Assembly: GCF_009695745.1 (NCBI RefSeq)
Contig: NZ_VUNH01000010.1
Coordinates: 1-64,000 of the forward strand
Length of the DNA stretch: 64,000 nt
Direction of reading: 5' to 3'
From: Pyramidobacter porci
GTDB lineage: Bacteria; Synergistota; Synergistia; Synergistales; Dethiosulfovibrionaceae
Shown: piece after piece, positions 1-64,000 of the stretch
Numbering within the stretch: the stretch's first letter is position 1
How the letters are laid out: each line of letters starts with the position of its first letter
Notes under the pieces: generated by a model
The model's input: only the letters and a program-made list of their open reading frames with translations
The model's database searches: none
What the model was told of the DNA's origin: nothing
Program-made: the position numbers and the translations under genes

Positions 1-106
1 AGGCGATCAGCTCGATCTGGCGGTTCTGACGGCGGTACTCTTCGACGATGATGTCGGCGATCTCGGCGTCTACTTCGCGGATGTACTTGTCGCTGTTCTT
101 GTCCAT
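1..106 (-). CDS. glyA: Serine hydroxymethyltransferase, N-terminal fragment
   Basis: Only the first 35 codons are in the window, read leftward from an ATG at 106; the gene runs off the left edge. The visible protein starts MDKNSDKYIREVD and reaches RRQNRQIELIA, which matches the N-terminal helix and the start of the IELIASEN signature of serine hydroxymethyltransferase. That PLP enzyme interconverts serine and glycine and charges tetrahydrofolate with one-carbon units in the cytoplasm. A purine-rich stretch (AGGGCAGGTAG) precedes the ATG. The assignment rests on a short segment, so another protein with a similar N-terminus cannot be fully excluded. Confidence 0.7.
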   Translation of the reverse strand, partial: MDKNSDKYIREVDAEIADIIVEEYRRQNRQIELIA

Positions 107-436
107 TGCTATCTACCTGCCCTTTCATTTTAAAACTGTCAGTTTATATAGTAAAAACATCAACAACGCCCTTTTAAACAAAGTAACAATACATCATTTT
201 ACTCCGCCTGTCAAAAGGATATACCACCTTTCATGAAAATATAAAACATCCGCCATCCCGCTCTCGGACAGCTTCCGGTCGGCCCGAAAAATGCAAGGCG
301 GCACCTTCGAGCGAGAAAACGCAAAAAGGCAAAATTTTTCTGCCTTTCTGATAAAATGAAAATGGAATTCGTTTTTTTAGAAAGGCGTTTTTCGAATACC
401 TCGCTCCATTTTCGTCCACGAGAGAAGGCTTCGTTT
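107..436. other. Intergenic region between glyA and the MATE gene
   Basis: This AT-richer spacer separates two divergent genes and must hold both promoters. I see a weak inverted repeat (AAAGGCA and TGCCTTT, 325-347) but no convincing -35/-10 pair. The reading frame of the downstream MATE gene is open back to 356, but the ribosome site argues for the start at 437. Confidence 0.5.
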
Positions 437-1777
437 ATGAGAGATCAGTCCATGCTGCTCACGCAGGGCCCCATCGCCAAAACGCTGCTCACGTTCGCGC
501 TGCCGCTCTTTCTCGGCAACCTGTTCCAGCAGATGTACAACACGGTCGATTCGCTGGTGGTCGGCAACTTCATCGGCAGCGACGCCCTCGCCGCCGTCGC
601 CTCGTCGGGGCACATGGCCTTTCTGCTGATCGGCTTCCTGCAGGGCGTGTTCGTCGGCGCCGGCGTGATCATCGCCCGCTATTACGGCGCACGCGATGCC
701 GAACGGCTGCGCATTTCCGTGCACACCACGGCGTTCTTCGCGCTCCTGGGCGGCGGTCTGCTGTCGGCGCTCGGCGTCGTCTTCTCGCCCGTCATCCTCA
801 GGCTGATGGGCACGCCGGAGACCGTGTTGCCCAACTCGCTGGCCTACTTTCGCATCTACTTCGGCGGCCTGCTCTCCGTGGTGCTCTACAACTGCGTCAA
901 CGGCATCCTCCAGGCGGTCGGCGACAGCCGGCATCCGTTGTATTACCTGATTTTCTCCTCGCTGGTCAACGTGGCGCTGGATCTGGTTTTCGTGGTCGTT
1001 TTCCGTTGGGGCGTGGCCGGCGTGGCGGTTGCCACGGTGATCTCGCAGGCGGCCAGCGCCGCGCTGGGGTTTTATCACCTGAGCCGTCACGGCGGCGAGG
1101 CGCGCGTGTCGTGGCGCGATCTGCGCCCCGACTGGCCGATGCTGAAACAGATCCTGCGCATGGGCGTCCCCTCGGGGCTGCAAAACTCCATCATCTCTTT
1201 TGCCAACATGGTCGTCCAGTCGCACATCAACTCTTTCGGCGCCATGGCCATGGCCGGCAGCGGCACGTTTCTGAAACTGGAGGGTTTCGCCTTCCTGCCC
1301 ATTTCCAGTTTTGCCCTGTCGATCACGACCTTTGTCGGTCAGAACATGGGAGCGCGCCAGTACGAGCGGGCACGCCGCGGCGCCGTCTTCGCGCTCTGCG
1401 CCGGAGCGATCATGGCGCAGCTGCTGGCGCTGCTGATTCTTTTCAACATCCGCCCGCTGATGATGGCTTTCGGCGCCGAGCCGGAGGTCGTCGCCTTCGG
1501 CGTCGCACAGTCGCGCATCGCCGCGCCTTTCTACTTTCTGCCGGCGATGTCTCACTGCATGGCGGGCATTCTGCGCGGTTTGGGCAAGGCCGTCGTACCG
1601 ATGCTGGTCATGCTGGTGTGCTGGTGCGTGATCCGCGTCAGCTATCTGACGGTCGCGCTCCATTTTCGTCATGACATCCGCCTGCTCTACGCCGCCTATC
1701 CCATCACCTGGGCGCTGAGCGCCGCAGCGCTGCTGTTCTGTCTCCGACGCATCCGCTGGACGGAGGAGAGGCCATAA
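437..1777 (+). CDS. MATE family efflux transporter
   Basis: A 446-residue polytopic membrane protein of the MATE family, which exports cationic drugs or metabolites in exchange for Na+ or H+. The N-terminal segment GPIAKTLLTFALPLFLGNLFQ and the motif MYNTVDSLVVGNFIG are characteristic, followed by about twelve hydrophobic segments in two six-helix halves (second half begins near residue 230). The ATG at 437 is chosen over the upstream in-frame ATG at 356 because AGAAGG at 423-428 lies 8 nt before it and the protein then begins at the usual family position. It stands alone, closed by a strong hairpin. Substrate cannot be told from sequence. Confidence 0.9.
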   Translation: MRDQSMLLTQGPIAKTLLTFALPLFLGNLFQQMYNTVDSLVVGNFIGSDALAAVASSGHMAFLLIGFLQGVFVGAGVIIARYYGARDAERLRISVHTTAFFALLGGGLLSALGVVFSPVILRLMGTPETVLPNSLAYFRIYFGGLLSVVLYNCVNGILQAVGDSRHPLYYLIFSSLVNVALDLVFVVVFRWGVAGVAVATVISQAASAALGFYHLSRHGGEARVSWRDLRPDWPMLKQILRMGVPSGLQNSIISFANMVVQSHINSFGAMAMAGSGTFLKLEGFAFLPISSFALSITTFVGQNMGARQYERARRGAVFALCAGAIMAQLLALLILFNIRPLMMAFGAEPEVVAFGVAQSRIAAPFYFLPAMSHCMAGILRGLGKAVVPMLVMLVCWCVIRVSYLTVALHFRHDIRLLYAAYPITWALSAAALLFCLRRIRWTEERP

Positions 1778-1783
1778 AAACGA

Positions 1784-1833
1784 AAAATCGTCTCCGAAAC
1801 GTTTTGGGCTGCGAACGTTTCGGGGACGATTTT
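1784..1833 (+). terminator. Hairpin terminator after the MATE gene
   Basis: A 20-nt arm at 1784-1803 (AAAATCGTCTCCGAAACGTT) pairs with 1814-1833 with one mismatch around a 10-nt loop, six bases after the stop codon, and ends in TTTT. It probably works in both directions. Confidence 0.85.
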
Positions 1834-1973
1834 CTGTTCATCTACTCTTCGCTTTTCATTAATTATGCCGTACGAATCGAAGGAGAACCGAAAGGCTGGC
1901 GCAGCGGCCATGCCAAGGTTCATCGGGAAGAATCCTTCGGGACGTTCTTCCCAAAGATCCGTTATTTCTTCAC

Positions 1974-2002
1974 TTGCATTTTTTTATTCCATAACTTATA
2001 AT
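1974..2002 (+). promoter_or_regulatory. Predicted promoter of the liv operon
   Basis: TTGCAT at 1974-1979 and a perfect TATAAT at 1997-2002 are separated by 17 nt, about 50 nt before the livJ start codon. The -10 box and spacing are ideal; the -35 matches only partly. Confidence 0.7.
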
Positions 2003-2050
2003 CCCCTCAAGGTTTGCTAATAATAATATCGAAAGGAGATTTTTTCAAGG

Positions 2051-3205
2051 ATGAAAAAATTTTGGGCTTTGCTTCTGGCAGTGGGAATGATGGCTTCTGC
2101 GGCCCTGGCCGCGGACAAAGTGGTCCGCATCGGCGTGTTCGAGCCCGCCTCGGGCGACAGCGGCGCCGGCGGCAAACAGGAAATTCTCGGCATGCAGTAC
2201 GCCAACAAGATCACTCCGACCGTCGAGATCGGCGGCGTCACCTACAAAGTGGAACTGGTCTACGCCGACAACGGCTCCTCCACGGACAAGGCTCCCACGG
2301 CAGCGCAGCAGTTGGTCAGCTCCGGCGTCTCGCTGGTGCTCGGTTCCTATGGCTCGGCCGTTTCCATCGCCGGTTCGCAGTATTTTGCCGACGCGGGGAT
2401 TCCCGCCATCGGCGTGACTTGCACCAATCCGCAGGTCACGGCCGGCAACAAGCACTACTTCCGCGTCTGCTTCCTCGATCCGTTCCAGGGCACGGTGCTT
2501 GCCAACTACGCTTACAAGGTTCTCGGCGCCCGCACGGCGTACTGCCTCGGCGAACTGGGCAACGACTACGACATCGGTCTGTGCCATTACTTCCAGGTCG
2601 CTTTCGAGAAGCTGGGCGGCAAGGTCGTCACCGACACGTTCCCGACGGGCAACTCGGACTTCACTTCCTATCTGACGAACGCCGCGATGTACGGCTCCGA
2701 CGTGTTCTTCTGCCCCGTTTCCCTTGCCTACTCGACGCAGATCATCGCTCAGGCCGGCGGTCAGGGGGCCACGTTCCCGATTCTCGGCAGCGACACGCTG
2801 GACAGCAACAAGACGGCCGAAGCGGCCAAGAACGCCAAGGTCAAGCTGATCGTTTCCACCTTCTACCAAGAAGGCGGCTCGCCCGAGTTCGACAAGGGCT
2901 TCAAGGCCTGGCTGAACGAGGACAAGGAAGCTCTGATGAACAACGGCGGCAACGACATGATCTCGGCCGTCTCCGTGATGGGCTACGACGCTTACTACAC
3001 GGCGCTGATGGCGTTGAAGGCCTCCGCGTCTCCCGATCCGAAGGATGTCAACAAAGCGCTGTGGGATGTAAAGTACAAGGGCGTCAGCGGTATGATCGCT
3101 TTCAATGAGACGGGAGACGCCATCCGCGACTCCGCGTTCCTGAAGACGGTCAACTTCGAGACCGGCAACTGGGACTTCGTGGCCGAGCAGAAGGTCGAGG
3201 AGTAA
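2051..3205 (+). CDS. livJ: Branched-chain amino acid ABC transporter, substrate-binding protein
   Basis: A 384-residue periplasmic binding protein of the type-1 (Leu/Ile/Val-binding) fold. A signal peptide (MKKFWALLLAVGMMASAALA) ends near residue 20 and the mature protein begins ADKVVRIGVFEPASG, the usual first strand of LivJ-like proteins. Residues around 95-120 (SGVSLVLGSYGSAVS) form the typical ligand-side loop. It is the first gene of livJHMGF and delivers branched-chain or related amino acids to the LivHM permease. AAGGAG lies 12 nt before the ATG. The weak hairpin that follows would let livJ be made in excess over the membrane genes, which is common for binding proteins. The exact ligand is not established. 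Confidence 0.92.
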   Translation: MKKFWALLLAVGMMASAALAADKVVRIGVFEPASGDSGAGGKQEILGMQYANKITPTVEIGGVTYKVELVYADNGSSTDKAPTAAQQLVSSGVSLVLGSYGSAVSIAGSQYFADAGIPAIGVTCTNPQVTAGNKHYFRVCFLDPFQGTVLANYAYKVLGARTAYCLGELGNDYDIGLCHYFQVAFEKLGGKVVTDTFPTGNSDFTSYLTNAAMYGSDVFFCPVSLAYSTQIIAQAGGQGATFPILGSDTLDSNKTAEAAKNAKVKLIVSTFYQEGGSPEFDKGFKAWLNEDKEALMNNGGNDMISAVSVMGYDAYYTALMALKASASPDPKDVNKALWDVKYKGVSGMIAFNETGDAIRDSAFLKTVNFETGNWDFVAEQKVEE

Positions 3206-3243
3206 TTTACGGTCTGAACGACGTTTTTTCACTGTGTGAGAGG

Positions 3244-3276
3244 GCGCAGCGGGGATATGATTCGTCCTCGCTGCGC
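3244..3276 (+). terminator. Possible intra-operon attenuating hairpin after livJ
   Basis: GCGCAGCGGGGA (3244-3255) pairs with TCCTCGCTGCGC (3265-3276) just after livJ, followed by a poor T-run (TTCTGTTT). It lies in the 225-bp livJ-livH gap and probably reduces rather than stops transcription. Confidence 0.5.
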
Positions 3277-3430
3277 TTCTGTTTGATCCTCTCAGCCGAC
3301 GGGGAAACTCATCGACGATGCAGCGCTTCGAAGCGGCCGTACGCCCTTTAGGGCGGCGCCGGAACGTCGTGGTTTTTTTCAACGAAAAATTTGTCCGAAA
3401 CTCCTATTTAAGAAAGCGAGTCGTTTCCTC

Positions 3431-4351
3431 ATGTGGAAAACAGTTTTTCCCTATATGCTCTCGGGAATCTCCGTGGGGGGGCAGTACGCGTTGATCGCCA
3501 TCGGCTATACGATGGTCTACGGCATTCTGAGGCTGATCAACTTCGCCCACGGCGACGTATTCATGGTGGCCGGCATCCTCATGGTTTATATGGCGACCGC
3601 GCTGCCGCTGTACGTCACGATCCCGCTGGTATTGCTGCTGACGTCGCTGATCGGGTTTCTCATCGAGCGGACCGCTTACAGGCCGCTGCGCTCGGCGCCG
3701 CGCATGAGCGCGATGATCTCGGCGATCGGCGTCAGCTACACGCTGCAAAATCTGGTGCTGTACGCTACCGGCGGACTGAATCAGTTCTATCCGAAAATTC
3801 CCTTCATCTCGGATTCCGTCCGCATCAGCGGCGCCACGACGACGATGGTCACGGTGATCACGCCGTTTCTGACGTTGCTTCTGGCTGGGCTTCTCGTCAT
3901 GCTGATCAACCGCACTAAGCTGGGCATGGCCATGCGCGCGGTGAGCAAAGATTTCGAGACGAGTCTGCTGATGGGCATCAAGATCGACCGGGTCATCTCG
4001 GCCACGTTCGTGATCGGCTCGTTTCTGGCGGCCGTCGGCTCGGTGCTGTACTTCACCAACTACTCGACGGTCATTCAGACTTCGGGCGCCATGCCGGGGC
4101 TGAAGGCGTTCGTCGCCGCGGTGTTCGGCGGCATCGGCTCCATTCCCGGCGCGGTGATCGGAGCGTTCCTGATCGGCATCTGCGAAAATCTCATCAAAGG
4201 GCTGGACGTCATCCTGTTCCGTCTCGGCCTGATCGCCAAGCCGCTGGGGCTGGCGACGTTCTCGGACGCTTTTACGTTCGCTCTGCTGATCGTCATTCTC
4301 GTCGTCAAACCGACGGGACTCTTCGGCGAAGAGCATACGGACAAGGTGTAG
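3431..4351 (+). CDS. livH: Branched-chain amino acid ABC transporter permease LivH
   Basis: A 306-residue inner-membrane permease with about eight hydrophobic segments, forming the channel with LivM. The N-terminal region (SGISVGGQYALIAIGYTMVYG, then LRLINFAHGDVFMVAG) is diagnostic of LivH. A conserved cytoplasmic loop near residues 185-205 contacts the ATPases, and FVAAVFGGIGSIPGAVIGAFLIG near 225-250 is the usual C-terminal motif. The start ATG has only a weak purine-rich site upstream. Its stop codon directly precedes livM, so the two subunits are translationally coupled. Confidence 0.93.
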   Translation: MWKTVFPYMLSGISVGGQYALIAIGYTMVYGILRLINFAHGDVFMVAGILMVYMATALPLYVTIPLVLLLTSLIGFLIERTAYRPLRSAPRMSAMISAIGVSYTLQNLVLYATGGLNQFYPKIPFISDSVRISGATTTMVTVITPFLTLLLAGLLVMLINRTKLGMAMRAVSKDFETSLLMGIKIDRVISATFVIGSFLAAVGSVLYFTNYSTVIQTSGAMPGLKAFVAAVFGGIGSIPGAVIGAFLIGICENLIKGLDVILFRLGLIAKPLGLATFSDAFTFALLIVILVVKPTGLFGEEHTDKV

Positions 4352-5470
4352 GTGACCGCCATGAATGAAAAGCGATTTTCCGGCGCCCGTCTGATGAGCG
4401 CCCTGATTGTTTTCGCCTTTTACGCCGCAGTGTTCATCGCCGAACAGACGCTGCCGCCGACGTCGATGCTGTTCACGGTGCTGAAAAAAGGCGCCGTCTA
4501 CGCGCTCGTCGCCGTGTCCATGAACTTGCTGAACGGCTTCACGGGCATTTTCTCGCTCGGCCAGGCCGGCTTCATGCTCGTCGGCGCGTACACGTACGCG
4601 ATCCTGACGATTCCCGTTGCGGCGCGGGCCAGCGTGTACCAGTACTTTAACGGCGGCATGATCCAGTTCACGGTGCCCTTCGTCGCGGCGCTGCTGCTGG
4701 CCGGCTGCGTGGCGGCCGTCTTCGCCTGGCTCATCGGTCTGCCCGTGCTGCGCCTCAAGAGCGATTACCTCGCCATCGCCACGCTCGGCTTCGCCGAAAT
4801 CACGCGCGCCATTTTCCAGTGGAATCAGCTGGGGCCGCTGACGAACGGCTCGAACATGCTGCGCCTGTTCCCCATCTTCAACGACTTCAACGTCAAAGAC
4901 GCTTCGGGCGCCGTCACTATCTACCTGTCCACGATGATGCCGATGCTGATCGCCGGCCTGTGCATCGCCCTGCTGGTGCTGCTGATCAACTCCACCTACG
5001 GGCGCGCGCTGCGGGCCATCAAGGACAACGAGATCGCCGCCGAGGCCATGGGCATCAACCTGGCCAGCCACAAACAGCTGGCGTTCTGCGTTTCCTCGTT
5101 CTTCACGGGCATCGCCGGCGCCATGCTGGCCATGTATCAGACGTCGGTGCAGGCCAAAAGCTTCACTTCGGCCATGACCTACGAGATTCTGCTGATCGTC
5201 GTCATCGGCGGCGTCGGCTCGGTGACGGGCTCGTGCCTGAGTTCGTTCCTGTTCGTGGCCTGCTCCGAGTGGTGGCTGCGCTTTCTCGACGAGAAACAGG
5301 TCATCAACGGGTTCGAGGTGCCGCTGCTGCGCAACGGCTTCCGCCTCGTCGTATTCTCGATCATCATCATGATCGTGGTGCTGTTCTTCCGCCGCGGCAT
5401 CATGGGCACCAAAGAGCTGCCCGACCTGTTCAGGCGGCGCAGGGCAAAGGAGGCGACGCCCCGTGACTGA
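4352..5470 (+). CDS. livM: Branched-chain amino acid ABC transporter permease LivM
   Basis: A 372-residue integral membrane permease, partner of LivH. Family hallmarks include LNGFTGIFSLGQAGFMLVGAY near residue 60 and YGRALRAIKDNEIAAEAMGI near residue 220, the ATPase-contacting loop. The listed start is a GTG immediately after the livH stop; an ATG nine bases later (4361) is equally possible and has GTAGGTG at a good distance. The last eight bases overlap livG, whose strong ribosome site lies inside the livM end. The C-terminus is very basic (RRRRAKEA). Confidence 0.92.
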   Translation: MTAMNEKRFSGARLMSALIVFAFYAAVFIAEQTLPPTSMLFTVLKKGAVYALVAVSMNLLNGFTGIFSLGQAGFMLVGAYTYAILTIPVAARASVYQYFNGGMIQFTVPFVAALLLAGCVAAVFAWLIGLPVLRLKSDYLAIATLGFAEITRAIFQWNQLGPLTNGSNMLRLFPIFNDFNVKDASGAVTIYLSTMMPMLIAGLCIALLVLLINSTYGRALRAIKDNEIAAEAMGINLASHKQLAFCVSSFFTGIAGAMLAMYQTSVQAKSFTSAMTYEILLIVVIGGVGSVTGSCLSSFLFVACSEWWLRFLDEKQVINGFEVPLLRNGFRLVVFSIIIMIVVLFFRRGIMGTKELPDLFRRRRAKEATPRD

Positions 5471-6311
5471 TCCGAAAAACGTGCTGCACCTCGACCACCT
5501 CACCATGCAGTTCGGCGGCGTCGTCGCCGTCAACGACCTGACGATGGACATCAACGAGGGCGAGATCGTCGCCCTGATCGGCCCCAACGGCGCCGGCAAG
5601 ACCACGGCCTTCAACGCCGTCACGGGCATCTACGCGCCCACGAACGGCGAGATTTCCTTCCACGGCACGCCGATCGTGCGCAATCATCCCTCCGGCAAGA
5701 TGAGGAAACTCTACGCCGGCACCAACGCCGATCTTTACAAAACGCATGTGCTTCGCCCCACGCCCGACCAGATCACCAAGCTCGGCATCGCCCGCACGTT
5801 CCAGAACATCCGCCTGTTTTCGGGCATGACCGTGTTCGAGAACGTGCTCACGGCGCGTCACCTGCGCCGCACCAGCAGCTTCATCACGGCCGGGCTGCAC
5901 CTCAACGGCAAAGAAGAAGCGATGATGCGCGAGCGCTCGCTGGAGCTGCTTGACACCGTCGGCCTGGCCGACGTGCGCGACGAGATGGCCGCCAGCCTGC
6001 CCTACGGCAAGCAGCGCCTGCTCGAGATCATCCGCGCTCTGGCCACCGATCCGACGCTGCTGCTGCTCGACGAACCGGCGGCCGGCATGAATCCCCAGGA
6101 AACGACGGAGCTTGGCCAGTTCATCAGGCAGATCAAGAAAGACTTCAACCTGACCGTCTTCATCATCGAACATCACATGGATCTGGTCATGAACATTTCC
6201 GACCGCATTTACGTGATCGAATTCGGCCGCCAGATCGCCGCAGGCACGCCCGCGCAGGTTCAGAACGATCCGGCCGTGATCGCAGCCTATCTTGGAGGTG
6301 ACGCGGAATGA
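5463..6311 (+). CDS. livG: Branched-chain amino acid ABC transporter ATP-binding protein LivG
   Basis: A 282-residue ATPase that powers the LivHM channel from the cytoplasm. Walker A is GPNGAGKTT at residues 40-48, the signature motif has the LivG-type form SLPYGKQRLLEI rather than LSGGQ, and Walker B is LLLLDEPAAGMNP near residue 200. An insertion of about 35 residues after the Q-loop region (residues 65-110) is also typical of LivG. Translation starts at GTG 5463, nine bases after a strong AAAGGAGG, and overlaps livM. Its stop overlaps the livF start. Confidence 0.94.
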   Translation: MTDPKNVLHLDHLTMQFGGVVAVNDLTMDINEGEIVALIGPNGAGKTTAFNAVTGIYAPTNGEISFHGTPIVRNHPSGKMRKLYAGTNADLYKTHVLRPTPDQITKLGIARTFQNIRLFSGMTVFENVLTARHLRRTSSFITAGLHLNGKEEAMMRERSLELLDTVGLADVRDEMAASLPYGKQRLLEIIRALATDPTLLLLDEPAAGMNPQETTELGQFIRQIKKDFNLTVFIIEHHMDLVMNISDRIYVIEFGRQIAAGTPAQVQNDPAVIAAYLGGDAE

Positions 6312-7018
6312 GCCTGCTCAAAATCATGGACCTGAAAGTCAGCTACGGCGGCATCGAAGCGCTGAAAGGCATCTCCTTCTCCGTCGAAAAGGGCCAGATC
6401 GTCACCCTCATCGGCGCCAACGGCGCCGGCAAATCCACCACGCTGCGCGCCATCAGCGGGCTCGTGCCGATCAAGGAAGGCACGATCACTTACGACGGCA
6501 GCGTCATCAGCGGTCAGGATCCGCAGACCATCGTCTCGGAAGGCATCTGCATGGTGCCCGAAGGGCGGCGCGTCTTCCCCAATCTGACCGTGCGGGAAAA
6601 CCTGCAGATCGGCGCCTACCTGCGCAGCGACGATCTGACGGCCGACCTCGAACACGTGTACGAGCTCTTCCCCCGTCTTGAAGAGCGTTCCTGGCAGATG
6701 GCCGGCACGCTCTCCGGCGGCGAACAGCAAATGCTGGCCGTCGGCCGCGCCCTGATGATGCGCCCCAAGGTGCTGATGATGGACGAACCCTCGCTGGGCT
6801 TGGCGCCGATCGTCATCCGCGACATCTTCAAGATCATCGAGACGCTGCACCGCGAGGGCATCACCATCCTGCTCGTCGAACAGAACGCCAACGTGGCGCT
6901 GAAAATCGCCGACTACGCCTTCGTCCTCGAGACCGGCTCGCTCGGCGTTCAGGGCAAGGGCAGCGACCTGCTCAACGACCCCGCCATCAAGGCGGCGTAC
7001 CTCGGCAAGGCACGGTAG
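6308..7018 (+). CDS. livF: Branched-chain amino acid ABC transporter ATP-binding protein LivF
   Basis: A 236-residue ATPase that pairs with LivG. Walker A is GANGAGKST at residues 36-44, the signature is LSGGEQQML near 137, and Walker B is VLMMDEPSLGLAP near 155. The ATGA junction with livG and GGAGGTG eight bases upstream indicate coupled translation. It is the last gene of the liv operon; transcription probably ends in the hairpin-forming element at 7231-7320. Confidence 0.94.
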   Translation: MSLLKIMDLKVSYGGIEALKGISFSVEKGQIVTLIGANGAGKSTTLRAISGLVPIKEGTITYDGSVISGQDPQTIVSEGICMVPEGRRVFPNLTVRENLQIGAYLRSDDLTADLEHVYELFPRLEERSWQMAGTLSGGEQQMLAVGRALMMRPKVLMMDEPSLGLAPIVIRDIFKIIETLHREGITILLVEQNANVALKIADYAFVLETGSLGVQGKGSDLLNDPAIKAAYLGKAR

Positions 7019-7230
7019 TTTATGCCGTTTCCCGATCGAAACGCCGAACCGCTTCCGGACCCTCCGGGGAAAACGCAAAGCGCGCGACGCCGCAAAAAAT
7101 GCGTCACGGCGCGAGGCCAATCCTTCAAAACGCGCTTTGATCGCCATAAAAAGTCAGAGGAATATTGGCATTTTCAACGAAAAATCGGCATAATACTATT
7201 TCTTGATAAAAAGCATTAACATCGTCTGCC

Positions 7231-7320
7231 GGGCGCTGCGGGGGAGTTCAGCCGCTCATGACTCCCTCGACCGCTGCGCGGTCTGCGCGGCTCGCCTTGT
7301 GAATCTCCCTCGCAGCGCCC
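7231..7320. repeat. Palindromic intergenic element, copy 1
   Basis: GGGCGCTGCGGGGGAG (7231-7246) pairs with CTCCCTCGCAGCGCCC (7305-7320) along 16 bp with one wobble, and inner bases TTCAGCCGC and GCGGC...TGAA add a second stem. A related element with the same outer arms sits at 36702-36782. It contains no reading frame. Here it lies after livF and may act as a transcription end. Confidence 0.7.
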
Positions 7321-7379
7321 TTGCGTTCGGCCTTTTAATTGAGAAGTAGTATAAAACAGCTGAAGCCATCAGCCTCGTC

Positions 7380-7426
7380 AAAAAAAAACCGGTCCACGAA
7401 CGAACGATCGTTCATGGACCGGTTTT
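7380..7426 (-). terminator. Rho-independent terminator of grdA
   Basis: On the minus strand AAAACCGGTCCATGAACG pairs with a near-complementary arm ending GGTCCGGTTTT-like sequence, followed by an uninterrupted T-run of nine (A-run 7380-7388 on the plus strand). It starts 14 bases beyond the grdA stop. Confidence 0.9.
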
Positions 7427-7440
7427 ATCGACAGGCTGGT

Positions 7441-7917
7441 TTACAGCTTGTACTGGGAATACTGATCGCGGATGCCTTTGACGGCAGCGGCGAGCGCTTC
7501 GGGATCGAGCACCATCTCCATCATGGAAATCTGCTCCTCCCACGCCTTGGGATCAGCTTCAGCACGAATCTCTTCATCGAAGATGTCATAAACGGCGAGT
7601 CCCAACGGGACGCCGGCCAGGGGGCCTGCAAAGGTGGGATCTCCGTTGGTCACGGTTTCGGCGTAAATCTCGGCGCCTTCGGCGTCGGACGAACCGAAAA
7701 TGACCACGCAGTTCTCAGCACCGTACTTCTCAGCGCAATCCTTGACGCGCTGCTGGTTCTGCAAGTCCATGGCTCCGGCAGCCGTTCAGACGAAGCACTC
7801 CGTTGCTTCGAAGACGACTTCGGCTCCACTGTTCTCAAAGCAAGCCTTCATAGCAGGCGCAGGTACACCGTCGCGCTCGCCGAGAAGGATCAATTTCTTG
7901 CCTGCGAGTTTGCCCAT
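7441..7917 (-). CDS. grdA: Glycine/sarcosine/betaine reductase component A (selenoprotein)
   Basis: A 158-residue selenoprotein interrupted by an in-frame TGA at 7788-7786, codon 44. Read through as selenocysteine it gives the canonical [19 protein letters not shown] segment of GrdA, with Cys41 and Sec44 forming the CXXU redox pair. Upstream coding ([19 protein letters not shown]) and downstream coding ([19 protein letters not shown]) both fit the family and total length is normal. GrdA carries the carboxymethyl group between component B and component C in Stickland-type reduction of glycine, sarcosine or betaine to acetyl phosphate. AAGGAGGTG lies 7 nt before the ATG at 7917. No other grd gene is next to it. 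An ORF caller that stops at TGA would report only the C-terminal 109 residues. Confidence 0.95.
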
Positions 7918-7951
7918 AAGTCGCACCTCCTTCTTGTAATGTTCTGGGCTC

Positions 7952-7979
7952 ATTATAACCTTTTTTTTCTTTCGTGCAA
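7952..7979 (-). promoter_or_regulatory. Predicted grdA promoter
   Basis: On the minus strand TTGCAC (7979-7974) and TATAAT (7957-7952) are separated by 16 nt, 34 nt upstream of the grdA start. The A-rich spacer and perfect -10 suggest strong expression, as expected for an abundant fermentation protein. Confidence 0.75.
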
Positions 7980-8171
7980 TAGGTCTATAACATTTTCAGA
8001 TAAAGTGCTCGAAGTCACATTCTTGATTTGTGCGTTTTATACATCTTCCTGCGAACGTTCCCCGGATTTTTCTAGTCTTAATAAATAAATCGAACGTTTT
8101 CAGGTCCTTCTCCGCCTGCCGCGTCCCGGTGCGGGACGGAACGAAGTTTTGCCGCGGCGTCCAAAGCGTCT

Positions 8172-8199
8172 TTGCGCCGCCGCATTTCTCTGTTATAAT
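8172..8199 (+). promoter_or_regulatory. Predicted promoter of the SecB-like gene
   Basis: TTGCGC (8172-8177) and a perfect TATAAT (8194-8199) with a 16-nt spacer, 64 nt before the start codon. Confidence 0.65.
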
Positions 8200-8263
8200 G
8201 GGCGCCAGCGCATCGCGTGCCATTTTATATTCCAAACTTTCCCCTTTAAAGGAGCCTGTGTTT

Positions 8264-8689
8264 ATGAACGAGATCCGCCTTGCCGATTTTCGCGCCGAGA
8301 GCCTGCAGTTCGACATCAACCATCACTTCCAGCCCAAAAAAGACGAAAACCTCGCCCTTTCCATCAAACTGGACCAGCGCGTGCGCATGAGCGCCACGCC
8401 CAAGGAGCCGACGTTCCTCAACATCCGCGTCACCGTGTTCGACGACGCCGAGAACAATAACTATCCATTCGAAATCATCGCCGACGTCACCGGCGTGTTC
8501 TTCATCGACGCCGAAGGCGCCGACCGCGAGGCAATCCTCAAGGACAACGGCATGACCATGCTGCTGCCGTATGTGCGCGCCATGATCAGCCAGCTCGTGT
8601 CGCTGGCCAACCTGCCCACGCCCGTTATCCTGCCGCCCATGGATCCTTCGCAGATGAAGCCTATGGAGCAGCCCGCCGCGAACAACTAG
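8264..8689 (+). CDS. secB: SecB-like preprotein translocase chaperone
   Basis: A 141-residue soluble protein resembling SecB, the tetrameric chaperone that keeps exported proteins unfolded and hands them to SecA. The C-terminal region is the clearest part: LLPYVRAMISQLVSLANLPTPVILPPM matches the conserved SecB helix and proline-rich segment, and the body shows alternating beta strands (FLNIRVTVFDD, PFEIIADVTGVF). The open frame extends further upstream, but AAAGGAG at 8248-8254 fixes the ATG at 8264. Homology is moderate, so a SecB-domain toxin-antitoxin chaperone is an alternative, though no toxin pair is adjacent. Confidence 0.75.
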   Translation: MNEIRLADFRAESLQFDINHHFQPKKDENLALSIKLDQRVRMSATPKEPTFLNIRVTVFDDAENNNYPFEIIADVTGVFFIDAEGADREAILKDNGMTMLLPYVRAMISQLVSLANLPTPVILPPMDPSQMKPMEQPAANN

Positions 8690-8711
8690 ACGCAGACACA
8701 CGAAAAAAGAG

Positions 8712-8760
8712 GCACCGCTCCGCTGACCGTAAGAACGGCCGGCGGAGCGGTGCTTTGTTT
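8712..8760 (+). terminator. Terminator after the SecB-like gene
   Basis: GCACCGCTCCGC (8712-8723) pairs perfectly with GCGGAGCGGTGC (8742-8753), followed by TTTGTTT. Nothing else is visible in 8761-8982. Confidence 0.85.
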
Positions 8761-8982
8761 CATGCGTCGGAACGTTAGCTTCTCCCATCCCAGACATAGC
8801 GGAGCGCCGTCGCAGGGAGCTTTGAAGGGATTTCCGCGGCGAGAGCGCTGTCGGGTCCGTGTAGACACTTTTGTCGAGCGTCGCTGTAACGACCGTGCGC
8901 GGCGCGGGCGCGTGAGTGCCAAACCTCTTGTTCATCGCCGCCTGCTTCGCGCCGCTTTGGGCGCCGAACTCGTCTGCTCCTG

Positions 8983-9600
8983 TCATGAACGCGCCGAATC
9001 GGCTTCGCGCTTCGCGGCAGATTTGCTGAGGCGCAAACGCCGTTCCACAATGGCGCGGACGGTTTCATAGTTTTCGGGCGTGCAGAACAGGTAGATCTTG
9101 TCGGCGCCTTTTCCTTTGACGATGATCAGCCGCTCTTTGGGATTGAATTTGGCCGCGCGCAAGGCGCTCCAGCGCAGGGAACGCCGCAGCGAGCCGCGGG
9201 CCAGCAGCGACGATCCGGCGGCCGTGAAGCTGCGCGCGAACAGGGAAAGGATCAGCCCCAGCCGGAAGAGCGCGCTCAGCCGCTTGCGCTGGCGTTCCTG
9301 ATTGGCCGCGTAAACGCCGCTTTCGTCGAGACGGTACTCCACGTCGTAGCCGCCGCCGAAGACGGCGGTCACGAAGAGCGCGCCGATCGCGAGAAAAAAG
9401 CCGACGAAATAAAAAGCGTAGCGCGCTTCCCGCGCGCCGTCGGCAAAGCCGCGCTTGGCCATCCAGAGCAGCAGCAGGCCGAACGGAACGCCGACGACGA
9501 CCGCGATCTGCCGCGTCACGGGATTGTTGCGGAAAAAAGAAACGCGCGTTTTCCACTCGAGGATCTCCGCACCGGGACTTTCGCCGTGTGCATTCGCCAT
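8983..9600 (-). CDS. Uncharacterised two-helix membrane protein
   Basis: A 205-residue protein I do not recognise. Two hydrophobic segments (about residues 33-51, IAVVVGVPFGLLLLWM; and 65-88, YAFYFVGFFLAIGALFVTAVFG) are followed by a basic, strand-rich C-terminal half with RLIIVKGKGADKIYLFCTPENY, which resembles the PH-like/YcxB type layout of small bacterial membrane proteins. The open frame extends upstream to 9966 inside the ankyrin gene, but GGGGAGG about 8 nt before the ATG at 9600 supports the short start. It follows the ankyrin-repeat gene by 62 bp on the same strand and is probably co-transcribed. Confidence 0.7.
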   Translation of the reverse strand: MANAHGESPGAEILEWKTRVSFFRNNPVTRQIAVVVGVPFGLLLLWMAKRGFADGAREARYAFYFVGFFLAIGALFVTAVFGGGYDVEYRLDESGVYAANQERQRKRLSALFRLGLILSLFARSFTAAGSSLLARGSLRRSLRWSALRAAKFNPKERLIIVKGKGADKIYLFCTPENYETVRAIVERRLRLSKSAAKREADSARS

Positions 9601-9662
9601 CGTCTCACGCCTCCCCGCAGGATACGAAAAAGGCGGCAGCCTTCGAAGACCGCCGCACGGCG

Positions 9663-11147
9663 TTACATTTTCGACTTCAGATATTCGGGAACTCCGGGCA
9701 CGCCCCAGCTCTCGGCCAGGGACAGCGCCGTCTTTCCGTCCGCGCCGGCGATCTTCGGGTCGGCGCCGGCTTCGACCAGCGTCTGCACGGCCTTCAGCGG
9801 CGCGCCCCAGCCGGACGCTACCAGCAGCGGGGTCTCTCCGTTCTTTCCGTACCGCCCGTTGAGCGGCGCGCCCTTGTCGAGGAGCAGGCGGAAGCAGGCC
9901 AGCGCGTCGTCCCACGCCCGGTCGGCCCCCTCTTTCGTGCGCTCCTGATCTTTGGCGGCGTCGCACAGCTTCCCGGCGGCGATGTGCATCAGCCCGTATC
10001 CGTCCTTGGAGGTGGCCTTCGGGTCGCCGCCGGCGTCGAGCAATGCCGCCAGCAGCTTGGGATCGGCCGAATTCCTGAACGCCAGCATGAGGATGCTGGA
10101 ACCGTCCTTGTCACGCTCGTTGACGTCGTACAGCCCCAGCGAGATCAGCCAGAGCAGCCGCGCGGCCGCGTTCTTGCTCTTGGCGGCGTAGTACAGCGCG
10201 GAATTGCCGTTCTTGTCGGCGCCCTTGGGGTCGGCGCCGTGGTCGAGCAGCCACTGCAGCGTCTCCGGCGTGAAGTTCTCCCGCGCCGCCGCCGTCATGA
10301 ACGGCGTCACGCCGCCGGGGGCCGCGGTGTCGATCTTCGCGCCCCGCGCCAGCAGCGCCTTGGGGATCTCCAGCTTTTCGTCGCCGGGCTGGTCAAGCCG
10401 CAGCGCCCACAGCAGCGGCGCGCCGCCGCCCGCGGCGACGTTGACGTCCGCGCCGCGCTCGACGAGCAGGAGCGCCGCGGGGCGGTTGTAGTTTTTCAGC
10501 GCCCAGGTCAGCGGCGAATGCGCTTTCTCGTTGGGGCGCAGGTTGACGTCGGCGCCCTTGTCGAGCAGCAGCTTCGCCACAGCGAGGTTGTCGTCGTCGC
10601 CGACGGCGAAGATCAGCGGCGAGCGGCCGTCGGAAGTCAGGGCGTTGACGTCGGCGCCGCGGGCCAGCAGCAGTTCCGCCAGCGCCGCGTTGCCCTTGGA
10701 AGCGGCGTAGTGCAGCGCGCGGAATCCCTTAGGGGTGGCGGCGCTGGGATCGGCGCCGTGTCTCAGCAGCAGCTCCGCGACCGGCAGGCCCTTCTCCTCT
10801 TGGGCGGCCAGGATCAGCGCCGTATCGCCGCCCTTTTCCGTCGAGCCTCCCGCGGTCCGGGCATTGGCGTCGGCGCCGTGCGCCAGCAGCAGCTCCGTCA
10901 TCGCCGCGTCGGCATTGCGCGCGGCCTCGTGCAGCGCGTTGCGACCCGCCCTGTCGGTGTCGCAAATGCTCACGTCGGCGCCCAGCTTGAGCTGCTCCTC
11001 CGCTCTTTTCAGCTCGCCGTAGCGGGCGGCTTTCATCAGCTCCGTGCGCCCGTACTCGTCGACCGCGTTGACGTCCGCGGCTCCCGCGCTGCCGCACAGA
11101 GCCAGGACGGCCGCGGCGCACACCCAAAATTTCACGATCTTTTTCAT
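9663..11147 (-). CDS. Secreted ankyrin-repeat protein
   Basis: A 494-residue protein with a Sec signal peptide (residues 1-24, ending SAGAA) and then about twelve ankyrin repeats filling the remainder. Repeats show the usual pattern of TALxxA, ELLLxxGADxN, for instance ALHEAARNADAAMTELLLAHGADANA and PLIFAVGDDDNLAVAKLLLDKGADVN. Ankyrin stacks bind other proteins; the signal peptide places it in the periplasm or outside. AAAGGAGG seven bases before the ATG at 11147 is a strong ribosome site. The downstream membrane protein is the likely operon partner. Binding partner unknown. Confidence 0.85.
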   Translation of the reverse strand: MKKIVKFWVCAAAVLALCGSAGAADVNAVDEYGRTELMKAARYGELKRAEEQLKLGADVSICDTDRAGRNALHEAARNADAAMTELLLAHGADANARTAGGSTEKGGDTALILAAQEEKGLPVAELLLRHGADPSAATPKGFRALHYAASKGNAALAELLLARGADVNALTSDGRSPLIFAVGDDDNLAVAKLLLDKGADVNLRPNEKAHSPLTWALKNYNRPAALLLVERGADVNVAAGGGAPLLWALRLDQPGDEKLEIPKALLARGAKIDTAAPGGVTPFMTAAARENFTPETLQWLLDHGADPKGADKNGNSALYYAAKSKNAAARLLWLISLGLYDVNERDKDGSSILMLAFRNSADPKLLAALLDAGGDPKATSKDGYGLMHIAAGKLCDAAKDQERTKEGADRAWDDALACFRLLLDKGAPLNGRYGKNGETPLLVASGWGAPLKAVQTLVEAGADPKIAGADGKTALSLAESWGVPGVPEYLKSKM

Positions 11148-11335
11148 GCGTTCGCCTCCTTTTGATATGTCGGCCGCCAGCGGCCGACGACGTGCCGAAC
11201 GAAAATTTCCGCGGCGCGGAGCGCCGCCTCGCCGATCGAAAAATTTTAATCGTCAAAGACATGAATTTTACGTCGCGTTTTTATTTTATATGTTATTTTA
11301 TCATGAAAACAAGATCAGGCAAGCGCGTCCATAAA

Positions 11336-11455
11336 ACAAAAAGCCGCCGCGAAGATACGAAGACGCGGAGAAAGAGCTGCAAGCGAAATGCCGCGGGGCG
11401 GCCGTTCGTTTTTAGTTTTTCTCCGCGCCTTTGCGTCTTCGCGGCGGCTTTTGTC
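11336..11455. repeat. GGAGAAAA-family palindromic repeat, copy A
   Basis: Two roughly 37-nt arms face each other: AAAAGCCGCCGCGAAGA...GCGGAGAAA (from 11338) and its complement ending at about 11452, with only about six mismatches. The element sits in the 320-bp gap between the ankyrin gene and the M20 gene, which holds no other visible feature. Related copies occur at 12672, 16440, 26005 and 47547. Confidence 0.75.
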
Positions 11456-11467
11456 TGCTTTCGTTCT

Positions 11468-12613
11468 TTACGCCTGACTCTGCGCCCAGGCGGCGATCAG
11501 CGCCGCGCCGACGGGCAGGCAGCCCTCGTCGGGGTAAAAGCGCGGGCTGTGCAGCGGCTCTTCGGGACCGCCGGGGCGGCGCGCGCCGAGATCGACGTAG
11601 CAGCCGGGCACGCGCTCGGCGATGCAGGCGAAGTCGTCCACGCCCAGCTGCGGACAGGGCGGCGTGATCACGTTCTCCGCGCCCAGCTCGCGCGCGCCGA
11701 CGCGGCGCACGACTTCGGCGACTTCGGCGTCGTTGATCAGCGCCGGGTAGCCTGCGATGAATTCCACTTCGGCGCTCAGCCGCAGGGCCGCGGCCATGCC
11801 CTCGACCAGTTCGCGCACGCGCGCCGTCGTGCGCGCGCGCGTGGCGGGGTTCAGAGTGCGCACGATGCCCTCGAATTCGGCGCTGTCGGGGATGATATTG
11901 CGCGCCGTTCCGGCGGCGAACCTGCCCACGGTCAGCACGGCGGGATCGAGCGGGCTGGTCTCGCGGCTGATCAGCAGCTGCAGGGCCGAAATGATCTGCG
12001 CGCCGCCGGCGACGACGTCCGCGCCAAGGTGGGGGTACGCGCCGTGGCAGCCGCGCCCGCGCAGCGTGACGTTGAACATGTCGCTGGCGCCGCGCGCCGG
12101 GCCGGAGATGACGCCGATCTGCCCGACTTCGAGGGACGGTGCGACATGCAGGCACAGCGCCGACGAAACGCCGTCGAGCGCTCCGGCCTCGATCATTTTC
12201 GCCGCGCCGCCATCGGTCTCCTCGGCGGGCTGAAAGAGCACGCGCAGGGTCGCCGCGCGCTTGCCCTCGCCGCGCAGCAGGCGCAGCGCCCCCAGAGCGC
12301 AGGTCATGTGGGCGTCGTGTCCGCAGGCGTGCATTTTACCGGCGTGGCGCGACGCCTGCGGCAGTCCGGTAGCTTCCGTGACGGGCAGCGCGTCCATGTC
12401 GGCGCGCAGCGCCATGATGGGGCCGCCCGGCTCGCCCGCCAGTTCGGCGACGAGCCCGCCGGCGCAGGCGAAATGCGGCACGCCCATCTCGTCGAGGCGC
12501 TCCGCCACGTAGGCGGTCGTCTCGGGCAGGTCGCGCCCCAGCTCGGGAATGCGGTGCAGCGCCTGATGCACTTCCGTCAGCCAAGGCTGGATGGTTCGGG
12601 CTTTTTTATACAT
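11468..12613 (-). CDS. M20 family metallopeptidase, probable N-acyl amino acid (acetyl-diaminopimelate) deacetylase
   Basis: A 381-residue M20 amidohydrolase. Metal-site signatures are visible: HRIPELGRDLPET near residue 20, MHACGHDAHM near 100, and LFQPAEETDGGA near 130. AVLTVGRFAAGTARNIIPDSAEFEGIVRT belongs to the dimerisation domain. GAGGTG upstream supports the ATG at 12613. It follows lysC at the end of the leftward lysine block, and the block uses an N-acetyl route (dapH), so removal of acetyl from N-acetyl-LL-diaminopimelate is a reasonable inference. A general aminoacylase is equally compatible with the sequence. No aminotransferase for the pathway is in this window. Confidence 0.8.
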   Translation of the reverse strand: MYKKARTIQPWLTEVHQALHRIPELGRDLPETTAYVAERLDEMGVPHFACAGGLVAELAGEPGGPIMALRADMDALPVTEATGLPQASRHAGKMHACGHDAHMTCALGALRLLRGEGKRAATLRVLFQPAEETDGGAAKMIEAGALDGVSSALCLHVAPSLEVGQIGVISGPARGASDMFNVTLRGRGCHGAYPHLGADVVAGGAQIISALQLLISRETSPLDPAVLTVGRFAAGTARNIIPDSAEFEGIVRTLNPATRARTTARVRELVEGMAAALRLSAEVEFIAGYPALINDAEVAEVVRRVGARELGAENVITPPCPQLGVDDFACIAERVPGCYVDLGARRPGGPEEPLHSPRFYPDEGCLPVGAALIAAWAQSQA

Positions 12614-12671
12614 CGTCACACACCTCGTCGCGTTCGATCTGAATATTCGTCCGTATTCTCTCACGCCGCGG

Positions 12672-12852
12672 GAACAAAAGCCACCGTGGAGGCACGAAGA
12701 CACAAAGAAGATCAAAAGAGAAAACTCTTTTCCCTCGGAAAATTTTTACAAAAAAATACGCGGTATGTTGAACGCCCATGCCGAGATTCCGCGCGCAGGG
12801 GCGGCGCGTTTTCCTCCGCTTCGCCGCTTCTCCGTGGCGGACTTTGTTTCCA
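12672..12852. repeat. GGAGAAAA-family repeat, copy B
   Basis: The lysC-M20 gap carries a left part with CACGAAGACACAAAG (about 12692) and a well conserved right part at 12806-12851 reading, on the minus strand, GGAAACAAAGTCCGCCACGG then AGAAGCGGCGAAGCGGAGG. The latter is the best full-length match to the family consensus. Confidence 0.65.
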
Positions 12853-12886
12853 AAAAGCCCCGCGGCGGGCGCGGGGCGAAAGCGGA

Positions 12887-14131
12887 TCACTTTTTGACTT
12901 TGCGGTCGAACTCGGTCATCAGAGCGTCGGCGGCGCTCTGCGCCTGGGCGCGCGGCACGAGCACGGCGATCTTGATCTCCGAGGTGGTGGCGCCGAGCAC
13001 GTCAATGCGGGCGCGCTCAAGCGCGCCGAAAAAGCGCCCGGCCACGCCGGAAGCCGCCTGCATGCCGACGCCGATGGCCGACACCTTGGCGACTTCGCCG
13101 TCGACGGTCACCGACCAGCCGTCCAGTCCCTGCAGGGCCGCTTCCAGCGCCGGACGGACCATGCCGACGTCGCCGCGGATCACTGAAAACGTCACGGCCG
13201 CCTCGCCGCCCTCGGAAACGATGGTGATCATGTCGAGGTTGATGCAGCGCACGGCCAGCTCGTTGAAGACGCGCGTGTAGAGGTGCACGTCCTCGGGCAG
13301 GCCGCGCAGGTTGACCTTGATCTGGTCGGTATCGACGGCGACGCCGGTGACGACGGGGTGCTCAAGCCATTCGGGAAGGTTTTTCACGATTCTCGTGCCT
13401 CTTTCGTCGGAAAAAGTGGAGCCGCAGTAAAGTTCCACCCGCTGCTTGTCGGCGATCTCCACGCCGCGCGAGTGCAGCACTCTGGCGCCGCAGGAAGCCA
13501 TCTCGAGCATTTCCTCGTAGGTGACGTACTCCAGTTTTTTGGCCTCGGGGATAATGCGCGGGTCGCAGGCGTACACGCCGTCCACGTCGCTGTAGATCTC
13601 GCAGGGGCAGCGCAGCGCCGCGGCGATGGCGATGGCGGACGTGTCGCTGCCGCCGCGCCCGAGCGTGGTCAAGTCGCCGTTTTCGGCGACGCCCTGAAAC
13701 CCCGTTACCACGACGACGCCGCGTCCGTCAAGCTCCTTGCGGATCCGTCCGGCGTCGAGGTCGCGGATGCGAGCGCTCGAATACGTATCGGTGGTGAGCA
13801 TGCCGATCTGATAGGCGTTCATGGACAGGGCGTCGAGGCCGAGGTCGCGCAGGGCCATGGCCAGCAGCGCGGCCGAAACCTGTTCGCCCGTGGCCATCAG
13901 CATGTCCATCTCGCGCTTGTAGCCGGCGCTGTTGCCGGACACGTCTGCGGCGAGGTCGATAAGGCGGTTGGTGGTCTTGCCCATGGCGGAGACGACGACG
14001 ACCAGTCGTTCGCCGTTTTTGCAGCGCGCCGCGACTTTGGCAGCGACGGCGCGGATCTTGTCCGCGTCGGCCACGGACGAACCGCCGTATTTCAGCACCG
14101 CGGTGCGGACAATCTGTGCGGGAGCCGCCAT
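12887..14131 (-). CDS. lysC: Aspartokinase
   Basis: A 414-residue aspartate kinase, which phosphorylates aspartate as the first step to lysine, threonine and methionine. The kinase domain opens with VLKYGGSSVADADKI and includes GRGGSDTSAIAIAAAL and SDVDGVYACDPR. Two ACT domains follow from about residue 265 (ITIVSEGGEAAVTFSVI; VSAIGVGMQAASGVAGRFFGAL), so feedback inhibition by lysine or threonine is likely. It starts three bases after the dapH stop, coupling the two genes. Confidence 0.95.
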   Translation of the reverse strand: MAAPAQIVRTAVLKYGGSSVADADKIRAVAAKVAARCKNGERLVVVVSAMGKTTNRLIDLAADVSGNSAGYKREMDMLMATGEQVSAALLAMALRDLGLDALSMNAYQIGMLTTDTYSSARIRDLDAGRIRKELDGRGVVVVTGFQGVAENGDLTTLGRGGSDTSAIAIAAALRCPCEIYSDVDGVYACDPRIIPEAKKLEYVTYEEMLEMASCGARVLHSRGVEIADKQRVELYCGSTFSDERGTRIVKNLPEWLEHPVVTGVAVDTDQIKVNLRGLPEDVHLYTRVFNELAVRCINLDMITIVSEGGEAAVTFSVIRGDVGMVRPALEAALQGLDGWSVTVDGEVAKVSAIGVGMQAASGVAGRFFGALERARIDVLGATTSEIKIAVLVPRAQAQSAADALMTEFDRKVKK

Positions 14132-14134
14132 TGC

Positions 14135-14833
14135 CTAAAGCTCCCTCAGGGCTTCGACGATGGCGGTCTTGCCCGCGGTACGGGCGTCCACGTTTTTAAT
14201 CACGCGGGCGGGCGTTCCGGCCACGACTACGCCGGAAGGGACGTCTTCGGTGACGACCGCGCCCGCGGCGACGACGGATCCCGCGCCGACGAGCACGCCT
14301 TCGAGCACGACGGCGTTGGCGCCGACGAGCACGCCGTCTTCGATGACGACGGGCTGGGTGCTGGCGGGTTCGACCACTCCGGCAATCACCGCGCCCGCGC
14401 CGATGTGGCAGTTTTTGCCGACGACCGCGCGCCCGCCGAGCACGGCGTTCATGTCGATCATCGTGCCTTCGCCGACCGACGCGCCGATATTGATCACCGC
14501 GCCCATCATCACCACGGCGTTTCTGCCGATCTCCACCATGTCGCGGATCACCGCGCCGGGTTCGATGCGGGCCTCGTAACGGGCCAGATCGGCGAGCGGA
14601 ACGGCGCTGTTGCGCGCGCAGATTTCCACCTCGCAGTCGTCGATGCGGTCGCCGTTGGCTTCAAGCACCTTGAGGATCTCGGGCAGGTCGCCTTTGACGG
14701 TGCCGAAGCTGGAACTGCCGACGAAATGCAGCGTGCCCCACTCGACGTCTTTGAGATCGCCGGCCACAAAGACGCGGGCGACGGTGCGCTTTTTCGACTC
14801 CTTGATGAGGCGGATCACTTCTTCTGTGTTCAT
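14135..14833 (-). CDS. dapH: Tetrahydrodipicolinate N-acetyltransferase
   Basis: A 232-residue acyltransferase of the left-handed beta-helix fold. The N-terminal domain ([22 protein letters not shown]) is that of DapH rather than the succinyl-transferring DapD, and the hexapeptide repeats run from about residue 90 to 205 ([29 protein letters not shown]). It acetylates tetrahydrodipicolinate, committing the pathway to the acetylase branch. ACGGAGGA precedes the ATG. It lies 27 bp after dapB and 3 bp before lysC. Confidence 0.93.
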
Positions 14834-14860
14834 CGCGAAAATTCCTCCGTAACGGCGCGC

Positions 14861-15508
14861 TCAGCCGCGCACCACGTCTTCGAATGTGAACAGGCCCTTT
14901 TCCTTCGTCAGCGCGAAGCGCGCGGCCCTGACCGCGCCGATGGCGAAGACGCTGCGGCTAATGGCGCGATGATGGACGCTGAGCGTCTCGCCCTCGTTGC
15001 CGAACAGGGCCTCGTGATCGCCCGGCAGGCCGCCGAGGCGGAAGGAGTGCATGGGCACGTCGCGTCCCAGCGCACGCCCCAGCATCAGCGCCGTGCCGGA
15101 AGGCGCGTCTTTCTTGTGGATATGGTGCGCTTCGGCGATCTCGGCGTCCCAGTCGGCCAGCAGCGGCGCGTAATCGCGCAGGATCATGGCCATGACGGCG
15201 ATGCCGATGGAATAGTTGAAGCTCTGCACGACCGGAACTTCCTCGGCTAGGCCGCGTAGCGCGGCCATATGCCCATCGTTCAGCGCCGTGGTGCCCATGA
15301 CCAGCGCGCTTTTGTGGCGGCGGCACAGCTCGACGGTGCGCGGCAGGACGGCGGCGGAGGAAAAGTCAAAAATGACGCGCGGCGAGCCCTCGCAGGTCTC
15401 GCCCTCGTCCCAGACGCAGAGGCAGGGCGTTCCGCCGGCGGCGGCCGCGATCTCGCGCCCCATGCGCCCGGTGGAGCCGATCACGCCGTAGGGGACGGAG
15501 AGTTCCAT
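14861..15508 (-). CDS. dapB: 4-hydroxy-tetrahydrodipicolinate reductase
   Basis: A 215-residue reductase of the short DapB type. The nucleotide-binding loop is GVIGSTGRMGREI at residues 8-20, and the substrate-binding motif HHIHKKDAPSGTAL lies near residue 130. It reduces the DapA product with NAD(P)H. The start codon overlaps the dapA stop as TGATG, so translation is coupled. The frame stays open far upstream through dapA, but that part is a shadow of dapA. Confidence 0.95.
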   Translation of the reverse strand: MELSVPYGVIGSTGRMGREIAAAAGGTPCLCVWDEGETCEGSPRVIFDFSSAAVLPRTVELCRRHKSALVMGTTALNDGHMAALRGLAEEVPVVQSFNYSIGIAVMAMILRDYAPLLADWDAEIAEAHHIHKKDAPSGTALMLGRALGRDVPMHSFRLGGLPGDHEALFGNEGETLSVHHRAISRSVFAIGAVRAARFALTKEKGLFTFEDVVRG

Positions 15509-16398
15509 CAGTCGGCCTCCAGCGCGCCCAGCTCGAGCAGGTCGGCGCGCACCAGTTCGCGCGTTTTTTCGCCGGCGGGCACCAGCGGCAGACGCAGCTC
15601 GTCGCGGCACAGCCCCAGCTCGCCGGCGGCAAACTTGACGGGAATCGGGTTGGACTCGTTGAAGAGATCCTTCATCAGCGGCAGCAGCTTTTGATGCCAG
15701 CGGCGCGCCGCCGCCACGTCGCCGCCGAGCGCCGCGCCGATCATCGCCGCGGTTTGCGCGGGGAGCACGTTGGACAGCACGGAGATGACGCCGTCGCCGC
15801 CGCTGCAGACGAGGTGGAAGGCCTGGTCGTCGTTGCCCGACCAGACACGGAAGTCGGAACGCACGACCTGCAGCGAGCGGAGCAAGCTGTCGCACTGGTA
15901 CTGGTCGCCGCTGGCTTCTTTGACGCCGACGATGTTCTCGATCTGCGCCAGGCGCAGCGTCGTCTCCGGCAGCAGGTTCACGCCCGTGCGGCCGGGCACG
16001 TTGTAGAGGATCACGGGGATGCGCACGGATTCGGCCACGGTGCGGAAGTGCCGGTACAGCCCTTCCTGGTTGGGTTTGTTGTAAAAGGGCGTCACCACCA
16101 GTACGCCGTCGGCGCCCAGCTCCTCGGCGCGGCGCGACAGATCGACGGTCGTCGCCGTGTTGTTCGTGCCCGTGCCGATGATGACGGGAATTCGCCCGTC
16201 CACGGCGCGCAGCGCGAAGGAAATCACCTCGTCGCGCTCGGCGGGCGTCAGCGTCGCCGCCTCGCCCGTGGTGCCGAGCACGATCAGCGCGTCGACGCCG
16301 TTTTCCACCTGAAAGTCCAAGAGCTCGCCCAGCGCGTCGAAGTCGACGGCTCCGTTGCGGAAGGGCGTGATCAGCGCGGTGCCTGTACCTCTGAACAT
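15508..16398 (-). CDS. dapA: 4-hydroxy-tetrahydrodipicolinate synthase
   Basis: A 296-residue class I aldolase that condenses pyruvate with aspartate semialdehyde. The Schiff-base lysine is Lys160 in VGVKEASGD, the catalytic tyrosine is Tyr132 in YNVPGRTG, and Thr43/Thr44 lie in GTTGEA. The ATG at 16398 is preceded by AAAGGAG; longer frames upstream lack a ribosome site. A 247-bp gap with a parS site and a dispersed repeat separates it from asd, so an extra promoter is possible. Confidence 0.96.
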   Translation of the reverse strand: MFRGTGTALITPFRNGAVDFDALGELLDFQVENGVDALIVLGTTGEAATLTPAERDEVISFALRAVDGRIPVIIGTGTNNTATTVDLSRRAEELGADGVLVVTPFYNKPNQEGLYRHFRTVAESVRIPVILYNVPGRTGVNLLPETTLRLAQIENIVGVKEASGDQYQCDSLLRSLQVVRSDFRVWSGNDDQAFHLVCSGGDGVISVLSNVLPAQTAAMIGAALGGDVAAARRWHQKLLPLMKDLFNESNPIPVKFAAGELGLCRDELRLPLVPAGEKTRELVRADLLELGALEAD

Positions 16399-16439
16399 GA
16401 AAATGCACTCCTTTGCGTTAAAGTCTTCTTGAAAGAAAG

Positions 16440-16471
16440 CAACCACGGAGAAACGACAGAGCGGAGAAAAG
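16440..16471. repeat. GGAGAAAA-family repeat, copy C (half element)
   Basis: CAACCACGGAGAAACGACAG followed by AGCGGAGAAAAGC matches one arm of the family consensus. It lies between dapA and the parS site; the second arm is poorly preserved around 16510-16550. Confidence 0.55.
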
Positions 16472-16604
16472 CAAAAACACCGGGGAAACATGACGGCTCG
16501 CCGCCGTCGGATGCGCGAAAAAAGGCAAACTCTTTCTTCGCCGCGAAAATCAAATGACGACAAACGCAGCAACTCCAAAGGGCGAAAAAGCGAAGCTCGA
16601 AAAA

Positions 16605-16620
16605 TGTTCCACGTGGAACA
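16605..16620. promoter_or_regulatory. parS site 1 (ParB/Spo0J binding)
   Basis: TGTTCCACGTGGAACA, a perfect 16-bp palindrome that extends to 24 bp (16601-16624) with A/T flanks. It fits the bacterial parS consensus TGTTNCACGTGNAACA. ParB loads here and spreads, aiding origin segregation and SMC loading. It is intergenic, between asd and dapA. Identical cores occur at 26446 and 36939. Confidence 0.92.
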
Positions 16621-16645
16621 TTTTCCCATCAACGGCGAAACCGCT

Positions 16646-17632
16646 TCAGCGCACGCCGTTCAGCGCCGCGTGGCGGAGCAGGATGCGCACGGCGTTGGTG
16701 GCCGCCCCCACGCGCACGTTGTCGGCCACGTTCCACTGAAGGAAATGACGGTCGTCGAAGCTGCGCACGCGGCTGACGAACGTCGTGTCCGTTCCCGCGG
16801 CGTCGACCGCGGGCGTGACCACGGGAGCGTCGCTGACGGTGACGTGCTCCTGTTCGCGCATCACCTCAAGCAGATCCTCAATCGTGCCGAAGGGTTCGCG
16901 CGTCTCCGCGAAGACCGCTTCGCTGTGGCCGTACAGCACCGGCACGCGCACCGTCGTGGGCCAGCACATGATCGAACCGTCGCGCAGGATCTTGCGCGGC
17001 TCGTCGACCATCTTCATCTCTTCCTTGGTGAAGCCGTTGTCCAGAAACGCGTCGATCTGCGGCACCACGTTGCGGTGGATCGGCGCCGCGAACTTTTCGC
17101 AGACCGAGCCGCCGCGCTCCTGCTCCAGCAGTTCGTCGATGCCGCGCCGCCCGGCGCCGCTGACGGCCTGGTAGGTGCTGACCACTACCGTTTTCAGGCC
17201 GAAGCGCTCGTGCACCTTGTACAGCCCCAGCACCATCTGGATCGTCGAACAGTTGGGATTGGCGACGATGCCGCGGTAGCCCGCGAGCAGGTCGCCGTTG
17301 ATCTCCGGCACGACCAGCAGCTTTTCCGGATCCATGCGCCAGCACGAGCTGTTGTCGATCACCACCGCGCCGCGCGACGCGGCGACGGGGGCGAACCGCT
17401 TCGACAGCTCCGAGCCCGCCGACATGATCACGTAATCGAACGTTCCGGCGGGAACCCATTCCCGCGTCAATTCCTCAACCGCCACGCGGCGGCCGGCGAA
17501 CTCCAGTTCCGTCCCGGCGCTGCGAGGCGAGGCGAAAAAGCGGATCGTCTCGGGGCGGACGCCCCGCTCCTCCAGAACGCGGATCATCGTGCGCCCGACT
17601 TCGCCCGTCGCGCCGACAACAGCTATCTTCAT
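16646..17632 (-). CDS. asd: Aspartate-semialdehyde dehydrogenase
   Basis: A 328-residue enzyme that reduces aspartyl phosphate to aspartate semialdehyde, the branch point for lysine, threonine and methionine. The NADP loop is VVGATGEVG at residues 5-13, the active-site Cys128 sits in ANPNCSTIQ, and the second domain carries QAVSGAGRRGIDEL. GGGAGGAG nine bases before the ATG at 17632 supports the start. It is first in the lysine block and directly follows the T-box leader, 63 bp after its last terminator stem. Confidence 0.95.
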   Translation of the reverse strand: MKIAVVGATGEVGRTMIRVLEERGVRPETIRFFASPRSAGTELEFAGRRVAVEELTREWVPAGTFDYVIMSAGSELSKRFAPVAASRGAVVIDNSSCWRMDPEKLLVVPEINGDLLAGYRGIVANPNCSTIQMVLGLYKVHERFGLKTVVVSTYQAVSGAGRRGIDELLEQERGGSVCEKFAAPIHRNVVPQIDAFLDNGFTKEEMKMVDEPRKILRDGSIMCWPTTVRVPVLYGHSEAVFAETREPFGTIEDLLEVMREQEHVTVSDAPVVTPAVDAAGTDTTFVSRVRSFDDRHFLQWNVADNVRVGAATNAVRILLRHAALNGVR

Positions 17633-17694
17633 TGTACCCGACTCCTCCCTGTGAAAAAAGCGTTTCAATTTTTCTGCGATTGAAATTTCGGCCA

Positions 17695-17749
17695 GAAAAC
17701 GGCGCGTCTCCGTGCGCTCGAGATCGAACGCACAGGGACGCGCCGTTTG
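17695..17749 (-). terminator. T-box terminator 2
   Basis: On the minus strand AAACGGCGCGTCCCTGTGCG (17748-17729) pairs with CGCACGGAGACGCGCCGTTTT (17716-17696) with a single mismatch. Its 5' arm starts 11 nt after the second T-box core, as needed for competition with an antiterminator. Confidence 0.85.
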
Positions 17750-17812
17750 TCATACAGCACGCGGTACCACCCTGCTTGAGCGCGTCGCCCGCGCACGGCG
17801 TACCGTTCGGCT

Positions 17813-17849
17813 AAAAAAACTCGCCCCCACATCGTTCTGTAGGGACGAG
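17813..17849 (-). terminator. T-box terminator 1
   Basis: CTCGTCCC and GGGGCGAG (minus strand) pair over 8 bp with one wobble and are followed by seven T residues (A-run 17813-17819 on the plus strand). It lies 12 nt after the first T-box core. Confidence 0.85.
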
Positions 17850-18104
17850 CCATCACAGTCTCGCGGTACCACCCTGCTTGGACGCATTTCATGTCACGCC
17901 CCGCTTGGACCCTGGTCACGGAGGGTCAGTTCGGGAAATGTACTCCGGCTCGCGCCTTTCCATTCCGGCTCCCCGGGCCTTGCTCCTTGAAAAAATCGCG
18001 CTGAAAGCCCTTCCAGCCTGCGGGGCTTTCTCTCTGGCATGGCGACACGCTCTTCAAGGAGATCCGGTTCGACGCCTTTGTATCGGTCTTCAGTTATGGG
18101 TGAA

Positions 18105-18132
18105 ATTATAGCCTCATTTTTCAAACTGTCAA
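18105..18132 (-). promoter_or_regulatory. Promoter of the T-box/lysine operon
   Basis: A consensus TTGACA (18132-18127) and consensus TATAAT (18110-18105) with a 16-nt spacer, just downstream of the MATE gene stop. It is the strongest-looking promoter in the window, which suits a riboswitch-controlled operon. Confidence 0.88.
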
Positions 18133-18161
18133 GAGGAAAGATTTTCACGATTTCGAAAATA

Positions 18162-19535
18162 TCACACCGCCGCATGCAGGTGCCCCGCCCGGGCGATGCT
18201 GCGCTTCATCCAGCCGCTGAAAAAATAGTAGAGCGCGAACAACGCCGCCGTCTGCGCCCAGCTGATCGGATAGCTCCAGGCCACGACGCGGATATCCCAG
18301 TGCGAAGGTACCACCAGCCACATCCAGGCCAGCCGGAACGCGCACACGCCGACGGCCATGATCGCCGTGGGAGCCAGCGAATCGCCCGTGCCGCGAATAC
18401 CGCCGGAGATCGTCTCCACCGGCACGTAGGAAAAATACCACGGCACCATCAGCCGCATCAGCATGAGCCCCTGGCCGATGACCTGCGCATCGTCGGTAAA
18501 GATGCGAAACCAGAACTCCCCGCCCGACAGGAACGCCGTCACGATGATCCCCGTGGCGACGAAAGCCATCAGCGAGCAGACGCGGATGCTGCGGATCACG
18601 CGGTCGTACTGCCGCGCCCCGAAGTTCTGTCCCGAGAACGTCGACAGCGCCATGCCGAACGCCGACATCACCATCCAGTAGAGCGCGTCGATCTTGCCCA
18701 GCGTCGCCCAGGCCGCCACCACGTCCACGCCGAACTTGTTGGTGACCGCCTGAATGATGATGTTGGAAAACGAGTACATCGTCGCCTGGATCCCCGTCGG
18801 CAAACCGATGCGGATGATGTTCTGCAGCAGCAGCCAGTCGCAGCGCAGCTTGCGGAGTTCCAGCCGGAACGGCCCCGACTCGCGCGCCAGCAGCCACCAC
18901 ACGCCCGCGGCGCAAAATCCCTGCGAGAGGATCGTGGCGTAGGCCACGCCGTCCACGCCGCAGTCGTAGCGCACGATCAGCAGCAGATCGGCCGCCAGGT
19001 TGACGACCGTGCCGCCCGCCAGCAGATAGAACGGGCGCTTCGAATCGCCTTTGGCGCGCAGGATCCCCGAGCCCATGTTGTACAGCAGCGAGGGTACGAT
19101 GCCCGCGAAGTAAATGCGCAGATACGACACCGCGTACGGCATCACGTCCGGCGGCGTCTGCATCTTCGCCAGCGTCCATTCCGCCAGCGCCACGCCCAGC
19201 GCCGTCATCGCCGCGCCGGCCGCCAGCGCCAGAGCCATCGCCGTGTGCACCGCGCGCGACGTGCGCTCCGGGTCGTCGGCGCCGTAAAACTGCGCGATCA
19301 CCACCGTGGCGCCCGTCGACAGCCCGGCGAAAAATCCCACCAGCAGCGCAATCACCGTGCTCGTCGGGCCGCCCACGGCCGCCAGCGCCACCTTGCCCAC
19401 GTAGCGCCCGACCACCACCGCGTCGACCGTGTTGTACAGCTGCTGAAAAAACGTGCCCAGCATGATCGGGAAGAAGAAGACCAGCAGCTGCTTCCAGATC
19501 ACGCCCTCGACAATCCGATTGTTCCCGCGCTCCAT
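18162..19535 (-). CDS. MATE family efflux transporter
   Basis: A 457-residue polytopic MATE protein, distinct from the one at 437. N-terminal features are WKQLLVFFFPIMLGTFFQQLYNTVDAVVVGRYVG, and internal GDSKRPFYLLAGGTVVNL and FSGQNFGARQYDR are common in the DinF/NorM-like branch. The ATG at 19535 is chosen; a GTG nine bases upstream is an alternative start. It is monocistronic: the T-box promoter begins within its 3' flank. Substrate unknown. Confidence 0.9.
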   Translation of the reverse strand: MERGNNRIVEGVIWKQLLVFFFPIMLGTFFQQLYNTVDAVVVGRYVGKVALAAVGGPTSTVIALLVGFFAGLSTGATVVIAQFYGADDPERTSRAVHTAMALALAAGAAMTALGVALAEWTLAKMQTPPDVMPYAVSYLRIYFAGIVPSLLYNMGSGILRAKGDSKRPFYLLAGGTVVNLAADLLLIVRYDCGVDGVAYATILSQGFCAAGVWWLLARESGPFRLELRKLRCDWLLLQNIIRIGLPTGIQATMYSFSNIIIQAVTNKFGVDVVAAWATLGKIDALYWMVMSAFGMALSTFSGQNFGARQYDRVIRSIRVCSLMAFVATGIIVTAFLSGGEFWFRIFTDDAQVIGQGLMLMRLMVPWYFSYVPVETISGGIRGTGDSLAPTAIMAVGVCAFRLAWMWLVVPSHWDIRVVAWSYPISWAQTAALFALYYFFSGWMKRSIARAGHLHAAV

Positions 19536-19701
19536 AAAATTCACCCGATTCCATAGACAACGCTCGCATCCATAAAAACATAATTGATTATTCTATCACC
19601 GCGACGCCGCCGCACCGAAAGAGTTAAGTCGTCCAATATTTTTTATACGTTGCCAAGAGGAGGAAAACGACGACGACTCCCGCGCCGGACACATCACAAA
19701 G

Positions 19702-19734
19702 AACGCTCTCCCGCGGCACCTTCGGGAGAGCGTT
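19702..19734 (-). terminator. Terminator of the dicarboxylate symporter gene
   Basis: AACGCTCTCCCG (19702-19713) pairs perfectly with CGGGAGAGCGTT (19723-19734). The flanks give T-rich tails on both strands (TTCTTTG on the minus strand), so it may be bidirectional. Confidence 0.8.
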
Positions 19735-19779
19735 TTCTCGTTCTCAATTCGCTGTCAGCGATTCTTTCCCCGCTCGAAC

Positions 19780-20979
19780 CTACAGTTCGGCGCCTTCGCT
19801 CTTGGCGACCACCGTCGCCACGGCCGCGTCGCCGGTAATGTTCAGCGACGTGCGGATCATGTCGAGCACCGCGTCGATGCCGGCGATCATGGCCACGCCC
19901 TCGATGGGCAGGCCGGCCTGGGTGGTGACGAGCGTGAGCATGATCAGCCCGGCGCCGGGAACGCCCGCCGTGCCGATCGAACCGAGCGTGGCGGTGACGA
20001 GAATGCCGAACTGGGCCGTCAGACTCAGCGGGATGCCGAAGGCCTGGGCGATGAACAGCGCGCAGACGCCCTGATACAGCGCCGTGCCGTCCATGTTGAT
20101 CGTCGCGCCCAGAGGCAGCACGAAGGACGCCACCTTGTCGGGAACGCCCATGTTATGGCAGCACTCCATCGTGACGGGCAGCGTGCCCGAGCTGGAGCGC
20201 GTGACGAAAGCGGTCAGGCTGGCTTCCTTGATGCCCTTGAAGAACCACAGCGGGCTCTTGCGCGCAAAAACGGCGACCATGCCGGAATAGACGAGCACGG
20301 CGTGCAGGATGCAGCCGATGTAGACAGCGGCAATGACCTTAGCGAATGGCAGCAGCACCGCGGCGCCGTACTTGGAGACCGTTACGGCGATCAGCGCGAA
20401 GACGCCGTAAGGAGCGAACTTCATGACGATCGCGGTCATCTTGTACATCGTCTCCGCCAGAGAGTTGAAGAAGTCGAGCGCGGGCTTGCCCTTTTCCCCG
20501 GCCAGCGTCATGGAAACGCCGAGGAACAGCGCGAAGACGATGATCTGCAGCATGTTGGCGTTGACCATGGAAGCGAAGGCGTTCTTCGGGAACATGTTCG
20601 TCAGCACCTGTCCCAGCGAGGGAGCGGCCTTGGCTTCCGTCGCCTTGGCAAGGGCGATGTCCATGCCGGCGCCCGGCTGCATGAGGTTGCCCAGCGCCAG
20701 ACCGATGCCGATCGCGATAGCCGTGGTGATCAGATAGAGGGCGAGCGTCTTCACGCCGATGCGGCCCAGCGACTTGAGGTCGCCCAGCGACGCCACGCCG
20801 ACGACGAGGCTCGACAGGACCAGCGGCACGATCAGCATGCTGAGCAAGGCCATGAAGATCTTGCCGAGGGGATCCACATACGCCACCGCGTCCGGCGCGG
20901 CCATTCTGCCGAACAGAATGCCGGCGACAAAACCAATGGTAATCTGCCAAATCAACGAAACTCCGCGTTTCTCTGCCAT
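19780..20979 (-). CDS. Sodium:dicarboxylate (glutamate/aspartate) symporter
   Basis: A 399-residue DAACS-family secondary transporter that imports glutamate, aspartate or C4-dicarboxylates with Na+ or H+. The re-entrant loop motif TRSSSGTLPVTMEC near residue 275, NMDGTALYQG near 310, and the C-terminal DAVLDMIRTSLNITGDA, which carries the substrate-carboxylate and amino-group ligands, are all present. Aspartate in the last motif fits amino acid substrates. Eight transmembrane helices are expected. GAGGAGGGG precedes the ATG. The gene stands alone. Confidence 0.93.
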   Translation of the reverse strand: MAEKRGVSLIWQITIGFVAGILFGRMAAPDAVAYVDPLGKIFMALLSMLIVPLVLSSLVVGVASLGDLKSLGRIGVKTLALYLITTAIAIGIGLALGNLMQPGAGMDIALAKATEAKAAPSLGQVLTNMFPKNAFASMVNANMLQIIVFALFLGVSMTLAGEKGKPALDFFNSLAETMYKMTAIVMKFAPYGVFALIAVTVSKYGAAVLLPFAKVIAAVYIGCILHAVLVYSGMVAVFARKSPLWFFKGIKEASLTAFVTRSSSGTLPVTMECCHNMGVPDKVASFVLPLGATINMDGTALYQGVCALFIAQAFGIPLSLTAQFGILVTATLGSIGTAGVPGAGLIMLTLVTTQAGLPIEGVAMIAGIDAVLDMIRTSLNITGDAAVATVVAKSEGAEL

Positions 20980-21314
20980 GAGAACCCCTCCTCAGATAAA
21001 TAAAAAACAATAAATAAAAATCGCAGTTAAAAACTGCTTAAGTAAAATTATATAGCACGGAGCGGTTGATTCAATGCTGTCTTTTAATGAAAATTTCGAC
21101 GGCATCCGCGAAATTTTCGTCGAAAAATATTGAGAATAGACCGTAAATTCAGAAAGCATCGCGGCGGTCTATCCGTGCGGCCGGCCGGAATATGGAAAGC
21201 CGAAAGTTTTCTTGCGCAGGAGAAAAAAGAGACGCTATAATAAAAGTCTCAAACATTCCGCGACCGGCACGGGCCCGCGGAAGCGGCGTCATTCTTCGAA
21301 GGGGGCGATGTTCC
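20980..21314. other. Divergent intergenic region, symporter/AbgB-like gene
   Basis: A 335-bp spacer between divergent genes. It contains the leftward promoter listed at 21047-21074 and an inverted repeat GAAAATTTCG (21089-21098) / CGAAATTTTC (21109-21118), a candidate operator lying just upstream of that promoter. No clear rightward promoter was identified. Confidence 0.55.
21047..21074 (-). promoter_or_regulatory. Predicted symporter promoter
   Basis: On the minus strand TTGAAT (21074-21069) and TATAAT (21052-21047) with a 16-nt spacer, about 70 nt before the symporter start. Confidence 0.7.
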
Positions 21315-22763
21315 ATGGACAAGAAAAAAATCGGCGAGATCGTCGAATCGCGCGGCGTCCGTTACGCCGAAGTCGCCGACGAAATCTGGGGCTACGCGGA
21401 GACGGCGTTTCGCGAGCACAAGTCGATGGCGGCGCAGATCCGTCTGCTCGAGGAAGAGGGGTTCAAAGTCGCGACGAACGTCGGCGGCGTGGAGACGGCG
21501 TTCTGCGGCGAATGGGGCGAAGGCCGCCCCGTGATCGCTTTCCTCGGCGAGTTCGACGCGCTGGCCGGACTGAGCCAGAAGGCCGGCCTCGACCGCAGGG
21601 AAGAGGAAGTACCCGGCGGCAACGGGCACGGCTGCGGGCACAACCTGCTCGGCGTCGCCTCCATCGCCGCTGCCGCGGCGCTGAAAACGATCATGCGGGA
21701 ACAGGGTTTGAAAGGCATTGTGCGCTACTACGGCTGCCCCGGCGAAGAGGGCGGCAGCGGCAAGGCCTTCATGGCCCGCGAGGGCGTCTTCGCCGACGTG
21801 GACGCCGCCGTCACCTGGCATCCGTCCAACTGCACCTTCACCGCCGGTACCTCGTCGCTGGCCAACGCGCAGATCTATTACCGCTTCCGCGGCGTCAGCG
21901 CTCACGCGGCCGCCGCGCCCCACCTCGGCCGCAGCGCCCTCGACGCCGTCGAGCTGATGAACGTGGGCGTGCAGTTTTTGCGCGAGCACGTCATTCAGGA
22001 GGCGCGCCTGCACTACGCCATCACCGACGCCGGCGGCGTCTCGCCCAACGTCGTACAGCCCTACGCGGAGGTGCTCTATCTGCTGCGCGCCCCCAAGAGC
22101 GGCCAGGTGAAGGAAATCGTCGAGCGCGTCGACCGCATCGCCCAGGGCGCGGCGCTGATGACCGACACGACGGTGGAGAAGGATTTTGTCAAGTCCTGCG
22201 CCAACATCGTCAACAACGAGACGATGGAGCGCTGCCTGCAAAAGAATCTCGAGTTCTTCGGCGCGCCGGATTTCGACGCCGCCGACGAGGAGTTCGCACG
22301 CAAGATCTTCGAGACCACGCCCGAGCCGGGGCGCTTCGAAGATCTGGAAAAGCGCGTCAGGGGCGCCGGCAAAGCGGGGCGCGAGGCCCTCGCAGAAGCC
22401 AAAAAGGATCCGCTGCCGCGCCGCATCCTGCCCTACGTGCCCTCGGGCGTTCCCATGGGCGGCTCCACCGACGTGGGCGACGTGTCCTGGCAGACGCCCA
22501 CGGCCCAGATCTACATGGGCACCTGGGCCAACAGCACGCCCGGTCATTCCTGGCAGGTCGTGACGGTCGGAAAATCGCCGCTGGCGCACAAGGGCATGCT
22601 CCAGGCCGGCAAGGTCATGGCCGCGGCCGGCTACGACCTGATGACCGATCCCGAACTGCTCAAGAAAGCCCAGGAGGAACTGAAAGAGCGCCTGCGGGGC
22701 GAGACCTACGTGCCTATCCCCAAGGGCGTCGCGCCGCGCGGCCTTTCCGGCGCCAAGAGCTGA
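21315..22763 (+). CDS. M20 family hydrolase, AbgB-like (p-aminobenzoyl-glutamate hydrolase subunit B type)
   Basis: A 482-residue amidohydrolase. GEFDALAGLSQKAG, GNGHGCGHNLLGVASIAAA and YYGCPGEEGGSGKAFM carry the expected di-metal ligands, and the long C-terminal region with SGVPMGGSTDVGDVSWQTP and NSTPGHSWQ is typical of AbgB rather than shorter M20 members. AbgB cleaves p-aminobenzoyl-glutamate with AbgA, but no AbgA is adjacent, so another amide or dipeptide substrate is likely. The ATG at 21315 follows AAGGGGGCG; upstream in-frame codons lack a good ribosome site. Confidence 0.85.
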   Translation: MDKKKIGEIVESRGVRYAEVADEIWGYAETAFREHKSMAAQIRLLEEEGFKVATNVGGVETAFCGEWGEGRPVIAFLGEFDALAGLSQKAGLDRREEEVPGGNGHGCGHNLLGVASIAAAAALKTIMREQGLKGIVRYYGCPGEEGGSGKAFMAREGVFADVDAAVTWHPSNCTFTAGTSSLANAQIYYRFRGVSAHAAAAPHLGRSALDAVELMNVGVQFLREHVIQEARLHYAITDAGGVSPNVVQPYAEVLYLLRAPKSGQVKEIVERVDRIAQGAALMTDTTVEKDFVKSCANIVNNETMERCLQKNLEFFGAPDFDAADEEFARKIFETTPEPGRFEDLEKRVRGAGKAGREALAEAKKDPLPRRILPYVPSGVPMGGSTDVGDVSWQTPTAQIYMGTWANSTPGHSWQVVTVGKSPLAHKGMLQAGKVMAAAGYDLMTDPELLKKAQEELKERLRGETYVPIPKGVAPRGLSGAKS

Positions 22764-22819
22764 ACGCGCCCCGCCTTTTCCGTCCCGGCCGGCGGATTTT
22801 TCCCAAGGAGAGTCAGCCC

Positions 22820-23965
22820 GTGACGACCGTCGCGCTTTTTCACTGTGAAGACTACTCGCCCGCACGGCTCGATCCGATCGTGCGGGAATGTCTGTCGCTG
22901 CGCGCATTCCCGCGCGGCGGGTACGTGCTGGTCAAGCCCAACATGCTCGCCGCCCGCGTGCCCGACAAATGCGTGACCACCCACCCGGCGCTCGTCGATT
23001 CGGTCTGCCGCGCCCTGCTCGACCTGGGCTGCCGGCCGGTGATCGGCGACAGTCCGGGCATCGAACCGTTCGCGCGGGTGGCGAAGGCATCGGGCATCGG
23101 CGAGGTGGGAGCGCGCCTCGGCGTGCCGGTGCAGGAGCTGGGGCGCTCCACGCTCTGTCCGCCGGCGGCGGGACGCGTCAACAAACGGCTCGAGCTTTCG
23201 GCCGACGCGCTCGAGGCCGACGCCGTCGTCAGCCTGCCGAAAATGAAAACGCACTGCCAGATGCAGCTGTCGCTGGCGGTCAAAAATCTTTTCGGCACCG
23301 TCGTCGGCACGCGCAAGGCCCAATGGCACTATGCCGTGGGACTGGACCGCCGCCGTTTCGCCGATCTGCTGCTGGACATTTCGCTGTCGCTGCCGCCCCT
23401 GCTCTCGATCGTCGACGGCGTCATCGGCATGGAAGGGCGCGGCCCCGGCAACGGCCGGCCGCGCGCTTTCGGCCTGATCGGCGCGAGCGGCGATGCGCTG
23501 GCGCTCGACGCGGCGCTATCGGCCATGATGGGGCTGCCTCCGCAGGATTTCTTTCTGCTACAGGCGGCCCGTGCCCGCGGCTTCGCAGGCTGCGATCTGA
23601 GCGGCGTAAAGTGGCGCGGCGATTTCGATCCCTCCGGCCGCTTCCCTGACGTCGACATCCCGGCGCTGGACGCGCTCAGCCTGATGCCGCGCTTTATGGA
23701 CCGCTTCGGGCGGCGCTTTCTCGCCTCGCGCCCCGAGCAGATCCGCAAGCGCTGCATCGCCTGCGGCCGCTGCGTCGCCGTCTGTCCCGCCGAGGCGCTG
23801 AGGCTGGAAAACGAAACGCTGTTTTTCGACTACGCCGCATGCATCCGCTGTTACTGCTGTCACGAGATGTGCCCCCGCGACGCCGTCGCTTTCCGCGAAG
23901 GGGCGCTGATGAAGCTGTTCGCTCTGCTGAGGAAAACGCGCCGCGCCGGGCGCGGGAAAATTTGA
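22820..23965 (+). CDS. DUF362 protein with C-terminal 2x[4Fe-4S] ferredoxin domain
   Basis: A 381-residue cytoplasmic iron-sulfur protein. Residues 1-290 form a DUF362 domain (VLVKPNMLAARVPDKCVTTHP; DAVVSLPKMKTHCQMQLSLAVKNLFG), and the last 80 residues hold two cluster motifs, CIACGRCVAVCP and CIRCYCCHEMCP, in place of CxxCxxCxxxCP pairs. Start is GTG at 22820 with AAGGAGAG at 22805-22811. It lies 56 bp after the AbgB-like gene and is probably co-transcribed. DUF362 proteins are widespread in anaerobes; a redox role is inferred from the clusters, and the partner is unknown. Confidence 0.82.
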   Translation: MTTVALFHCEDYSPARLDPIVRECLSLRAFPRGGYVLVKPNMLAARVPDKCVTTHPALVDSVCRALLDLGCRPVIGDSPGIEPFARVAKASGIGEVGARLGVPVQELGRSTLCPPAAGRVNKRLELSADALEADAVVSLPKMKTHCQMQLSLAVKNLFGTVVGTRKAQWHYAVGLDRRRFADLLLDISLSLPPLLSIVDGVIGMEGRGPGNGRPRAFGLIGASGDALALDAALSAMMGLPPQDFFLLQAARARGFAGCDLSGVKWRGDFDPSGRFPDVDIPALDALSLMPRFMDRFGRRFLASRPEQIRKRCIACGRCVAVCPAEALRLENETLFFDYAACIRCYCCHEMCPRDAVAFREGALMKLFALLRKTRRAGRGKI

Positions 23966-23976
23966 ATCCGGCGCGA

Positions 23977-24030
23977 AAAACCGCGAGGGCGGGCGATTGG
24001 CCAAAATCCAATCGCCCGCCCTCGCGGTTT
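23977..24030. terminator. Bidirectional terminator between convergent genes
   Basis: AAACCGCGAGGGCGGGCGAT (from 23978) pairs perfectly over 23 bp with an arm ending at 24030 around a 7-nt loop. It closes both the DUF362 gene and the leftward racemase gene. Confidence 0.9.
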
Positions 24031-24050
24031 GTGATCTCCGTTCGTCTTTT

Positions 24051-24749
24051 CTACTCTTCCGCGTAGAGGGCTTCGAGGCAGGCACGCGAGAGACTGCGCA
24101 GACTGGAGATGCCCATTTCCGGCGGCAGCGAGCTGGCGTCGTAGGCGAGCGGCAGTTCCGTGCAGGCGGTAACGATCGGGGCGCGGCGGACGGCCCACAA
24201 CTTGGCGGCGATCTCTTCCATGACCGCGCCGCCGGCTTTCAGTTCGCCGGCCTTGACGCGGACGATGGCTTGGGTCGCCAGTTCGCGGACTTCTTCGCTG
24301 GGGGCGAAGAAGCGGTAGCCGCGGCGCGCCGCTTCCTTCTCGTAGATGCCCGAATCCATCGTCGCGCCGGTGGCGATGATCCAGCAGCCGTCGGGCGCGG
24401 CTTTAATCGCGTCGGCGACGGTGGCTTCGACGATGTGGATCAGCGGCGAGCGCAGCTGGGCGCGGAACGGATCAATGAAGATGTGCGCCGTGTTGCAGGG
24501 CACGGCCAGCAGATCGGCGCCCCAGCCGCACAGCGTGTCCAGCCCCTGGCGCAGCGCGGCGGCGGGGCTTTCGCCGCGGCCGAAAAACGCCGCCGTGCGG
24601 TCGGGCGTCTGCGCGTTGGAGTAAACGTAGACGACGGGATGTTCCTGGTCGCGCTTCGCCGGGGCCATCGCCGCCAGCAGGCGCAGAAATTCGGCCGAGG
24701 CCGCCGGGCCCATGCCGCCGTAAACGCCGAGGATCTTTCGAGGGATCAT
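24051..24749 (-). CDS. Aspartate/glutamate racemase family protein
   Basis: A 232-residue cofactor-independent racemase. GVYGGMGPAASAEFLR is the family N-terminus; the two catalytic cysteines are in VPCNTAHIF (about residue 87) and TACTELPL (about residue 195). Such enzymes interconvert L- and D-aspartate or glutamate; broad-specificity members act on other amino acids. The start at 24749 is preferred because AGGTGAAC precedes it; the frame is open 12 codons further upstream. It could supply D-amino acids for the cell wall or feed amino acid fermentation. Confidence 0.85.
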   Translation of the reverse strand: MIPRKILGVYGGMGPAASAEFLRLLAAMAPAKRDQEHPVVYVYSNAQTPDRTAAFFGRGESPAAALRQGLDTLCGWGADLLAVPCNTAHIFIDPFRAQLRSPLIHIVEATVADAIKAAPDGCWIIATGATMDSGIYEKEAARRGYRFFAPSEEVRELATQAIVRVKAGELKAGGAVMEEIAAKLWAVRRAPIVTACTELPLAYDASSLPPEMGISSLRSLSRACLEALYAEE

Positions 24750-24934
24750 GTCGTTCACCTGCGTTTCGCAAAATTTGCCGCTCACAGAGCGCGCCGATTA
24801 TCTTATTCCCGTTTGCGGACGCTGTCAAACGGCCGCCGTTTGGGGGAACGGCGCGCGAGTGATAGAATAGGGGCGAAAAAAGCGCGCGGTTCGCCGGGCG
24901 CGGCAAATTCCGCACGACAAAGGGGAAAACTCAC

Positions 24935-25996
24935 GTGAACGTCGATCTGAACGAAATCAACTCGCGCCTGACCGGCCCCGACGCGGCGGCGGTCAAGGCT
25001 TCGCTGGAACGCTGGAGCCTCGTCGCCAAGCCCTTGAAAAGCCTGGGCGCGCTCGAGGACCTGGTGACGCGGATCGCCGGGATCACGGGCGAGGCGCGCT
25101 TCGACATCGGCAAACGAGCGCTGGTGGTGATGTGCGCCGACAACGGCGTGATCGCGCAGGGCGTGACGCAGACGGACGAGTCGATCACGGCGCTGGTGGC
25201 CGCCGATCTGGCGAAGGGCTGTTCCTCCGCCAACCTGATGGCGCGCGTGGCGCGCGCGGACGTGATCCCCGTGGACGTGGGCGTGAAATATCCGCCCGAC
25301 GCGCCGGGGCTGATCAGCCGCCGCATCGCCGCCGGCACGCGCGACTTCACTTCCGGGCCGGCGATGACGCGCGAACAGGCGCTGCGGGCGATCGGCGTCG
25401 GCATCGAAACGGCGCGCGAGTGCCGCGAAAAGGGCTACCGCCTGATCGCCACGGGCGAGATGGGCATCGGCAACACCACGACCAGCGCCGCCGTGGCCGC
25501 CGTACTGCTGGGCTGCGAGCCGCGCGGGATCACGGGGCGCGGGGCGGGGCTTTCGGACGAAGGGCTGAAGCGCAAGATCGCGGCGATCGAAAAGGGCATC
25601 GCCGTCAACCGCCCCGACGCGGACGACGCGCTGGACGTGCTCGCCAAGCTGGGGGGCTTCGACATCGCCGCCATGGCGGGGCTGTTCATCGGCGGCGCGC
25701 TGGAGCGCCTGCCCGTGGTGATCGACGGCGTGATCAGCGCCGTCGGCGCGCTCGCAGCGCGCCGGCTGTGTCCCGGCTGCGCCTTCGCCATGATTCCCAG
25801 CCACATGTCGGCGGAACCGGCGGCGCGCAGGATCTTCGGCGAGCTGGGGCTGGAGCCGGTGATCCGCGCCGGGATGCGCCTCGGCGAGGGCACGGGCGCG
25901 TTGTGCCTGTTCCCGCTGCTGGACATGGCCATGGCGCTCTACGACGGTCTCGTCTTCAGCGACATCGGCATGGAAGCCTACACGCCGCAGTCATAA
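24935..25996 (+). CDS. cobT: Nicotinate-nucleotide--dimethylbenzimidazole phosphoribosyltransferase
   Basis: A 353-residue enzyme that makes alpha-ribazole phosphate, the lower-ligand nucleotide of cobalamin. Conserved parts include MCADNGVIAQGVTQTD, GEMGIGNTTTSAAV, and the C-terminal MRLGEGTGALCLFPLLDMA with the catalytic glutamate. It begins with GTG at 24935 after AAAGGGGAAAA. It heads a rightward cobalamin cluster. No cobalamin riboswitch features were seen in the 149-bp upstream gap. Confidence 0.95.
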   Translation: MNVDLNEINSRLTGPDAAAVKASLERWSLVAKPLKSLGALEDLVTRIAGITGEARFDIGKRALVVMCADNGVIAQGVTQTDESITALVAADLAKGCSSANLMARVARADVIPVDVGVKYPPDAPGLISRRIAAGTRDFTSGPAMTREQALRAIGVGIETARECREKGYRLIATGEMGIGNTTTSAAVAAVLLGCEPRGITGRGAGLSDEGLKRKIAAIEKGIAVNRPDADDALDVLAKLGGFDIAAMAGLFIGGALERLPVVIDGVISAVGALAARRLCPGCAFAMIPSHMSAEPAARRIFGELGLEPVIRAGMRLGEGTGALCLFPLLDMAMALYDGLVFSDIGMEAYTPQS

Positions 25997-26004
25997 AGTT
26001 TTTG

Positions 26005-26103
26005 AGAACAAAATCCACCACAAAAAAACGGAGAAAAAACGCCGCCGGCGGCTCGTGAAAACCCAAACCTTTCTCTCCGTTCGCCATCACAGACTTTGTT
26101 TCC
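26005..26103. repeat. GGAGAAAA-family palindromic repeat, copy D
   Basis: ATCCACCACAAAAAAACGGA followed by GAAAA (26012-26036) faces CTTTCTCTCCGTTCGCCATC then ACAGACTTTGTTTCC (26069-26103). It fills the gap between cobT and the Cys-rich gene. Confidence 0.65.
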
Positions 26104-26121
26104 CACACAGGAGGGGATCGC

Positions 26122-26442
26122 GTGAGCAGAAAAGACGTCATGAACAAAAAGCCGGAGGAATGCAAATATTCGTTCTTCAGCCACAAGGACTGCGAGTTCT
26201 TCCCGTGTCACAGGGGAGTCGCGCCGGAGGACTTCAACTGCCTGTTCTGTTATTGTCCGCTGTACTGCCTCGGGCGCGAGTGCGGCGGCAACTTCCGTTA
26301 CCTCGAAAACGGCGTCAAGGACTGCTCGAACTGCCTGATCCCGCACCGGCGCGACAGCTACGGCTACATCGCCGCGCGCTTCACGAAGATCGTCAGGGCC
26401 ATGCAGGAGCGCGAGCGGGCCGCCGCGAAGGACGAAGAATGA
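26122..26442 (+). CDS. Cysteine-rich small protein in the cobalamin cluster
   Basis: A 106-residue protein with eleven cysteines, several in pairs (CEFFPC, CLFCYCPLYC, CSNCLIP), suggesting metal or Fe-S binding. It resembles the small Cys-rich domain proteins often found beside cobalamin genes in anaerobes. Start is GTG at 26122 after AGGAGGGG; ATG 26140 is an alternative. Its biochemical role is not established; an accessory role in cobalt or cobamide handling is inferred only from position. Confidence 0.75.
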   Translation: MSRKDVMNKKPEECKYSFFSHKDCEFFPCHRGVAPEDFNCLFCYCPLYCLGRECGGNFRYLENGVKDCSNCLIPHRRDSYGYIAARFTKIVRAMQERERAAAKDEE

Positions 26443-26445
26443 GAA

Positions 26446-26461
26446 TGTTCCACGTGGAACA
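26446..26461. promoter_or_regulatory. parS site 2 (ParB/Spo0J binding)
   Basis: TGTTCCACGTGGAACA, identical to sites at 16605 and 36939, extending to an 18-bp palindrome (26445-26462). It lies in the 52-bp gap between the Cys-rich gene and cobU, outside coding sequence. Confidence 0.92.
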
Positions 26462-26494
26462 TCTTCGCGCCCGAAGTCGCACGAGGCATGACGG

Positions 26495-27016
26495 ATGCTG
26501 ATTTTACTGACCGGCGCCAGCAACAGCGGGAAAAGCCGTTTTGCCGAAACGATCGCTTCGCGCTTTTCCGGCCCCAGGATTTACGCCGCGACGATGGTCC
26601 CCTGCGGGGCCGAGGGCGCGGCCCGCGTCGACAGGCACCGCCGCCAGCGCGCCGGGCAGGGGTTCGTCACCGCGGAGTGCCCGCGCGGGCTCGACGGGAT
26701 TTCCGCCGGAACGGACGCGCTGGTACTGCTCGAGGACGTGTCCAACCTGCTCGCCAACGAGATGTTCGGCCGCGGCCGCCCCGATGCGGAGGACGAGGCG
26801 CTGCGCCAGATCGTTTCTCTCGCCGGGCGCGCCGCCGTGGTGATCGCCGTGACGATCGGCGGGGTGAGCGGCGAGGGCTGCGACGCGGCCACGAAGAATT
26901 ACGCGGCGGCGCTGGCCCATCTCAACGAACGGCTCGCCGCCGCGGCCGACGCGGTGATCGAAATGCGCGGCGGCGCGCCGCGGCTGCTGAAGGGAGAATG
27001 TCCATGGATTGGCTGA
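26495..27016 (+). CDS. cobU: Adenosylcobinamide kinase / adenosylcobinamide-phosphate guanylyltransferase
   Basis: A 173-residue bifunctional enzyme that phosphorylates adenosylcobinamide and then attaches GMP. The P-loop GASNSGKS is at residues 7-14, and RVDRHRRQR near residue 45 includes the guanylylated histidine. LLEDVSNLLANEMF matches the conserved central helix. GAGG lies 8 nt before the ATG. The end overlaps cobS by 13 bases. Confidence 0.92.
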   Translation: MLILLTGASNSGKSRFAETIASRFSGPRIYAATMVPCGAEGAARVDRHRRQRAGQGFVTAECPRGLDGISAGTDALVLLEDVSNLLANEMFGRGRPDAEDEALRQIVSLAGRAAVVIAVTIGGVSGEGCDAATKNYAAALAHLNERLAAAADAVIEMRGGAPRLLKGECPWIG

Positions 27017-27792
27017 AACCGTTTTGGATCGCGCTGTCCACGTATTCGGCGGTTCCCGTGCCGCAGTGCGGATGGGACGAAAAGTCGCTGGCCCGCTCGT
27101 TCTGCTTTTTGCCCGCGGTCGGCCTGCTGATCGGCGCGGCGCAGGGCGCGTGGCTGTGGCTGTGCTGGTTTGCCGGCTTCAATCTGCTGCTGCGCAGCGC
27201 CGTGGCCGTGGCCGTGCCGCTGCTGATCAGCGGCGGCATCCACATGGACGGCTTCTGCGACACCATGGACGCCCTTGCGTCCCATCAGCCGCCGCAGCGC
27301 TGTCTCGAGATCATGAAGGACTCGCGCGCCGGCGCGTTCGCGATCATTTACTGCGGCGTTTACCTCGTGCTCGACCTCGGCCTCGTCAGCGAGGCGGCGG
27401 GGCTGCCGGGAGTCTTCTGCCTGATCTTCACGATGTCGCGCGCCGTTTCCGTGCTGTCGGTGCTCAGCCGCAAAAACGCCCGCGGCGGCGGCATGCTGGC
27501 GCGTTTTCAGCAGCCGGCGCAGACGCTGCTGGTGCGCCGCTGCGCCTGGGGATGGATCGCCGCCTGCGCGGTCGCCATGGACTTCTGCGACCTGTACGCC
27601 GGCACCGGCGCGCTGCTGGGCGCCGTGGCGGCGTGGTTCGCCTATCACGCCATGGCGGAGAGGCGCTTCGGCGGCATCACCGGCGACACGTCGGGATTTT
27701 TCGTGCAGACGCTCGAGCTGGCCATGCTGGCCGGCATGGCGCTGGGGCAGGCCGCGGAGATCGCGAGGTTCGCGCTGTGCAGATCCTTCTGA
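27004..27792 (+). CDS. cobS: Adenosylcobinamide-GDP ribazoletransferase (cobalamin synthase)
   Basis: A 262-residue integral membrane enzyme that joins adenosylcobinamide-GDP to alpha-ribazole (phosphate). Characteristic motifs are LSTYSAVPVP near the N-terminus, GGIHMDGFCDTMDAL near residue 80 and MKDSRAGAFAIIY near 105, with GGITGDTSGF near the end. The ATG at 27004 is favoured over one six bases upstream because GGGAG at 26992-26996 is then 7 nt away. Confidence 0.93.
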   Translation: MDWLKPFWIALSTYSAVPVPQCGWDEKSLARSFCFLPAVGLLIGAAQGAWLWLCWFAGFNLLLRSAVAVAVPLLISGGIHMDGFCDTMDALASHQPPQRCLEIMKDSRAGAFAIIYCGVYLVLDLGLVSEAAGLPGVFCLIFTMSRAVSVLSVLSRKNARGGGMLARFQQPAQTLLVRRCAWGWIAACAVAMDFCDLYAGTGALLGAVAAWFAYHAMAERRFGGITGDTSGFFVQTLELAMLAGMALGQAAEIARFALCRSF

Positions 27793-28352
27793 TCCGCCAC
27801 GGCGCGACCGCCAGCAACCGGGCGCGTCTCTATCTGGGGCGCGCCGACGAACCGCTCTGCAAGGCCGGGATCGAACAGGCCCGCGCGCGCTTCGCCGACG
27901 GACTGCCGCCGGTGGAAAAGGTTTTCGTCAGCCCGCTGCGCCGCTGCCGCCAGACCGCCGCGATCCTCTTTCCGGACTTCGAACCGGTCGTGATCGAGGC
28001 GTTCGTCGAGATCGACTTCGGCCGCTTCGAGGGGCAGTCGCACGACCAGCTCATAAGCGGCGACCCTGCCTATGCCGCCTGGCTCGCCTCGCGCGGCGAA
28101 GGACCGATCCCCGGCGGCGAAGACATGGCAGCGCTGCGAAGGCGCTGCCGCCAAGGATTTCTGGACATGACCGCGCAGTCGCGCGGCTGCGGCCGCATCG
28201 CCGCGGTCGCTCACGGCGGCACGATCATGGCCGTCCTCAGCAAGTTCTGCGAGCCGCCGCGCGCCTTTTACGACGGCTTCGTGAAAAACTGCGGCGTCGT
28301 GCGCTGCGTCTGGGACGGCGCGCGGCTGCGCCTCGAAGGCGGCCTGTCGTGA
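27777..28352 (+). CDS. cobC: Alpha-ribazole phosphatase (histidine phosphatase family)
   Basis: A 191-residue phosphoglycerate-mutase-like phosphatase. LLIRHGATASNRARLYLG carries the phosphohistidine RHG motif, FVSPLRRCRQTA the second arginine site, and VAHGGTIMAVL the second catalytic histidine. Start is GTG at 27777 with GAGG 8 nt upstream, inside cobS (16-nt overlap). It removes phosphate from alpha-ribazole phosphate or adenosylcobalamin phosphate. Generic histidine phosphatases look similar; the operon context decides the call. Confidence 0.85.
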   Translation: MQILLIRHGATASNRARLYLGRADEPLCKAGIEQARARFADGLPPVEKVFVSPLRRCRQTAAILFPDFEPVVIEAFVEIDFGRFEGQSHDQLISGDPAYAAWLASRGEGPIPGGEDMAALRRRCRQGFLDMTAQSRGCGRIAAVAHGGTIMAVLSKFCEPPRAFYDGFVKNCGVVRCVWDGARLRLEGGLS

Positions 28353-29323
28353 GCGCCGTCGCGTCGCTGGCGGCGCTCACGATCGGTTTCGCGCTCGATC
28401 TGCTGTGCGGCGATCCGCACGGATTTCCTCACATCGTCGTCTTCGCCGGCAAGCTGATCGCCTGGGGCGAGAGAATCCTGCGCCCGCTGCTCCCCTCCAC
28501 GAAACGGGGCGAGCGCGCCGCGGGGGCGCTGCTGGTCCTCGTCGTCGCCGCCGTCTGCACGGCGCTGCCCGCGCTGCTGCTGCGCGTTCTGTACGCGCGT
28601 TCGTTCTGGGGCGGGCTGGCGGCGGAAAGCTTTTTCTGTTACCAGCTTTTGGCGGCGCGTTCCCTCCGCGACGAAAGCCGCAAGGTCGCCGCGGCGCTGA
28701 AAAACGGCGACCTGGGGAGCGCGCGTTACTGGCTGTCGATGATCGTCGGGCGCGACACCGAGTTTCTCGACGAGACCGGCGTCGTCAAGGCCGCCGTCGA
28801 GACCGTGGCCGAAAACACCGCCGACGGCGTAGTCGCGCCGCTGCTCTGGATCGGTCTTTTCGGCGTGCCCGGCGGCTGCTTCTGCAAGGCCGTCAACACC
28901 ATGGACTCGATGATCGGCTACGAAAACGATCGTTACCGCTGGTTCGGCACGGCCGCCGCGCGGCTCGACGACCTCGTCAACTTCGTCCCCGCCCGCCTGG
29001 CCGGGCTGTTGATGGTCGCCGCCGCCGGACTGTGCCGCTTCGACATGGCCAACGCGTGGCGCATCCTGCGCCGCGACCGCCTCAGGCACGCCAGCCCCAA
29101 TTCCGCCCACGCCGAAGCCGCCTGCGCGGGCGCGCTGCGCGTCCAGCTGGCCGGCCCCGCCAGCTACGGCGGACAGGTCGAGGCAAAACCGTTCCTCGGC
29201 GATCCGCTGCGCCCCGTGGAGACCGCCGACATCGCCCGCGCCCACAAACTTCTTTTCGCGACCGCCGCGCTCTCCTTCTTCCTCGCGCTGGCGCTGCGTT
29301 CCCTTCTTGTCGCTGTGCGGTGA
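28349..29323 (+). CDS. cbiB: Adenosylcobinamide-phosphate synthase
   Basis: A 324-residue membrane protein that attaches the aminopropanol (phosphate) arm to cobyric acid. CbiB motifs: FALDLLCGDPHGFPH at the N-terminus, TVAENTADGVVAPLLW near residue 155 and KAVNTMDSMIGYENDRYRWFG near 185, then DDLVNFVPARLAGLLM. The GTG start overlaps the cobC stop (GTGA). It is the last gene of the cluster, ahead of a strong terminator. Confidence 0.93.
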   Translation: MSAVASLAALTIGFALDLLCGDPHGFPHIVVFAGKLIAWGERILRPLLPSTKRGERAAGALLVLVVAAVCTALPALLLRVLYARSFWGGLAAESFFCYQLLAARSLRDESRKVAAALKNGDLGSARYWLSMIVGRDTEFLDETGVVKAAVETVAENTADGVVAPLLWIGLFGVPGGCFCKAVNTMDSMIGYENDRYRWFGTAAARLDDLVNFVPARLAGLLMVAAAGLCRFDMANAWRILRRDRLRHASPNSAHAEAACAGALRVQLAGPASYGGQVEAKPFLGDPLRPVETADIARAHKLLFATAALSFFLALALRSLLVAVR

Positions 29324-29335
29324 ACGGGGCTCCAT

Positions 29336-29390
29336 AAAAAATCGGACGCGAGGCAAACGCAGTCGTTTGTCTCGCGTCCGATTTTTTTTT
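29336..29390 (+). terminator. Terminator of the cobalamin cluster
   Basis: AAAAATCGGACGCGAG and CTCGCGTCCGATTTT pair with additional CAAACG/CGTTTG at the loop end; a nine-T tail runs to 29390. The A-run on the left side makes it usable by the convergent ABC operon too. Confidence 0.9.
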
Positions 29391-29407
29391 GCGTTTTTTC
29401 CACGCAC

Positions 29408-30181
29408 TCATTGGGTGCGGTCGTTCATCGTCCACCTGAGCAGGCGCTTCTTGATCCGCTCGAAAAACTGCATCACCACGACCAGCACCAGCACCATGAA
29501 CAGGAATCCGGCCCAGGTGTAGTCGTACAGCCCGAACTCCGCGTACTTCTTCACGAAAAAGCCCATGCCGTACTGCGCGCCGTACATCTCCGAATAGACC
29601 AGCATCACGAAGGTGCTGCGCAGCGAGTTGACGAAGCCGGCGAGGATCGAAGGGCTGGCCGCCGGCAGGATGACCTTGACGAGGCGCTTGAAGCCTTTCA
29701 GTTCCAGCGTCGCCGCCTTGTCGAGATAGCGCTTGTCGATAGTCATGATGCCCGTGACGGCCGCGAACAGCGTCGACCAGATCGTGCCGTAAACGATCAG
29801 GAACACCGAGGCGCTCCAGAAATCCGGCGCCAGCAGCAGCGCGAACGGCGACAACAAAATCGACGGCACGACGCTGAACATGTAGATCACCGGGTAGAGC
29901 GCGTCGCGCAGCCGCTCGTTCATGCCCAGGACCGTGCCAACGAACAGCGCCACGCCCAGCGAGACGGCGATCGACGGGACCATCAGCTTCATCGACGCCA
30001 GCAGGTTCACGAACATCGTGCGCCCTTCGCCGGCGAAGACTTTGCGGATGGCCTCGACGCGCGGGAACAGATAAGGATTGGCGCGCCCCGTCTCGGTCAT
30101 GTAAACGTACAGCGCGATGAGCGAGGCGCAGATGCAGAAGGTCAGCCAGTACTTGCCGAAAAAGTATCTCAGCCTGCCCAT
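29408..30181 (-). CDS. ABC transporter permease, nitrate/sulfonate/taurine type
   Basis: A 257-residue inner-membrane permease with about six transmembrane segments. The domain typical of SsuC/TauC proteins is seen: VFLIVYGTIWSTLFAAVTGI, then AATLELKGFKRLVKVILPAASPSILAG, the cytoplasmic EAA-like loop that docks the ATPase. It is the last gene of a leftward operon (ATPase, binding protein, permease), starting 21 bp after the binding-protein gene. Substrate unknown. Confidence 0.88.
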   Translation of the reverse strand: MGRLRYFFGKYWLTFCICASLIALYVYMTETGRANPYLFPRVEAIRKVFAGEGRTMFVNLLASMKLMVPSIAVSLGVALFVGTVLGMNERLRDALYPVIYMFSVVPSILLSPFALLLAPDFWSASVFLIVYGTIWSTLFAAVTGIMTIDKRYLDKAATLELKGFKRLVKVILPAASPSILAGFVNSLRSTFVMLVYSEMYGAQYGMGFFVKKYAEFGLYDYTWAGFLFMVLVLVVVMQFFERIKKRLLRWTMNDRTQ

Positions 30182-30202
30182 CGCGAAGTCCGTTCCCGCC
30201 GC

Positions 30203-31252
30203 TTAGTTGTTTTCCGCGAAGAAGGCGCGCTGACGTTCGTAGAAGGTGGGATCTTCGCTGCCGTGGGCGGCGGTGGCGTCTTCAAGCGCCTGCCGGTACA
30301 GTTCGGTGTCGATGTGGTCCTCGATCTTGATGTTCTTGGCGTTTTCGCTCAGGAAGCCCGTCTTGTCGAGGATGCCCCAGGCGCGGACGACCGACTTGCT
30401 GAGCGGGTCGGCGTTGACGACGTAGTGAGCGGTGTCGAGCATGTAGGCGGCCACGTACTCGTCGGAAGCGCCGATCTTCTTGGCCAGCATGGAGACCGCT
30501 TCGTCGCGGTGGCTCTCGTAGTAGCTCTGCGCCCGCAGCAGCGCGCGCAAAACGGCCTTGATCGTCTCGGGATTCTTCCTGACGTACTCCGTCTGCGCCT
30601 CCATGCGGCAGCAGGAATAGTTGGGCATCACTTCGCTCTGGTAGGTGACGATCTGGACATCCTTCATCTTCTTGACGTTGAAGTTCTGGCCCGTGCCCAT
30701 CAGCGCGTAATCGACCTCGCCGCGCACGACGGCGGCCAGCGCTTCGTTGTAGCCGGAATAGGTCACCCAGTTGACGGCCTTGAGCGGCTCCTTGTAGCCC
30801 AGATCCATGACCGCGCCGGTGAAGGCGAAGTACGAGGGGTTGCAGGCGAACTTTTTGCCGATCAGCGACTGCACGCCCTTCCACTCCGCGCCGGCGCGGG
30901 CGACGACGGGCATGCAGCCGGTCACCATGTGGCCGCCGAAGATGGTCAGGTCGATGCCGGCGGCGATCTGCTGCAGCGGCGCGGCCGTGCCGGAGTTGGA
31001 AACCACGTCCACCTTGCCGGTGGCCAGCAGCGTCATGGCGTCGGCGTTGGCGTTGGCGAGGACCGGTTCAATCGTCAGCCCTTCGTCCTTGAAGTAGCCC
31101 TTGTTCTCGGCGATCGTCACCAGCACGTTGCCGCTCGTGCCGTAGTTCCAGCGCACGACGCTCTGCTCGGGGGCGGCGGAAGCGACGGCCGAAGCGGCCA
31201 GCGCCAGACTCATAGAGGCGAACAGACGGACAGCATTTTTCTTCACAGACAT
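30203..31252 (-). CDS. ABC transporter substrate-binding protein, NMT1/SsuA-like
   Basis: A 349-residue periplasmic binding protein with a Sec signal peptide (residues 1-27, ending ASAVASA). VVRWNYGTSGNVLVTIAENKGYFKDEGLTIE is the standard opening of this family, followed by ATGKVDVVSNSGTAAPLQQIAAG. It belongs to the group that binds nitrate, sulfonates, pyrimidines, thiamine precursors and similar small anions or heterocycles; the sequence does not indicate which. Nearby cobalamin genes are separated by a terminator and give no firm clue. Confidence 0.86.
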   Translation of the reverse strand: MSVKKNAVRLFASMSLALAASAVASAAPEQSVVRWNYGTSGNVLVTIAENKGYFKDEGLTIEPVLANANADAMTLLATGKVDVVSNSGTAAPLQQIAAGIDLTIFGGHMVTGCMPVVARAGAEWKGVQSLIGKKFACNPSYFAFTGAVMDLGYKEPLKAVNWVTYSGYNEALAAVVRGEVDYALMGTGQNFNVKKMKDVQIVTYQSEVMPNYSCCRMEAQTEYVRKNPETIKAVLRALLRAQSYYESHRDEAVSMLAKKIGASDEYVAAYMLDTAHYVVNADPLSKSVVRAWGILDKTGFLSENAKNIKIEDHIDTELYRQALEDATAAHGSEDPTFYERQRAFFAENN

Positions 31253-31302
31253 ATTTAAAGAACGCTCCTTTTATAGGAATGATGTGGTGCTTACAACCTG
31301 AT

Positions 31303-32163
31303 TCACTTGGCGCCGCGCGCGAACAGACCGTCGCGCGACAGGCGCTCGGCCACGTCGCGGTTGATGTGGCGGATCAGCGTCTCGCGCAGGCGGACGAATT
31401 CCGTGCTTTCAAAGCGGGCGCTGCGCGAAGCGCCCCCCGCCGCGGGGACGCGGCAGTCAAAGATCACGCCGCCGGGCGACTGCCCCAGCACGACGACGCG
31501 GCTGCCCAGCAGCAGCGCTTCGTCCACGTCGTGCGTGACGAAAAAGACGGTCTTTTTCGGCTCGTGCTTCGCCCACAGCTCCGAGACCAGATCCTGAAGC
31601 ATGGCGCGCGTCACCGCGTCGAGCGCGCCGAACGGCTCGTCCATCAGCAGCACCGGCGGATCGACGGCGAACGCCTGCGCGATCGCCACGCGCTGCTGCA
31701 TGCCGCCGGACAGCTCGCGCGGCAGCTTGCGGAAGACCGCGCCGTCGAAGCCGACCCCGCGCAGTTTTTCCAGCGCGACAGACTTCAGTTCGTCCACGCT
31801 GCGCCCGGGGAAACGCTGCTTCAGCGCCAGCATGACGTTTTCACCCGCCGTCATCCACGGGAACAGGCCGTAATCCTGAAAGACCACGCCGCGGTCCAGC
31901 CCCGCGCCCTCGATCGGACGGCTGTCGATCGAGATCTCGCCGCGGGTGGGGCGCTCCAGCCCCGCCAGCAGGCGCAGGAACGTGCTTTTGCCGCAGCCCG
32001 ACTGCCCCAGCAGGCAGACGAACTCCCCCGCCGCGACGGAGAGGTCGATATCTTTCAGTATCAGCTTGTCCTTCACATACGCGAAGGAAAGATCCTTGAC
32101 GGCGATATTCTGCACGACGGGCGCGTCCTCTCTGAATTTGTCATCATCTGAATTCATTCTCAT
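31303..32163 (-). CDS. ABC transporter ATP-binding protein, nitrate/sulfonate/taurine type
   Basis: A 286-residue ATPase: Walker A GQSGCGKST near residue 53, FQDYGLFPWMT Q-loop, signature LSGGMQQRV near 152 and Walker B LLMDEPFGALD. A C-terminal extension of about 50 residues follows the H-loop region. It is the first gene of the leftward importer operon. No good ribosome-binding sequence precedes the ATG at 32163 or the next in-frame ATG at 32157, and a TATAAC box lies only a few bases upstream, so a leaderless or very short 5' end, or a later start, is possible. Confidence 0.88.
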   Translation of the reverse strand: MRMNSDDDKFREDAPVVQNIAVKDLSFAYVKDKLILKDIDLSVAAGEFVCLLGQSGCGKSTFLRLLAGLERPTRGEISIDSRPIEGAGLDRGVVFQDYGLFPWMTAGENVMLALKQRFPGRSVDELKSVALEKLRGVGFDGAVFRKLPRELSGGMQQRVAIAQAFAVDPPVLLMDEPFGALDAVTRAMLQDLVSELWAKHEPKKTVFFVTHDVDEALLLGSRVVVLGQSPGGVIFDCRVPAAGGASRSARFESTEFVRLRETLIRHINRDVAERLSRDGLFARGAK

Positions 32164-32345
32164 CTGTTATAATGATAATATCATTGCATCACATCCGTTG
32201 CATTGTGTTATTGCGCGGACTTTTGGTCGATTCCGCAGTCTTTTGTGCGTCATTAACGATGATATTTCGAAGACAAAAGTCCGGCGGCGGAAACGATTTC
32301 GTCCCCGATGGAAGTCGATCCCGGCGTTTTCAAAGCGGTTCGCCG

Positions 32346-32374
32346 GTGACAAGACCCTGTGCCGGTGCTATAAT
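32346..32374 (+). promoter_or_regulatory. Predicted promoter of the polar amino acid ABC operon
   Basis: GTGACA (32346-32351) and TATAAT (32369-32374) with a 17-nt spacer. Twenty bases further on is a 15-nt palindrome, ATGATTGTCAATCAT (32394-32408), in a position suitable for a repressor. Confidence 0.75.
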
Positions 32375-32440
32375 CTTCTCCATTATATTCTATATGATTG
32401 TCAATCATAATTGACTGTAAAAACAGACGGGAGCTGCCAC

Positions 32441-33178
32441 ATGCTTGAGATCAGTCATCTGAAAAAGAGCTACAACGGCCAGCCGGTGCTGCGGGACGTG
32501 AACCTGACGCTGGCGCAGGGCGAGGTCATGGCGATCATCGGCCCGTCGGGAACGGGCAAGTCCACGCTGCTGCGCTGCGTCAACTTTTTGGAGCGCCCCG
32601 AGAGCGGAACGATCGCTCTCGACGAACTGACGGTCGACGCCGCCCGCGCCACGCAGGCTCAGATCCACGCGCTGCGGCGCAGGACGGCCATGGTCTTTCA
32701 AAATTACAATTTGCTGCGCAATCTGACGGCTCTGGAGAACGTCATGGAACCGATGGTCACGGTCCAGCGTCTGCCGCGCCTTCAGGCCCGCAGACGGGCC
32801 TTGGAACTTCTGGACAAGGTGGGCCTGGCCGACAAGGCGGATTTTTATCCGCGCAGGATGTCGGGCGGCCAGCAGCAACGCGTGGGAATCGCCCGCGCCA
32901 TGGGCGGCGACGCCAAGGTGATTTTGCTCGACGAGCCCACGTCGTCGCTGGATCCCGAGCTGATCGGCGAGGTTCTGGCGGTGATCCGGCAGCTGGCGGA
33001 AGAGCACACGACCATGGTGATTGTCACGCACGAGATGAAGTTCGCCCGCGAGGTCGCCGACAAGATGATCTTCCTCGAGGATGGCGTCGCCGCCGGCGAA
33101 GGCACGCCGGAAGAGATCTTCGAACGCTGCGGGAACGAGCGCATCCGCCGTTTCGTGCGCCGCGTCATGGATCAGTAG
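32441..33178 (+). CDS. Polar amino acid ABC transporter ATP-binding protein (GlnQ/HisP type)
   Basis: A 245-residue ATPase: Walker A GPSGTGKST near residue 35, VFQNYNLLRNLTALEN Q-loop typical of the polar amino acid group, signature MSGGQQQRVGIARA, Walker B VILLDEPTSSLDPE and the THEMKFAREVADK H-loop. The ATG at 32441 follows GGGAG at 32429-32433. It leads a three-gene operon (ATPase, permease, binding protein) with 14-bp and 50-bp gaps. The amino acid carried is not known. Confidence 0.92.
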   Translation: MLEISHLKKSYNGQPVLRDVNLTLAQGEVMAIIGPSGTGKSTLLRCVNFLERPESGTIALDELTVDAARATQAQIHALRRRTAMVFQNYNLLRNLTALENVMEPMVTVQRLPRLQARRRALELLDKVGLADKADFYPRRMSGGQQQRVGIARAMGGDAKVILLDEPTSSLDPELIGEVLAVIRQLAEEHTTMVIVTHEMKFAREVADKMIFLEDGVAAGEGTPEEIFERCGNERIRRFVRRVMDQ

Positions 33179-33192
33179 GGAGGCGCGGAAAA

Positions 33193-33858
33193 ATGCTTTT
33201 CGACTTCAAAAGCTTTAGCGAGCTGTTTCCGTTGGTCTTGTCCTCGCTGGGGCTGACGGCGGAGATCGCCGCCCTCTCGCTGGCCGGCACGCTGCTCCTT
33301 TCCACCGCCATCGCCATCGTGCGCTATTACAAAGTCCCCCTGCTGACGCAGTTTTTCGACGCGTTCGTGACCGTGTTCCGCGCCACGCCGCTGGTGGTGG
33401 CGCTGTTCATGATTTTCTTCGCGCTGCCCTGCCTGATTCCGGCGCTCAAGGCGATGACGCCGCTCCAAGCCACGGTCATCAGCCTGATCTGCAACACGTC
33501 GGCCTTCATGGCGGAAAGTTTCCGCGCCGCGCTGGAGTCGGTGGACACGGGGCAGATCGAAGCCTGCTACTCGATGGGCATGACGCGGGCCCAGGCGATG
33601 CGGCGCGCCATCCTGCCCCAGGCCTTCGTCGTCGCCGCGCCTTCGATCGGCAACCATTTCATCGGTATCATCAAGGGCACGGCGCTGGGCTTCACCGTCG
33701 GGCTGGCCGACGTAATGGGCACGGCCAAGACGGAAGCGGCGCTGAGCCTGCGCTTTTTCGAGGCTTACCTGTGCGTGACTATCGTCTACGTGGCGATCGT
33801 GCTGATCGTCGAGTTTTTCCTGCGCCGGATCGAACGGCGGCTGCAGAACCTCTATTAG
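33193..33858 (+). CDS. Polar amino acid ABC transporter permease (HisM/GlnP type)
   Basis: A 221-residue permease with about five transmembrane helices. TVFRATPLVVALFMIFFALP is the conserved N-terminal motif, and ESVDTGQIEACYSMGMTRAQAMRRAILPQAF is the EAA loop that contacts the ATPase. GGGAGG precedes the ATG by 9 nt. A single permease gene suggests a homodimeric channel. Confidence 0.92.
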   Translation: MLFDFKSFSELFPLVLSSLGLTAEIAALSLAGTLLLSTAIAIVRYYKVPLLTQFFDAFVTVFRATPLVVALFMIFFALPCLIPALKAMTPLQATVISLICNTSAFMAESFRAALESVDTGQIEACYSMGMTRAQAMRRAILPQAFVVAAPSIGNHFIGIIKGTALGFTVGLADVMGTAKTEAALSLRFFEAYLCVTIVYVAIVLIVEFFLRRIERRLQNLY

Positions 33859-33908
33859 CGCCGTTCTTTTCGAAAAATCATACATTCTTTAAGGAAGGTG
33901 TTCTTTTC

Positions 33909-34718
33909 ATGAATCTGAAACGTATCTGCGCTCTTTCCCTTGCCGCTGCGGCGCTGACCGCCGGCGCGGCGTGCGCCGCCGGCGCGCTCAAGGAAATTAC
34001 CGTCGCCTCCGGCAACAGTTCCGTCCCCAACTCCTACGTCTCCAAGGGGCAGCACCTCGGCACCGAGCCCGACATCTGGGCCGCCATCGCCGCCAGGACC
34101 GGATTGAAAGTCAACTTCGTCACCGGCGAATTCAACACGCTCTTCGGCTATCTCGATTCGGGACGCGCCGACACGGTGGGCAACACGATCACCGTCAACC
34201 AGAAACGCATCGACAAGTACAGATTCTCCGAGCCGTACGCCTACATCCCCGAAAAGCTCGTCGTTCACGAAGAGCGCACGGACCTGAAGCGTCTTAAAGA
34301 CATCGACGGCCTGAAATGCGGCTACAGCGCCGGATCGAACGGCGGCAACCTGTTCAAGCAGATCGCCGAGAAGGAAGGCATCAAGGTCGAACTGGCCGTT
34401 TTCGACAGCAGCGACCTGCTCAACGAAGCTTTCCGCCAGGGCAAAGTGGACGTGATGATCTTCGCCGGCAGCGAGGCGGCTTTCAAGATCAAAAACGGTT
34501 TCCTCAAAGCCCGCACGGTCGAGGAGAACATCGCCGTCGGCGAGAAGGCGTTTCCGTTCCGCACCGACGAAAAGTCGCTGGCGCTGCGCGCCGTCGTCAC
34601 CAAGGCCATTCAGGAGATGAAAGCCGACGGCACGCTGACCGCCATCTATCAGAAATGGTTTAACGACGATTTCAGTCAGCCGCCCGCCGGTTACGTCTCG
34701 CCCTGGAAGCTTGACTGA
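33909..34718 (+). CDS. Polar amino acid ABC transporter substrate-binding protein
   Basis: A 269-residue periplasmic binding protein of the SBP_bac_3 family. The signal peptide covers residues 1-24 (ending GAACA). Mature features: GTEPDIWAAIAARTGLKVNFV, LDSGRADTVGNTITVNQKRIDKYRFSEPY, and a C-terminal LTAIYQKWFNDD, all standard for the family. GGAAGGTG lies 8 nt before the ATG at 33909; the longer frame upstream overlaps the permease gene and is not used. A strong terminator follows. Confidence 0.92.
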   Translation: MNLKRICALSLAAAALTAGAACAAGALKEITVASGNSSVPNSYVSKGQHLGTEPDIWAAIAARTGLKVNFVTGEFNTLFGYLDSGRADTVGNTITVNQKRIDKYRFSEPYAYIPEKLVVHEERTDLKRLKDIDGLKCGYSAGSNGGNLFKQIAEKEGIKVELAVFDSSDLLNEAFRQGKVDVMIFAGSEAAFKIKNGFLKARTVEENIAVGEKAFPFRTDEKSLALRAVVTKAIQEMKADGTLTAIYQKWFNDDFSQPPAGYVSPWKLD

Positions 34719-34739
34719 TCTCTTTTCGACAGGCTGAGA

Positions 34740-34769
34740 GCCGCCGTCCGCACGGCGGCTTTTATTTTT
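34740..34769 (+). terminator. Terminator of the polar amino acid ABC operon
   Basis: GCCGCCGT (34740-34747) and ACGGCGGC (34752-34759) flank a 4-nt loop and are followed by TTTTATTTTT. Confidence 0.9.
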
Positions 34770-34855
34770 ATCGGCGCTGTGTTAGTATGACGGCAGTTCG
34801 CCCCTGCCCGGCCTGGCGTCTTTCCGAAAGCGGGGGCCAGTAGGGAGGCTTCGCT

Positions 34856-35896
34856 TTGAATAAATTCGACCATGGCGGAGACGTTTATTCCCGCAACGTT
34901 GCTCTCGATTTCTCTGTCAACCTCAATCCGCTGGGCATGCCGCCGGCGGTGCGCGAAGCGCTGCTTGCGGGCGTCGACTCCTGCGCCAGCTATCCCGATC
35001 CGCACTGCCGCGCGCTGCGGGCGGCGCTGGCCCGCGCGCTCGGCGTCGAGCCGTGGCAGCTGCTCTGCGGCAACGGCGCCGCCGATCTGATCATCCGCCT
35101 CTGCCTGGCCCGAAAGCCCGAAAGAGTGCTGCTCTGCGCGCCGACCTTTTCGGAATACGAGAAAGCCGCGCTGCTCTCCGGCGCTCGGGTGAAGAAGTTC
35201 ATCCTGCGCGAGGAGGACGACTTCGCGCTCGGCGGCGGGATTCTCGGCGAATTGACGGGTTCCGCCGCGCCGGACCTATTCTTCCTCTGCAATCCCAACA
35301 ATCCCACGGGGCAGCTGACCTGTCCCGCGCTGATCGGCCAGATCGCCGCCGTCTGCGAGAAGCGGGGCACGCTGTTCGTTCTCGATGAGTGCTTTCTTCC
35401 CTTCACCGAAGCGCCGTCGGCGCGCCCGCTGCTGAACGCGCATCCGCACCTGGTCATCGTCGACGCGTTCACCAAGCTCTACGCCATGGCCGGCCTGCGG
35501 CTGGGCTTCATGATTTCGTCCGACCGCCGGCTGGTCGAAAGGGTCGCCGACTTCGGCCAGAGTTGGAGTGTCTCCGTCCCGGCGCAGACGGCCGGCCTCG
35601 CGGCGCTGTCCGGCGGCGGAGAATGGAGCGCCCGCACCCGCGTCGTCGTCGCGGCAGAACTCGCCTTCGTCCGCGCCGGGCTGCGCGAACTGGGCTTCAA
35701 AGTCTACGACGGCAGCGCCAACTACGTGCTCTTCCGCAGCGAAAAGCCCCTCAGCGAGGCAATGCTGGCGCAGGGCATCCTGATCCGTTCCTGCGCCAAT
35801 TACACGGGGCTTGACGAACGCTATTACCGCGTCGGCGTCAAACGCCGCGCCGAAAACGAACGGCTGCTCGCCGCCCTGCGCCGCGCGCTGGCGTGA
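34856..35896 (+). CDS. cobD: Threonine-phosphate decarboxylase (CobD type aminotransferase-fold enzyme)
   Basis: A 346-residue PLP enzyme of the histidinol-phosphate aminotransferase fold. The N-terminus NKFDHGGDVYSRNVALDFSVNLNPLG is typical of CobD, CNPNNPTGQ precedes the cofactor-binding LDECFLPFTE, and the Schiff-base lysine is in DAFTKLYAMAGLRLG. It makes (R)-1-amino-2-propanol phosphate for the cobalamin arm attached by CbiB. Start is TTG at 34856 with GGGAGG 7 nt upstream. A nested hairpin (CTGGC/GCCAG enclosing CTTTC/GAAAG, about 34813-34840) lies in the leader. It is 5.5 kb from the main cobalamin cluster. Confidence 0.87.
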   Translation: MNKFDHGGDVYSRNVALDFSVNLNPLGMPPAVREALLAGVDSCASYPDPHCRALRAALARALGVEPWQLLCGNGAADLIIRLCLARKPERVLLCAPTFSEYEKAALLSGARVKKFILREEDDFALGGGILGELTGSAAPDLFFLCNPNNPTGQLTCPALIGQIAAVCEKRGTLFVLDECFLPFTEAPSARPLLNAHPHLVIVDAFTKLYAMAGLRLGFMISSDRRLVERVADFGQSWSVSVPAQTAGLAALSGGGEWSARTRVVVAAELAFVRAGLRELGFKVYDGSANYVLFRSEKPLSEAMLAQGILIRSCANYTGLDERYYRVGVKRRAENERLLAALRRALA

Positions 35897-35920
35897 GAAA
35901 CGAAGAAAGAAGGAATGAAC

Positions 35921-36544
35921 GTGAAACTGCTTTTGACCGGCTTCGAGCCCTTCGGCGGCGAGACGATCAACCCCGCGCAGGAGGCGCTGGCGCTGGTGTC
36001 CGATCGGATCGGCGCGCTGGAAATCATCAAGCGGATCCTGCCTGTCGCCTTCGGCACGTCCATCGCCGAGGTCCGCGCCGCGCTGCGCGAACATCGGCCC
36101 GACGCCGTGCTCTGCGTCGGCCAGGCGGGCGGCCGCATGGAAGTCACGCCGGAGCGCGTGGCGCTGAACCTGAACGACGCGCGCATCCCCGACAACAAGG
36201 GCAACCAACCCGTGGACGAGCCGGTCTTCGCCGACGGCCCCGCAGCCTATTTCACCACGCTGCCTCTCAGGGAAATGGTCGCCGCCATCCATGCCGCCGG
36301 GCTGCCGGCGCGCGTGTCCAACACAGCAGGTCTGTTCGTCTGCAACCACGTGATGTACGGCGTGCTTTACCATCTCGCCCACGAACTGCCCGGCGCCATC
36401 GGCGGTTTCATGCACGTGCCTTACGCGCCCGAACAGGCCGTCCGCCAGTCTGCGCCCCAGCCTTCCATGTCCAAAAACGACATCGCCCGGGCCATCGCCG
36501 CCGCCATCAGCGCCATCGAGCGTCATCTCACGGCGCGACGGTAA
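35921..36544 (+). CDS. pcp: Pyroglutamyl-peptidase I
   Basis: A 207-residue cytoplasmic cysteine peptidase that removes N-terminal pyroglutamate. KLLLTGFEPFGGETINPA is the signature opening; the catalytic Glu is in GGRMEVTPERVALN, Cys in SNTAGLFVCNHVMYG and His in GGFMHVPYAPEQ. The GTG at 35921 is preferred: GAAGGA at 35909-35914 is 6 nt away, whereas the ATG at 35915 directly abuts it, and family members usually begin MKxLxTGF. It lies 24 bp after cobD and is probably co-transcribed. Confidence 0.93.
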   Translation: MKLLLTGFEPFGGETINPAQEALALVSDRIGALEIIKRILPVAFGTSIAEVRAALREHRPDAVLCVGQAGGRMEVTPERVALNLNDARIPDNKGNQPVDEPVFADGPAAYFTTLPLREMVAAIHAAGLPARVSNTAGLFVCNHVMYGVLYHLAHELPGAIGGFMHVPYAPEQAVRQSAPQPSMSKNDIARAIAAAISAIERHLTARR

Positions 36545-36611
36545 ATCCCGAACAATGGACGGAAGCATCCATTCCGCACCAGCGTTGACCGCACAACGCA
36601 AACACCGACAC

Positions 36612-36654
36612 AAAAAGGGCGCCGCTTTCCCGATGCGAAAGCGGCGCCCTTTTT
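36612..36654 (+). terminator. Terminator after pcp
   Basis: AAAAAGGGCGCCGCTTTC (36612-36629) pairs perfectly with GAAAGCGGCGCCCTTTTT (36637-36654). Symmetric A and T runs make it bidirectional, so it may also end mnmE transcription coming from the right. Confidence 0.93.
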
Positions 36655-36701
36655 ATCGAAGCGGCAATCTTATTATTTCTCAATTAAAAAGCCCAACGGA
36701 A

Positions 36702-36782
36702 GGGCACTGCGAGGGAGATCCCCAAAGCGAGCTGCGCAGCAGTCGGGATAGTTCCGAGCGACGGAATTTCCTCGCAGCGCCC
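36702..36782. repeat. Palindromic intergenic element, copy 2
   Basis: GGGCACTGCGAGGGAG (36702-36717) faces TTTCCTCGCAGCGCCC (36767-36782), the same outer arms as the element at 7231-7320. An inner hairpin TTCCG/CGGAA lies at about 36752-36766. The 494-bp gap from pcp to mnmE holds only this element, the terminator and parS site 3. Confidence 0.7.
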
Positions 36783-36938
36783 GGCAAACTGTGCTCGCCT
36801 TGCCGCGGGGGCGTCCGAAAATCTGCGCACGACGCGGCGTCCTCTGATGCATTCGGGAACTTTCATATATTTCCACTCCTTGCGTTGTGGACGATTTCAT
36901 CGCCCAACCCCGAGCCGCCGCCGGACGACCGCTGTGAA

Positions 36939-36954
36939 TGTTCCACGTGGAACA
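36939..36954. promoter_or_regulatory. parS site 3 (ParB/Spo0J binding)
   Basis: TGTTCCACGTGGAACA within a 22-bp perfect palindrome (36936-36957), 85 bp from the end of mnmE. It is identical in core to the sites at 16605 and 26446. Confidence 0.92.
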
Positions 36955-37038
36955 TTCTTTCTGATCAACGCCAGGTAATCCAGGAGGCACCGTGCGCCGG
37001 GCGTCCCTCGGATCTCCCCCCACGAAAGACTCCCAACG

Positions 37039-38406
37039 CTATTTGCCGATGCAGAAGCGGCCGAAAATCTCGTGCAGCAAATCTTCGTCGCGGTCGCCGC
37101 CGAGGATGCGGGAGAGCGAACGGCGGGCGTCGCCGACGCAGCCGGAGACGAGCGCCTGATCGAGACCGTCGCCGAGAGCTTTCAGTCCCGTGCCGACGCT
37201 GGCGATGGCGCCGCGCAGCTCCTCCACCTGACGCGAGCTGGCGTTCAGTCCCGTGTCGAGCGCGCCGGTGCCGGAGACGAGGCCGACGAGGGATTCTTTC
37301 AGCTCGTCGAGGCGCAGTCCCTCGGCCGCAGAGACGGAGATCACCGTACTGGCGGGGATCAGGGCCGTCAGCGAGGCTTCGCTGATCTGCTGCGGCAGGT
37401 CGGCCTTGTTGAGGACGACGAGGTGCGGCGTGTCGGCCAGCTCGTGGACGCGGTCCACGTCCTCCTGATGAAGCGGTTCGCTGCCGTCGATCACCCAGAC
37501 GCAGACGTCGGCCTCTTTCATGGCGGCGCGGGCGCGCTCGACGCCGATGGCTTCCACTTCGTCGTGATAGTTCTCGGTGATGCCGGCGGTGTCGACGAGG
37601 CGCAGCGGGATACCGCGGTAGGTGAGCACGGCTTCGATGACGTCGCGCGTGGTACCGGGGATGGCGGTGACGATGGCGCGTGATTCCTTGAGCAGGGCGT
37701 TGAGCAGCGACGATTTGCCGGCGTTGGGGCGGCCGACGATGGCGACGCGGATGCCCTCGCGCAGGATGACGCCGGAAGAGCAGCGCTCGAGCAGATCCGC
37801 CAGCGACTGACGCACCACCTCGAGGCGGTCGGCCAGCGACTCGTCGGCGATGTAGGGCACGTCTTCCTCGGGAAAGTCGAGGCCGACTTCGATCTCCGCG
37901 CCGAGGGCGGTCAGTTCCTCGTAAATCTCGCCGACGGCGCGCGTCAGCTCGCCGTCCAGCGTGCGGTTGGCGGCGCGCAGGGCCTCGTTGCTGCGGGCCT
38001 GGATCAGCGCGCCGACGGCTTCGGCCTGCGAGAGGTCGAGGCGGCCGTTTTCGAAGGCGCGGCGGGTGTACTCGCCGGGCAGGGCCATGCGCGCGCCGCC
38101 GGAGATCAGCAGTTCGAGGCAGCGCTGCGCCGCCAGGCTGCCGCCGTGGCAGTGCAGCTCTACCAGATCCTCGCCGGTATAGCTGTGAGGAGCGCGAAAC
38201 GGCAGCACGAGAATGTGGTCGATCACTTCCCCCGCCTCGTCGAGCAGCACGGCGTTACGCGCGAAACGCGGTTTCAGCGGCGCCCCGGTCTGAAGACGCA
38301 CCTGACGCTGCGCGATCGCCCAAGCGTCGGGCCCCGAAAGCCGCACAATGGCAATGCCGCTGTTTCCCCAAGCCGTTGAAATTGCCGCGATCGTGTCTCC
38401 AAACAC
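37039..38406 (-). CDS. mnmE: tRNA uridine-5-carboxymethylaminomethyl(34) synthesis GTPase
   Basis: A 455-residue GTPase that, with MnmG, modifies the wobble uridine of certain tRNAs. The N-terminal folate-binding domain opens GDTIAAISTAWGNSGIAIVRLSG; the G domain has GRPNAGKS at 225-232, DTAG near 273 and NKAD near 340; the protein ends in CIGK, the catalytic CxGK motif. GTG at 38406 is chosen, with GGGGAGG 8 nt upstream; a GTG three codons earlier abuts that site and a longer frame reaches 38637. In many bacteria mnmE lies near oriC, consistent with the parS sites here. Confidence 0.96.
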   Translation of the reverse strand: MFGDTIAAISTAWGNSGIAIVRLSGPDAWAIAQRQVRLQTGAPLKPRFARNAVLLDEAGEVIDHILVLPFRAPHSYTGEDLVELHCHGGSLAAQRCLELLISGGARMALPGEYTRRAFENGRLDLSQAEAVGALIQARSNEALRAANRTLDGELTRAVGEIYEELTALGAEIEVGLDFPEEDVPYIADESLADRLEVVRQSLADLLERCSSGVILREGIRVAIVGRPNAGKSSLLNALLKESRAIVTAIPGTTRDVIEAVLTYRGIPLRLVDTAGITENYHDEVEAIGVERARAAMKEADVCVWVIDGSEPLHQEDVDRVHELADTPHLVVLNKADLPQQISEASLTALIPASTVISVSAAEGLRLDELKESLVGLVSGTGALDTGLNASSRQVEELRGAIASVGTGLKALGDGLDQALVSGCVGDARRSLSRILGGDRDEDLLHEIFGRFCIGK

Positions 38407-38578
38407 AACGGTCACCTCCCCGAAAGAGTCGCCTTGCTTTCCCGTCCGTGATTTCTCGATTTTATTATAGCAGCGCGCAAATTCATTATGACGATTCCTA
38501 TTTAAAAATTCAAGAGGGAGGCGGATTCTTTCGCCGCGCCACCGGATCGGCGCCCCTTTCGGGGACGCAAGGATTCTC

Positions 38579-38607
38579 TTGACAACGGCGGCTCTTCGTG
38601 CTATAAA
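38579..38607 (+). promoter_or_regulatory. Predicted promoter of the Trp-leader operon
   Basis: A consensus TTGACA (38579-38584) and TATAAA (38602-38607) with a 17-nt spacer, 45 nt before the leader-peptide ATG. Confidence 0.82.
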
Positions 38608-38651
38608 ATGCGCCAAGCAATTCCCAATCTTTTGCAAAGGCGTGAACTTTC

Positions 38652-38765
38652 ATGATCTCGGCAACCATCCATATCCATAACAGTTTTGACAACGGCATGT
38701 GGTGGCGCAGCGTGGGGACTCTCTTCGACGAGGACCGACGCGCTGTCGTGCTGCGGTCTGAATAA
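38652..38765 (+). CDS. Putative tryptophan attenuation leader peptide (37 aa)
   Basis: A 37-codon frame beginning MISATIHIHNS with tandem Trp codons at residues 17-18 (38700-38705) in the context GMWWRS, close to the KGWWRTS of the E. coli trpL peptide. AAAGGCG lies about ten bases upstream. It is bounded by a strong promoter and a strong terminator. Fifteen bases after the Trp codons, CTCTTCG (38721-38727) can pair with CGAAGAG (38779-38785), which overlaps the 5' arm of the terminator. Stalling at scarce Trp would therefore favour read-through into the transporter gene at 38982. Function is inferred from this layout; no homology search was possible. Confidence 0.65.
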   Translation: MISATIHIHNSFDNGMWWRSVGTLFDEDRRAVVLRSE

Positions 38766-38780
38766 ATCCGTCCGGATACG

Positions 38781-38819
38781 AAGAGCCGGTTCCCATTCAT
38801 GCGGGAACCGGCTCTTTTT
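38781..38819 (+). terminator. Attenuator terminator of the Trp-leader operon
   Basis: AGAGCCGGTTCCC (38782-38794) pairs perfectly with GGGAACCGGCTCT (38803-38815), followed by TTTTT. Its first bases are shared with the candidate antiterminator pairing segment CGAAGAG. The next gene begins 163 bp further on. Confidence 0.88.
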
Positions 38820-38981
38820 CGTTTATCTTCCGTTCGGCGTCTGGAAAGGGGGAATGTCCATGGAGCCCCGGTTGGCGGCTCAAACAAGACGAACATCGCA
38901 GCGTGCGGAATTCGGCGGCCGTCGTCGGCCGGACTTCACGGATCCTCGCGGGATCCCGTTCATCTCAGGGAGGTTTTTGTC

Positions 38982-40151
38982 ATGCAGTTCACTCAGCTTC
39001 AGTCGATTCTCGTCGTTCTCGGCTTCTTCACCGTCGGCGATCTGATCGCCTCGCGCACCCGGGCGCTCGTTTCCATGCGCTTCGTCTCCTCGGGCATGAT
39101 TCTCGCCGCTTTCTGGCTGGGGATGCCCGCGGACTTGTTCAAGACCACGGGGCTGATGAGTCTGGCGATGACGTTCATTCCCGTGCTGATGGTGCACATG
39201 GGCACGATGATCGACGGCCGGGCCATGCTGGCGCAGTACCGCACCGTGCTGATCGCGCTGGCGACCATGTGCGCCGCTTCGGCCGCCGTGATTCTGATCG
39301 GAAGTCCGCTGATCGGCATGAACTTCGCCCTCACCGCCACCGGTCCCATTTCCGGCGGTAACGTGGCCATGCTGATCATGAGCGAAGCCGCCCAGGCCAA
39401 AGGGCTGAACGACATCCTTGTGTTCATCACGATGCTCTTGATTCTGCAGGGTTTCATCGGCGTGCCCATCGCCAGTCTCTGCCTGCGCCGCGAAGCGCGC
39501 CGCCTCAAGGCCGCCTTCGCCGCCGGCGGGCAGGCTGCGGAAACCGAAGCTGAAAAGAGCGAGCGCAGAAAGCCGATCCCCGCGCTGCCCAAAAAACTGC
39601 GCACGCCGTTCGTGCTGCTGTGCAAGAGCTTTCTCGTCGCCGCCCTGGCCGTCGCCGCCGCGCAGGCGACCGGCAACCGCGTCCATCCCTTCGTGATGGC
39701 GCTCGTCTTCGGCGTCGCCTCCTACGAGCTGGGCTTTCTCGAAGGGCGCATCCTCGACATCGCCGCCTCCAGCGGCCTCTCCATGTTCATCATGCTTCTG
39801 CCCACGTACGTCAACCTCAGCAGGGCCACGCCGCAGATGGTGCTGTCGCTCTTCTACCCGATCGCCGTGTCCTTCGCCGCCGCCGTGATCGGCCTGGTTG
39901 CCTCGGCGTACCTGATCAGCCGCTTCGCGAAAAGCTCGTTCGACATGACGCTGGCCATCGGCGCCTGCTGCCTGATCGGCTTCCCCGGCACCTACATCGT
40001 CGCCGACGAAGTGTCGCGCAGCTTCGGCGACACGCCCGCGGAAAAGGAGTTCATCGAAAGCCGCATCATGCCGCAGATGCTCGTTTCCGGCTTCACGACC
40101 GTTACAATAGCTTCGGTGTTCCTGGCCGGCTTTCTGGTCAACTTCATGTGA
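38982..40151 (+). CDS. Polytopic membrane protein, putative transporter
   Basis: A 389-residue protein with about ten hydrophobic segments and a short charged cytoplasmic loop around residues 175-205 (LRREARRLKAAF...EAEKSERRKP). Two halves show similar glycine-rich segments (TATGPISGGNVAMLIMSEA near 120 and GACCLIGFPGTYIVADEVSRSFG near 328), suggesting an inverted-repeat secondary carrier somewhat like glutamate:Na+ symporters, but I do not recognise the family. The ATG at 38982 follows CAGGGAGG by 8 nt. It lies behind the Trp-codon attenuator and 24 bp ahead of an M20 hydrolase gene, so uptake of tryptophan or a tryptophan conjugate is a hypothesis. Confidence 0.75.
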   Translation: MQFTQLQSILVVLGFFTVGDLIASRTRALVSMRFVSSGMILAAFWLGMPADLFKTTGLMSLAMTFIPVLMVHMGTMIDGRAMLAQYRTVLIALATMCAASAAVILIGSPLIGMNFALTATGPISGGNVAMLIMSEAAQAKGLNDILVFITMLLILQGFIGVPIASLCLRREARRLKAAFAAGGQAAETEAEKSERRKPIPALPKKLRTPFVLLCKSFLVAALAVAAAQATGNRVHPFVMALVFGVASYELGFLEGRILDIAASSGLSMFIMLLPTYVNLSRATPQMVLSLFYPIAVSFAAAVIGLVASAYLISRFAKSSFDMTLAIGACCLIGFPGTYIVADEVSRSFGDTPAEKEFIESRIMPQMLVSGFTTVTIASVFLAGFLVNFM

Positions 40152-40175
40152 TCTCGAGAAAGGGAGAATAAAGTC

Positions 40176-41378
40176 ATGGACAAAACGAAGATCCTCGCGC
40201 TGGCCGCTCAGGCCGAAGACGAAATGACCGCGCTCCGTCACGAGCTTCATCGTCACCCCGAATTGGGCTGGCAGGAAGTGCGCACCACCGACGCGATCGA
40301 ACGCGAGCTGAGAAAGATCGGCTGCGCCATCCTCCGCCGCGGCTTCGCCGGCACGCGCTGCGGCATCGTCTGCGACGTCAATCCCGACTCGCCCGGCCCC
40401 TGCGTGGCCGTTCGCGCCGATATCGACGCGCTGGCCGTGGCGCGCGAGGACAACGATCTGGAATACGCCTCCGCCGCCCCCGGCGTCATGCACGCCTGCG
40501 GACACGACGCCCACGCCGCTTCGCTGCTGGGCGCGGCCAAGATCTTCAAGGCGCTCGAAAAAGAGCTGCCCGGCCGCGTGCGCCTCATGTTCCAGCCCTC
40601 GGAAGAGCAGGCCACCGCGCCCGGCGCCAAAGCCCTCATCGAAGAGGGCATGCTCGACGGCGTCGACGCCGTCATCGGCTATCACGTGCGCGCCGGCGCG
40701 CCCGAAGGCGAAATCCAGTTCACGCCCGGGGCCGCCACCACTTCCGGCGACATCTGGGAACTCGACGTCGTCGGCAAAGGGGGCCACGGCAGCCGCCCGC
40801 AGGACGCCGTCGATCCCACCGTCGCCGCCGCGCAGATCATCTGCGCCCTGCAGACCGTCGTCAGCCGCGAGATCCCGCCCGGCGAGCGCGTCGTCATCAG
40901 CATCGGTACGCTCAAAAGCGGCAGCGCCGTCAACGTCATCCCCGAAAAGTGCGAGATCACCGGCAACATCCGCACCACCAACCCCGATATCCGCGCCACG
41001 CTGCCCGAACGCATCGAGCGCATCGCCCAGGGCGTCGGCCTGGCCATGCGCTGCCGCACCGACTTCCGTTTCATCCCCGTCTATCCCAGCGTCGTCAACG
41101 ACGAAGCCATGGGGCTGCTGCTCGAAGAGGCGGCCGGAGAACTGTTCGGCGCCGAAAAAGTGAAGCGCGTCCCCATCTCCTCCGGCTCCGACGATTTCAA
41201 CTTTTACTCCGCCGAACGCCCGTCCATTTATTTCAACGTCGGCATGGGCGGCCTCGGCACGCCCTACGCCGCCGCCCACCACTCGCCCCAGTTCCGCACC
41301 AACGACGCCATCCTCAAAACCTGCGCCGCCGCCGTCGTCGCCACGGCGTGCAAATTTTTGGAAGCGAAAACGAAATAA
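40176..41378 (+). CDS. M20D family amidohydrolase (IAA-amino acid hydrolase / aminoacylase type)
   Basis: A 400-residue cytoplasmic metallohydrolase. HELHRHPELGWQEVRTTD, VMHACGHDAHAASLLGA and MFQPSEEQATAPGAKALIEEG are the M20D ligand motifs, and a dimerisation domain is inserted near 185-300 (GKGGHGSRPQDAVDPTVAAAQI). Such enzymes cleave amide bonds in N-acyl or indole-acyl amino acids and dipeptides. It starts 24 bp after the membrane protein gene, with AAAGGGAG upstream, and shares its attenuated promoter, so the two likely take up and hydrolyse the same compound. Confidence 0.88.
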   Translation: MDKTKILALAAQAEDEMTALRHELHRHPELGWQEVRTTDAIERELRKIGCAILRRGFAGTRCGIVCDVNPDSPGPCVAVRADIDALAVAREDNDLEYASAAPGVMHACGHDAHAASLLGAAKIFKALEKELPGRVRLMFQPSEEQATAPGAKALIEEGMLDGVDAVIGYHVRAGAPEGEIQFTPGAATTSGDIWELDVVGKGGHGSRPQDAVDPTVAAAQIICALQTVVSREIPPGERVVISIGTLKSGSAVNVIPEKCEITGNIRTTNPDIRATLPERIERIAQGVGLAMRCRTDFRFIPVYPSVVNDEAMGLLLEEAAGELFGAEKVKRVPISSGSDDFNFYSAERPSIYFNVGMGGLGTPYAAAHHSPQFRTNDAILKTCAAAVVATACKFLEAKTK

Positions 41379-41394
41379 AAGCGCCGATACGGCC

Positions 41395-41439
41395 GAGGCC
41401 GCCTTTTTCCCGCTCTCAAGCGGGTCAAAAGACGGCCTC
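41395..41439 (+). terminator. Hairpin after the M20D gene
   Basis: GAGGCCG (41395-41401) and CGGCCTC (41433-41439) enclose CTTTT/AAAAG and an inner CCCGCT/AGCGGG stem. It lacks a T-run, so termination may be inefficient. Just beyond, GCCTTTTCGTGAG occurs twice (41466, 41499), each able to form a TTTTC-GTGA-GAAAA mini-hairpin. Confidence 0.45.
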
Positions 41440-41575
41440 GCGCCGTGCGTTCCGTAGTGTTATCTGCCTTTTCGTGAGGAAACGGCCATCTGCAAAGTGC
41501 CTTTTCGTGAGAAAATTTTACCAGGAAGGGCATCCCATCTGTTTTTGACTCGCTTCTTGTCTGGAAGGCGCTATT

Positions 41576-42340
41576 TTATTTCCGGCGCGGCTTTATGACC
41601 AGCGCGCGGATCTTTTCCTCGATGATCTCCCAGAAGATCCACAGCGGGATCGAAAGGACCATCAGCGCCGTGAACAGGACCTTCACGCCCACCGTCGGCC
41701 CCGAGGTCAGCTCGGCCCCCAGGAGCGACAGCACCGCCATGCCGGGAGCGCGCCCCAGCAGGCAGACCAGCGACAGCGGCAGCAGTCTCAGTTTCGTCAT
41801 GCCGGCGATGAAGCACACCGCGTCGTCGGGCAGCGCCGGCAACAGGAAGATCATGAAGAACATCGTGTAGCCGCCTTTCGTCAGCAGCGAGTCGAAACGC
41901 TTCATCACGCCGTCGGGCACGAGGCGGCGCACGAATCTCTCTCCCAGCAGACGCGCCAGCAGCATGGCGAGCAGACTGCCCAGCGCCAGTCCCAGCGTCG
42001 TCAGCGCCCAGCCTTTCCAGAAGCCGAACACGAAACCGCCGGCCAGCGCCACTGCCTGCCCGGGAATCGGCGCGAACAACACCTGCAGCACCTGAACGCC
42101 CACAAAGAACCACGGCGCCGACGCGCCCTTGCGCAGCAGCAGGTCGCGAAAGCTCCGCGGGTCGGCGAAAAACTGCCCGACGAACGACTGCCATCGTCCG
42201 GCAACATCCTTGGGCAGCAGCCACAACGCCGCCTCATACACGGCGAACATCGCCGCCGCGATCGCGCAAGCGGCCACGACGACCGCCGCCAGCCCCGCCG
42301 CCTTGCGCCGCAGCAGGGCGAAAAACTCACTTTTGTTCAC
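41576..42340 (-). CDS. VTT-domain (TVP38/TMEM64, DedA-like) membrane protein
   Basis: A 254-residue inner-membrane protein with about six hydrophobic segments. QVLFAPIPGQAVALAGGFVFGFWKG is the hallmark of the VTT/SNARE-associated domain, and LPALPDDAVCFIAGMTKLRL and CLLGRAPGMAVLSLLG carry its acidic and Arg-Gly-Pro residues. Members are linked to lipid scrambling or undecaprenyl-phosphate recycling. Start is GTG at 42340 with GGAGGATG upstream. It is divergent from the J-like-domain gene. Confidence 0.85.
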   Translation of the reverse strand: MNKSEFFALLRRKAAGLAAVVVAACAIAAAMFAVYEAALWLLPKDVAGRWQSFVGQFFADPRSFRDLLLRKGASAPWFFVGVQVLQVLFAPIPGQAVALAGGFVFGFWKGWALTTLGLALGSLLAMLLARLLGERFVRRLVPDGVMKRFDSLLTKGGYTMFFMIFLLPALPDDAVCFIAGMTKLRLLPLSLVCLLGRAPGMAVLSLLGAELTSGPTVGVKVLFTALMVLSIPLWIFWEIIEEKIRALVIKPRRK

Positions 42341-42489
42341 CGGGGCATCCTCCGTTCAGATATGCGCCATCCCCTCGCTGCGGGCGGCGGCAAACCGCCC
42401 CTGCGCCGGCGAAAGGATTCTTTTTCGCTCCATTTTACGCTACAATAGAGGCTGTTTCCCCAGCCTCCTCCAAAGGAGTGGTTTCCTTG

Positions 42490-43041
42490 ATGCGTCTTGG
42501 ACTTCTCGGCGGCATCGTCGGCCTGCTCTTCGTTCTCTGGCTGATTCCCACGCTCGTGAACGGATTTTTCGGCCTCGTCTGGTTCCTGATCAAGCTGCCG
42601 TTCCGCCTGCTTTATCTGATCGTCGTCGACGGGCTCTTCGGCCTGCTCGGACTCGCCTGGAAGCTCTGCAGCGGCTTTTTCGCCCTTTTCGGCGTCGTCG
42701 GCACCGCCGTCATGTGGCTGCTCATCGCCGCCGCCGGCGTTTGGGGCGGCGTCTCCCTGCTCAGCGTGTGCGCCGGCACTTCGCCGTCCCGCAGAAGCGG
42801 CCGCGTCTCCTCAGCGCCGCGCACGCCCGCAGAAAAAGTCTCCGCCGGGGCGCCGCGCTTCGCTTCTCGCCGGTGGGCGCTGGGGATTTTCGGCCTCGGC
42901 AGCGACGCTTCGCAAAACGACATCAAACGGCGCTATCGCGAGCTCGTCGCCGCGGAGCATGCCGACCGTCCCGCCTCCGACCGAGCCGGCGAACGGCGTC
43001 TGGCGCAGATCGACCAAGCTTACGAAATCCTCACCCACTGA
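42490..43041 (+). CDS. Membrane protein with a C-terminal J-like domain
   Basis: A 183-residue protein. Three hydrophobic segments cover residues 1-100, a Ser/Arg/Pro linker follows, and residues 130-183 look like a DnaJ J domain (LGIFGLGSDASQNDIKRRYRELVAAEHADRP...RLAQIDQAYEILTH). The HPD tripeptide that activates Hsp70 ATPase appears as HAD, so canonical DnaK stimulation may be lost or altered. Start is uncertain: AAAGGAG at 42472-42478 serves TTG 42487 or ATG 42490. A TACAAT box (42441-42446) is a possible -10. The gene stands alone. Confidence 0.75.
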   Translation: MRLGLLGGIVGLLFVLWLIPTLVNGFFGLVWFLIKLPFRLLYLIVVDGLFGLLGLAWKLCSGFFALFGVVGTAVMWLLIAAAGVWGGVSLLSVCAGTSPSRRSGRVSSAPRTPAEKVSAGAPRFASRRWALGIFGLGSDASQNDIKRRYRELVAAEHADRPASDRAGERRLAQIDQAYEILTH

Positions 43042-43048
43042 ATTATAA

Positions 43049-43097
43049 ATCGTCGCGACAGCGCCGGCAAATCATTTTCCGGCGCTGTCGCGACGAT
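43049..43097. terminator. Bidirectional terminator between convergent genes
   Basis: ATCGTCGCGACAGCGCCGG (43049-43067) pairs perfectly over 19 bp with CCGGCGCTGTCGCGACGAT (43079-43097). The T-rich tail is on the minus-strand side, so it mainly serves the leftward M20 gene. Confidence 0.88.
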
Positions 43098-43134
43098 GTC
43101 GGCCGCTCACAAGATCGCCGCGCTTCTCAAAGAT

Positions 43135-44322
43135 TCAGCACGCCCTGTTCGGCAGGGCGTTCCGCTCGAAATCGGCCTTCATCGCGGCGCGCAGATCCGG
43201 CGACTGGAACACGTCGAGGCCGGTCATGGACAGCCCCTTGGCGGCCAGCAGCACCACCTCGTCGGCGCGGCGAGACACGGCGGCTTCGCGCAGCTCGGGC
43301 GTGTGGCCGCCGACGCCAGGCGCGTGCAGCGACAAATAGGGATGAATCGACGGCGTGCGCACCGACACGTTGCCGATGTCCGACGAGCCGCTCATGCGGT
43401 CGGGCTCGGGCCATGACATGGGCTCGCCCAGCTCTTCCATGTTGGCCTTGAAGGCCTCGTCCAGCGGCCGGTTCGGATAGCGCTCGGAGCAGAAAGGCGT
43501 ATGGGCGATCTTCAGCTCCGCTCCGGTCATGGCCGCAGCGGCCCGCGCCAGACGCTCGAGATCGGCGTACATCGGCCTGAGCTGATTCAGCTTTTCGGCG
43601 CGCATGGAAAACGCGCAGGCGCTGAACTCGGGGATGATATTCGGGGCCGTGCCGCCGGCGGTGACGATGCCGTTGATTTTGCTCTTGTTGGGCCAGAGGT
43701 GGAGCTGAGCGTTGACGGCCGCAAACAGGTGCAGCGTCGAAGTCAGCGCGTTGACGCCGAGAGCGGGGCGCGAGGAATGGGCCGACGTGCCGTGAAACTC
43801 GACGAACACGTCGGTGACGGCCAAGCTGCCGGCGCCGACGAGATTTTCGCTGGGATTGGGATGGAACATCATGGCGCAGTCGAGCCCGTCGAACGCCCCG
43901 GCATCGGCCATGGCGATCTTGCCGCCGCTCGTCTCCTCGGCCGGCGTGCCGAAGAGGACGACCGCGCCCTCCCGGCCTTCCAGCGTTTCGGCCAGCGCGA
44001 TGGCCGCGCCGCAGGACGCCGCGCAGATCATGTTGTGTCCGCAGGCGTGGCCAAGGCCGTTGAGCGCGTCGTATTCGGACAGAAAGCCGATCTGCGGCCC
44101 TTTGCCCAACGTGCCCTTAACGGCGCGGTACGCCGTGTCGAGCCCGCAGCAGGGATTTTCGACGACGAAGCCGTATTTTTCCAGCAGCGTCTTCTGCCAG
44201 GCCACGGCCTGGCGCTCCTGCATGCCCAGCTCGGGATGAGCGTGCACCTCGTGGCTCAGCGCGATCAGCTCGGGCGCAAGACGTTCCACCGCAGCGGCAA
44301 TTTTCTGCTTCGGATCCATCAT
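43135..44322 (-). CDS. M20 family amidohydrolase
   Basis: A 395-residue metallohydrolase of the AbgA/PM20D2-like branch. HEVHAHPELGMQERQ, LGHACGHNMICAASCGAAIAL and LFGTPAEETSGGKIAMADAG hold the metal ligands; GTSAHSSRPALGVNALTS begins the dimerisation domain, and GSSDIGNVSVRTPSIHPYLSL is near the C-terminus. AAGGAGG is upstream; the ATG at 44319 is equally plausible. It is monocistronic. The substrate is probably an N-acyl amino acid or dipeptide; it cannot be told from sequence. Confidence 0.86.
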   Translation of the reverse strand: MMDPKQKIAAAVERLAPELIALSHEVHAHPELGMQERQAVAWQKTLLEKYGFVVENPCCGLDTAYRAVKGTLGKGPQIGFLSEYDALNGLGHACGHNMICAASCGAAIALAETLEGREGAVVLFGTPAEETSGGKIAMADAGAFDGLDCAMMFHPNPSENLVGAGSLAVTDVFVEFHGTSAHSSRPALGVNALTSTLHLFAAVNAQLHLWPNKSKINGIVTAGGTAPNIIPEFSACAFSMRAEKLNQLRPMYADLERLARAAAAMTGAELKIAHTPFCSERYPNRPLDEAFKANMEELGEPMSWPEPDRMSGSSDIGNVSVRTPSIHPYLSLHAPGVGGHTPELREAAVSRRADEVVLLAAKGLSMTGLDVFQSPDLRAAMKADFERNALPNRAC

Positions 44323-44483
44323 CCAACCTCCTTGAAATAAACTCTTAAAGATTATCCGATCGTATTTAAATTTTTGTTTCGATCCAGTGTCGTTATTCTA
44401 CACGCTCCCGCCCAGTTCCGCAATCGAAAAGGCCATGACGACGCCGAGGTCTTCACCGGCGGCAGAGACACGTTCCGCCACGC

Positions 44484-44527
44484 AAAAAAACCGCGCCCCG
44501 AAAAATAAAATTTCGGAGCGCGGTTTT
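44484..44527 (-). terminator. Terminator downstream of the GNAT gene
   Basis: AAAACCGCGCCCCGAAA pairs with TTTCGGAGCGCGGTTTT (44511-44527) with one mismatch; a seven-A run at the left gives a T-tail on the minus strand. It lies 80 bp past the GNAT stop. Confidence 0.85.
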
Positions 44528-44605
44528 GTCGTTCTCGTCGCGGGCGACACCCGATCCGCCTCGGCAAACTCCCGATGCGGAATGTTATGGTGTGGGCAGC
44601 CTTTT

Positions 44606-45196
44606 TCAGGCGTGCCCCTGCGAACTCTCGGGAGAAGCCCTTCCGGTCCCATTCCCTGCGCCGCCCGCGGGCGCCCATTCGTAATAGGCCCGCTCGTCGG
44701 CTCCGACGCCGAAACGCACCACGCTTTTCCTGCCGGCGCAGCGGAAGCCCAGCTTTTCGCACAGCTTCACGGCGGGCACGTTGCCCGACCACACGTCGAA
44801 TCTCACGGCGCGGCAGCGCATGCGGGAAGCCGTCTCCATGACGAAGTGCATCATCTGCGTGCCCAGCCCTTCGCGAAAGCGCAACGGCGAAACGCACAGC
44901 GCCCGCACGACAAGGACCGACCGCGGCGGAGCGCGGAACTTCCAGTTCACGCGGGCGTAGTCCTCGGGCTGCTCCCGGCTGATCGCCAGAGCCGCGTAAA
45001 TTTTTTTGCCCTTGCCCTTTTCGTCCCACAGCGCGTACATTTCCTGCTTGGCGATGGCGCGGCGGATCGTCGTGCGGTTGGGGTAGACCCCCGACACCCA
45101 TTTGGAGTACGCCTCGTGACGGCGCTCCCAGGCGAACAGTTCCATGTAGATCTGCTGCACCGCGTCGATGTCGTGTCCCGTCGCTCTTCGTATCAT
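44606..45196 (-). CDS. GNAT family N-acetyltransferase
   Basis: A 196-residue acetyltransferase. The acetyl-CoA pyrophosphate loop is visible as FREGLGTQMMHFVMETA near residue 115-130, preceded by VRALCVSPLR (beta-4) and followed by FDVWSGNVPAVKLCEKLGFRCAG. The substrate is unknown. The frame stays open 14 codons upstream, but the ATG at 45196 begins the domain as usual (MIRRATGHDIDAVQQIYMEL), with GGGGG about ten bases ahead. It is divergent from the LysR gene. Confidence 0.82.
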   Translation of the reverse strand: MIRRATGHDIDAVQQIYMELFAWERRHEAYSKWVSGVYPNRTTIRRAIAKQEMYALWDEKGKGKKIYAALAISREQPEDYARVNWKFRAPPRSVLVVRALCVSPLRFREGLGTQMMHFVMETASRMRCRAVRFDVWSGNVPAVKLCEKLGFRCAGRKSVVRFGVGADERAYYEWAPAGGAGNGTGRASPESSQGHA

Positions 45197-45368
45197 GCGG
45201 AGCTCGCCCCCTTTCGCAGACTGCGCCCAGTTTAGCACGAAAGGAGGCGGAAGGGAACCGGACGTGCTTCACCCCATGCCGGCGTCATTCTTCTTTTCCG
45301 TTTGGCGTAATAGCGCCGTTTGGAGGAAAGACTGCTACAATGAAGCGGGAAAAAAGGAGGCGAGGTGC

Positions 45369-46247
45369 ATGAACGAAAAGGATTGGACACTGCTGACGGC
45401 GCTGGCGGCGGAAAAAAATCTCACGCGCGCGGCGCAGAGGCTGTACGTCACCCAGCCGGCCGTGACGCGGCGCATCCAACAGATCGAGCAGGAGTTGAAC
45501 TGCGCCATCGTCGTCCGCGGAGCGCGCGGTGTCGAGCTGAGCGCCGAAGGCGAAGCGCTGGCCCGTTACGCCGCCGAAGAACTGCAGCGTTTGCAGGCGC
45601 TGCGCGAATACATCGACAACCGCGGCGCCGACGTGCGCGGCACGATTCGCCTGGCCTGCGCCAACGCCTACGCGCGCGCCTGCCTGCCGGGGATTCTCAA
45701 AGAATTCTCCGCCCGCTGCCGCGGCGCGGACGTCCACGTCGTCACCGGACACAGCGCCGCTCAGTCGCGCCGCCTGAGCGCGGGTGAAGTCCACGTGGCC
45801 ATCGTGCGCGGACCGTTCGATTGGGGGGAAGAAAGTTTGCCCCTCGGCGCCGATCCTTACTATTACGTCGTCAGCGCCGCGCCCGTCGAGCTGGAGCGTC
45901 TGCCCGAACTGCCGCAGATCCGTATCACCACCGACGCGCCTCTGGAAGCGGAACTGCACCGCTGGTGGATGGAGCGCTACCGCCGGCCGCCGCGCGTTTC
46001 CACCGTCGTCGACCGTTCCGACATCTGCGTGGAGATGGTGCGGCGCGGACTGGGCTACAGCCTGCTTTCCGGGCTCGACGTACAGGGCTGCCCGGATCTG
46101 TTCCGCGAGCGTCTTCTCTTCGCTTCCGGCAAGCGCGAACTGCGCCGCGACACGCGGGCTTACTGCCGCGCCGTCTCGCTGCAGCTTCGCGCCGTCAGAG
46201 CCTTCTGGGATTTTCTGCGCGAACGGAGCCAGCGGAGCGAAGATTGA
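45369..46247 (+). CDS. LysR family transcriptional regulator
   Basis: A 292-residue regulator. Residues 1-60 form the winged helix (LTALAAEKNLTRAAQRLYVTQPAVTRRIQQIEQEL), then a linker helix and an effector domain (GTIRLACANAYARACLPGILKEFS). AAGGAGG lies 8 nt before the ATG at 45369. It is followed in the same direction, 87 bp later, by an amidohydrolase gene that it may control; the divergent GNAT gene is another candidate target. Effector unknown. Confidence 0.92.
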   Translation: MNEKDWTLLTALAAEKNLTRAAQRLYVTQPAVTRRIQQIEQELNCAIVVRGARGVELSAEGEALARYAAEELQRLQALREYIDNRGADVRGTIRLACANAYARACLPGILKEFSARCRGADVHVVTGHSAAQSRRLSAGEVHVAIVRGPFDWGEESLPLGADPYYYVVSAAPVELERLPELPQIRITTDAPLEAELHRWWMERYRRPPRVSTVVDRSDICVEMVRRGLGYSLLSGLDVQGCPDLFRERLLFASGKRELRRDTRAYCRAVSLQLRAVRAFWDFLRERSQRSED

Positions 46248-46334
46248 TTCTCCCGTCCAGCCGTAATATTCTGAAATCGCCGCGGTATCTTCGCGCGGAA
46301 AAACGTCATATCATTCGAGAGGAGAAATCCGTTC

Positions 46335-47513
46335 ATGTTGCTGCTGAAAAACGCAAAGGTCGTCACCGTCACGGGGAAAACGTACGAAAAAGGCATGGTC
46401 CTCATCGACGGGGACAGGATCAAGTCCGTCGGCGCAAGCGTGCGCGTGCCGGCAGGGACGAAGACGCTCGATCTGGCGGGCAAATGGGTCACGCCCGGAT
46501 TCATCGACGCTCACACGCACATCTCCACGTTCAACGAACCGGCGACCATGCCGTCCGTCCTCGACGGCAACGAAAAGACCGATCCCGTCACCGCGCAGGT
46601 GCGCGCCATCGACGCGCTGAATCCGTTCGATACAGGCATCGAAGCCGCCCGCCGCGCCGGCTTCACCGTCTGCTACACCGGCCCCGGTTCGGCCAACGTC
46701 TGCGGCGGCATCGGCGTCAGCTTCAAAACGAAAAAAGGCGCCACCGTGTACGACATCGCCATTCCCGGCAGCGAACACATGAAGTTCGCCATGGGCGAAA
46801 ATCCCAAGCGCGTCTACGGCGTGGAACAGCACCGCGCCCCGATGACCCGCATGGGACTGGCCTCGGTGATGCGCAAAGCGCTGTACGAAGCGCTCGATTA
46901 CTCCGAAGAGCTGAAACGCGGCGAGAAGGATCCCCGCAGGAAGCCGAAGCGCAACTTCACGCTCGACGAACTGGTGCCGGTCGTCCGGGGCGAGCGCAAG
47001 TGCCGCATCCACGCGCACCGCGCCGACGACATCGTCACCGCCGTGCGCATCGCCGAGGAGTTCCATCTCGACTACTCCATCGAGCACTGCACCGAAGGCT
47101 ACAAGATCCTCGACTTTCTGAAAGAGCACCATGTCGACTGCGTGATCGGCCCGCTGGCGATGGGGCCGTCGAAAATGGAGATCTGGGGCCGCCGCCTCAC
47201 CACCCCCGCCGTGTTCGAGGCCGCCGGCGTCAACTTCTGCCTGACGCAGGACACATCCTCGGGGACGAAATACCTGCCCGTCTACGTGGGCATGTGCATC
47301 GCCCGAGGCTTGAGCGAAAAAACGGCCTTCGAGGCCGTGACCATCCGTCCGGCCCGTCTGCTCGGACTCGCCGACCGCATGGGCAGCGTCGAACCCGGCA
47401 AGGACGCCGACCTCGCCGTGTGGAGCGGCAACCCCTTCAGCAATCTGACGCTGTGCGAAAAGACCATCATCGACGGCGAAGTGTACGACAACCTCGAAAA
47501 CGGTTTGGACTAA
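46335..47513 (+). CDS. Metal-dependent amidohydrolase (imidazolonepropionase-like)
   Basis: A 392-residue TIM-barrel amidohydrolase. The N-terminal beta domain (LLLKNAKVVTVTG...GMVLIDGDRIKSVG) leads to the metal motif VTPGFIDAHTHIS; later ligand strands include CRIHAHRADDI, YSIEHCTEG and LTQDTSSG, and the protein closes with the composite-domain signature GSVEPGKDADLAVWSGNPF. Members hydrolyse cyclic amides or act as peptidases or deacetylases; the substrate here is not known. The last 139 bp recur at 51439-51577. A terminator follows at 47594. Confidence 0.87.
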   Translation: MLLLKNAKVVTVTGKTYEKGMVLIDGDRIKSVGASVRVPAGTKTLDLAGKWVTPGFIDAHTHISTFNEPATMPSVLDGNEKTDPVTAQVRAIDALNPFDTGIEAARRAGFTVCYTGPGSANVCGGIGVSFKTKKGATVYDIAIPGSEHMKFAMGENPKRVYGVEQHRAPMTRMGLASVMRKALYEALDYSEELKRGEKDPRRKPKRNFTLDELVPVVRGERKCRIHAHRADDIVTAVRIAEEFHLDYSIEHCTEGYKILDFLKEHHVDCVIGPLAMGPSKMEIWGRRLTTPAVFEAAGVNFCLTQDTSSGTKYLPVYVGMCIARGLSEKTAFEAVTIRPARLLGLADRMGSVEPGKDADLAVWSGNPFSNLTLCEKTIIDGEVYDNLENGLD

Positions 47514-47514
47514 A
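47376..47514 (+). repeat. 139-bp direct repeat, copy 1 (amidohydrolase 3' end)
   Basis: The 3' end of the amidohydrolase gene from codon 348 through the stop is repeated at 51439-51577 with one mismatch (A47469 versus G51532). The copies are 4063 bp apart in the same orientation and bracket the adhesin locus. Confidence 0.97.
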
Positions 47515-47546
47515 GCCGCTCCGCCGGCGCCCGCGCACGCAGCTTC

Positions 47547-47724
47547 GAACAAAGACAGCCGCGGCGAAGCGGAGAAAAGCGCAAGCGTCATTAAAGAAAG
47601 CACGGCGGCCTGACGGTCGCCGTGCTTTCTTCGTTATAAGTCGTATCGTGTTTTTCCCGCTGCCTCCGCGGCTTTCGCGGCGGACTTTGTTCAAACTTCC
47701 GCTCCGTCGCTTCTCCGCGGCGGC
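47547..47724. repeat. GGAGAAAA-family palindromic repeat, copy E
   Basis: GAACAAAGACAGCCGCGGCG then AAGCGGAGAAAAGC (47547-47580) faces TTCGCGGCGGACTTTGTTC and GTCGCTTCTCCGCGGCGGC (47674-47724). The amidohydrolase terminator lies between the arms. Confidence 0.65.
47594..47631 (+). terminator. Terminator after the amidohydrolase gene
   Basis: AAGAAAGCACGGCG (47594-47607) pairs perfectly with CGCCGTGCTTTCTT (47618-47631) around a 10-nt loop. Confidence 0.8.
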
Positions 47725-47755
47725 TCCCGCTGCGCTTTCGGGCTTGCGTTGTCCG

Positions 47756-48279
47756 CTACTTCGCTTCGGGCGCGGGCGGCTCCGGTTTGTTCACCTTCAC
47801 CGTGGGCAGCTCGGCGAACTTAGGCTTGCGCTTGTTCATCTCCTTCATCACGGCGCCGGTCGCGTCGAGCTTCGCGTCCGCGCCGAGCAACAGCTGACGG
47901 GCGAGCACCGCGTGGAACTTCGGATTCCTCTTCAGCCACGCCTCCACAGCCGCCGTCAACTCCGACTGCAGCGCCGCCGCTCGCTCCACCTCCATCTGAC
48001 GTTCCAGCGCCGCTCGCCCTTACGCGATCGAGTTCCGCGCCTCGGGCGTGTTTTCCGTGCGCGGTACAGAGCCAGCAGCTCGTCGAATCCCTTCTGGAGC
48101 ACCTTCTGCACCTCTTCCAGATGAGCCTGTCCCAGCTTGCCGGGTTCGGACTGACTGAAGAGCTTCTCCGTGTCCACCACGGCGATCTCCGTGGCGAATG
48201 CCGTTCCGGCCGCAGCCGCGAGCGTCACGAAGAAAACTATCGATTTCATCACGCGCTTCATTTTCATCACACGTTTCAC
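47756..48279 (-). pseudogene. OmpH/Skp-like periplasmic chaperone gene, disrupted
   Basis: The frame starts at GTG 48279 (AAGGAGG 7 nt upstream) with a signal peptide ending GTAFA, then EIAVVDTEKLFSQSEPGKLGQAHLEEVQKVLQKGFDELLALYR, typical of OmpH/Skp. Near 48060 the frame shifts by one base; in the shifted frame coding continues as TENTPEARNSIA, meets TAA at 48022-48020, and then continues in that same frame as GRAALERQMEVERAAALQSELTAAVEAWLKRNPKFHAV to a stop at 47756. Two lesions, a frameshift and an ochre codon, make it a probable pseudogene unless they are sequencing errors. Skp chaperones outer-membrane proteins, so linkage to the adjacent autotransporter is meaningful. Confidence 0.78.
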
Positions 48280-48315
48280 TGAAAAACCTCCTTGGATCCA
48301 TAGAAAATTCAAATG

Positions 48316-48368
48316 AAAAAACGCGAGAGAGGGCGGACTGAAAAAACATCCGCCCTCTCTCTTTTTTT
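48316..48368 (-). terminator. Terminator between the autotransporter and OmpH-like genes
   Basis: GAGAGAGGGCGGA (48325-48337) pairs perfectly with TCCGCCCTCTCTC (48349-48361), with T-runs on both strands. It follows the adhesin stop by about 100 bp. Confidence 0.9.
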
Positions 48369-48470
48369 CGCGCCGGCGCGGGACGAACGTCCCGGCGCCA
48401 TGGCGCCGCTTTGTTCCGCTTATACCGTTCGCGTTGTTTGTGCTGCTCGTACGCGCTCGTACCGCTTGCG

Positions 48471-50942
48471 CTACTTCCGCTTCGACGCCCGCAGCAGACG
48501 CTTCATCTCTTCCATGCCGGCTTTCAGCTCCGCGATCTCCTGCGCCTGCGAAGCCATCTCCTGCGCCTGCGAAGCCACCCGCGCCTGCAGCTCGGCGTTC
48601 TCCTTCTGCATCACGTAGACGCTGCTGAGCGGGCCTCTGCGGTAGCGCTCGGGAACGGCGTCTTTGGCCGCCTTGCCGCCGATCTTCCACGTCAGTCCGG
48701 CGTTGGCCATCGACTCGCCGTGGTGGGTGACGGACACGCCGGCGTGGACCATGAAGTCTTCCTTCACGTAGTGCGCAAAGCCAAGCGCCAGCGCGTACTC
48801 GCCCTTGTAGGCACCGAATCCGGCCATCAGCTGGCTGGGTTCGAGGGGGTCGTACTGCATGGGTTTCAGGGCGCTCAAGGCCGAGCCGAGGGCGCCGGCG
48901 CTCTTGAGGTCGCGGCGCAGTTCGCCCATCTGGCTGGAGACGTCGCCGAATTTGCCGTAGATGCTGCCGAACTCGCGGTCAACGGCGTCGAGGGCGTCGC
49001 CGACGCTGTGGTAATCGCCGCCGCCGCCGATGGTCTTGAAGGTGTAGGAAGGGGCGGAGACGCTGCCGTCGGCCTGGGCCTGGGAACCGCCGCCGAGGTG
49101 CGCCGCGGTGCTGCTGGCGAGGTTCCATATCTGCTCGCCGTTGACGGCGTCGCTGCTGCCGGCGCTGATGCTGCCGGCGGCGACGTTCTCGATTTTGTGG
49201 TTCTTGGCGTCGAAGCCGTTGGCGCTGACTTTGCCGGCGAAGTCGGGGGCGTCTTTGACGGAGATCTTGACGGCTCCGCCTTCGTTGGCGAGGACGATGT
49301 TGCTGCCGGTTTTGAAGTTGAGGATGCTGTCGGTCTTGCTGACGGTTTTCACTTTCACGCCGTCGATCTGGGCGTCCCAGCCGGTCATGGCGACGCCGCC
49401 GAGCGCGGCGACCTTGTCGTCCACGGCTTTGACCTGGTCTTCGGTGGCGGCCTGTCCGGGGGTGATGTTCTCGGGGTCCCATGCGGTGTTGCTCAGGCCG
49501 TTGACGGTGCCTTTGCCGTCTTTGTTGATGGTGAGCTGGCCGGTGACGGCGCCGCTGTTGGGGTCTTTGACCTCGAAAGTGAGTTCGTTCCTGAGGCCGA
49601 CGACGAATTTCGTCTCGCCGGTGGCGCTGTCGGTGACGACTTTGGTCTCGGTGTTGACGCCGTCGCCGGCGATGTTGAGGGTCTGGCCGAGTTTTTTGTT
49701 GACGCTGGCGCCGTCGTCGGCTTTGAAGTTCAGGCCGCTGTTCACCGCGGCGGCGGTGGCGTCGAGTCCGTTTTTCACGGCTTTGAGCTGGCCTTCGGTG
49801 GCGGCCTGTCCGGCTCTCGCGTTTTCGCCCCAGCCGGAGTCGAGGGCGGTGTTGCTCAGGCCGGTGATGGTGTTGGTTCCGGCGGAGCCGTTGATGTTGA
49901 TGGCGCCGAAAGTTGCCCAGCCGTCGTAGATATGGGTCTTGGCGCCGACGAACACTTCGGTGAAGTGAGGGGTTGGGCTGAGGGAGATCTTGACGGCTCC
50001 GCCATCGTTGGCGAGGACGACGTTGCCGCCGGCTTTGAAGTTGAGGGTGCTGTCGGCCTTGGTGACGGTCTTCACGGCGGTTCCGTTGATCTGGGCCGTC
50101 CAGCTCTGCAGGGCGTTGCTGCCCGTGGCCGCGAATTCTTTCAGCTGCGCGACGTTCACCGCGTCGGTGTCTTCGGTGCCGGCGGCGACGCCGGTGATCT
50201 GGCGGGTGACGTTCGCGGCCGCGTTGCCCACGGCGACGGCCGCTCTTGTGGCTTTCCATGCCGGCGCGTTTGCTTGCCCGGCGGGGGCCAAATATCCGAC
50301 CTTCCCGGCCCCGGTATTGGCCACCGCGCCGCTGCCGAGGGCGATGGAATGGGCCTGTGCGGCGACCGCGCCCGCGCCGACGGCGAAGGAATTGGCCGCG
50401 CCGACTTCAACGACGCCGCCCGCCGCCGCCAGGGAGTTTTCGCCCTTCGCCTGCGAAGAAAATCCCATCGCGGTGGAATATGTGCCGCTGGCTTGGCTCT
50501 GGTATCCCATCGCGGTGGAACGCTCGCCGCTGGCAACGGTCTCCCTCCCTATGGCAACGGCGTTTGTAGCTTGGGCTTTGGTGCGATCCCCCAGCGCCAT
50601 TGAGTGAAAGCCGCTGGCTTCCGCAAGGAGTCCGATCGCCACGGAAGCGTCGGCGGAGGCTTTGGTATTTCTTCCGATCGCAATGGCGCTGTCACCGAGG
50701 GCTTGAGCTCCGAGGCTTATCGCGATGGACTGGGGGCCGTCGGCCTTAGCGTTCATCCCTATCGTGCCGGCGGCGAGGAAGTGTATTGACGAGCCCCCGC
50801 CGATTTGCAGCTGATCTCCGGTAACGACGCTGCCGAAAGCGCTCCCTACGTTACATCCCAGCGCCAACGTCAGCGCCAGGAGCAGCGCCGCCGCCTTCCG
50901 TCCGGCGGGCGACTCCCGCCGTTGCACAAGCTTCACTTTCAT
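48471..50942 (-). CDS. Trimeric autotransporter adhesin (YadA-like)
   Basis: An 823-residue surface adhesin. After an extended signal peptide (to about residue 37, GSAFG) comes a head of 14-residue repeats such as [33 protein letters not shown]. Neck motifs ([20 protein letters not shown]) alternate with stalk modules, two of them similar ([21 protein letters not shown] and [21 protein letters not shown]). A YadA membrane anchor ([40 protein letters not shown]...) ends near GLTWKIG. Unusually, about 68 more residues follow, with a coiled coil made of duplicated heptads ([18 protein letters not shown]) and a basic end. ATG 50942 is chosen with GAGGAGG 8 nt upstream. Its candidate promoter contains a poly-G tract. 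Confidence 0.92.
48535..48576 (-). repeat. 21-bp tandem repeat in the adhesin tail
   Basis: ATCTCCTGCGCCTGCGAAGCC occurs twice head to tail (48535-48555, 48556-48576), encoding two heptads of the C-terminal coiled coil. Copy number could change without frame loss. Confidence 0.9.
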
Positions 50943-51062
50943 CTTCACGACCTCCTCGAATATGCGGCGCGCACGCGGCGCGCCGTTTCTCTTTTCCGCC
51001 CGTTCCGCAGCGGCACGGACGTTTCTGCCGACATACAGCGCGACATCATAAGAATGTTTACA

Positions 51063-51090
51063 AACATACCATACCCCCCCCCCGTGTAAA
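51063..51090 (-). promoter_or_regulatory. Candidate phase-variable adhesin promoter with poly-G spacer
   Basis: On the minus strand TTTACA (51090-51085) is followed by C, ten G residues (51083-51074), TATGG and then TATGTT (51068-51063). The spacer is 16 nt; one more G would give 17. This lies about 120 nt before the adhesin start. The layout resembles the Neisseria meningitidis porA promoter, where poly-G length changes expression. Confidence 0.6.
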
Positions 51091-51100
51091 GATTACAGTC

Positions 51101-51290
51101 TGTATGTATCGCCGTCACCCCGCGGCGCCACGCTCCGTCCCGGAGGGGTGCGGCAGCTGGCAGATGCTGCGCCGGGGGGCTGTGCGCGCCGCGGGAAACG
51201 GCTTGAATCGCAGATTATTTTCAGAACTAATTTATCGAAAAACATCGTTGAAAATCAAAAACTTCATGAAAAATGTCGGGGTTCCGCGCA
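51101..51290. other. Intergenic stretch without recognised features
   Basis: GC-rich sequence that becomes AT-rich after 51205. Short frames here have no ribosome site or recognisable product. I see nothing to annotate. Confidence 0.5.
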
Positions 51291-51349
51291 AAAAAAGAGT
51301 CTGTTTTCCATGCCTCCGGGAGCGGAGAAAGGGGAAACAGACTCTTTTT
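51291..51349. terminator. Bidirectional hairpin upstream of the adhesin locus
   Basis: AAAAAAGAGTCTGTTTTCC (51291-51309) pairs with GGGGAAACAGACTCTTTTT (51331-51349) with wobble pairs, ending in T-runs on both strands. Confidence 0.75.
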
Positions 51350-51438
51350 ATTCACGTTTTGCCGGCCGGACCGGCCGGAGCTTCGCGGAAGGGACCCGCA
51401 AGCGGCGTCAGCGCTCCGCTCCGGCTGCCGAGGGGCGG

Positions 51439-51577
51439 CGCATGGGCAGCGTCGAACCCGGCAAGGACGCCGACCTCGCCGTGTGGAGCGGCAACCCCTT
51501 CAGCAATCTGACGCTGTGCGAAAAGACCATCGTCGACGGCGAAGTGTACGACAACCTCGAAAACGGTTTGGACTAAA
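51439..51577 (+). pseudogene. Duplicated 3' fragment of the amidohydrolase gene
   Basis: These 139 bp are identical except for one base to 47376-47514 and encode GSVEPGKDADLAVWSGNPF through the final NGLD and stop. The mismatch changes one Ile codon to Val. The rest of the gene is missing: sequence to the left is unrelated. It is the second copy of the direct repeat flanking the adhesin locus. Confidence 0.95.
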
Positions 51578-51614
51578 AAAAGCGCCGTCCCCGGCCGGCA
51601 TCGGGAACGGCGGA

Positions 51615-51666
51615 CAAACAGGCGCGCGCCGCTTCGAACGAAGCGGCGCGCGCCTGTTTGTTTTTG
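51615..51666 (-). terminator. Terminator of the aconitase-like gene
   Basis: CAAACAGGCGCGCGCCGCTTCG (trimmed: arms 51615-51636 and 51639-51660) forms a 22-bp perfect stem, the longest in the window, with GTTTTTG on the plus side. It lies 17 bp past the aconitase-like stop codon and is probably bidirectional. Confidence 0.9.
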
Positions 51667-51683
51667 CTCAACGGGGAAGTCGC

Positions 51684-54002
51684 TCAATTATTTTTCTCGT
51701 CGCGGTACGCGTTCATCAGGCAGCCGGCGAGGAGCATGTCCCGTTCGCCGCGCGTGACGCCGGGCAGCGACAGCGTCACGGGGAGGCGCGTGCAGCCGTC
51801 GAGCAGTTCGGCTTCGATCTCCGTGCCGTCGCCGTCCACGAACGCCCTCACGCCGGGGATGAAGAGCCAGGCTCCGGTTTTGAACCTGGCGCGGTCTGCG
51901 TCGCCGACGATCCACGGGGCCATGCCCCAGTTGACGAGGTTGCTGCGGTAGCGTTTGGTGGCGTACTCGCGGGCCACGTTGGCCTGGCCGCCCAGCATTT
52001 TCTGGCTGCTGGCGGCCTGCTCGCGCGCCGAGCCGTCGCCGGGTTTGACGGCGCAGACGAGGCTGCCGAGGCCGACGCGTCCGGCGGCGATCCCGGCGAG
52101 CTCGAGCAGTTTTTTCAGCTCCGCGGGCATCCCGCCGCCGTCTTTCACCGCCGCGGCGCGCGCTTCTTCGAGCGCTTTCGCCCGCTTGGCCGCGGGCACG
52201 TAATTTGGATCTTTGCGCTGCAGCGTGAACTCGGCCAGCTTGAGCGGGTTGCTGCGCAGCGACGAGGTCTCGCCGGAGGGGATCAGCTCGTCGGTGGTGG
52301 TGACGGGGTCGTCGATCACCGAGGCGACCAGCAGCAGCTGATTCTCCGGCAGCGGGGCGATCCCGGGCCAGGGCTTGATGTTGGGGCCGTAGCGGAGCTC
52401 CGTTTCCGGATGCGGACGGCCGAAGCCGTTGTAGACGCGCTTGGCGTAAATCTCGGCGTCGAAGACGTACGGCTCGTGCTCCGCGAGGCGGTCGGCGAAC
52501 TCGAAAGCGCTGGTGAGCGCGCCGCCGTTGGCCGCCGTGGCGGCGATGCTGCGCGCGTCCATGAGCGCCACGGCCGACCATTGGCCGGCGTTGGGCTTGG
52601 AGCCTTCGCGGTTGGGGAAGTTGCGCGTCGTATGTCTGACGCTGAAGCCCTGGTTGCAGGGCGTCTCGCCGGCACCGAAGCAGGGGCCGCAGAAGGCCGG
52701 ATAGTTGACCGCTCCGGCGCTGATCAGTTTCTGCATCCAGCCGCCGTTCATCAGCGCCTCGCCGACGGGCATGCTGGACGGGTAGACGCTGAGGCCGAAA
52801 GCGCCGCGGCCGGTGCTGCCGCCGTCGAGGATCTGCGCCGCGGCGACGAGGTTCTCGAAGTTGCCGCCGGCGCAGCCGCAGATCACGCCCTGTTCGACGT
52901 GGAACGTTCCGCCGCGCAGCTTGCCGGTCAGGTCGACGTCCAGCTCGGGGTTGTCCATCAGTTCGCGCGCGTCCCGCTCGGCCTGACGCAGGATGTCGCC
53001 GGCGTTGGCATTGAAGTCGGCGATGGTAAAGGCGTTGCTGGGATGGAACGGAACGGCGATCATCGGCTCGACGGCGCTCAGGTCGACGACGAGCGCGCCG
53101 TCGTAACGGGCCGCCGCGTCGGGCTCGAGCGGGGCGTAGTCCTGAGGGCGGCCGTGGACGCGGAAAAATTCGGCGATTTTTTCGTCGGTGCGCCAAATCG
53201 AACTCCAGCAGGCCGTTTCCGTCGTCATCACGTCGATCCCGAGGCGGAACTCGGCACTCAAGCTGGAGACGCCGGGACCGACGAACTCCATGACCTTGTT
53301 CTTGACGAAGCCGCTTGCGAACACCGCGCCGATGACGGCCAGCGCCACATCGTGAGGCCCGACGCCGGGACGGGGCGTGCCGGTCAGATAGACGGCGATC
53401 ACGCCCGGCCAGGCGAAATCGTAGGTACGGCCGAGAAGCTGCTTGACCATTTCCGGGCCGCCTTCGCCGACGGCCAGCGTGCCCAGCGCGCCGTAGCGGG
53501 TGTGGCTGTCGGTGCCGAGGATCATGCCGCCGCTTTTGGCCGTCGTTTCGCGCATATACTGATGGATCACGGCCAAATGACGGGGCACGAAAATGCCGCC
53601 GAACTTCCGCGCCGCCGTGAGGCCGAACATGTGATCGTCCTCGTTGATCGTGCCGCCGACGGCGCAGAGGCTGTTGTGGCAGTTGGTGAGCACGTAGGGC
53701 ACGGGGAACTTCTCCAGCCCGCAGGCGACGGCCGTTTGCAGCGCCGCCACATAGGTGATGTCGTGCGAAGTCAGCGCGTCGAACTTCAGGTGCAGCAGCC
53801 CGTCGCCACGATAGGAATCGTGCGCGGCGACGATGCGGCGGGCCATGGTGCCCTCGCCCGACTGAACGGGCAAAGATCCCTCATAATGCTCCCCTTCTTC
53901 AGCCAATCTCGCTTTCAGTTCGTCGTCTGAGAGCTTTTCAGGCTCAGCAACCAGAACTTTTCCGTTAAAGAGAGTGACGGACTTATCGATCAACGTAATC
54001 AT
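51684..54002 (-). CDS. Aconitase family hydratase (YbhJ-like)
   Basis: A 772-residue [4Fe-4S] hydro-lyase of the aconitase superfamily, closest in layout to the YbhJ-type putative hydratases. Substrate and cluster motifs include ILGTDSHTRYGALGTLAVGEGG near residue 160, GVICGCAGGNFENL near 375 and NYPAFCGPCFGAGETPCNQGF near 440; a swivel domain follows (NLVNWGMAPWIV near 700). GGGGA lies 8 nt before the ATG at 54002. The substrate is unlikely to be predicted safely; it borders a cluster of other hydro-lyases, which suggests a di- or tricarboxylate. Its base composition is GC-rich like the left part of the window. Confidence 0.85.
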   Translation of the reverse strand: MITLIDKSVTLFNGKVLVAEPEKLSDDELKARLAEEGEHYEGSLPVQSGEGTMARRIVAAHDSYRGDGLLHLKFDALTSHDITYVAALQTAVACGLEKFPVPYVLTNCHNSLCAVGGTINEDDHMFGLTAARKFGGIFVPRHLAVIHQYMRETTAKSGGMILGTDSHTRYGALGTLAVGEGGPEMVKQLLGRTYDFAWPGVIAVYLTGTPRPGVGPHDVALAVIGAVFASGFVKNKVMEFVGPGVSSLSAEFRLGIDVMTTETACWSSIWRTDEKIAEFFRVHGRPQDYAPLEPDAAARYDGALVVDLSAVEPMIAVPFHPSNAFTIADFNANAGDILRQAERDARELMDNPELDVDLTGKLRGGTFHVEQGVICGCAGGNFENLVAAAQILDGGSTGRGAFGLSVYPSSMPVGEALMNGGWMQKLISAGAVNYPAFCGPCFGAGETPCNQGFSVRHTTRNFPNREGSKPNAGQWSAVALMDARSIAATAANGGALTSAFEFADRLAEHEPYVFDAEIYAKRVYNGFGRPHPETELRYGPNIKPWPGIAPLPENQLLLVASVIDDPVTTTDELIPSGETSSLRSNPLKLAEFTLQRKDPNYVPAAKRAKALEEARAAAVKDGGGMPAELKKLLELAGIAAGRVGLGSLVCAVKPGDGSAREQAASSQKMLGGQANVAREYATKRYRSNLVNWGMAPWIVGDADRARFKTGAWLFIPGVRAFVDGDGTEIEAELLDGCTRLPVTLSLPGVTRGERDMLLAGCLMNAYRDEKNN

Positions 54003-54238
54003 AAAAAATTCCCCGCTTTCTTTTTTATGAGAGTTCGTTTCTCTTTATTACTTGATGGCACTATATCAATACCTTACAATAAAATCAAATGAACATTCTA
54101 TATGAAAGTCCATACGTTTTTTGCATAGCACCTAAAAAATTCAATCATTTTATATTATAAATATATAATGATTTCTTTAGTAAGAACGCTCCTTGTCATA
54201 AAAGCCACTATGAATTTTTGTCTCTTCGATCAACGATC
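54003..54238. other. AT-rich spacer at a composition boundary
   Basis: This 236-bp gap is strongly AT-rich (for example TTTATATTATAAATATATAAT around 54149-54169) and marks the change from GC-rich DNA on the left to lower-GC DNA on the right. It must hold the promoter of the aconitase-like gene. No tRNA, integrase or repeat ends were seen. Confidence 0.6.
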
Positions 54239-55597
54239 TTACGAAAGACTGGGCAATTTCTCTAACGTTTCGATTTTGAGAATTTCAGCCATCAGTTTTT
54301 GAGCTTTTCCCAATGAAAAACTCTCAACTGACAAGCCTATAAATTTGCCCTGTTCCTGTTCGGGCGACATCGGAGCCGCCTTGCTTCCCGACATATCGTC
54401 AATTTGCTGCGTCAAGACGCGGCCGTCTTTCAATGTAACCGTCACGCGGCTGCCCCAGCGTTTGGGGTACCGTTCTGTAAACAGCTTATCGGGAATGACC
54501 TTTGTGTTCTCGGCAATCCGCTTAATTTGCGGATCTTCGAGCAATTCGCTCCGAAACTCGGCCTGCGTAACCCTACCGCGCGCAAAGGCCGCCGCGCAGG
54601 TATAAGCAATGCTGAATTTGGCTTCGACATAGCTTGAGGGATAATGGGCAAAGCCGCATTGCAGAACGCCCACGTCATAGGTTTCAACCAAAGCGGACGC
54701 AATCTGTTCCGGGGCGATACGATATTTTTCGCGGAGCATCAGCGCGGCGTCAATCGCGTGATGCGTTGAGCGACAGCACGGATAGGGCTTTTTGTCGATG
54801 TTCAAAATCTCGTAGCGCATTCCAAGTTCGGCATCGACTTTTGACATATCAAAGCGATCCGTCACGGCCGCGTAAAAACCACCGTCTTCCGCATCAAGAA
54901 TGTGCTCCGGCCCCGTCATGCCACCCTGCGCCAGCAACGCGGAAGTCAGGCCGTTTACAGCGGCGCGGGCGGGACTCAGCTTTTTACACGTAGCGCCCTC
55001 GGCCAAGAACGCCCAAAGGCCGGCCGACTGGCTTCCCCCCATTCCCAAAGCGCTCACCGTTTGATCTTCACTAAGTTTTAACAGGCGGGCAGCAGCTGCA
55101 GCAGCGCCAAACGTTCCGATTAGCCCCGTCGTATGCCAGCCGCGTTTGCGGTTGCTGACAACATCCATGCCAAGCCCGATCCGGGCCATCGTTTCATAAC
55201 CGACGATAACCGCTTCAAGGAATTCTTTTCCGCCGATTCCGAGAGCGTCGGCAAGAGTCCACGCTGTTGTCACAATAACCGCGCCGACGTGGGATTTTGA
55301 CCCTGTGTGGACATCGTCAAGCTCCAGCGCGTGAGCCATAATCCCGTTCAGCAGCAACGCCGCCGTCGGCGTCATTTTTTCGCCGTGCCCCCACACGGAA
55401 GCGGTAACGGGGGCGGAAGTTCCGAACCATTTTTTAAAACGCTCGCACTCGCCGGGAATTTCTCCGTAATGAACCGCGCCGAGAGCCGCACCCATGGAAT
55501 CAAGAACGCAGTAACGCGCCGCGTTTACCACTGCTTCAGGCACGTTCTCAAGGCGGAAGCTCAGAATAAAGCGCGCCAGATTCCTCAGCTCGTTCAT
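54239..55597 (-). CDS. MmgE/PrpD family protein (second copy in the cluster)
   Basis: A 452-residue protein of the family that includes 2-methylcitrate dehydratase, cis-aconitate decarboxylase and iminodisuccinate epimerase. Typical segments: LDSMGAALGAVHYGE, LLNGIMAHALELDDVHTGSKSHVGAVIV with the active-site Asp-Asp and His, GMGGSQSAGLWAFLAEG and KPYPCCRSTHHAIDAAL. AGGAGC precedes the ATG. It is the last of four leftward genes (prpD-type, leuC-type, leuD-type, prpD-type), 24 bp after the small-subunit gene. Which reaction it catalyses is not determined. Confidence 0.88.
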   Translation of the reverse strand: MNELRNLARFILSFRLENVPEAVVNAARYCVLDSMGAALGAVHYGEIPGECERFKKWFGTSAPVTASVWGHGEKMTPTAALLLNGIMAHALELDDVHTGSKSHVGAVIVTTAWTLADALGIGGKEFLEAVIVGYETMARIGLGMDVVSNRKRGWHTTGLIGTFGAAAAAARLLKLSEDQTVSALGMGGSQSAGLWAFLAEGATCKKLSPARAAVNGLTSALLAQGGMTGPEHILDAEDGGFYAAVTDRFDMSKVDAELGMRYEILNIDKKPYPCCRSTHHAIDAALMLREKYRIAPEQIASALVETYDVGVLQCGFAHYPSSYVEAKFSIAYTCAAAFARGRVTQAEFRSELLEDPQIKRIAENTKVIPDKLFTERYPKRWGSRVTVTLKDGRVLTQQIDDMSGSKAAPMSPEQEQGKFIGLSVESFSLGKAQKLMAEILKIETLEKLPSLS

Positions 55598-55621
55598 GAT
55601 TAAGCTCCTGAACGGATCGGA

Positions 55622-56128
55622 TTAGATATCAAGTGAATTATATTTTTCGATATAATTCAGCAGGCCGTCCTCACTGACAATCTTGATTTCCTTGTCTGAA
55701 AGAGTAAACGGCATTTTAAAACTCGGATCGTTCGGCTTCAGGATCACGCGGTTGGCGATGTCGACAAAAAGTTCCTCGCCGTCGGAGATTTTATCCGTAT
55801 CGCACTCGATCAGGATCATGCCGTTATTGATCGCGTTGCGGTAAAAAATGCGGCCGAACGACTTTGCCAGCACGGCGCCGACTCCGGCTTCCTTAATAAT
55901 CAGCGGGGCGATCTCGCGGCTGGAACCGCAGCCAAAGTTTTTATCGGCCACGATAAAATCGTCTTTTTTCACGTTTTTAATAAACTCGGGGCGCGAATCT
56001 TCGAGCAGGTGCTTCGCATACTCGGGCGGATTCGCTCTTAATGAAATCAAACGCCCGGGAGCGATCGAATCCGTGCTGACATTGCTGCCAAACTTCCACG
56101 CCTTGCCTTGAATGTGCTCACGAATCAT
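55622..56128 (-). CDS. LeuD-like dehydratase small subunit
   Basis: A 168-residue swivel-domain subunit of the isopropylmalate isomerase/homoaconitase family. GKAWKFGSNVSTDSIAPGRLIS is the N-terminal substrate segment, and DKNFGCGSSREIAPLIIKEAG the conserved loop. In true LeuD the loop before it reads YLL or YLR-like; here the region is RANPPEYAKHLLEDSRPEF, so substrate specificity may differ. AAAGGAAG precedes the ATG. It pairs with the large subunit 24 bp upstream. No leuA or leuB is nearby, which argues against leucine biosynthesis. Confidence 0.9.
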   Translation of the reverse strand: MIREHIQGKAWKFGSNVSTDSIAPGRLISLRANPPEYAKHLLEDSRPEFIKNVKKDDFIVADKNFGCGSSREIAPLIIKEAGVGAVLAKSFGRIFYRNAINNGMILIECDTDKISDGEELFVDIANRVILKPNDPSFKMPFTLSDKEIKIVSEDGLLNYIEKYNSLDI

Positions 56129-56152
56129 TTTTATATTCTTCCTTTCGATCGG

Positions 56153-57412
56153 CTAGTCCATAACTTCGCGGGGATCGGTGATATGTCCGGTAAGGGCGGT
56201 CGCCGCTGCGGTCGCAGGGCTGGAAAGATAAATCCTCGCCGTGGGATTGCCCATTCTGCCCTTAAAGTTTCTGTTCTGAGTCGCCACGACCACTTCGCCG
56301 TCGCTCGGAATTCCCTGATGAACGCCCATGCACGGTCCGCAATTCGGCGCCTCGATCATAGCGCCCGCCTCGGCAAGGGTCAAAAGCGTGCCGTCACGCA
56401 GGCATTCATGATAAACATAGCGCGAGTTGGGGATCACAAGAAGGCGCACGCCTTTGGCGACCTTTTTGCCGCGAAGGATATCGGCGGCGATGTGCATATC
56501 TTCAATGCGCCCGTTCGTGCAGCTGCCGAGGTAAATCAGATTGACCTTCTCGTCCTCGCAGTTTTTCGCAAGATCGACGTTTTCAACATAATGCGGCTTG
56601 GAAACCAGCGGCTCAAGCTTCGTCGCGTCAATGTCGATCACGCGCTCGTAATTCGCGTCATCATCGGCAACGATTTCGCGGTAATCTTCCTCACGGCCCA
56701 TCTGGCGCAAAAATTCGCGCGTATGGTCATCTGTTTCCATGATCGCGTTTTTCGCGCCAAGGTCAACGCCCATGCTCGTGATCGTAAGGCGCGCTTCCTG
56801 CGAAAGAGAGTGGATCGTATCGCCGCGGAACTCCAGCGATTTATAAATCGCCTGATCAGATTTAATGATGCTTGCGAGCTTCAGCATAATGTCTTTGGAA
56901 TAAACGCCCTTGGGAAGTTTTCCCGTCACGTTGATGCGGAACGTCGCCGGAACCCTGATCCACGTTTTGCCGAAACGAGTCACCGCAACCATATCCGTTG
57001 AACCGCAGCCCGTCGCAAAGCAGCCGAACGCGCCGTGAACCGTCGTATGCGAATCGCCGATAATGCATACTGTGCCGCACTTCAGGTACGATTCATACAC
57101 GTGAGCGTGAACGTGTCCCGTAGCCCCCTCTTCCCAGAAGCAATGATGAGAATTCGCGTATTCACGGCACAGCGCGTGCTCGTTTGCAACTTCGCGCGTC
57201 GACTCAGGGCCAAACTCGTTCGCAAAAAGAACTTTTTTTGGATCGAAAACCGGGTCTTTATCGTATCCTCTCTCCTTCATCAGACGGACAAGCAGAGGCC
57301 CCGAGCCGTCATGAAGCGCGGCAAAGTTTACGTTTACAACAACGGTTTCGCCCGCTTTAACGGATCTGCCCACATTTTCGCTTAAAATCTTTTCAACAAG
57401 AGTCTGTCCCAT
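56153..57412 (-). CDS. LeuC-like dehydratase large subunit
   Basis: A 419-residue [4Fe-4S] hydro-lyase subunit of the archaeal-type LeuC/homoaconitase/dimethylmalate dehydratase group. Motifs: MGQTLVEKILSENVGRSVKAG, IIGDSHTTVHGAFGCFATGCGSTD, LGSCTNGRIEDM and EAPNCGPCMGVHQG, the latter two holding the cluster cysteines. ACGGAGGAGA lies 5 nt before the ATG. With LeuD-like and PrpD-like neighbours it probably hydrates or dehydrates a branched or tricarboxylic acid in a catabolic route. Confidence 0.9.
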   Translation of the reverse strand: MGQTLVEKILSENVGRSVKAGETVVVNVNFAALHDGSGPLLVRLMKERGYDKDPVFDPKKVLFANEFGPESTREVANEHALCREYANSHHCFWEEGATGHVHAHVYESYLKCGTVCIIGDSHTTVHGAFGCFATGCGSTDMVAVTRFGKTWIRVPATFRINVTGKLPKGVYSKDIMLKLASIIKSDQAIYKSLEFRGDTIHSLSQEARLTITSMGVDLGAKNAIMETDDHTREFLRQMGREEDYREIVADDDANYERVIDIDATKLEPLVSKPHYVENVDLAKNCEDEKVNLIYLGSCTNGRIEDMHIAADILRGKKVAKGVRLLVIPNSRYVYHECLRDGTLLTLAEAGAMIEAPNCGPCMGVHQGIPSDGEVVVATQNRNFKGRMGNPTARIYLSSPATAAATALTGHITDPREVMD

Positions 57413-57441
57413 GTTCTCCTCCGTAAATTAGACTAAACTTT

Positions 57442-58836
57442 TTATTCCGACTGCGAACTCACAAAACACCGAATAAGTTCTTCCGCATTTGAAAGCTTAT
57501 CGAAATCTTTAATTTTATTGACTAATGTCTGAATCTCATTTTTGGTGTAAAATGGAGTTACGTTACTATTGAATTTAGCAATAACATTCTCAATTCTTAT
57601 AGGATTTTGTAGCGTCCCCAATTCATACCGCTGATCCTTGATATATTCATGCCCGTCTTTTGTCACGACCTTGAGCCAGCCGGGGAACCGACCGGGATTA
57701 CGCTTGCTCTCATCAGCCACGCACTGAATCCGCGACATCAGATCGAGAACTGCGGGGGCTTTTGCGTACTTCATATCGACCTCCCACGGGCCGATCGCGC
57801 CTTTGATCGCCGCGATCGCCACGACGTACGGCAGGCTGAAGCGCATCATATAATCGCTCTGCGGATGAATCTTCGCCTCGCGCGGATCGCACACGATCTC
57901 GTAGCAGCGTTTTTCAATGCGGCACTCGGCTGACTGAATATCATCGGCCGTAAATCCGTATTCCTTCTGAAGAGCAAGCATACAATCGATAAACGAATGG
58001 GTCATGTGGCACACGGGGTACATCTTAAACGCGATCTCGGGCGTATGCCAAACTTTTCCGATGTCGCTAAATTCTTCCTGAAGGCCGTCGATGCCGCCCA
58101 CGTGTGTTTTCCACATTCCGAACTTGCCTTCAAAAACCTTTTTCGGGCCGACATACCCGTGCTTGGCCATCAGCAACGCATAAATTGCGCTGTGAGCCCC
58201 CCAGCCCGGATGGATCTTTTTCGTCCACGAACCGTCGTTCAAAAACTCCTGAAGAGCCGCCGACTGGCTTCCACAAATGCCCAGCGCGTTGACCAGAGTT
58301 TCTTTGGAAAGCCCCATCAGCTTTGCTGCAACGCACACTGCGGCAAACGGCGCGACGATCCCCGTTCCGTGATAGCCGACATCGTGGAATCTCCCTTTTG
58401 CAGCCAAACCGAGGCGAACAATAATCTCCCAGCCCGCTACAATTGCCGTCATCATATCGCGCCCGGAGGCGTTCACATACTCGCCCACGGTCACTGCCGT
58501 GCTCGTCACGGCGGCGCTCGGGTGCACAATAGCGGCCACATGCGTATCGTCGTAATCCGCGCCGTGAATCAGTGAAGAGTTATACAGAGCCGCGTCGGCA
58601 AGCGAAGCCTTGTCCCTTCCGCCCCACAAAGTACAGCCAGCCGGGGACTTCAGCTCAAACAGAGCGTTCTTCACCGCCTCGGCATGAGGCAGTTTTTGGC
58701 ACGACATCGCGACTCCGAATGTATCCATCAGGAGCATTTTTCCATAATCAATCACATTCAGGGGAATCTGCTCATACGTAAGACTCAAAGCAAATTCCGC
58801 CATTTGTTCTGATATTGTCAAATTTTCTGCCATCAT
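57442..58836 (-). CDS. MmgE/PrpD family protein (first gene of the cluster)
   Basis: A 464-residue MmgE/PrpD protein, only distantly similar to the copy at 54239. LLMDTFGVAMSCQKLPHAE, LYNSSLIHGADYDDTHVAAIVHPSAAV and GICGSQSAALQEFLNDGSWTKKIHPGWGAHS carry the family signatures. AAAAAGGAG precedes two adjacent ATGs (58836 and 58833); the second has the better spacing. It heads the leftward operon and is divergent from the LysR gene at 58924, whose product likely regulates it. Confidence 0.88.
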   Translation of the reverse strand: MMAENLTISEQMAEFALSLTYEQIPLNVIDYGKMLLMDTFGVAMSCQKLPHAEAVKNALFELKSPAGCTLWGGRDKASLADAALYNSSLIHGADYDDTHVAAIVHPSAAVTSTAVTVGEYVNASGRDMMTAIVAGWEIIVRLGLAAKGRFHDVGYHGTGIVAPFAAVCVAAKLMGLSKETLVNALGICGSQSAALQEFLNDGSWTKKIHPGWGAHSAIYALLMAKHGYVGPKKVFEGKFGMWKTHVGGIDGLQEEFSDIGKVWHTPEIAFKMYPVCHMTHSFIDCMLALQKEYGFTADDIQSAECRIEKRCYEIVCDPREAKIHPQSDYMMRFSLPYVVAIAAIKGAIGPWEVDMKYAKAPAVLDLMSRIQCVADESKRNPGRFPGWLKVVTKDGHEYIKDQRYELGTLQNPIRIENVIAKFNSNVTPFYTKNEIQTLVNKIKDFDKLSNAEELIRCFVSSQSE

Positions 58837-58923
58837 AAGACTCCTTTTTCAACACATCAAGAATCATTTAACGTTCACGGCAAGGAGGAAACGTTCCGTC
58901 TCGGCAGAGGCGGAACAGGACAC

Positions 58924-59883
58924 ATGGAGCTTAACCTGCGCGAAATCAATTACGTTCTCTCGATCAAAAGCGAAGGCAGCGTCACCAAGGCGGCCCGCGC
59001 TCTGCACATTGCGCAGCCCTCGCTCACTCAATCGTTGAAAAAAATCGAAAAACGCCTCGGCGCGCCTTTATTTGACCGCTCTTCCGGCTCCATGCGCCTC
59101 ACCTATGCGGGCGAACGCTTCGTCGCCGCCGGGCTCAAAATCCTTCAGATCTCGCGAGACCTTGAGAACGAAATCCACGACATCTTAAAAAACGACGCAG
59201 GGCGCATCCTCTTAGGAATCACGCTGTACCTCGGATCGTACATGTTTACCCGCATCAAAAAGATTTACTCGCAACTTCACCCCAACGTCGAACTTCAAGT
59301 TCTTGAAAGAACCTCGGCCGAACTTGAACGCCTCGTTTTATCGGGTGAACTCGACACGGCCATTCTTCCCTTTACGGGAACCGCCATTCAGGGACTCGCC
59401 TACGAACCTCTTTTTAAAGGGCAGGTCCTTCTCATGATGCAGAAAGGGCATCATCTTGAAAAATTCTTCTACAGAAAAGACGGCGCCCCCCTGCCGTACA
59501 TCGACATCAAACTTTTAGGAAAGGAACCTTTCATTGAAAGCGCCGAAGGCCAGCGAATGAATCAGGTCGCGGAAAAAATCTTTGAAGCCGCCGGGATCAA
59601 CCCGCCGATAGTCTTCAAATCCCGCAGCATCGAAACTATCAAACGCATGGCATCCGCCGGAATAGGTCTTGCCTTTCTGCCCGACTATTACCGAAATTTT
59701 ATTGATAATCACACAAAGGCTTCTTATTGCCTGCTGGACAAACACTACATCCCGGACTGGCATGTTTGCGTCGTTTATCAGGATAAGAAGCCTCTTTCTC
59801 CAATCCTCAAGGAATTCACAAAAATCCTGAAAGCGGAATTTTTACACTTTCCGGAAAACTATTCTCCCATTAGGATTGAATAA
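58924..59883 (+). CDS. LysR family transcriptional regulator of the carboxylate cluster
   Basis: A 319-residue regulator. The N-terminal helix-turn-helix is INYVLSIKSEGSVTKAARALHIAQPSLTQSLKKIEKRLG; the effector domain begins near residue 93 (GRILLGITLYLGSYMFTRIKKIY). AGGACAC precedes the ATG. It sits 87 bp from the divergent prpD-type gene, the classic LysR arrangement for control of an adjacent catabolic operon. Its stop codon is only 2 bp from the convergent TRAP gene stop. Confidence 0.93.
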   Translation: MELNLREINYVLSIKSEGSVTKAARALHIAQPSLTQSLKKIEKRLGAPLFDRSSGSMRLTYAGERFVAAGLKILQISRDLENEIHDILKNDAGRILLGITLYLGSYMFTRIKKIYSQLHPNVELQVLERTSAELERLVLSGELDTAILPFTGTAIQGLAYEPLFKGQVLLMMQKGHHLEKFFYRKDGAPLPYIDIKLLGKEPFIESAEGQRMNQVAEKIFEAAGINPPIVFKSRSIETIKRMASAGIGLAFLPDYYRNFIDNHTKASYCLLDKHYIPDWHVCVVYQDKKPLSPILKEFTKILKAEFLHFPENYSPIRIE

Positions 59884-59885
59884 CG

Positions 59886-61763
59886 TCACGCTGCAACGGC
59901 TTTCTTACTCAGAGTCTTTTCAACAAAATACAGGAAAACTCCGATTACAAGGCCAATCACCGAGCTGATAGTTTCAGGCGCAATCAGCATTGCACCGGCA
60001 ACAATCCAAATGACGCGGCGTAAAACTGACACGCGAGAGAGGAAATATCCCTGAAGGCCGACCGTCATGCAGAATACGCCGGCAACGCAGAAAAAGACAG
60101 CAAGTCCAATCTCCCACAAAGAGCCGATCATTACGAGCGCAGGCTGGAAAACCATGCAGAATGCGATTAAGAACGCAGGCAGCCCCATCCACCATGCGGC
60201 GTACCCAATGCGCGCCGACGAAGCTCTTGCAATCGGAGCGGCAGCAAATGCGGCCATAGCCACAGGTGGAGTAATCGCCGACATCGATCCAAAGAACAGA
60301 ACGAACAAATGCGCCGCAACGGGAGGCACGCCTAAAGAGACAATAGCAGGCGCTCCGAGGATCGCTAAGATAATGTAGCAAGCTGACGCGGGAAGGCCCA
60401 TACCCATAATGATGGAACACAGCATAACAAGGATCAGCAAAAGCCACAGTCTCCCGCCCGCAAGAGCAACAAGAATATTCGCGAGTTTGAGAATTAAGCC
60501 CGAGGTCTGAAGCGCAAGCAGAATCAATCCGGCACAAGAGCACGCCATAATTACCGTCATAGAACTGCGAGCTGTTTTTACAAGGATTGTAAGCCAATCT
60601 TCAGCAAGAACTTTCCGCAGTTCTTTCTTTGTAAGAGACAAAACGATCAGCAAACAGCAACAGTAGAAACAAGCCTTATCAGCCGGATACTGAAGAACTC
60701 CCAATACATAAACCAAAAGGACAAGCGGCGTAATGTAAATGAAACCGCTTTTTTTTATAACATCCTTAAACTTGGGGATCTCATTCTCAGGCAGCCCATG
60801 CATATTCAGCGACGCTGCGCGAAAATCCACACAGAGATAAAGCGCCAGATAATAGAGAATCGCGGGAATTGCAGCCGCTTTACAGACATCCCAATAAGGA
60901 ATTCCCAGAATATCGGCCATAATGAACGCAGCTGCGCCCATAACAGGAGGCATGATAAGGCCGCCAGTTGAAGCCACTGCAGAGACGGCTCCTGCAAAAA
61001 CGGGAGTATATCCGACTTCCTGCATCAAGGGAATCGTTATCGTTCCGGTTGCAACGACGTTAGCCACGGCGCTGCCGCTGATAGATCCAAATAAAGCGCT
61101 GCCGAAAATGGAAACTTTCGCGGGACCACCTCTCACTCTGCCAAATCCGCTATTCGCCAAGTCGAGGAAGAATGCTCCTCCGCCTAAAGAGTCAAGCAGT
61201 TGCCCAAACAGAAGGAAAATAAAAACCTGATTTGTAGAAACTCCTAAAATGCTGCTGAAAATTCCTTCCGTTCCCATATATCCCATCGAAATTAACTGAG
61301 AAAACCTTACACCAGGATGACGGAACATAGCGATGGGAACGTACTTTCCAAAATAGGCATAGGCAAGGAAAAAGATCGCTATTAATGGCATCGCAACCCC
61401 TGTGACCTTACGGGTTCCAAAGAGAACTAACAAAATAAGCGTCGTTCCAAAAACAAAGTCTTCCGTCTCAGGGAAAGTTAAACGCATTGGCTCCGCCATA
61501 TCAAGCCACTGCCACGTTACGTTAAAACACACTGCAAGAGACACAACAGCAAGAATTATCCCAAGCAATAAAACTAAATTTTGATACTCGGGTTTCTTTG
61601 CCTTCGATTTTACAAGAAAAACAAGAGCCAGTCCCAAGCCAAGATGAATGCTTCTTTGCTGCATACCAGGAAAGGGCATTGTAGCAGCCGTATAAATCTG
61701 GAATAGAGTTAGAACCGCACCTACAAGGAGAATCAGTTTATCGCTCAATTTCTTTAATGACAT
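59886..61763 (-). CDS. TRAP transporter 4TM/12TM fusion permease
   Basis: A 625-residue membrane protein with about 16 helices. The first 170 residues correspond to the small DctQ-type part, and the rest is a DctM-type permease with TNQVFIFLLFGQLLDSLGGGAFFLDLA, GSISGSAVANVVATGTITIPLM and GMGLPASACYIILAILGAPAI. Fusions of this type normally use a TAXI-type binding protein; none is in the window. It follows tctA by 123 bp in the same direction. The substrate is probably a carboxylate, as suggested by the neighbours. Confidence 0.92.
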   Translation of the reverse strand: MSLKKLSDKLILLVGAVLTLFQIYTAATMPFPGMQQRSIHLGLGLALVFLVKSKAKKPEYQNLVLLLGIILAVVSLAVCFNVTWQWLDMAEPMRLTFPETEDFVFGTTLILLVLFGTRKVTGVAMPLIAIFFLAYAYFGKYVPIAMFRHPGVRFSQLISMGYMGTEGIFSSILGVSTNQVFIFLLFGQLLDSLGGGAFFLDLANSGFGRVRGGPAKVSIFGSALFGSISGSAVANVVATGTITIPLMQEVGYTPVFAGAVSAVASTGGLIMPPVMGAAAFIMADILGIPYWDVCKAAAIPAILYYLALYLCVDFRAASLNMHGLPENEIPKFKDVIKKSGFIYITPLVLLVYVLGVLQYPADKACFYCCCLLIVLSLTKKELRKVLAEDWLTILVKTARSSMTVIMACSCAGLILLALQTSGLILKLANILVALAGGRLWLLLILVMLCSIIMGMGLPASACYIILAILGAPAIVSLGVPPVAAHLFVLFFGSMSAITPPVAMAAFAAAPIARASSARIGYAAWWMGLPAFLIAFCMVFQPALVMIGSLWEIGLAVFFCVAGVFCMTVGLQGYFLSRVSVLRRVIWIVAGAMLIAPETISSVIGLVIGVFLYFVEKTLSKKAVAA

Positions 61764-61886
61764 GTCACTCGCCTCCTTGTTTCCTTATTCATCTTTTACG
61801 ATTGACATAAAAGCGAGCAAAAACGATCGCTGCCGTTTTATTAAAACAACTTTTCTGCCCGCTCAACTACATTTTCTTCTGCGCCT

Positions 61887-63407
61887 TTACGCCGCCTTGC
61901 GCTGTTTGAAGAACTCTCTCGTCCTCTGCACAAGCGGCCAGATCAGGAAAATCGCGGAGAGGATTAGCAGGATCAGACTGATCGGGCGCTCAACGAACAC
62001 TGCCAGCGAACCGTCAGCATAAACCATGCTCGACATCCAGTTGTTCTCCATCATGCCCCCGAGGATCGTTGAAAGGATCAGCGGCGCTTGGGGCAGGCCG
62101 AACTTCCAGAACAGATAACCGATCACGCCAAAGAAGATCATGACGCCGATATGGAACGGGTTGTTCTGATACGCAAATGCTCCCGTGACGCACAGAACAA
62201 GGACGCCGGCGGCAAGAATCTGCGGATTCAGCTTTAACACCTTCGTCGCAACGTGTTTGCAGAACTGAAGGCTCATCGGCAGCATAATAAGATTGGCAAG
62301 AATGAAGCCCACGATGATCATGTAGCCCATATCGGCGTGTTCGCCAAAAAGCTCTGGCCCCGTTTGAAGACCCTGAATCGTTAAAGCGCCAAGGAACAGC
62401 GCTGAGGTTCCGTTGCCGGGAATTCCCAGCGAAAGTAGGGGCACCATCGAGCTGGCCACGACGGCGTTGTTCGCCGATTCAGGAGCCGCGACGCCTTCGG
62501 GCACGCCCGTGCCGAACGGAAGGTCGGGACGCGATTTTTTCGCCTGATCGTAGGCAAGGAAAATCGCCATCGTCATTCCGGCCCCGGGAATGACGCCGAG
62601 GATATTCCCGATCGCGCTTGACCTGAGCCACGTGGGAAACAGGTGTTTGCACATTGCCCACGAAGGAACCGCGATTTTATCGTCTGTCACCGATTTTGCG
62701 GCTTCCAAAGCAATCGCCGCTTCGGACTTTCCTTTGCCGACGGCATCGCAGATCTTCAGGATCGAGAAAATCCCAAACAGCCCGATCATTCTGGGGATCA
62801 GAGGAATCCCGTCAAGCAGTGACGCATAGCCGAACGTATATCGGTCAAGCCCTGTCATGGGGCTCATGCCGATGCAGGCAAGCCAAAGGCCCAACGTCAT
62901 CGATAGGAAGTTTTTCGCGATGTCTTTGCCTGCCATGCCGATAACGGTACTCATACCGAGAATGGCCAGCATAAAATATTCGGGAGGGCCAAAACGCAGC
63001 GCGAACGAGGCGAGGATCGGGGCAAAAAGCAGAAGGACAATGGCGGAGCTGATCCCGCCAAAGAACGAGCTGAACATGCAAAGGCTCAAAGCCCGTTTGC
63101 TGTATCCCTTCAGCGTCATCGGATACCCGTCCCATGCCGTTACCATTGCGGAAGCTGTGCCGGGAATCTCAAGCAGAACGGCGGGGATTGAACCACCGCA
63201 GGCCGAAGCCGTGTAAATGCCGACCAAAAGCGACAGGGCGACATGAGGATCCATTCCGAACGTTATCGGGATCAACACGGCGATGGTAATGCTGTCGTTT
63301 AATCCCGGCAGAGCGCCGACAACCAATCCGAGCGCAGTTCCTCCGATAAGAGCGAGGAGCACAAGCGGATTAAAAAACTGCTCTAACCCGAGCATTATAT
63401 TTTCCAT
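61887..63407 (-). CDS. tctA: Tripartite tricarboxylate transporter permease TctA
   Basis: A 506-residue permease with about twelve helices. Hallmarks are GTALGLVVGALPGLNDSITIAVLIPITFGMDP at the start, GGSIPAVLLEIPGTASAMVTAWDGYPM near residue 75, and GVPEGVAAPESANNAVVASSMVPLLSLGIPGNGTSA near 310, all typical of TctA. AAGGGAG precedes the ATG. It works with TctB and an extracytoplasmic TctC binding protein to import citrate-like or other carboxylates. Confidence 0.94.
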   Translation of the reverse strand: MENIMLGLEQFFNPLVLLALIGGTALGLVVGALPGLNDSITIAVLIPITFGMDPHVALSLLVGIYTASACGGSIPAVLLEIPGTASAMVTAWDGYPMTLKGYSKRALSLCMFSSFFGGISSAIVLLLFAPILASFALRFGPPEYFMLAILGMSTVIGMAGKDIAKNFLSMTLGLWLACIGMSPMTGLDRYTFGYASLLDGIPLIPRMIGLFGIFSILKICDAVGKGKSEAAIALEAAKSVTDDKIAVPSWAMCKHLFPTWLRSSAIGNILGVIPGAGMTMAIFLAYDQAKKSRPDLPFGTGVPEGVAAPESANNAVVASSMVPLLSLGIPGNGTSALFLGALTIQGLQTGPELFGEHADMGYMIIVGFILANLIMLPMSLQFCKHVATKVLKLNPQILAAGVLVLCVTGAFAYQNNPFHIGVMIFFGVIGYLFWKFGLPQAPLILSTILGGMMENNWMSSMVYADGSLAVFVERPISLILLILSAIFLIWPLVQRTREFFKQRKAA

Positions 63408-63489
63408 AAAATTTCTCCCTTACAGTTCAAACCGCGCTGAGATGCGCGTTAAGAGAAGGTTTCGGGCGCAAGGCCCGAAACCTCTTTTG

Positions 63490-63927
63490 TTAAAATTCAA
63501 AGAAAAGCATTGGCAGCGGAACGTTCAAAAGCACCTTGAACACGAAGAAGACCACTGCAGTAATGCTCACGGCCGAGATGAGGACAACGCCCCATCTTCT
63601 GTAGCCCAGCGTCACCATCGTGTAAATCGCGAGCACTGTCGTATCGATCACATAGCCTATTTTTTTAAGCATGAACACATAAAGCGACATGACCGCGACG
63701 GCTTCGATAACCTTCCACACGTTGCTGTTTTTGAATTTATTCACATGCTCAGATTTCGTAAGATCGAAATAAAGCTGAAACAGCGCAACACTTAACTGAA
63801 AGCCGCCCACCATCAAAGGGAACGTTCCTTCTTCAGAACCCATCTGATAAGCAGTAACTACGATCCAAATGCTGAAGATCACAAAAAAAACAGGCATTAT
63901 GAGGTTGATTGCTTTTTCCTTGCTCAA
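63490..63927 (-). CDS. tctB: Tripartite tricarboxylate transporter small subunit TctB
   Basis: A 145-residue membrane protein with four hydrophobic segments (from LIMPVFFVIFSIWIVVTAYQ to SAVSITAVVFFVFKVLLNVPLP), matching the size and layout of TctB. The segment GTFPLMVGGFQLSVALFQL after the first helix is typical. It starts with TTG at 63927 behind GAGGGGGAA. It lies between tctA and the presumed tctC. Confidence 0.88.
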   Translation of the reverse strand: MSKEKAINLIMPVFFVIFSIWIVVTAYQMGSEEGTFPLMVGGFQLSVALFQLYFDLTKSEHVNKFKNSNVWKVIEAVAVMSLYVFMLKKIGYVIDTTVLAIYTMVTLGYRRWGVVLISAVSITAVVFFVFKVLLNVPLPMLFFEF

Positions 63928-63961
63928 AAAAAATTCCCCCTCTGACAGTCAGCTTTCGGTT

Positions 63962-64000
63962 TTACTGTTTCTTGGTCAGCACGGGCTTTAAAGCTTTGAT
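63962..64000 (-). CDS. tctC: Probable TctC-type binding protein, C-terminal fragment
   Basis: The last 12 codons of a leftward gene (IKALKPVLTKKQ, stop at 63964-63962) are visible; the rest lies beyond the window. The call as tctC rests on gene order (tctC-tctB-tctA) and on the short basic C-terminus; sequence evidence is slight. Confidence 0.45.
   Translation of the reverse strand: MKALKPVLTKKQ

Follow-up and report, generated by a model that had tools for sequence, protein, structure and literature searches.

The leader of a two-gene operon in Pyramidobacter porci is very probably a trp-type ribosome-mediated transcription attenuator that would raise transcription of the operon at Trp shortage. 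The operon lies in the 64,000-nt stretch of DNA analysed here (contig NZ_VUNH01000010.1, positions 1 to 64,000; hereafter the window) and encodes a polytopic membrane protein, TR, and an M20 amidohydrolase; judged from sequence, induction by Trp shortage is its most likely mode of regulation. The attenuator architecture, its conservation, its covariation, and the match between sensor codons and downstream genes are established by sequence comparison. Furthermore, the leader appears to belong to a single Synergistota attenuator family, wherein one and the same core occurs with sensors for Trp, Phe/Tyr, Phe/Trp/Tyr, Ile/Val/Leu, Ile, or Met.

Architecture of the Window Leader

An earlier note on this DNA had described a TTGACA-17-TATAAA promoter, a 37-codon leader with tandem Trp codons, and a perfect terminator with a T5 tract whose 5′ arm overlaps the second of two complementary segments (CTCTTCG, 38721-38727, and CGAAGAG, 38779-38785). 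All of these are present as described, and the pairing between the two segments is longer than had been claimed. The features of the leader and operon are as follows.

38579..38607, + strand: sigma-70-type promoter read from the sequence, TTGACA (38579-38584) and TATAAA (38602-38607) with 17-nt spacing
38652..38765, + strand: leader ORF, ATG at 38652, 37 codons followed by TAA, peptide MISATIHIHNSFDNGMWWRSVGTLFDEDRRAVVLRSE
38700..38705, + strand: tandem Trp codons TGG TGG, the putative sensor, conserved in 5/5 Pyramidobacter genomes with the TR-M20 operon
38710..38741, + strand: protector hairpin masking segment 2, GCGT (38710-38713) paired with ACGC (38738-38741) plus inner pairs, from the RNAalifold consensus
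38714..38727, + strand: segment 2, the 5′ strand of the antiterminator, GGGGACTCTCTTCG
38779..38794, + strand: segment 3, the 3′ strand of the antiterminator and 5′ arm of the terminator
38780..38819, + strand: intrinsic terminator (segments 3:4) with T5, -29.4 kcal/mol alone
38982..40151, + strand: TR, polytopic membrane protein of 389 aa, predicted CitS-like elevator transporter, ORF intact
40176..41378, + strand: M20 amidohydrolase (TIGR01891), partner of TR across Synergistota, ORF intact

The terminator has a perfect, GC-rich core of 13 bp, or 15 bp with an A-U extension (38780-38794 / 38803-38817), enclosing a loop at 38795-38802 and ending in T5 at 38815-38819, about 160 nt before the transporter gene. 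In the antiterminator, GGGGACT-CTCTTCG (38714-38727) pairs with CGAAGAG-(CC)-GGTTCCC (38779-38794) over 14 bp, and thus the entire 5′ arm of the terminator is used in it. None of 200 dinucleotide shuffles folds as stably as the leader and terminator together (z -4.65). The leader ORF is presumably translated. Its sensor consists of two Trp codons only, which counts against reading it as an attenuator.

Conservation among Close Relatives

Four other Pyramidobacter genomes (G116, G117, G118, G119) also have the leader, its WW codons, the antiterminator, and the terminator in front of this operon, which argues that the arrangement is not due to chance. The leader peptide is 97% identical in G116 and two codons shorter in G117 and G118. 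In G119, the most diverged of the four (its transporter is 81% identical to that of the window), the peptide reads MTSSRIQKNMWWRSAGPLFDGDTRRFALSA, in which MWWRS is retained and most other residues differ. The pairing segments of G119 have changed on both sides, from CTCTTCG/CGAAGAG to CTCTTTGACG/CGTCAAAGAG and from GGGGAC/GTTCCC to GGGACC/GGTCCC. The promoter elements are the same, with 17-nt spacing, in G118 and read TTGACG/TATAAG in G119. A search of the phylum with the leader peptide gave confident matches in Pyramidobacter only.

The proposal of a classical Trp-codon attenuator on an operon without trp genes is supported by the relatives, as the tandem Trp codons are kept in the five Pyramidobacter genomes and both helices covary: the pairing segments in G119, and the protector and terminator family-wide. 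A second small ORF begins with ATG at 38860 downstream of the terminator (within 38860-38980) and has a AAAGGGGG site; its counterpart is MEPEWWFSNARLW in G119 and MEPGWRLKQ in G116 and G118, and relative to G116 the window copy carries a frameshift.

A Proposed Kinetic Switch

The window operon would respond to Trp through three states of its leader. With ample Trp, a ribosome would pass both Trp codons and reach the stop codon, keeping segments 2 and 3 apart so that the terminator forms. With no ribosome on the leader, the protector hairpin would hide segment 2, and the terminator would form too. When charged tRNA-Trp is scarce, a ribosome stalled on TGG TGG would cover the GCGT of the protector, which lies 5-8 nt downstream of the Trp codons, and would free GGGGACTCTCTTCG. 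The freed segment 2 could then pair with segment 3 as it emerges, pre-empting the terminator and allowing transcription of the operon.

Simulated folds reproduce these states. The free leader folds into protector plus terminator. When RNA up to 38713 is blocked and RNA polymerase has only just passed segment 3, the minimum-energy structure is the antiterminator (-35.4 kcal/mol). A ribosome placed at the stop codon lies between segment 2 and segment 3, and the terminator is then formed. The completed terminator is the more stable structure in every state folded, so the switch must be kinetic, its outcome being settled during the passage of RNA polymerase from segment 3 to segment 4. A general model of the race between ribosome and RNA polymerase in attenuation has been described (PMC1183508). 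In most TR leaders the stop codon is at most about 7 nt from the paired segment, unlike in the window, where it lies about 30-33 nt beyond segment 2, and in its Pyramidobacter relatives (about 30 nt). Because the stop codon lies farther past segment 2 than in most members, it is less clear in the window that a ribosome there would block the pairing of segments 2 and 3.

An Attenuator Family in the Synergistota

A covariance model (R1) built from ten TR leaders, starting 3′ of the sensor codons, matched many additional loci across the phylum. A second model (R2), built from 56 members and again leaving out the sensor codons, gave matches at E<0.001 in 119/188 Synergistota genomes vs six of about 204 genomes outside, where the best E was 1.2e-5 (E-values being rough). 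Six low-scoring matches (L174, L176, L177, L182, L184, L187) are excluded from the membership, as each is a terminator that lacks a proper leader. Most TR leaders follow one core plan, GCGTGGGACC..CC..GG..CCGACG, then the stop codon, segment 3, and the terminator. The aromatic, branched-chain (BCAA), and Met types have in common the core sequence, the leader tail (VGPP..ADA / GSPPGA.GA), a hairpin around the stop codon, and the spacing, and common descent of the family is the reading that we infer. None of the Rfam 15 covariance models matched the window at gathering score, and at a relaxed E-value nothing relevant appeared in the window leader or in ten family loci. T-box elements and known Rfam leaders were rejected as candidates, given no T-box or other relevant Rfam match in the window.

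Among the 56 members, 93.7% of cells in the protector and terminator are paired vs 80.1% when shuffled, double changes occur in 19/23 pairs (no shuffle was as high, and slid structures were far lower), and the covariation score is 0.50 vs 0.23; these counts lean towards the two helices, since the alignment had been made to fit the terminator/protector structure. With the same leaning, double changes are found in 13/14 modelled pairs of the terminator, and one protector pair is U-A in 30 members and C-G in 16. The antiterminator lies outside the model. In all of the members examined (62/62), segments 2 and 3 are able to pair as an antiterminator (mean 15 bp, mean z -2.9), and an A-U/U-A swap in segment 2 tracks segment 3 (Fisher p 3.3e-5, which is not a strict probability for related sequences).

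Hairpins arise readily in GC-rich sequence, and shuffling is a weak control for the pairing of segments 2 and 3 in single leaders, as both segments are GC-rich and some shuffled segments pair well too. One could regard the leader as a mere terminator with a spurious ORF, the WW codons and the complementary segments having arisen by chance. This is hardly credible and was rejected, since it is contradicted by the comparative data, namely conservation, compensatory change, and a phylum-wide family with matching sensors. A different question is whether the common core in different operons reflects convergence rather than duplication and spread of one ancestral attenuator. Attenuators can arise repeatedly, and the TR leaders of G181 and G187 (CFYYWQ) escape the model and look independent; however, core, leader tail, stop hairpin, and spacing are common to the aromatic, BCAA, and Met types, and the members are nearly confined to one phylum, leaving convergence improbable. 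Duplication and spread of one ancestral attenuator is the reading adopted below.

Sensor Codons and Downstream Genes

The residues immediately 5′ of the core agree with the downstream gene for 60/61 genes of known amino acid, whereas permuting the labels 20,000 times gave a mean of 34 and a maximum of 48. The single mismatch (L245) is an over-long start choice, and its run reads AIIIANAAPP. Representative gene names were compared with NCBIfam, and L155, L160, L161/L183/L224/L251, L164/L167, and L172/L173, whose downstream genes are ambiguous, were left out of the count. Downstream genes are listed below with the run that precedes them.

ilvN-ilvC-leuA-leuC: Ile/Val/Leu, 32 loci
Threonine dehydratase or a PorC/KorC-type gamma subunit: Ile, 10 loci
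metNIQ or O-acetylhomoserine sulfhydrylase: Met, 18 loci
PaaK-like ligases: aromatic, 22 loci
SSS symporter: aromatic, 5 loci
YkvI-like permease: aromatic, about 4 loci
TR-M20: aromatic

Individual loci agree with this pattern: FFFSFFF is followed by an operon with, among its genes, an EPSP-synthase-like one (L247, by eye), MTMT by aspartate kinase (L242), and a WWWW reading frame by trpB (L185, by eye, with a weak model match). This agreement makes the sensor codons informative about genes without known function.

Some loci deserve separate mention. PaaK-like arylacetate-CoA ligases stand under aromatic attenuators at L128-L153, L230, L257, and others, with a trpB-like gene downstream at L146, L152, and L153; these loci hint at supply of aromatic amino acids from aryl acids. 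IIIII leaders precede the gamma subunit of a 2-oxoacid:acceptor oxidoreductase at five loci (L223, L226, L227, L239, L256). Ile/Val/Leu leaders are found about 330-400 nt 5′ of an ORF of ~975 aa (L161, L183, L224, L251), and BCAA-type leaders before a PAS-like gene (by eye) or no recognisable gene (L164, L167, L172, L173). In the window genome, two weak model matches lie in tandem before a YkvI-like permease (G000:C7:25138-25545; L261, L262), where the leader MSLLHRNNALVLSLTTADL suggests a putative Leu/Val sensor.

TR-M20 Operons in the Phylum

The TR family is present in 60/188 Synergistota genomes, usually with an adjacent M20 gene, and many TR operons have an aromatic-codon leader ORF 5′ of a terminator (FFFGFWY, FFFFAFWY, FFSFFFAYWY, FCGSFYFWYG, CFYYWQ, FFYYWQ). 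The window genome has a second TR-M20 operon (G000:C6:43193-44544; L058, L100), whose Phe/Tyr leader FYFSFYYG has the best model score in that genome. The TR family is not bound to one amino acid, because aromatic codons occur together with Ile codons in the TR leaders of G121 and G122, and the leader of a distant TR paralogue in G186 contains Met. This last case is consistent with a transporter and a hydrolase that are adapted, as a pair, to conjugates of various amino acids. TR-M20 operons of family f3 (six genomes, G011-G016, about 50% identical) have no attenuator, a point against the proposed explanation, and the model has no match in these six genomes. In G181 and G187 (L016, L018), the FFYYWQ/CFYYWQ leaders carry two tandem terminators and do not match the family model; they are possibly an independent attenuator.

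The Transporter, Its Partner, and Their Substrate

TR has no Pfam or NCBIfam match, and no 2-hydroxycarboxylate transporter Pfam entry matches TR or 25 relatives. Its AlphaFold2 model (pLDDT 83.9) has CitS as the closest structure by Foldseek (E 7.6e-6, TM 0.63). TR thus resembles in predicted fold the Na+/citrate symporter CitS of the 2-hydroxycarboxylate transporter family, and differs from it in having about 15% identity and no Pfam match. The M20 enzyme matches TIGR01891 with 338 bits (cut-off 153.75) as well as the Peptidase_M20 and M20_dimer domains, and is similar to YxeP, plant IAA-amino acid hydrolases, and an N-acyl-glutamine aminoacylase. Another, different TIGR01891 amidohydrolase is encoded in the window at 43135-44322 on the - strand.

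The window genome is likely a Trp auxotroph, because IGPS (trpC) is absent and no trpB scores above cut-off in a search that detected 13-14 of 14 controls. A prephenate dehydratase is present. The earlier suggestion that the operon takes up and hydrolyses Trp or an N-acyl/indole conjugate is plausible from sequence, and the substrate proposal is better motivated since sensor codons predict the amino acid of downstream genes in the RNA family. In a tentative version, held with slightly less than even confidence, TR-M20 may import a Trp compound that has both an amide bond and a free carboxylate, for example N-acyl-tryptophan. TR, as a predicted sodium-driven CitS-fold carrier, would bring the anionic Trp amide in, and M20 would cleave the conjugate to release Trp; import direction and substrate are both presumed here.

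Two other substrates would leave the attenuator standing. Import of dipeptides or free Trp by TR, with M20 as a dipeptidase or carboxypeptidase, seems fairly unlikely: M20 scores well against carboxypeptidase CpsA, yet below its cut-off, and aromatic-sensor leaders precede ordinary transporters too (SSS, YkvI-like), but a free-Trp importer would not need a co-conserved hydrolase, and CitS-type carriers normally take carboxylates, not peptides, which weighs against dipeptides. Alternatively, the operon could handle an aryl or indole acid conjugate (e.g., indole-3-acetyl-amino acid or phenylacetylglutamine), with the aryl acid converted to the aromatic amino acid through arylacetyl-CoA and a 2-oxoacid:ferredoxin oxidoreductase, a route reported for some methanogens. 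The resemblance of M20 to IAA-amino acid hydrolases speaks for such a conjugate, as do the aromatic-sensor members before PaaK-like arylacetate-CoA ligases (TIGR02155 match below cut-off) and the Ile-sensor members before a PorC/KorC-type oxidoreductase gamma subunit. However, TIGR01891, which M20 matches, is a broad subfamily, and this alternative is judged unlikely.

Relation to Known Systems

The mechanism itself is known ribosome-mediated attenuation. Trp attenuators include E. coli trpL and predicted examples in Corynebacterium and Streptomyces (PMC1262725), and the window element shares with the trpL type a leader ORF with tandem UGG and mutually exclusive protector, antiterminator, and terminator pairings. 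Unlike the trpL type, it controls a transporter and an M20 hydrolase, has its stop codon beyond segment 2, lacks an Rfam leader match, and has a core that is reused with other sensor codons. The Corynebacterium glutamicum ilvBNC attenuator has a similar three-hairpin logic and BCAA sensors like the ilv members here, whereas it belongs to another phylum (PMC11857589). A 2010 survey knew leader-peptide attenuators only in Proteobacteria and Actinobacteria before its added Firmicutes case (PMC2965389). The Firmicutes His leader attenuators likewise place leader-peptide attenuation outside those two phyla; unlike the Synergistota family, they serve histidine only (PMC9413887, PMC2965389). For Synergistetes, the repressor HisR was reported, not an attenuator (PMC9413887). 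A literature search, with subscription journals largely outside it, found no description of such Synergistota attenuators; an earlier description is possible.

The family also resembles T-box riboswitches, in which one RNA architecture serves many amino acids via a small changed specifier. T-boxes sense tRNA directly and have no leader peptide, whereas the Synergistota family is leader-peptide based.

Implications

Sensor codons predict function for unannotated genes, tying the orphan TR, which has no Pfam entry, and M20 to tryptophan, and the TR paralogue in the window genome to phenylalanine/tyrosine. The operons of PaaK-like ligases and 2-oxoacid oxidoreductases under family leaders suggest that these enzymes serve amino-acid supply in Synergistota. 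Taken across genomes, amino-acid supply in the phylum is probably regulated genome-wide through one ancestral attenuator, copies of which came to stand before many operons and were retuned by swaps of their sensor codons. Leader-peptide attenuators are usually described one operon at a time. If true, a phylum-wide family with exchangeable sensors would show how such switches spread, would be a ribosome-reading counterpart of the T-box, and would make sensor codons a guide to the class of substrate that orphan transporters and hydrolases handle, TR-M20 among them.
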